14,039 nt of DNA from Gammaproteobacteria bacterium (GTDB taxonomy: Bacteria; Pseudomonadota; Gammaproteobacteria; HTCC5015). Under the pieces are notes generated by a model. The model was not told where the DNA came from. It saw only the letters and a list, made by a program, of their open reading frames with translations, and ran no database searches. The stretch spans positions 1 to 14,039 of the forward strand of contig JAHDBX010000001.1 of NCBI GenBank assembly GCA_020630145.1, written 5' to 3'. Each line of letters opens with the position of its first letter. Positions within the stretch are counted from its first letter, which is position 1. A program made the translations under genes and the position numbers. Shown piece after piece: positions 1 to 14,039 of this stretch.

Positions 1-33
1 AAAGGCAAGATAAGTAAGGCTAGTAATACATTA

Positions 34-498
34 CTAAATGTTAACCGTTAAGGCTGCACCAATAGCGCCAATGCAGGTTAATGTGGGTGTACCTAGTAGT
101 AAAGTCAGTATTAATGCATATAAGCCATTTGTCGGTAGGCTATAAAATAGTGATAGTAAGGGCGCGAGCAATATAATAGGCAGGCTTGCAATTAGCCAAT
201 GTGCGATGAGTTTTGCGTAAACCAGTAAGTGCAGGCTGGCTGGGCTACATAATAGAAGGTCTAAAAAGCCTGTTTCGGCATCGTCGTTGAATAAACTACC
301 CAAGGATAATAAAGCCGATAGCAATGCGGTTACCCAGACGACGCCTGGGGCAATTGCACTAAGTTGGTTGGGCCCATAGCCAATACCAAAAGGGAAAAGT
401 ACCAGTACCAGTATAAAAAACAAAACGGCGTTAATGACTTTCGATGGATTGCGAAAAGCTAAAAGTAAGTCGCGTTGTAAAATACTCGTAAAAGGCAT
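34..498 (-). CDS. ccmB: Haem exporter membrane subunit CcmB, apparently frameshifted near its middle
   Basis: This is the membrane subunit of the CcmABC(D) transporter, which delivers haem for cytochrome c maturation (System I). The 154 visible residues match the CcmB family: an N-terminal basic/aromatic segment, then FPFGIGYGPNQL, IAPGVVWVTALL, LFNDDAETGFLDLLL and LLLGTPTL in the usual order. Family members are about 220 residues long, but this frame stops (TAG then TAA) just after ALTVNI. The next bases towards the window edge encode SNVLLALLILP in the adjacent frame, which is what CcmB normally has there, so a frameshift lies at about 34-45. The gene starts two bases after the ccmA stop and is probably translationally coupled to it. 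The frameshift could be a true mutation or a sequence error; the remaining third lies outside the window. Family identity is secure, intactness is not. Confidence 0.88.
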   Translation of the reverse strand: MPFTSILQRDLLLAFRNPSKVINAVLFFILVLVLFPFGIGYGPNQLSAIAPGVVWVTALLSALLSLGSLFNDDAETGFLDLLLCSPASLHLLVYAKLIAHWLIASLPIILLAPLLSLFYSLPTNGLYALILTLLLGTPTLTCIGAIGAALTVNI

Positions 499-500
499 AG

Positions 501-1136
501 TTATTTTTGTAAATGAATTTTTTTAACGCCGGCATAGGAGTCTAATGCGGAATCCTGATGGCTGGCAAATATTAATAAGCCTTGCTTATTTAAGTGTTCT
601 GTAAAAATAGTATCTAGTATTTCAATACCTAGGCGGTCTAGAGCGGTGTAAGGTTCGTCTAGCAGCCACAGTGGTGTATCGCTTAGTAGTAACTGGGCAA
701 GTGCTATGCGACGTTGCTGCCCAGCAGATAGGGTGCCGGCCATTTCTTCTTCAAAGCCTAGTAATTCAACCTGCTCTAAGGCCTTGTCGATACTTTGAAT
801 GGTGAGCTTTTTACCACGTGCCTGCATCATAAACTGACAGTTTTCACGTGGACTAAGTTGTTTATTAACGCCGGCAGCATGGCCGACAAAACAAAAATTA
901 GCGGCATAAGCTTGTCTGCTACTTTTAATATCCTTGCCTTGATAGCTAATGACACCGCTTTCAGGTTCGGCTAAACCGGCAAGAATACGTAATAAAGACG
1001 TTTTACCACTGCCATTGGCTCCCACAATGTGCAGGCCTTCGCTGGACTTCAATGAGAAGTTTATGTCAGAGAACAGTAAGCGATCACCGCGTTCGCAGCT
1101 GAGTGATTGGCTTTGTAGGGTATATGTATTCGTCAT
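501..1136 (-). CDS. ccmA: Cytochrome c biogenesis ATP-binding protein CcmA
   Basis: This is the ATPase of the Ccm haem transporter, on the cytoplasmic face of the membrane. The 211-residue protein has a complete ABC ATPase set: Walker A GANGSGKT at residues 39-46, signature LSAGQ at 136-140, Walker B LWLLDEP with D160/E161, and the switch His at 193 (ASHQ). The reading frame is open further upstream to 1232, but I chose the ATG at 1136 (MTNTYTL) because it gives the usual family length of about 205-210 residues and the upstream codons resemble no CcmA sequence. No strong ribosome binding site is visible. ccmB follows after two bases. In most gammaproteobacteria ccmC and others come next, which would be beyond the left edge. 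Confidence 0.95.
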   Translation of the reverse strand: MTNTYTLQSQSLSCERGDRLLFSDINFSLKSSEGLHIVGANGSGKTSLLRILAGLAEPESGVISYQGKDIKSSRQAYAANFCFVGHAAGVNKQLSPRENCQFMMQARGKKLTIQSIDKALEQVELLGFEEEMAGTLSAGQQRRIALAQLLLSDTPLWLLDEPYTALDRLGIEILDTIFTEHLNKQGLLIFASHQDSALDSYAGVKKIHLQK

Positions 1137-1191
1137 TATGTCTATCGTTTTGAGTTGCCTTGATTTTAACGCGAATTCTTCTCTAAAAGTG

Positions 1192-1240
1192 ATAGCATTA
1201 GCTATTATTGACATAATTAATGTATAAATCATAGCATTAG
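1192..1240. repeat. Direct repeat ATAGCATTAG in a divergent promoter region
   Basis: The ten-base word ATAGCATTAG occurs at 1192-1201 and again at 1231-1240, with starts 39 bp apart. The first copy is also part of a small inverted repeat, ATAGC-ATTA-GCTAT (1192-1205). The second copy overlaps the candidate -10 box of the rightward promoter. Both copies lie between ccmA and the DUF1499 gene, so they could be paired operator sites, though a chance repeat in AT-rich DNA is possible. Confidence 0.4.
1208..1237 (+). promoter_or_regulatory. Candidate sigma-70 promoter for the DUF1499 gene
   Basis: A perfect -35 box TTGACA lies at 1208-1213. With an 18-bp spacer, TAGCAT (1232-1237) matches the -10 consensus at four of six positions. 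The predicted transcript would begin around 1244, about 18 bases before the ATG at 1262. The -35 is strong, the -10 only fair. Confidence 0.4.
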
Positions 1241-1261
1241 ATAAAAATATTCGGGGTCAGC

Positions 1262-1741
1262 ATGCTTTCTAAATTTATTTTCGGTTTTATAGTCTTACTA
1301 TTTATCACATGTATTCTAATTGCTATTCTGTTTGTATATAAAGCACAACAATCTAAAAATTCGAGCTTATATACAAATAATTTAAGTATGGGTTTAGAAC
1401 GCTTGAAACCATGTGGTTCAAAACCGAATTGTGTCTGCTCAGAATATGCTGATAAAAAGCAGCATTTTATTGAGCCACTTACTTATGAAATTAGTGAGCT
1501 TGCTATTATGGAGAAAGCTGTTGCAGCGATCAATGATATGCAAGGTGTTATTGTGCATCAAGAAGAAAACTATCTTGCGGTAGAGTTTTCATCAGCGCTC
1601 TTAGGCTTTGTTGATGATTTCGAAATTCGTTTAGATGCAACAAATAAAACGATGCACTTTCGTTCAGCATCTCGAGAAGGGCATAGTGATTTTAATAAAA
1701 ACCGTCAGCGTGTTCAAACCTTAAGGCCTTATATTTTGTAA
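1262..1741 (+). CDS. DUF1499 family membrane-anchored protein
   Basis: The 159-residue protein begins with a hydrophobic segment (about residues 5-27) that looks like an uncleaved anchor or signal, so the rest is probably periplasmic. The family signature is clear: LKPCGSKPNCVCSE (residues 49-61, with C51, C57 and C59), EFSSALLGFVDDFEIRL (109-124), then FRSASREGHSDFNKNR (133-149). These are the conserved blocks of DUF1499. The function of the family is not established, and the sequence gives no catalytic clue beyond the conserved Cys, Arg and Asp residues. The ATG follows a GGGGTCAG stretch that may act as a ribosome binding site. The gene runs divergently from ccmA and stands alone, separated from the redox operon by 335 bases. 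Confidence 0.9.
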   Translation: MLSKFIFGFIVLLFITCILIAILFVYKAQQSKNSSLYTNNLSMGLERLKPCGSKPNCVCSEYADKKQHFIEPLTYEISELAIMEKAVAAINDMQGVIVHQEENYLAVEFSSALLGFVDDFEIRLDATNKTMHFRSASREGHSDFNKNRQRVQTLRPYIL

Positions 1742-2076
1742 GTCTGTCGCACTAATTTAGGGCTTTATATCTTCTTGTAAAATCAATTTTCTCTGCACTT
1801 TGTTTGAGCGGCTTGCATAAATAGTAGTGCATAGTAAAACAGAGCAATATTTTTCTGTGCACCAGCACTGATCAATATTTGATTTTTTGCACCAAAGAAA
1901 ATCATAAACATTTCAAAATGTAATCAAAAACTTTTTTTCATTACAAATTTCATTTTTGGCATTTAATTTGCAACTGTATATTTTGTTGAGAATTAATTTT
2001 GCGCTATGCACTATTTAGAAGCGCGTAAATAATTTACTGATGACCTTTAAAACACAAGGTATAGGCAAAAAAAACA
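1742..2076 (+). promoter_or_regulatory. Non-coding regulatory region upstream of the redox operon
   Basis: This 335-base AT-rich stretch has no credible gene. It holds the sigma-54 promoter at 1956-1972 and several TGCAC-type words: TGCACT at 1794-1799, the reverse form AGTGCA at 1826-1831, TGCACCA at 1858-1864 and TGCACCA again at 1888-1894. The last two start exactly 30 bp apart, about three helical turns, so they face the same side of the DNA. A perfect 13-bp inverted repeat ATCAA-TAT-TTGAT (1871-1883) lies between them. The words resemble NtrC half-sites (TGCACCA), and their position 65-165 bp upstream of the promoter is usual for sigma-54 activators. A further TGCACT is at 2007-2012 in the predicted leader. 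I saw no GT-N7-AC pair typical of NorR among the GT words I checked at about 1800-1870. Confidence 0.6.
1956..1972 (+). promoter_or_regulatory. Sigma-54 (-24/-12) promoter of the redox operon
   Basis: The element reads TTGGCATTTAATTTGCA. GG at 1958-1959 and GC at 1970-1971 are separated by exactly ten bases, and both TGGCA and TTGCA halves match the RpoN consensus apart from C to T after TGGCA. Transcription should begin near 1983, giving a leader of about 94 bases before the GTG start at 2077. Such promoters need an ATP-driven activator bound upstream. Confidence 0.8.
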
Positions 2077-4086
2077 GTGGCAACAAATGCAAATAAATCT
2101 GAAACAACAGTAGGGCTTTATCAGCCTAATACTGCTGGCCGCATTGTGGTTGTTGGTAGTGGCCCGGCAGGTGTTCGTTTTGTGAATGAAGTATTAAAAC
2201 GAAGACCGAATGCTCAAATAACGGTTTTCAATAATGAACCATTTCAACCGTATAACCGCGTTCAGCTTTCAGCGTTATTAGCCGGTGATGTTCGTTTAGA
2301 AGATGTATTTTTAAAATTGCCTGATGAGACGAAACATAAATATTTTTCTCATATTATTTGCAAAGTAGAATCTATTGATACAGACAATAAAAGTATCCTT
2401 GACGCAAAAGGTAATACGCATTACTACGATAAGTTAATACTGGCAACAGGTTCGCGTGCACATACGCCTAATCTCAATGGCGTTAACAATAAAGGTGTTT
2501 ATACCTTCCGTAATTTAAAAGATACCGAGTCACTTTATGCGCGAGTATCAAGCGCAAGGCATATCGTTGTTGCTGGCGGTGGATTGCTAGGTATAGAAGC
2601 GGCTCGTGCACTGTCGCGAGACAATACAGACGTTACCTTAATTCAACAAGGCTCACACTTAATGAACAGGCAGCTAGACAGTTATGCGGCTGCTTTATTG
2701 ACAGAAAAAATAGAAGCACTTGGTATAAGAGTCATCGTAAATACGGGCTTAAGTACGATACATAGCGATGATCGTGTAAAGGCTGTAACAACAAGAAAGA
2801 AAGAATATATAGAGTGTGACACGGTACTGTTGTGTGCAGGTATATCGCCAAATATTGAAATGGCACGTGCCGCGCATATTAAAGTCAATAAAGGTATTGT
2901 AGTTAATGATCAATTGGAGACATCTGCGAATGATGTTTATGCTATTGGTGAATGTAGTGAGCATAACGGCAAAACATATGGCTTAGTTAGTCCGGGTTAC
3001 GAGCAAGCAGCCATAGCTGCAGATGTAGTCTGTGGTGGGCAGGCTTATTATAGTGGTTCGGTGCCTATTAGCCGTTTAAAAATTGTTAATGAAACAGTTT
3101 GTAGCATGGGTGAGGTTACAGACTACCCTGACAGGCCAAGACAAAAGGAAATTGTATTCAAAAATGATAAAGAGAATATATATCGAAAAATAGTTCTACA
3201 TAAGAACCGGTTGATCGGAGCAACAGGTTTTGGTGATTGGGCTGAAGTACGCCGCATAGAAGAAGCCTATAAACAGAAGCGACTAATTTTTCCTTGGCAG
3301 GAATGGCTGTTTGCATTTACAGGACGTCTATGGTTTCAAGGTGAGTCTAATCGTGTTTCACAATGGCCTGCATCTTCTATCATTTGTCAGTGTAATAATA
3401 TTTCTCATGGTGAAATTGTTGCTGCCATAGATAATGGTTCTAACAGCATGCAAGTTATTGGTGATAAAACCTCGGCAGGTACTGTATGTGGTTCTTGTAA
3501 GCCTTTATTAGAACAGTTGCTTGGTGATTCAGGCCAGCGCACAAAGGAAACAACATGGGTACCTGTTTTAGTCAGTAGTTCTTTGGCGGTTTTGTTAGCC
3601 ACGTTTATTGTTTTAATGCCAGGCATAGCTGTTTCAGAAACAGTGCAAGCGCCTGCATTGTTAGAAAACATTTGGAACGATAAGTTTTGGAAGCAGTTTA
3701 CCGGTTTTAGTTTATTAGCTATGTCTGTGTTGGGGTTGCTCATGTCCTTGCGCAAACGTATAAAGAATAAGAATTTAAGTAAGACACTCGGAGATTTTGC
3801 ATACTGGCGACTACTACATGTAGTGCTAGGTGTGTTTTGTATTGCGACATTGGTTCTGCATACAGGTATGCACCTAGGTCAAAATTTGAATCAAATGTTA
3901 ATGATTAACTTTCTATTAGTCATTTTATTAGGCGCATTTACAGGCGCTGTATTTTCACTGAGTCATCAACTAAGTGCAAATGCAGCGCTAAAACTTAAAC
4001 AGTTCTGGTCATGGGCGCATATTGTTGTTACATGGCCCTTACCCATTTTATTAAGTGTACATATTTTAACGGTTTACTATTACTAA
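2077..4086 (+). CDS. NirB-like FAD/NAD(P)H oxidoreductase fused to a 2Fe-2S domain and a di-haem-b membrane domain
   Basis: The 669-residue protein has three parts. Residues 20-430 form a pyridine nucleotide-disulphide oxidoreductase fold of the NirB/rubredoxin-reductase type: FAD-binding GSGPAG (27-32), NAD(P)-binding GGGLLG (167-172), and the second FAD motif in YAIGECSEHNGK. Next is a BFD-like 2Fe-2S domain with C437-x-C439 and C471-x2-C474. In NirB, sirohaem nitrite reductase domains follow; here they are absent. Instead there are five predicted membrane helices (about 495-518, 540-558, 578-600, 608-632, 645-669). Helices 3 and 5 each carry His pairs spaced H-x13-H (H581/H595 and H648/H662), the pattern that binds two b haems in ferric reductases and cytochrome b. 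The basic loop RKRIKNK after helix 2 suits a cytoplasmic N-terminus. Inferred role: moving electrons between cytoplasmic NAD(P)H and the periplasmic cytochromes encoded next. The GTG start has AGG 11 bases upstream. Confidence 0.85.
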   Translation: MATNANKSETTVGLYQPNTAGRIVVVGSGPAGVRFVNEVLKRRPNAQITVFNNEPFQPYNRVQLSALLAGDVRLEDVFLKLPDETKHKYFSHIICKVESIDTDNKSILDAKGNTHYYDKLILATGSRAHTPNLNGVNNKGVYTFRNLKDTESLYARVSSARHIVVAGGGLLGIEAARALSRDNTDVTLIQQGSHLMNRQLDSYAAALLTEKIEALGIRVIVNTGLSTIHSDDRVKAVTTRKKEYIECDTVLLCAGISPNIEMARAAHIKVNKGIVVNDQLETSANDVYAIGECSEHNGKTYGLVSPGYEQAAIAADVVCGGQAYYSGSVPISRLKIVNETVCSMGEVTDYPDRPRQKEIVFKNDKENIYRKIVLHKNRLIGATGFGDWAEVRRIEEAYKQKRLIFPWQEWLFAFTGRLWFQGESNRVSQWPASSIICQCNNISHGEIVAAIDNGSNSMQVIGDKTSAGTVCGSCKPLLEQLLGDSGQRTKETTWVPVLVSSSLAVLLATFIVLMPGIAVSETVQAPALLENIWNDKFWKQFTGFSLLAMSVLGLLMSLRKRIKNKNLSKTLGDFAYWRLLHVVLGVFCIATLVLHTGMHLGQNLNQMLMINFLLVILLGAFTGAVFSLSHQLSANAALKLKQFWSWAHIVVTWPLPILLSVHILTVYYY

Positions 4087-4103
4087 TTACCCTAAAGATA
4101 ACG

Positions 4104-5417
4104 ATGAAAAAAATAATTTGGGGTGTGTGGATACTATTAACTTTTCTGTTAGCAGGATATTTTGGTTATAAAATGTTTTTGGCAAATAACAAAACTGAAT
4201 TTTTAATTGGTGATGCAACACATGGGCATCATCAAATTGAATTAGCCTGTGAGACCTGTCATACAGATGCCTTTGGTGGTGGTGAAGTTCTGCAAAATGC
4301 CTGCGTGGATTGTCACAAAGATGATTTGAATGAGTCGCAAGATTCACATCCGGCAAAAAAATTTACAGACCCTCGTAATGCTGATTTGCTTGAAACGCTT
4401 GATGCACGTTACTGCGTAAGTTGTCATACCGAACATCAAAAAGAACAAACACGAGAAATGGGCGTGACCTTGCCTGGTGATTATTGCTATCACTGCCATG
4501 TAGATATAGGTGACGAACGCCCTAGCCATAAAGATCTGGCTTTTGATAGTTGTGCTACAGCGGGCTGTCATAATTATCATGATAACCGTGCTTTATATGA
4601 GAGCTTTTTAACCCAGCATGTTGATAAAGAGTGGTTGAGTGATAATGCAAGAATTAAAGAAGCCGATTTCGCGACGTGGTTAAGCCCTACTGATAATAAG
4701 CAATCTGCATTTAAAGAAAAAATACAAGCTCACCCTGATATAGCATCTGAGCATTTTTCACATGCGCATGGTAAAGCTGGTATTAGCTGTGGTGCCTGTC
4801 ATAGTCAAGAGCAAGAATGGCTTGATAAACCAGGTTTGGCACAATGTGCAAGTTGCCATGAAAATGAAAGCCAAGGCTTTGTAGAAGGCAAGCATGGAAT
4901 GCGTCAATCTGAGAAATTATCTAAGGTTTTGTCACCATTAACACCTGCTGATGCTGCGCCGGGTCTGGCTTTTCATCAGAGTGCTATGAATATAGAGCAA
5001 GGTTGTAATGCTTGTCATAGTAGCCATAGCTTCGATACGAAAAAAGCGGCGGCTGAAAGTTGTTTAGTTTGCCACGCAGATGAGCACTCGATGGCATTTG
5101 ATACCTCGCCTCATGGCGTGCTGTGGGAAAAAGAGTTAGCTGGTGATATTGCACCGGGCGAGGGTGTGAGTTGTGCAACATGCCATATGCCACGTGTTGA
5201 AGTTAAGGAAGGTGAAAAAGTAGTTATGCGCGTTGAACATAACCAAAACTGGAACTTAAGACCGAATGAAAAAATGATACGGCCTGTGTGCATGAGCTGC
5301 CACAGTTTAGCATTTTCGATTGATGCTTTAGCAGATAAAAAGCTGATTCGAAATAACTTCAATGGAAAACCTGAAGTGCATATTGAGTCTATGGATTGGG
5401 CAATTAAACGAAAGTAA
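4104..5417 (+). CDS. Membrane-anchored undecahaem cytochrome c (cytochrome c3/HAO-like multihaem family)
   Basis: The 437-residue protein has a single N-terminal hydrophobic helix (about residues 5-26) and a periplasmic part with eleven haem c attachment sites. Ten are CxxCH, beginning at C49, C67, C104, C128, C229, C248, C301, C320, C357 and C396. One is the rarer CX4CH form, CATAGCH at C150. All bases were read directly. Sites cluster as 49-150 and 229-396 with a haem-free spacer between, which suggests two haem modules. I chose the ATG at 4104 rather than 4011: it lies 17 bases after the previous gene and gives a normal anchor, whereas 4011 overlaps that gene. The many extra His residues can serve as second axial ligands. 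The likely role is electron transfer from the upstream membrane reductase, or a reductase active site itself; no catalytic residue is identifiable by eye. Confidence 0.9.
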   Translation: MKKIIWGVWILLTFLLAGYFGYKMFLANNKTEFLIGDATHGHHQIELACETCHTDAFGGGEVLQNACVDCHKDDLNESQDSHPAKKFTDPRNADLLETLDARYCVSCHTEHQKEQTREMGVTLPGDYCYHCHVDIGDERPSHKDLAFDSCATAGCHNYHDNRALYESFLTQHVDKEWLSDNARIKEADFATWLSPTDNKQSAFKEKIQAHPDIASEHFSHAHGKAGISCGACHSQEQEWLDKPGLAQCASCHENESQGFVEGKHGMRQSEKLSKVLSPLTPADAAPGLAFHQSAMNIEQGCNACHSSHSFDTKKAAAESCLVCHADEHSMAFDTSPHGVLWEKELAGDIAPGEGVSCATCHMPRVEVKEGEKVVMRVEHNQNWNLRPNEKMIRPVCMSCHSLAFSIDALADKKLIRNNFNGKPEVHIESMDWAIKRK

Positions 5418-5443
5418 ATGATAAATTTAAAGAGGTAAATGTT

Positions 5444-6019
5444 ATGAAGAAAATTACTCTGGTAACAGCATTACTGTTATCCAGCATTTTAGGTTTAACC
5501 GCTTGTGGCTCTAAAGAAGAAACGGTTGGTATCGAGCCTAAATTATATACTGACTCGCTTTTTGCAGTGATGAAGGCGGATCGTACGAATTATACCAAGC
5601 TTATTATTCAACGCCTTGGGCCAAATGGGGCGGGTGTCATTAAGCCGGATGAAAAGTGGCAAGACCATGATAACGGTGCCTTATTGCCTGCACAAATGTT
5701 TAGAGCTGGCGCTGAGGCTGTAAGTGAAATGACAGATGATTTTACTTATTCGCTGCAGTCGATTTGGCCAATTAATTCACAAAACAAACCTAAAACACCA
5801 ATGGAAAAAGAAGGCCTGCAATATATCGCAGATAACCCAGGTGAAAATTTTTATGGTACAGAAGAATTAGGTGGCAAGAAGTACTTCACGGGTGTTTATG
5901 CTGATGTGGCGGTTGCCCAAGCATGTGTAACTTGCCATAACGAGCATAAAGATTCACCAAGGACAGACTTTAAACTAGGTGAGGTTATGGGCGGTGTAGT
6001 TATCCGTGTGCCTCTTTAA
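5444..6019 (+). CDS. DUF3365 (Tll0287-like) haem c lipoprotein
   Basis: This 191-residue protein has a lipoprotein signal ending in LTAC (lipid-attached C21), so it is probably anchored in a membrane facing the periplasm. The body matches the DUF3365/Tll0287-like family, a PAS-like fold with one covalent haem. The haem site is CVTCH at C161, followed by the typical ending NEHKDSPRTDFKLGEVMGG, with GGVVIRV close to the C-terminus. A strong ribosome binding site (AAAGAGGTAA) precedes the ATG, and the gap from the previous gene is 26 bases. Members of this family act as electron carriers or as sensor domains; here there is no kinase or signalling module, so a carrier or ligand-binding role is more likely. 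Confidence 0.88.
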   Translation: MKKITLVTALLLSSILGLTACGSKEETVGIEPKLYTDSLFAVMKADRTNYTKLIIQRLGPNGAGVIKPDEKWQDHDNGALLPAQMFRAGAEAVSEMTDDFTYSLQSIWPINSQNKPKTPMEKEGLQYIADNPGENFYGTEELGGKKYFTGVYADVAVAQACVTCHNEHKDSPRTDFKLGEVMGGVVIRVPL

Positions 6020-6033
6020 ATTAACGAAAACTG

Positions 6034-6063
6034 AAAAGTATGATGCTTATGCATCATACTTTT
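6034..6063 (+). other. Perfect hairpin inside the operon (processing site or partial terminator)
   Basis: Thirteen-base arms (6034-6046 and 6051-6063) pair perfectly around the loop TTAT. The stem starts with four A and ends with four T, and the ribosome binding site GAGG of the next cytochrome gene follows at once. The U-run is short, so it may only reduce read-through or protect the upstream message end, setting different expression levels within the operon. Confidence 0.7.
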
Positions 6064-6075
6064 GAGGCTTAAATT

Positions 6076-6408
6076 ATGGTAAAGCAAATTTTATTTTTTC
6101 TAAGTCTATTTTTCATTGTGGCATGTGGCGATGAAAAAGAGCCTGAAAAAAAGATAGTTAAAGAGCCTACGAAGGGTGAATTGATTGTAAAGCAAAATTG
6201 TAAGGTATGTCATGCACAAGGTCTTAATGGTGCGCCAATAATTGGTAATAAAAAAATGTGGGGACCACGTTTAGTTCAGGGAGAAAAAACCTTAGTTACG
6301 CATGCGATTAATGGTTATGAATTGATGCCTGCTAAGGGTGGCAATACAGAATTAACGGACGATGAAATTGCTTTAGCAGTTAAATATTTTATTTCAAAAG
6401 TTGAATAA
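6076..6408 (+). CDS. Small class I (c5-like) cytochrome c lipoprotein
   Basis: The 110-residue protein has a lipoprotein signal ending FIVAC (C17), then a charged Glu/Lys linker and one mono-haem cytochrome c domain. The haem site is CKVCH (C42, C45, H46). M84 in YELMPAKGG is the probable second axial ligand, and ELTDDEIALAVKYFI forms the usual last helix. Length and motif order fit the cytochrome c5/c551-5 group. It likely shuttles electrons between the multihaem cytochrome or DUF3365 protein and a partner such as a terminal oxidase or the bc1 complex. GAGG lies 9 bases before the ATG, directly after the hairpin at 6034-6063. Confidence 0.9.
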   Translation: MVKQILFFLSLFFIVACGDEKEPEKKIVKEPTKGELIVKQNCKVCHAQGLNGAPIIGNKKMWGPRLVQGEKTLVTHAINGYELMPAKGGNTELTDDEIALAVKYFISKVE

Positions 6409-6435
6409 TTTTTATATATCTCACAGGAGAATATT

Positions 6436-6789
6436 ATGTCTGTTTATGAAAGTATAGGTGGTGCAGCAGCAGTCGATGCAGCAGTAGATATTTTTTATCG
6501 TAAAGTATTGTCAGATGATCGTATTAGTCATTTTTTTGATGATGTTGATATGGATGGTATGCGCGCTAAACAAAAATCGTTTTTAACGATGGCCTTTGGT
6601 GGACCTAATGAGTATACCGGCAAAGATATGCGAGAAGCGCATAAGCATATGAACTTAACGGAAGAACATTTTACGGCAGTAGCCGAAGCACTTGTCGGCA
6701 CATTAAATGAGCTTGAGGTACCGCAAGAGCATATTGACGAAATTGTTAATATTGCCGTTAGTGTTAAAGATGATGTACTCAATGTGTAG
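6436..6789 (+). CDS. glbN: Group I truncated haemoglobin (trHbN type)
   Basis: The 117-residue protein has no signal and is therefore cytoplasmic. It shows the group I pattern: YESIGG at the start, F20-Y21 with Y21 at the B10 position that contacts bound ligand, AKQKSFL with Q46 on the E helix, FGGPNEYTGKDM, then the proximal haem ligand H69 in MREAHKHM. Group I proteins of this kind bind O2 and NO, and some turn NO plus O2 into nitrate when supplied with electrons. The next gene, six bases downstream, encodes a suitable electron donor. The ribosome binding site AGGAGA is strong. Confidence 0.93.
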   Translation: MSVYESIGGAAAVDAAVDIFYRKVLSDDRISHFFDDVDMDGMRAKQKSFLTMAFGGPNEYTGKDMREAHKHMNLTEEHFTAVAEALVGTLNELEVPQEHIDEIVNIAVSVKDDVLNV

Positions 6790-6795
6790 GTTATT

Positions 6796-7785
6796 ATGGT
6801 AGCGATTAATTTTACTTCCGAGCAGGAAGCTAATCAACAAGTTGAGCTTGAGCAAGGTGAAACAGTTCTGGATGGACTATTACGCGCTGGGCACGATATT
6901 CCATATGGATGTCGTGCCGGTGTTTGCCAGAGCTGCATCATGCAATGTAGTAGCAAGAATATGCCTAGTCAGGCGCAACAGGGTTTAAAGCCAGCACAAA
7001 AAGAGTTAGGTTATTTTTTAGCATGTAACTGTTTGCCCTCCGAAATAATGGATGTATCAACCGCGGTTTCTAAAAGTGAAAAAGTCAGTGCTAAAATATT
7101 GGAAAAAACGTATCTAAATAATAATGTGCTACGTTTGCGAATAGATAAGGTTTTTGATTATAAGCCGGGTCAATTTTGTACTTTATGGAAAAATAAAACC
7201 GTTTCACGTTGTTATTCATTAGCTAGCATTCCACAAAAAGAAAATTTTTTAGAGTTTCATATTAAAAAGCTAGATAAAGGCCAGTTTAGTAAATGGGCGC
7301 ATAATGATTTGCAAGTTGGTGATAGCATTGGTGTACAGGGGCCTCTGGGAGAGTGCTTTTATAGTTACACTGATATTAGCAAGCCACTTTTCTTAGCCGG
7401 TATTGGTACAGGTTTGTCGCCATTGTATGGTGTTTTACGCGATGCTTTAGAGCGAGGCCATAATGGTAATATTAACCTTGTTTTAGGCGCAAAAAATGCT
7501 GACGACTTTTATTTAGTGGATGACTTACTTGCATTAGAAAGGCGGTATATTCAGTTGAATGTACATTTTGTTGCGCAAACACTCCTTAAGTCTGATGATA
7601 ATAAGCATATTGTCGAAGCTGACATTTATGAGTATATACACCAGGTTGTTCCTGATTTTAAAAATCAGCGAGTATTTTTATGTGGAGCCGATAGCTTTGT
7701 GAAAAAAATGAAACGACGATGTTTTATGGCCGGTGCGAATATGCCTGATATTTCAGCTGATGCATTTTTAGCGTTTAACCAATAA
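6796..7785 (+). CDS. Ferredoxin-FAD-NAD(P)H reductase (2Fe-2S plus ferredoxin-NADP reductase-like)
   Basis: This 329-residue protein belongs to the oxygenase-reductase family. An N-terminal plant-type ferredoxin domain has C39-x4-C44-x2-C47 and C77 as 2Fe-2S ligands. The FAD-binding domain has RCYSLAS (the RxYS flavin motif), and the NAD(P)-binding domain has FLAGIGTGLSPLYG and the closing block VFLCGADSF. Similar reductases feed oxygenases (phenol, toluene, CDP-sugar types), but no oxygenase is present here. The gene starts six bases after the truncated haemoglobin stop, which points to the haemoglobin as its partner. The pair contains the parts of flavohaemoglobin (globin plus FAD/NAD reductase) with an added iron-sulphur domain. 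The ribosome binding site is weak (TAGG), so translational coupling is likely. The stop codon lies within a perfect palindrome. Confidence 0.9.
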   Translation: MVAINFTSEQEANQQVELEQGETVLDGLLRAGHDIPYGCRAGVCQSCIMQCSSKNMPSQAQQGLKPAQKELGYFLACNCLPSEIMDVSTAVSKSEKVSAKILEKTYLNNNVLRLRIDKVFDYKPGQFCTLWKNKTVSRCYSLASIPQKENFLEFHIKKLDKGQFSKWAHNDLQVGDSIGVQGPLGECFYSYTDISKPLFLAGIGTGLSPLYGVLRDALERGHNGNINLVLGAKNADDFYLVDDLLALERRYIQLNVHFVAQTLLKSDDNKHIVEADIYEYIHQVVPDFKNQRVFLCGADSFVKKMKRRCFMAGANMPDISADAFLAFNQ

Positions 7786-7802
7786 AATTTATTGGTTAAA
7801 CG
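7772..7802. terminator. Palindromic bidirectional terminator between convergent genes
   Basis: A perfect 31-bp palindrome (15-base arms around a central A) covers the last codons and stop of the reductase gene and ends 12 bp before the end of the convergent kinase gene. It can fold as a strong hairpin on either transcript. No long U-run follows on the plus side, so it may act as a 3'-end stabiliser as much as an intrinsic terminator. Confidence 0.65.
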
Positions 7803-7813
7803 TATATAATTTC

Positions 7814-9100
7814 TTATGGCAGGGTGATATGAATGTTTGTTCCTACCCCTATGCTGCTTTCTATCTCAAGTTTACCTTGATGTGCTTCTATAATTGCTTT
7901 GCACAAATATAAGCCTAAACCATAACCACCCGTTTGTCTTTGTCTAGCAGAGTCAACTCTATAGAATGGGTCAGTTAACTTAGCAATATTATCTTTAGCT
8001 ATACCTTCACCATCATCACTAATGCATAAGGTAATACCATCACTATTATGCAGTGCTTTAACCTTCACTTTTTCTTTTTTATAACGTAAAGCGTTGTCAA
8101 TTAAGTTCTTTAAAACCAACTTTATACGTTTAATGTCGGCAGATATTTTTATATCATTTTCTAGGGTTGATGTGATAATACCGTCTTTAGAAAAGTGTTC
8201 GTCTATAACATTCTTAATTAAAGTGTTTATGCTAAATACCGTTTTATCTAGTGTTTGGTGGTGGGTGTTTAAGCGTTCTGTTTCAAGAATATCAGCAATC
8301 AATTTTTCCATTTCTACAATGTCACTTTTAAGCTGTTTCTTATAAACGCTATCGTCAAGCATTTCTAAAGCAACATTGCTGCGTGTTAGCGGGGTGCGCA
8401 GCTCGTGACTTACTGCCAGTAATAACTGTTGTTTGGCATCTAACATTTTTTGGATATCATCAGCCATATTATTGATATCTTTGCTTAATAAGCCCAGTTC
8501 ATCTTTACGTTGAATATTTATTTTATGGTCGAGTTCACCAGAGCCTATACGTTTAACGCTGTTTTGAATCGTTAATATAGGCGCGAATAACTTGCGCGTG
8601 GCAAAATATAAGAGCGCTAAAATAAGTAGCAAGAAAAATAAGGGTTTAAACGCTCTAAAACTTTTACGTTCGCTGATTAAGTCAGTTGTATTAAATAAGT
8701 AATAGATATCATTGGATTGCATAACCATAAAGTGTTGCTCATCATCAAATGCGCCACCATAGGAGATGCCATCTTTATATTTATGTAATTTAATTTCAAT
8801 TTCATCCAGGTCAATAATATTATTGCCTGATGACCAATACTGCTGGTTCTGAATAATACTGATTTCAATGCCTAGGTCTTTAGCGAGTTTTGACGCCCGT
8901 TCATAGTTAATAGGCATGCCAATATCGCTACGAATATATTCCAGGTATTTTGCTATATGTGCTTTGCCTGTTTGATCATATAAGTTTTCTAAAGTATGGC
9001 GGATACCACTACCCACTATTGCCATCAGTAATAGCGTAAATAAAAAGAATAAAATAACGAGTTTGGTTGATAAGCTATGCCAAGCAATTTTATATTTCAT
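7814..9100 (-). CDS. cpxA: CpxA-like sensor histidine kinase
   Basis: The 428-residue inner-membrane kinase has a first helix at about residues 13-33, a periplasmic sensor of about 120 residues, a second helix (FFLLLILALLYFA), a HAMP linker, and a dimerisation domain with phospho-accepting H232 in AVSHELRTPLTR. The ATP-binding domain has the N box (LKNLIDNALRY), G1 (DDGEGIA) and G2 (GGYGLGLYL). It would sense envelope conditions and phosphorylate the regulator encoded upstream. I chose the ATG at 9100: it comes one base after the regulator stop (TAG-C-ATG), with AAGG upstream as ribosome binding site. A longer frame to 9160 lies inside the regulator gene. The assignment to CpxA rests on motifs plus the CpxP-CpxR-CpxA gene order. 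Confidence 0.88.
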   Translation of the reverse strand: MKYKIAWHSLSTKLVILFFLFTLLLMAIVGSGIRHTLENLYDQTGKAHIAKYLEYIRSDIGMPINYERASKLAKDLGIEISIIQNQQYWSSGNNIIDLDEIEIKLHKYKDGISYGGAFDDEQHFMVMQSNDIYYLFNTTDLISERKSFRAFKPLFFLLLILALLYFATRKLFAPILTIQNSVKRIGSGELDHKINIQRKDELGLLSKDINNMADDIQKMLDAKQQLLLAVSHELRTPLTRSNVALEMLDDSVYKKQLKSDIVEMEKLIADILETERLNTHHQTLDKTVFSINTLIKNVIDEHFSKDGIITSTLENDIKISADIKRIKLVLKNLIDNALRYKKEKVKVKALHNSDGITLCISDDGEGIAKDNIAKLTDPFYRVDSARQRQTGGYGLGLYLCKAIIEAHQGKLEIESSIGVGTNIHITLP

Positions 9101-9101
9101 G

Positions 9102-9773
9102 CTAATTTGCCTTAGCCGTAAAGATATATCCTTTCCCACGGATAGTTTTAATAATATCAAGCGGTTTTAGTTTTTGGCGCAAACGGCTCACAAGTATATC
9201 GACTGAGCGTGAATAGATATCGGCATCTATACCTTTTATTTTATTTAAGATGTCATCGCGGCTAAAGGTTTTCTGTGGTGAACGTGCAAACATTTCCAGT
9301 AACTGATATTCCATACTGCTTAATGTGATTTCTGTATCTTGAATATAAGCTTGCATACTTTCTGTGTCGATAGATAGTTCAGCAAAGTTCATTTTCTTTT
9401 GTGTGGCGGTATTGTCACTCCGTTTTAAAATGCTTTGTATACGCGCCAGTAGTTCACGAGGTTCAAACGGTTTAGGCAAGTAGTCATCTGCTCCTAGTTC
9501 TAAGCCAACTATACGGTCCATGACTTCGCCACGAGCGGTTAGCATAATAATAGGTATATCACTGGTTTTGCGAATTTGTTTGCACACCTGGAAGCCATCT
9601 TGCTCAGGTAGCATGACATCGAGGATAACGAGTTGGTATTCGCCTGATTCGAGTAATTTTAAACCTTGACTAGGTCTGATAGCATTATCGCAAGATATTT
9701 CTACGCTGGTAAAAAAAGCTTGCAGCAGCTCGCCAAGTTTTTCGTCGTCATCAATTAAGAGTATTTTATGCAT
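9102..9773 (-). CDS. cpxR: CpxR-like OmpR-family response regulator
   Basis: This 223-residue transcription factor has a receiver domain with acidic residues D8-D10, phospho-acceptor D52 (ILDVMLPEQDG), T79 and K101 (LPKPFEP), then an OmpR/PhoB winged helix at about residues 130-223 ending in TIRGKGYIF. The stretch MLTARGEVMDRIVGLELGADDYLPKPF is close to CpxR of enterobacteria as I know it. It is one base from the kinase gene. The target is probably the tandem GTAAC array at 10354-10394, since CpxR recognises GTAAA-N5-GTAAA. Confidence 0.9.
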   Translation of the reverse strand: MHKILLIDDDEKLGELLQAFFTSVEISCDNAIRPSQGLKLLESGEYQLVILDVMLPEQDGFQVCKQIRKTSDIPIIMLTARGEVMDRIVGLELGADDYLPKPFEPRELLARIQSILKRSDNTATQKKMNFAELSIDTESMQAYIQDTEITLSSMEYQLLEMFARSPQKTFSRDDILNKIKGIDADIYSRSVDILVSRLRQKLKPLDIIKTIRGKGYIFTAKAN

Positions 9774-9789
9774 AATTTCTACTAGTAAA

Positions 9790-9810
9790 GGCGTAGAACT
9801 ATTCTACGCC
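9790..9810. other. Hairpin between the CpxP-like and CpxR-like genes
   Basis: Nine-base perfect arms GGCGTAGAA (9790-9798) and TTCTACGCC (9802-9810) flank a three-base loop. On the minus strand it lies in the 64-base gap after the CpxP-like gene and is followed by TTTACTAG, a poor U-run. It could partly end transcription, so that the periplasmic protein is made in larger amounts than the regulator and kinase. Confidence 0.6.
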
Positions 9811-9837
9811 TATATTCACTTTAATTTAATTATTAAA

Positions 9838-10296
9838 TTAGTCTAAATCATGGTGGTGTTCTCGTTTATGCTTGATATGTCTTTCGATTTTGTGGCGAAT
9901 TTTAGCTTGTTGCTCAACATTCAGGCTGTCGTAAAAGTCAGCAAGTGCGTTCACAACACTGGGCGCTTCAGCTTTAACGGCATCTGCCTTATTGTTTATG
10001 TGGTTTAGAATAGCTGTTCGGTCTAATGTATCTTCGCTTAAGATATCGCCTATATCTTTATGAATATCGCTACGAGATTCATGCATAGACTTGTGAGCCT
10101 GCAATATGCTGTCTTTGGCTATGTTGAGCATACTGACTTGAGCATCGTCTAAATCGAGTTTTTTGCTTACCTTTTTGATTATATGCTGAGCATGTTCTTC
10201 TGGGCTGCTGTGGTAGCGATTATACGCAAATACCGAGCCAGTAAAGGCAACAATGCTGGCGACTATAATAACGATAACTTTCTTTTTGTGTTTCAT
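9838..10296 (-). CDS. CpxP/Spy-like periplasmic stress protein
   Basis: The 152-residue protein starts with a basic and hydrophobic signal (KHKKK then a hydrophobic stretch to about residue 24, ending SVFA), so it is probably periplasmic. The mature part is helical and charged, with two degenerate LTxxQ-type motifs, LDDAQ (49-53) and LNVEQ (125-129), the hallmark of the Spy/CpxP family. The C-terminus is rich in His and basic residues (HIKHKREHHHDLD), which may bind metal ions. CpxP binds the sensor domain of CpxA and keeps it quiet, and Spy acts as a chaperone. The gene lies directly before the CpxR/CpxA-like pair, in the cpxP-R-A order on one strand. AGGAG precedes the ATG. Confidence 0.85.
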   Translation of the reverse strand: MKHKKKVIVIIVASIVAFTGSVFAYNRYHSSPEEHAQHIIKKVSKKLDLDDAQVSMLNIAKDSILQAHKSMHESRSDIHKDIGDILSEDTLDRTAILNHINNKADAVKAEAPSVVNALADFYDSLNVEQQAKIRHKIERHIKHKREHHHDLD

Positions 10297-10331
10297 ATAC
10301 TGCTCCTGTGATCATGTCTTTAAGAGCGTGT

Positions 10332-10360
10332 AGTATAGGAAAGGTCAGTACCCGTAACTT
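10332..10360 (-). promoter_or_regulatory. Candidate promoter of the cpxP-R-A-like operon
   Basis: On the minus strand a good -10 box TATACT lies at 10337-10332. The position 17 bp further upstream (10360-10355) reads AAGTTA, a poor -35 box, as expected for a promoter that needs an activator. The GTAAC boxes lie over and just upstream of it. The leader would be about 30 bases long. Confidence 0.55.
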
Positions 10361-10394
10361 TTCAGTTAGGTAACAGCGTGTAACACTTTGTAAC
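10354..10394. promoter_or_regulatory. Tandem GTAAC boxes, probable CpxR-like binding site
   Basis: GTAAC occurs at 10354, 10370, 10380 and 10390 (plus-strand reading). The last three are spaced exactly 10 bp, that is GTAAC-N5-GTAAC-N5-GTAAC, the geometry of the CpxR box with C in place of A. The array abuts the candidate -35 of the operon that encodes the regulator, which fits autoregulation. Confidence 0.7.
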
Positions 10395-10403
10395 AAGTGC
10401 TAA

Positions 10404-10760
10404 TTAACTGAAAAACTTAAAGAATACTTCGGGATTGTTTATTTTATAGATTTGCTGGCTGTAGTTGTCTTGGCGTTTAATGTAGCCTCTGCTGGAAATT
10501 AACCAATACTGTTTTTTATCATCGATACTTATTTCAATAGAACCTGTGTATAGCGGCAGTATTTTTACGTTTGTTATCTGTCTGTTATCAATAGTATGTT
10601 TAATACTGGAAACCGTCTGTGAGTTGCTAACAGTATTAATCAGCTTGCCTTCTTTGTTGTAAATATTAATCACTTCAGCTGTATGGGTACTTGTATTTTT
10701 ACAGGCTGTTAAATTAAATGAAAGTAAGGTTATGCTAAGGAGTAATAATGTTGTCTTCAT
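10404..10760 (-). CDS. Small lipoprotein of unknown function
   Basis: The 118-residue protein has a clean lipoprotein signal ending NLTAC (lipidated C20). After a Ser/Thr-rich linker, the remaining 90 residues look like a small beta-rich domain with no motif I recognise and no further Cys. The gene starts 11 bases after the protease stop on the same strand; the protease stop codon forms part of the AGGT used as its ribosome binding site, so the two are probably co-transcribed. Its 3' end is followed by the regulatory region of the CpxP-like gene, with no clear terminator. Confidence 0.7.
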   Translation of the reverse strand: MKTTLLLLSITLLSFNLTACKNTSTHTAEVINIYNKEGKLINTVSNSQTVSSIKHTIDNRQITNVKILPLYTGSIEISIDDKKQYWLISSRGYIKRQDNYSQQIYKINNPEVFFKFFS

Positions 10761-10771
10761 GTGTGGTTTAC

Positions 10772-12343
10772 CTACTTGCTTATGTTGAATCTTTTTCTGA
10801 AAAATAGGATGGATAATAAGGTGATAAAGGCAAGGCCGCTTTTGCCAACACCATCTGAAGATGTATTGTTAGTACTATTGTTACTGCTTGTGTTTGGGCT
10901 GATAGCACTATTACAACTTAAGGTATTAATGATAGGCGTGTTGCTGACTGCACTGGCGTCTATGCCATTTATACTGACGGCTAAAGTATTGTCTGGGTCT
11001 AGCCAGGTACTAAGTTTTTTACAGGCTGTACCATCGCCATTCCAATGTTTGGCAAAGCGTCCGTACCAATCGGGTAAGTCGTTGTCGACACTGCCTACAC
11101 AGGCTGCTAAGCCACTGGTAAGTGTGCCGACAATATGTTTGTTGCTATTCCATATGGCTGAGCCAGAAGAGCCCGGTTCTGTGGTGCCATCATTCCAGGC
11201 GCTTACTTTTAAATAGTTCGCATTATTATCAACGATCGAGCTGCCTGCATGGGTTATTGTTAACGGTTCGTCATCAAAGCTAATACGTTTTTCATTGCCG
11301 TTAGGGTGGTGAATACCGACGGCAGAGCTAGGTGCTATGTCACTATTGTCCCAGCCAGCATAGTGCACATTTGCACTGGGGCTAGGTAGGTCGTCTAATT
11401 CAATTAATGTAAAGTCAGACTCTGACCAGCTTGCTTTAAATGTTGAGCCTGTTTGAAATTGGTTTAGTGAGCCATCAGGTGTGCCGCCGCATATGGAGGT
11501 TTGGTAGTTCCAATAAACAACAACAGAGGCGTCGGTTGTTGAGGTGACGCCGCAGTGGTCGGCTGTTAAAAAATAGGGCGTGCCATCTTCATTGGTATTG
11601 TTGACCAATGTGCCTGAGCATAAATAAGCCCCTGATATACTATAGCGTGCAACCGAGCGTGCTTCATTTTGCCAAGCATCTCCAACAGGGCAAACAACAT
11701 CGTTATTGCATGAACCTGATTTATAGTCAGCAATATTTTTTGTACTTCGGTAGCCCTGGTTAATTTTATACAGGTTGAAATGCAAATTATTTTTCTCGGC
11801 TAATGGCACATTAATTTCAATGGTGATGTTGTCGCTTTCTAATACGGGACTCCATAGTTCTTGATGGTCTTTATTGTCGTCGTGAGTAAAGACAACGGCT
11901 TCTGATAAGTCTTCTGTGTAAATAAAGAGTTTGCTGCCTACCGGAAAAAATACATCCTTAAAACCAAGATTAAGAGAATGACTACCACTGGCCTTTATGT
12001 TTAATGTCCAAATAGCGGTACTATCTTCTATTGTCCATATGCCCATGTCTGTGTATGATTCTTGCGCTTCATAAGCAACAGCAAAGCGATAATTTTTAGC
12101 TTGCAAGGTGCTTTTTGTATCTTCGAGTATGAGCTTGTGCATGTCTAGTGGGGGGATGTCTAGCGTGTTTTTTTCGCTTGTTTGCTGCTTTGTTATATTT
12201 GCCGTAAAACTTGCGGGCTTATGTTGTTTTTGTAACTCGTGTAGGGGCAAAACCTGCTTGCCGTGCGCGCCGATGGGACAAAGTAGGTAAACAATAAAGC
12301 CAATTATTATGCATGTATTGCGTGTAGTTAAAGACATAGGCAT
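10772..12343 (-). CDS. Secreted trypsin-like (lysyl endopeptidase type) serine protease with GlyGly-CTERM-like tail
   Basis: The 523-residue protein has an N-terminal signal (hydrophobic stretch from about residue 10, cleavage probably near IGAHG), a pro-region of about 200 residues, and a chymotrypsin-fold catalytic domain. The triad is visible: H263 in LTADHCG, D310 in SESDFTL and S393 in EPGSSGSA. Cys pairs around SGAYLCSGTL and LAACVG fit disulphides seen in bacterial Lys-C/Arg-C-type proteases. A Ser/Asn/Thr-rich linker leads to a C-terminal Gly motif, hydrophobic helix and basic end (DGVGKSGLAF then FFRKRF), like the GlyGly-CTERM signal cut by rhombosortase. The frame extends to a TTG at 12397, but the ATG at 12343 (or 12337) gives a normal signal peptide. 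No strong ribosome binding site is visible. Confidence 0.85.
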   Translation of the reverse strand: MPMSLTTRNTCIIIGFIVYLLCPIGAHGKQVLPLHELQKQHKPASFTANITKQQTSEKNTLDIPPLDMHKLILEDTKSTLQAKNYRFAVAYEAQESYTDMGIWTIEDSTAIWTLNIKASGSHSLNLGFKDVFFPVGSKLFIYTEDLSEAVVFTHDDNKDHQELWSPVLESDNITIEINVPLAEKNNLHFNLYKINQGYRSTKNIADYKSGSCNNDVVCPVGDAWQNEARSVARYSISGAYLCSGTLVNNTNEDGTPYFLTADHCGVTSTTDASVVVYWNYQTSICGGTPDGSLNQFQTGSTFKASWSESDFTLIELDDLPSPSANVHYAGWDNSDIAPSSAVGIHHPNGNEKRISFDDEPLTITHAGSSIVDNNANYLKVSAWNDGTTEPGSSGSAIWNSNKHIVGTLTSGLAACVGSVDNDLPDWYGRFAKHWNGDGTACKKLSTWLDPDNTLAVSINGIDASAVSNTPIINTLSCNSAISPNTSSNNSTNNTSSDGVGKSGLAFITLLSILFFRKRFNISK

Positions 12344-12397
12344 AAAAGTAAACTCGATTGTTGTAATATGGTCCGTATAAGTAAAATAATGATTCAA

Positions 12398-12403
12398 TAT
12401 AAT
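12398..12403 (+). promoter_or_regulatory. Consensus -10 box upstream of the porin-like gene
   Basis: A perfect TATAAT lies at 12398-12403. No convincing -35 is found 16-18 bp upstream (GTATAA or a close variant). Transcription from it would begin near 12410, too close to the ATG at 12415 for a ribosome binding site, which favours a later start codon for the gene. Confidence 0.45.
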
Positions 12404-12444
12404 GTCGGTAATAAATGACGAAACTTTGGTATTCAGGCTGTGCT

Positions 12445-12468
12445 TACGGAGTTATTCCGTATTTTTTT
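12445..12468 (+). terminator. Terminator-like hairpin in the porin leader
   Basis: TACGGA (12445-12450) pairs with TCCGTA (12456-12461) around GTTAT, followed by seven T (12462-12468). The stem is short but the U-run is good, so it looks like a weak intrinsic terminator or attenuator just before the candidate start codons at 12472 and 12487. Confidence 0.5.
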
Positions 12469-12486
12469 CATATGTTTACGTTAGCT

Positions 12487-13425
12487 ATGAGTAAGTCTTG
12501 GGTTGGCTTGCTTATTGTTGCCTTGCTTAGTGCAACATCTATTGCTGAAGCAGGGTTTAATCTTAGTGGGCAGCTCTCTTCTCAGGCGCAAGATACGCGT
12601 TCTAAAGGTTTTGAGTTTTCGCAAAATGGTTTTGCAGAAAATTTCCTACGTCTTGATGCGTCAAAAAGAGTCGCTAAGCGTCGATGGGGTGTGCAGGTAG
12701 AGTATGGCTTTAATAATAAAGGTGTTGGTTCCCGTTCACGGGTACGCCGTAATAATGTGTATCTTGCGGGCCGGTTTGGCCGGGTTTCGATTGGTCTTGC
12801 TAATGATGTTGCTGATGGTTTTATAGACCGTGACTTAGCAGGTACGGCAGTGGTTACGGCTTTAAGTTCTAATTCGGCAGTTAGCGGAGTGGGTGTTGAT
12901 GGTTTTGATCCGGAAAATAGTCAGGCCCTGCGTTTTTATTCGCCGGCTATACTTGGCCTTGCTAAGTTTGCTGCGCAGTTAGGTGAAGATGAAAGCATTC
13001 AGCTTGGCCTAAAAGTTAGCACGCAGAATATGCGTTTTAATGCTTTTGTTGATAGCCGTGGCCTCAATATGCTTGAAGCACAGAATGCCGCTAGTATTGA
13101 TGAGCCTTATGCGCGACGTCGATCAGGTGTTTTGTTGGCTTATAAAATGGCCGCTTTTACAATAACAGCTGTAGCGTCGAAAGCATCGCAAGTATCTGTA
13201 TTGGGTGAACAGTTTAAGCCGAAGCATAGCGGGCTTAAGCTGGGTTATACGTATGGTAAGCATAGGTTTAGTGCTTCGCACGTAGCTCGAAATGATGATG
13301 CAGAGGCGACAGGGCTGCAATACTTATATAGATATGACAGGCAATTACAGTTATATATGGGGCAAAATAGCTTGGGTTCAGGTGGTGAAAAAGCCTTATT
13401 TTCTGGGCTTGTCATGAAATTTTAA
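12487..13425 (+). CDS. Porin-like outer-membrane beta-barrel protein
   Basis: From the ATG at 12487 the protein has 312 residues: a signal peptide (SWVGLLIVALLSATSIAEA, cut before GFNLSGQ), then alternating polar and hydrophobic strands typical of a general porin (Porin_4 type), e.g. GRFGRVSIGLANDVADGF, where porins carry the FGxxxxG-like strand and loop. The C-terminus ends LVMKF; the last Phe is the usual BAM recognition residue. The frame is open back to an ATG at 12415, with another at 12472, but the 24 extra residues are not signal-like and cover the terminator-like hairpin. No start has a strong ribosome binding site, so the choice is provisional. It would let small solutes pass the outer membrane. 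A LacI-type regulator follows 104 bases downstream. Confidence 0.75.
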   Translation: MSKSWVGLLIVALLSATSIAEAGFNLSGQLSSQAQDTRSKGFEFSQNGFAENFLRLDASKRVAKRRWGVQVEYGFNNKGVGSRSRVRRNNVYLAGRFGRVSIGLANDVADGFIDRDLAGTAVVTALSSNSAVSGVGVDGFDPENSQALRFYSPAILGLAKFAAQLGEDESIQLGLKVSTQNMRFNAFVDSRGLNMLEAQNAASIDEPYARRRSGVLLAYKMAAFTITAVASKASQVSVLGEQFKPKHSGLKLGYTYGKHRFSASHVARNDDAEATGLQYLYRYDRQLQLYMGQNSLGSGGEKALFSGLVMKF

Positions 13426-13467
13426 GCTTTTATTGCTCGCGAAAGACATTTTTTTGAAGCAAAATGA

Positions 13468-13496
13468 TTTACGTACCTCATTTCTTCTGCTACACT
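13468..13496 (+). promoter_or_regulatory. Candidate sigma-70 promoter of the LacI-family gene
   Basis: TTTACG (13468-13473) and TACACT (13491-13496) are separated by 17 bp. They match the -35 and -10 consensus at four and five of six positions. The leader would be about 27 bases. Confidence 0.4.
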
Positions 13497-13529
13497 CTTT
13501 TGACTGAAGTAAGAAAAGCCGTAAGTTTT

Positions 13530-14039
13530 ATGAAGATAGTAACCACACGTGATATTGCTGCTGAAGCCAAGGTAAGTTTGGCAACGGTTGATCGTGTCAT
13601 TAATAATCGCTCGGGTGTACGTGCTAGTACAGTCGAGCGTATTAATGCGGTTATTGATAAGTTAGGTTATGTTCGTGACCTTAACGCAGCTAATTTGGCA
13701 AAAAAGCGTGTTTATAATATTCGCTTTATTTTGCCTGATTCAGATAATGCTTTTATGGACCAAATTAAAGAAGAAATTGCGTCAATAAAGCAAACTCAAG
13801 CCAGTAGTCGACGCACGAATATAGATATTCAGGAAGTACCTGTCTTAGATGCTATTGCACTCGCTAAAGCCTTGGATATGGTGCCTGATGACACTTATAC
13901 AGGTGTGGTATTTGTTGCTATTGATGCCCCTGTAGTCGCAGAGGCGGTTAAGAGACTTAAAGATCGAGGCATTATTCCAATTACGATGGTGTCTGATATT
14001 CCTAATGCGCCTAAAGCACATTTTGTCGGTATTAATAAC
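13530..14039 (+). CDS. LacI-family transcriptional regulator, truncated by the window end
   Basis: An open frame of 170 codons runs from the ATG at 13530 to the end of the window without a stop. Residues 4-26 are a LacI helix-turn-helix (TTRDIAAEAKVSLATVDRVI), followed by NNRSGVRASTVERINAVIDK and the hinge (LGYVRDLNAANLAKKR). From residue 63 the periplasmic-binding-protein-like effector domain begins (YNIRFILPDSDNAFMDQI). The DVR triplet in TVDRVI, in place of the usual SRV, is typical of one LacI subgroup often linked to sugar uptake. The ligand cannot be told from the half present. It may control genes to the right, outside the window. The ribosome binding site is weak. Confidence 0.9.
   Translation, partial: MKIVTTRDIAAEAKVSLATVDRVINNRSGVRASTVERINAVIDKLGYVRDLNAANLAKKRVYNIRFILPDSDNAFMDQIKEEIASIKQTQASSRRTNIDIQEVPVLDAIALAKALDMVPDDTYTGVVFVAIDAPVVAEAVKRLKDRGIIPITMVSDIPNAPKAHFVGINN

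Follow-up and report, generated by a model that had tools for sequence, protein, structure and literature searches.

A conserved sigma-54-linked gene set with an undecahaem cytochrome as a candidate two-compartment accessory module of nitrate assimilation

Gene content of the locus

The window, i.e. the whole stretch of 14,039 nucleotides that was analysed, contains six genes located on the same strand and separated by gaps of 17, 26, 56, 27 and 6 bases (Table 1), which confirms the close-set operon described in the first-pass annotation. Eleven haem motifs were counted in P2 (ten CXXCH and one CX4CH) and one each in P3 and P4, in agreement with the 13 periplasmic c haems proposed earlier. The stem of the hairpin closing the operon is the longest among the 17 terminator-like sites of the window; shuffled sequences give 11.7 such sites.

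Table 1. Features of the operon and its upstream region (positions in the window).
Feature	Position	Strand	Details
Candidate NtrC-binding region	1749..1873	+	Dyads GCAC-N7-GTGC at 1749 and 1795 (1 mismatch each) and at 1859 (2 mismatches)
Sigma-54 (-24/-12) promoter	1957..1972	+	TGGCATTTAATTTGCA; 0 mismatches; score 14 of 15
P1	2077..4086	+	NAD(P)H-binding FAD domain, BFD-type 2Fe-2S domain and C-terminal membrane domain
P2	4104..5417	+	Undecahaem (11-haem) cytochrome c, N-terminal membrane anchor
P3	5444..6019	+	Tll0287/DUF3365 (sCache_heme) mono-haem protein, lipobox-like N-terminus, without axial Cys
Hairpin in the P3-P4 gap	6034..6063	.	13 pairs
P4	6076..6408	+	Small cbb3-type mono-haem cytochrome c, lipobox-like N-terminus
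trHb	6436..6789	+	Group-1 truncated haemoglobin; Bac_globin domain
Fdr	6796..7785	+	2Fe-2S/FAD/NAD reductase; Fer2, FAD and NAD domains
Terminator-like hairpin, operon end	7771..7803	+	15 pairs

Conservation across relatives

The core is arranged as P1-P2-P3 in 77 of the 80 loci that rank best among 403 relatives, a set for that reason biased to close kin, and in 16 of 18 further loci, which come from 17 genomes of an even draw of 276. All six genes follow the order of the window in 22 of the best 80 loci; the combination is therefore neither unique to this genome nor scrambled elsewhere, and the conserved co-occurrence for which the first-pass annotation proposed a search was recovered. The set is widespread among bacteria, marine ones included; genera possessing it include Alcanivorax, Marinobacter, Neptuniibacter and Porticoccus. 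The usual downstream partners of the core are P4 and a globin, and a porin family often adjoins it, mostly accompanying NrtABC. In line with the earlier remark that no named system with this set is known, searches of the open-access literature turned up no published equivalent; the accessible part of one paper (PMC9230427) contains nothing on a P1-P2-P3 gene set.

The counts of dyads, conservation, Fdr, gene order, sigma-54 sites and nitrate genes were made without genome repeats (L086, L090, L093, L095, L098), non-P loci (L001, L002, L084, L085, L109, L110) and short duplicates; the dyad (n = 53) and sigma-54 (n = 88) counts also leave out L003, a second copy, while the sigma-54 scoring run that gave the score in Table 1 left out only the short duplicates and non-P loci. 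Neighbouring genes were mapped with a six-frame profile map in place of ORF clusters; three such clusters (11, 17 and 30) behave, judged by position, like open frames antisense to the globin, P3 and P2 genes and were discarded as neighbours. A plasmid location of the gene set, considered as well, yielded no match.

P1, a NirB-like reductase fused to a membrane domain

Domain searches indicate Pyr_redox_2 and Fer2_BFD domains in P1, followed at the C-terminus by a hydrophobic stretch of some five helices; its GTG start is uncertain. Residues 23-487 align with the first 470 of the 794 positions of TIGR02374 (384 bits, below the cut-off of 578), and the siroheme/4Fe-4S C-terminal half of NirB is missing, since the model match ends there. 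P1 is thus similar to the N-terminal half of NirB, but has in place of the siroheme/4Fe-4S half a membrane domain with four His (581, 595, 648 and 662) conserved at no less than 97% in 91 P1 proteins. This number of His suits two b haems, which the membrane domain is predicted to bind. Together, the domains, the four His and the c-haem motifs support the architecture of the electron path from NAD(P)H through FAD/2Fe-2S and two b haems to c haems that was suggested in the first-pass annotation.

P2, an undecahaem cytochrome

The start of P2 is most likely at 4104, rather than at the first in-frame ATG (4011), and domain matches assign the protein to the class III/c7-type multihaem cytochromes. 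The 11 haem motifs are kept in 97 of 99 P2 proteins, and 11 further His reach at least 96% conservation; all haems could accordingly be bis-His, and the 11:11 count alone could leave room for one open haem site. In the superfamily of NrfA, octahaem nitrite reductases (ONR) and HAO, one haem has an open distal site surrounded by conserved catalytic residues; in NrfA, the catalytic haem is attached to a CXXCK motif and has a Lys ligand. NrfA and octahaem ONR are quinol-fed.

A somewhat unlikely alternative to the role proposed below is that P2 itself carries out the catalysis, as an NAD(P)H-driven nitrite or hydroxylamine reductase of the periplasm that forms ammonium for assimilation, an aerobic quinone-independent counterpart of Nrf. 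Profile searches point in this direction at a distance, with matches of P2 parts to octahaem nitrite reductases, NrfA and the multihaem protein 4qo5 (best E between 5e-9 and 1e-7; E ≤0.01 for 21 distinct sequences); among the 120 relatives listed, three have a source label that begins 'nitrite reductase (cytochrome; am...' and five carry PF02335, the NrfA family. Moreover, H328, conserved in 99 P2 proteins, and D326, invariant in 25, precede a conserved HG, an arrangement presumably resembling the distal pocket region of the NrfA/octahaem superfamily. At the same time, a CXXCK lysine haem occurs in none of the 99 P2 proteins, no Tyr exceeds 80% conservation in the C-terminal haem region, NrfA models score only 20-21 bits on P2 against cut-offs of 595-692, which places it outside NrfA, and the possible bis-His ligation of every haem and the cytoplasmic NirB of most carriers (19 of 23 genomes) argue against an enzyme, the latter making a second nitrite reductase not obviously needed. 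Apart from a distant haem-module similarity, P2 thus differs from NrfA and ONR in lacking CXXCK and the conserved C-terminal Tyr, in having 11 haems and an inner-membrane anchor and, probably, in being fed by NAD(P)H. The model of DmsE-type decahaem cytochromes (TIGR03508) covers residues 317-401 only, with 39 bits against a cut-off of 192, and P2 thus falls outside this type.

P3 and P4, small haem proteins

P3 is Tll0287-like (PF11845, E 2.7e-20), and the Cys and His of its CXXCH motif are conserved in 97 of 97 proteins, so that by sequence it belongs to the sCache_heme family described in PMC12889525. None of the 97 P3 proteins has a Cys beyond residue 40 outside the haem motif, and P3, itself a stand-alone sCache_heme protein, lacks the axial Cys found in the stand-alone members of redox type that are treated in the accessible part of that paper. 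A sequence search against solved structures yielded nothing with E ≤1, and for this reason the sixth ligand is not alignable; the invariant Met85 could fill the sixth haem site. According to the same accessible text, a signalling sCache_heme protein lacking Cys holds NO tightly, a stand-alone one binds it weakly, as does its Cys-to-Ala variant, and among the proteins tested NO was held only by the signalling one without axial Cys (PMC12889525). P3, having no axial Cys ligand, is therefore possibly open to NO.

P4 matches the cytochrome c domain of cbb3 oxidase; 32 of 80 loci (best 80 of 403 relatives) showed no P4 on the same strand. Lipobox-like N-termini are present in 73 of 97 P3 and 33 of 58 P4 proteins. 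These features, together with the porin often found beside the core and with the undecahaem cytochromes of outer-membrane conduits such as Uet (described in the accessible part of PMC10734462), would fit a bypass in which NAD(P)H electrons pass through small periplasmic or outer-membrane cytochromes (P4) either to a terminal oxidase or to a conduit in the outer membrane, keeping redox balance during nitrate assimilation. Such a bypass seems improbable: P4 is missing from the same strand in many loci, as noted, the porin mostly goes with NrtABC, the globins and the Tll0287 protein are left unexplained, and no tri- or tetrahaem cytochrome was identified in the 15 families recurring in at least eight loci, two of which have no Pfam match. 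By description, the Uet complex, like the present set, has an 11-haem cytochrome in the cell envelope, but the partners given in the accessible part of PMC10734462 are tetra- and trihaem cytochromes together with NHL proteins and a porin, while here they are P1, P3 and mostly a globin; NHL proteins, like the partner cytochromes, were not identified among those 15 families, and Uet-type electron uptake is a less likely explanation for it.

Globin and its reductase

A comparison of trHb with solved group-1 structures (best E 1.7e-41) places it in group 1, and its Tyr21, invariant among eight aligned sequences, presumably occupies the B10 position. The protein is like the group-1 truncated haemoglobins GlbN/HbN, but is paired in the operon with a Fer2-FAD-NAD reductase. 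In 100 loci, Fdr was found only beside trHb (25 of 29 trHb loci, against 0 of 49 with the flavohaemoglobin-type globin, Glb, and 0 of 22 others), which supports the haemoglobin/reductase pair named in the first-pass annotation; Fdr is likely the electron donor of trHb.

The globin slot downstream of the core is filled either by trHb with Fdr, as in the window, or by a flavohaemoglobin-type globin, and the two types interchange on the P2 tree, with seven changes over 76 rows holding one type (a quick tree with SH-aLRT support only, in which 31 of 96 inner branches are open). This swapping of two subfamilies within one operon suggests that selection acts on the presence of an O2/NO-binding protein. 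No globin was seen in 14 of 80 loci (best 80 of 403 relatives), where some contigs are short.

Promoter and putative regulation

Standard consensus sequences were used for sigma-54 sites, NtrC dyads and NorR dyads. In the window alone, two sigma-54 hits with at most one mismatch stand against 1.9 expected, a number not beyond chance, and the significance of the site in Table 1 comes from the comparison with other loci: 54 of 88 loci have a site scoring at least 13 upstream of P1, versus 11 of 491 control regions. The controls were regions upstream of ORFs of at least 200 aa in the collected loci (-400 to +50 of the ORF start), and the P1 regions, counted from the open frame, run from -350 to +100, a slightly different offset. 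The shared sigma-54 promoter proposed earlier is supported by this enrichment.

The window has no exact GCAC-N7-GTGC dyad; the motif TGCACCA occurs at 1858 and again at 1888, just beyond the candidate NtrC region. Among the relatives, an exact dyad lies upstream of the sigma-54 site in 11 of 53 loci (0.4 expected), and in 28 of 53 if one mismatch is allowed (4.5 expected); it is the top-scoring enriched dyad there, other spacings being near background. The NorR dyad GTCA-N3-TGAC with at most one mismatch was found in 1 of 53 relatives against 4.2 expected, and an NorR-controlled, NO-induced operon was rejected for lack of enrichment. With its -24/-12 promoter and upstream NtrC dyads, the operon looks, as far as the sequence tells, like a member of the NtrC/sigma-54 nitrogen-limitation regulon; control through NtrC instead of an NO sensor speaks against a role in NO defence alone.

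Link to nitrate assimilation

Under strict score cuts, set after the fact, NrtA, NrtB, NirB or full-length NasT was found in 29 of 80 loci (best 80 of 403 relatives; none in the other 51) and in 10 of the 18 loci from the even draw. Three loci were left uncounted, namely L006 and L072 with NasT hits to the receiver domain only and L041 with a hit of this kind and a 42-bit NrtA match. In one locus (L107), the genes globin-P1-P2-P3-NrtABC-NirBD-NasA stand on one strand. At the genome level, NirB or NasA is present in 21 of 23 P2-bearing genomes versus 121 of 253 others (276 genomes of the class, own included; Fisher p 4e-5, overstated because the genomes are related; NasA cut of 640 bits chosen after the scores were known, at most three candidates scored per genome). 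Two carriers of the core, G008 and G162, the latter with two copies, gave neither a NirB nor a NasA match under the cuts applied. The first-pass suggestion of a defence or respiration system finds no support in that form; the neighbouring NrtABC, NasT, NirBD and NasA and the sigma-54/NtrC sites point to a part in assimilating nitrogen when it is limiting.

The closest published analogue is the narK-bjgb-flp-nasC unit of Bradyrhizobium japonicum, in which, according to the accessible part of PMC4724949, a globin and a flavoprotein are coupled to nitrate assimilation for NO removal. The unit has adjoining nitrate ABC transporter genes, contains a single-domain haemoglobin, an NAD(P)H flavoprotein, NarK and NasC, and is NasT-controlled; membrane b haems, a multihaem P2 or a Tll0287 protein are not reported in that part of the paper. 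The window has the globin, while NasA and an Flp-like flavoprotein gene, the latter between NirD and NasA, are located on another contig of the host genome (C45); the gene set may work alike but is not a member of this type.

This flavoprotein is 32% identical to the soluble half of P1, which might suggest that P1 is mainly a cytoplasmic, Flp/NasC-like donor to NasA and the globin, with periplasmic haems only sensing the redox state or NO. The proposal that Bradyrhizobium Flp feeds NasC and Bjgb (accessible part of PMC4724949), the restriction of Fdr to trHb loci and a nas cluster without a separate flavoprotein (L042) agree with such a donor. It is nevertheless quite improbable, since the host already has the Flp-like protein, which also weakens P1 as sole donor of NasA, the membrane His and the 11 motifs of P2 would be unneeded for a mere cytoplasmic donor, and 8 of 23 carriers have no NasA match of at least 640 bits, three of them (G013, G041, G109) having a weaker molybdopterin-enzyme match adjoining NirB. 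P1-P3 as a substitute for NirB was rejected, NirB being present in the host genome as in most carriers.

Proposed role

Comparative genomics shifts the reading from NO defence or respiration towards nitrate assimilation, and the gene set seems to carry electrons from the cytoplasm to a haem chain beyond the inner membrane, probably dealing with toxic nitrogen oxides during nitrate use under nitrogen hunger. With confidence not far short of even, we propose an NtrC/sigma-54-controlled two-compartment accessory module of nitrate/nitrite assimilation whose periplasmic arm most likely reduces NO. P1 would oxidise cytoplasmic NAD(P)H and pass electrons through FAD and the BFD 2Fe-2S centre to two b haems, ligated by His581/648 on the cytoplasmic side and His595/662 on the periplasmic side; these would reduce the 11 c haems of membrane-anchored P2 and, through them, P3 and, where present, P4, a path predicted from the protein families. 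NO, perhaps nitrite or hydroxylamine, reaching the periplasm during nitrate assimilation would be the substrate, as the genomic context suggests, and the cytoplasmic globin with its reductase would convert NO to nitrate. A broader formulation, offered tentatively, is a hitherto undescribed but widespread periplasmic arm of assimilatory nitrate metabolism in which P2, receiving NAD(P)H electrons from P1, reduces nitrogen oxides (NO, nitrite or hydroxylamine) directly or via P3; nitrogen-starved cells would then remove or reclaim reactive nitrogen on both sides of the inner membrane simultaneously.

Bacterial nitrate assimilation is usually drawn as wholly cytoplasmic once nitrate has been taken up. 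If a conserved, NtrC-linked set moves NAD(P)H electrons to 12 or 13 c haems in the periplasm, a second compartment would enter this picture; the uncharacterised P1 fusion, undecahaem P2, Cys-less P3 and P4 would gain a common task and a predicted time of expression. Judged by eye, the 'NasA' of two loci (L079 and L090) appears to be the start of NapA, with a signal peptide and, before the L090 copy, a NapF-like ORF.

Gene order and its conservation

The window, positions 1-14039 of contig C95 in a draft genome of 1.89 Mb (73% complete), carries an operon that encodes P1 (a NirB-type FAD/2Fe-2S reductase with a membrane domain), P2 (an 11-haem cytochrome), P3 (a Tll0287-type haem protein), P4 (a small cytochrome c), a truncated haemoglobin (trHb) and a 2Fe-2S/FAD/NAD reductase (Fdr). 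A scan of 84,980 species, one genome each, yielded 403 P2 relatives, of which the best 80 were retained; the gene content of their loci was read from a six-frame profile map. Among these best 80 of 403, 77 have the core P1-P2-P3 in order, 48 contain P4, 22 show the complete six-gene order and 36 have P1-P2-P3(-P4) followed by a flavohaemoglobin-type globin; of the remaining three loci, L081 begins inside the cluster, P2 is split in two in L078 and P3 was not seen in L065. The core also occurs in 16 of 18 loci obtained by sampling the class evenly. Intergenic distances have medians of 43 (P1-P2) and 46 bases (P2-P3). According to record titles, the carriers among the best 80 include Alcanivorax, Marinobacter, Neptuniibacter, Porticoccus, Pseudomaricurvus, Neiella, Hahella and Pseudomonas benzenivorans, as well as beta- and alphaproteobacteria.

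Features of the operon, its surroundings and the second core copy (window positions unless a locus is named)
Feature	Position	Strand	Details
ccmA and ccmB (cytochrome c maturation)	34-1232	-	upstream of, and divergent from, the operon
NtrC-type dyads	1749, 1795		one mismatch each
TGCACCA	1858, 1888
Sigma-54 site	1957-1972		ahead of the six genes, no mismatches
Six-gene run	2077-7785	+	gaps of 17, 26, 56, 27 and 6 bases
P1		+	669 aa, first gene
P2	probable start 4104	+	437 aa, second gene
P3		+	191 aa, third gene
P4		+	110 aa, fourth gene
trHb		+	117 aa, fifth gene
Fdr		+	329 aa, sixth gene
13-pair hairpin	6034-6063		in the P3/P4 gap, exactly where relatives keep or drop P4
Terminator-like hairpin	7771-7803		3' end of the run
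LTXXQ protein adjoining histidine kinase and response regulator	7814-10296	-	resembles a Cpx-like envelope stress set
Second P1-P2-P3	L003:11309-16344 (G000:C95:25308-30343)		divergent copy on the same contig
DHOR-matching di-haem-oxidoreductase-like protein, then 539-aa ORF	L003:6984-10054		same direction; ABC transporter genes upstream of both

Haem proteins and the predicted electron path

In P1 the FAD/NAD(P)H and BFD half of NirB is joined to a membrane tail with some five helices, where His581, 595, 648 and 662 are conserved in at least 97% of 91 P1 proteins; the helix order makes them putative ligands of two b haems, one near each membrane face. P2 of the window has ten CXXCH motifs and one CX4CH, 11 motifs were found in 97 of 99 P2 proteins, and 11 further His are conserved in at least 96%. 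The motif count bears out the total of 13 periplasmic c haems proposed in the first-pass annotation. Judging by protein families and conserved ligands, electrons would pass from NAD(P)H through FAD, 2Fe-2S and the two b haems in turn to the 11 c haems.

Profile searches indicated a distant similarity of P2 to NrfA, octahaem nitrite reductases and 4qo5. P2 does not pass the NrfA test, CXXCK being absent from all 99 P2 proteins; the scores of NrfA models lie far under their cut-offs, and the alignment of relatives contains no conserved Tyr in the C-terminal haem part. The 11 motifs and 11 other conserved His would fit a pure wire, but they do not settle the choice between wire and enzyme, since NrfA too would give a one-to-one count.

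P3 belongs to the Tll0287/DUF3365 family and presents an unusual combination: although it is stand-alone, the axial Cys is absent from all 97 P3 proteins. Its invariant Met85 may be a haem ligand, as Met is in a Geobacter relative. In the sections consulted of a study of this sCache_heme family, a stand-alone member with Cys bound NO weakly, its Cys-to-Ala variant likewise lost NO rapidly, and a signalling member without Cys held NO and released it slowly (PMC12889525). The rapid loss by the variant means that a missing Cys alone need not imply tight binding. As substrate or ligand for the periplasmic arm, NO is still the favoured candidate.

Regulation

A sigma-54 site (score at least 13 of 15) precedes P1 in 54 of 88 loci vs 11 of 491 control regions, taken upstream of other genes in loci gathered for the comparison; with genome repeats included, the count is 58/94 vs 105 of 2100 random windows. 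The top-scoring enriched dyad upstream of this site is that of NtrC, GCAC-N7-GTGC, exact in 11 of 53 loci (0.4 expected) and present with at most one mismatch in 28 (4.5 expected); dyads spaced by 5, 6, 8 or 9 bases are near background, and the NorR dyad is not enriched (1/53, 4.2 expected). Across all 88 loci the NtrC signal is weaker (exact, 14/88 vs 7/491 controls; with at most one mismatch, 40/88 vs 94/491). Since sigma-54 sites and NtrC dyads are enriched and the NorR dyad is not, the upstream sequences assign the operon to a putative nitrogen-limitation regulon and not to one that responds to NO.

Association with nitrate assimilation

At strict score cuts, NrtA, NrtB, NirB or full-length NasT accompany 29 of the best 80 of 403 loci and 10 of the 18 even-sample loci (28/80 and 7/18 without NasT; 32/80 and 10/18 by a looser count). 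Representatives of NrtB (166 of 209 bits, below the cut-off) and NrtC were assigned by NCBIfam and NasT by its ANTAR domain. L107 shows globin-P1-P2-P3-NrtA-B-C-NirB-D-NasA on a single strand, and L042 the order NrtB-NrtC-NirB-NirD-NasA-P1-P2-P3-globin. A porin family (Alginate_exp match, PF13372), possibly an outer-membrane nitrate channel, lies between NrtABC and the core in L011, L015, L024, L043, L050 and others.

P2 is found in 23 of 276 class genomes, the host included. NirB exceeds the cut-off in 19 of these 23 vs 115 of 253 others (p = 8e-4), NasA reaches at least 640 bits in 15/23 vs 80/253 (p = 2e-3), and either is present in 21/23 vs 121/253 (p = 4e-5). The two carriers having neither at the cuts used are G008, where a 561-aa protein (a putative sulfite or nitrite reductase) matches NIR_SIR twice, and G162 (1.7 Mb, 98% complete). 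The latter has two core copies (L101 and L108), no globin in either stretch, and, as its only NIR_SIR proteins, two adjoining ORFs (421 and 358 aa) whose sizes and position side by side suggest DsrAB; here the core must be useful even without known nitrate assimilation. The host carries nirB-nirD-flavoprotein-nasA on contig C45; the operon thus supplements the cytoplasmic pathway and does not stand in for it.

Globins and known systems

Globins were counted in 100 loci (the best 80 of 403, 18 from the even class sample, the window and L003). The trHb class occupies 29, 25 of them with Fdr, and the single-domain, flavohaemoglobin-type class 49, none with Fdr; both occur together only in L066, neither in 20, and hemerythrin in two. 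On a quick P2 tree, seven changes between the two types are needed to account for the 76 rows holding one type. That two different globin subfamilies occupy the same operon suggests a need there for a protein that binds O2/NO.

The nearest published case, to judge from the sections consulted, is narK-bjgb-flp-nasC of Bradyrhizobium japonicum, whose globin and flavoprotein reportedly detoxify NO arising from nitrate assimilation (PMC4724949); its cytoplasmic side works alike, but those sections mention no periplasmic arm. Uet undecahaem complexes have different partners in the portions consulted (PMC10734462, PMC5371394, PMC13264449). Searches of an open-access library, with subscription papers mostly outside its scope, yielded no description of the set P1-P2-P3-P4-trHb-Fdr. 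Perhaps the operon is an accessory of nitrate assimilation with an NO-handling periplasmic arm and a cytoplasmic globin, a tentative reading to which we give somewhat less than an even chance.

The second core copy (L003) adjoins a hemerythrin-domain gene (PF01814) in place of a globin. Such a gene also stands beside the core in L104 (genome G226), and the tree pairs the P2 proteins of both loci as sisters with an SH-aLRT support of 85.
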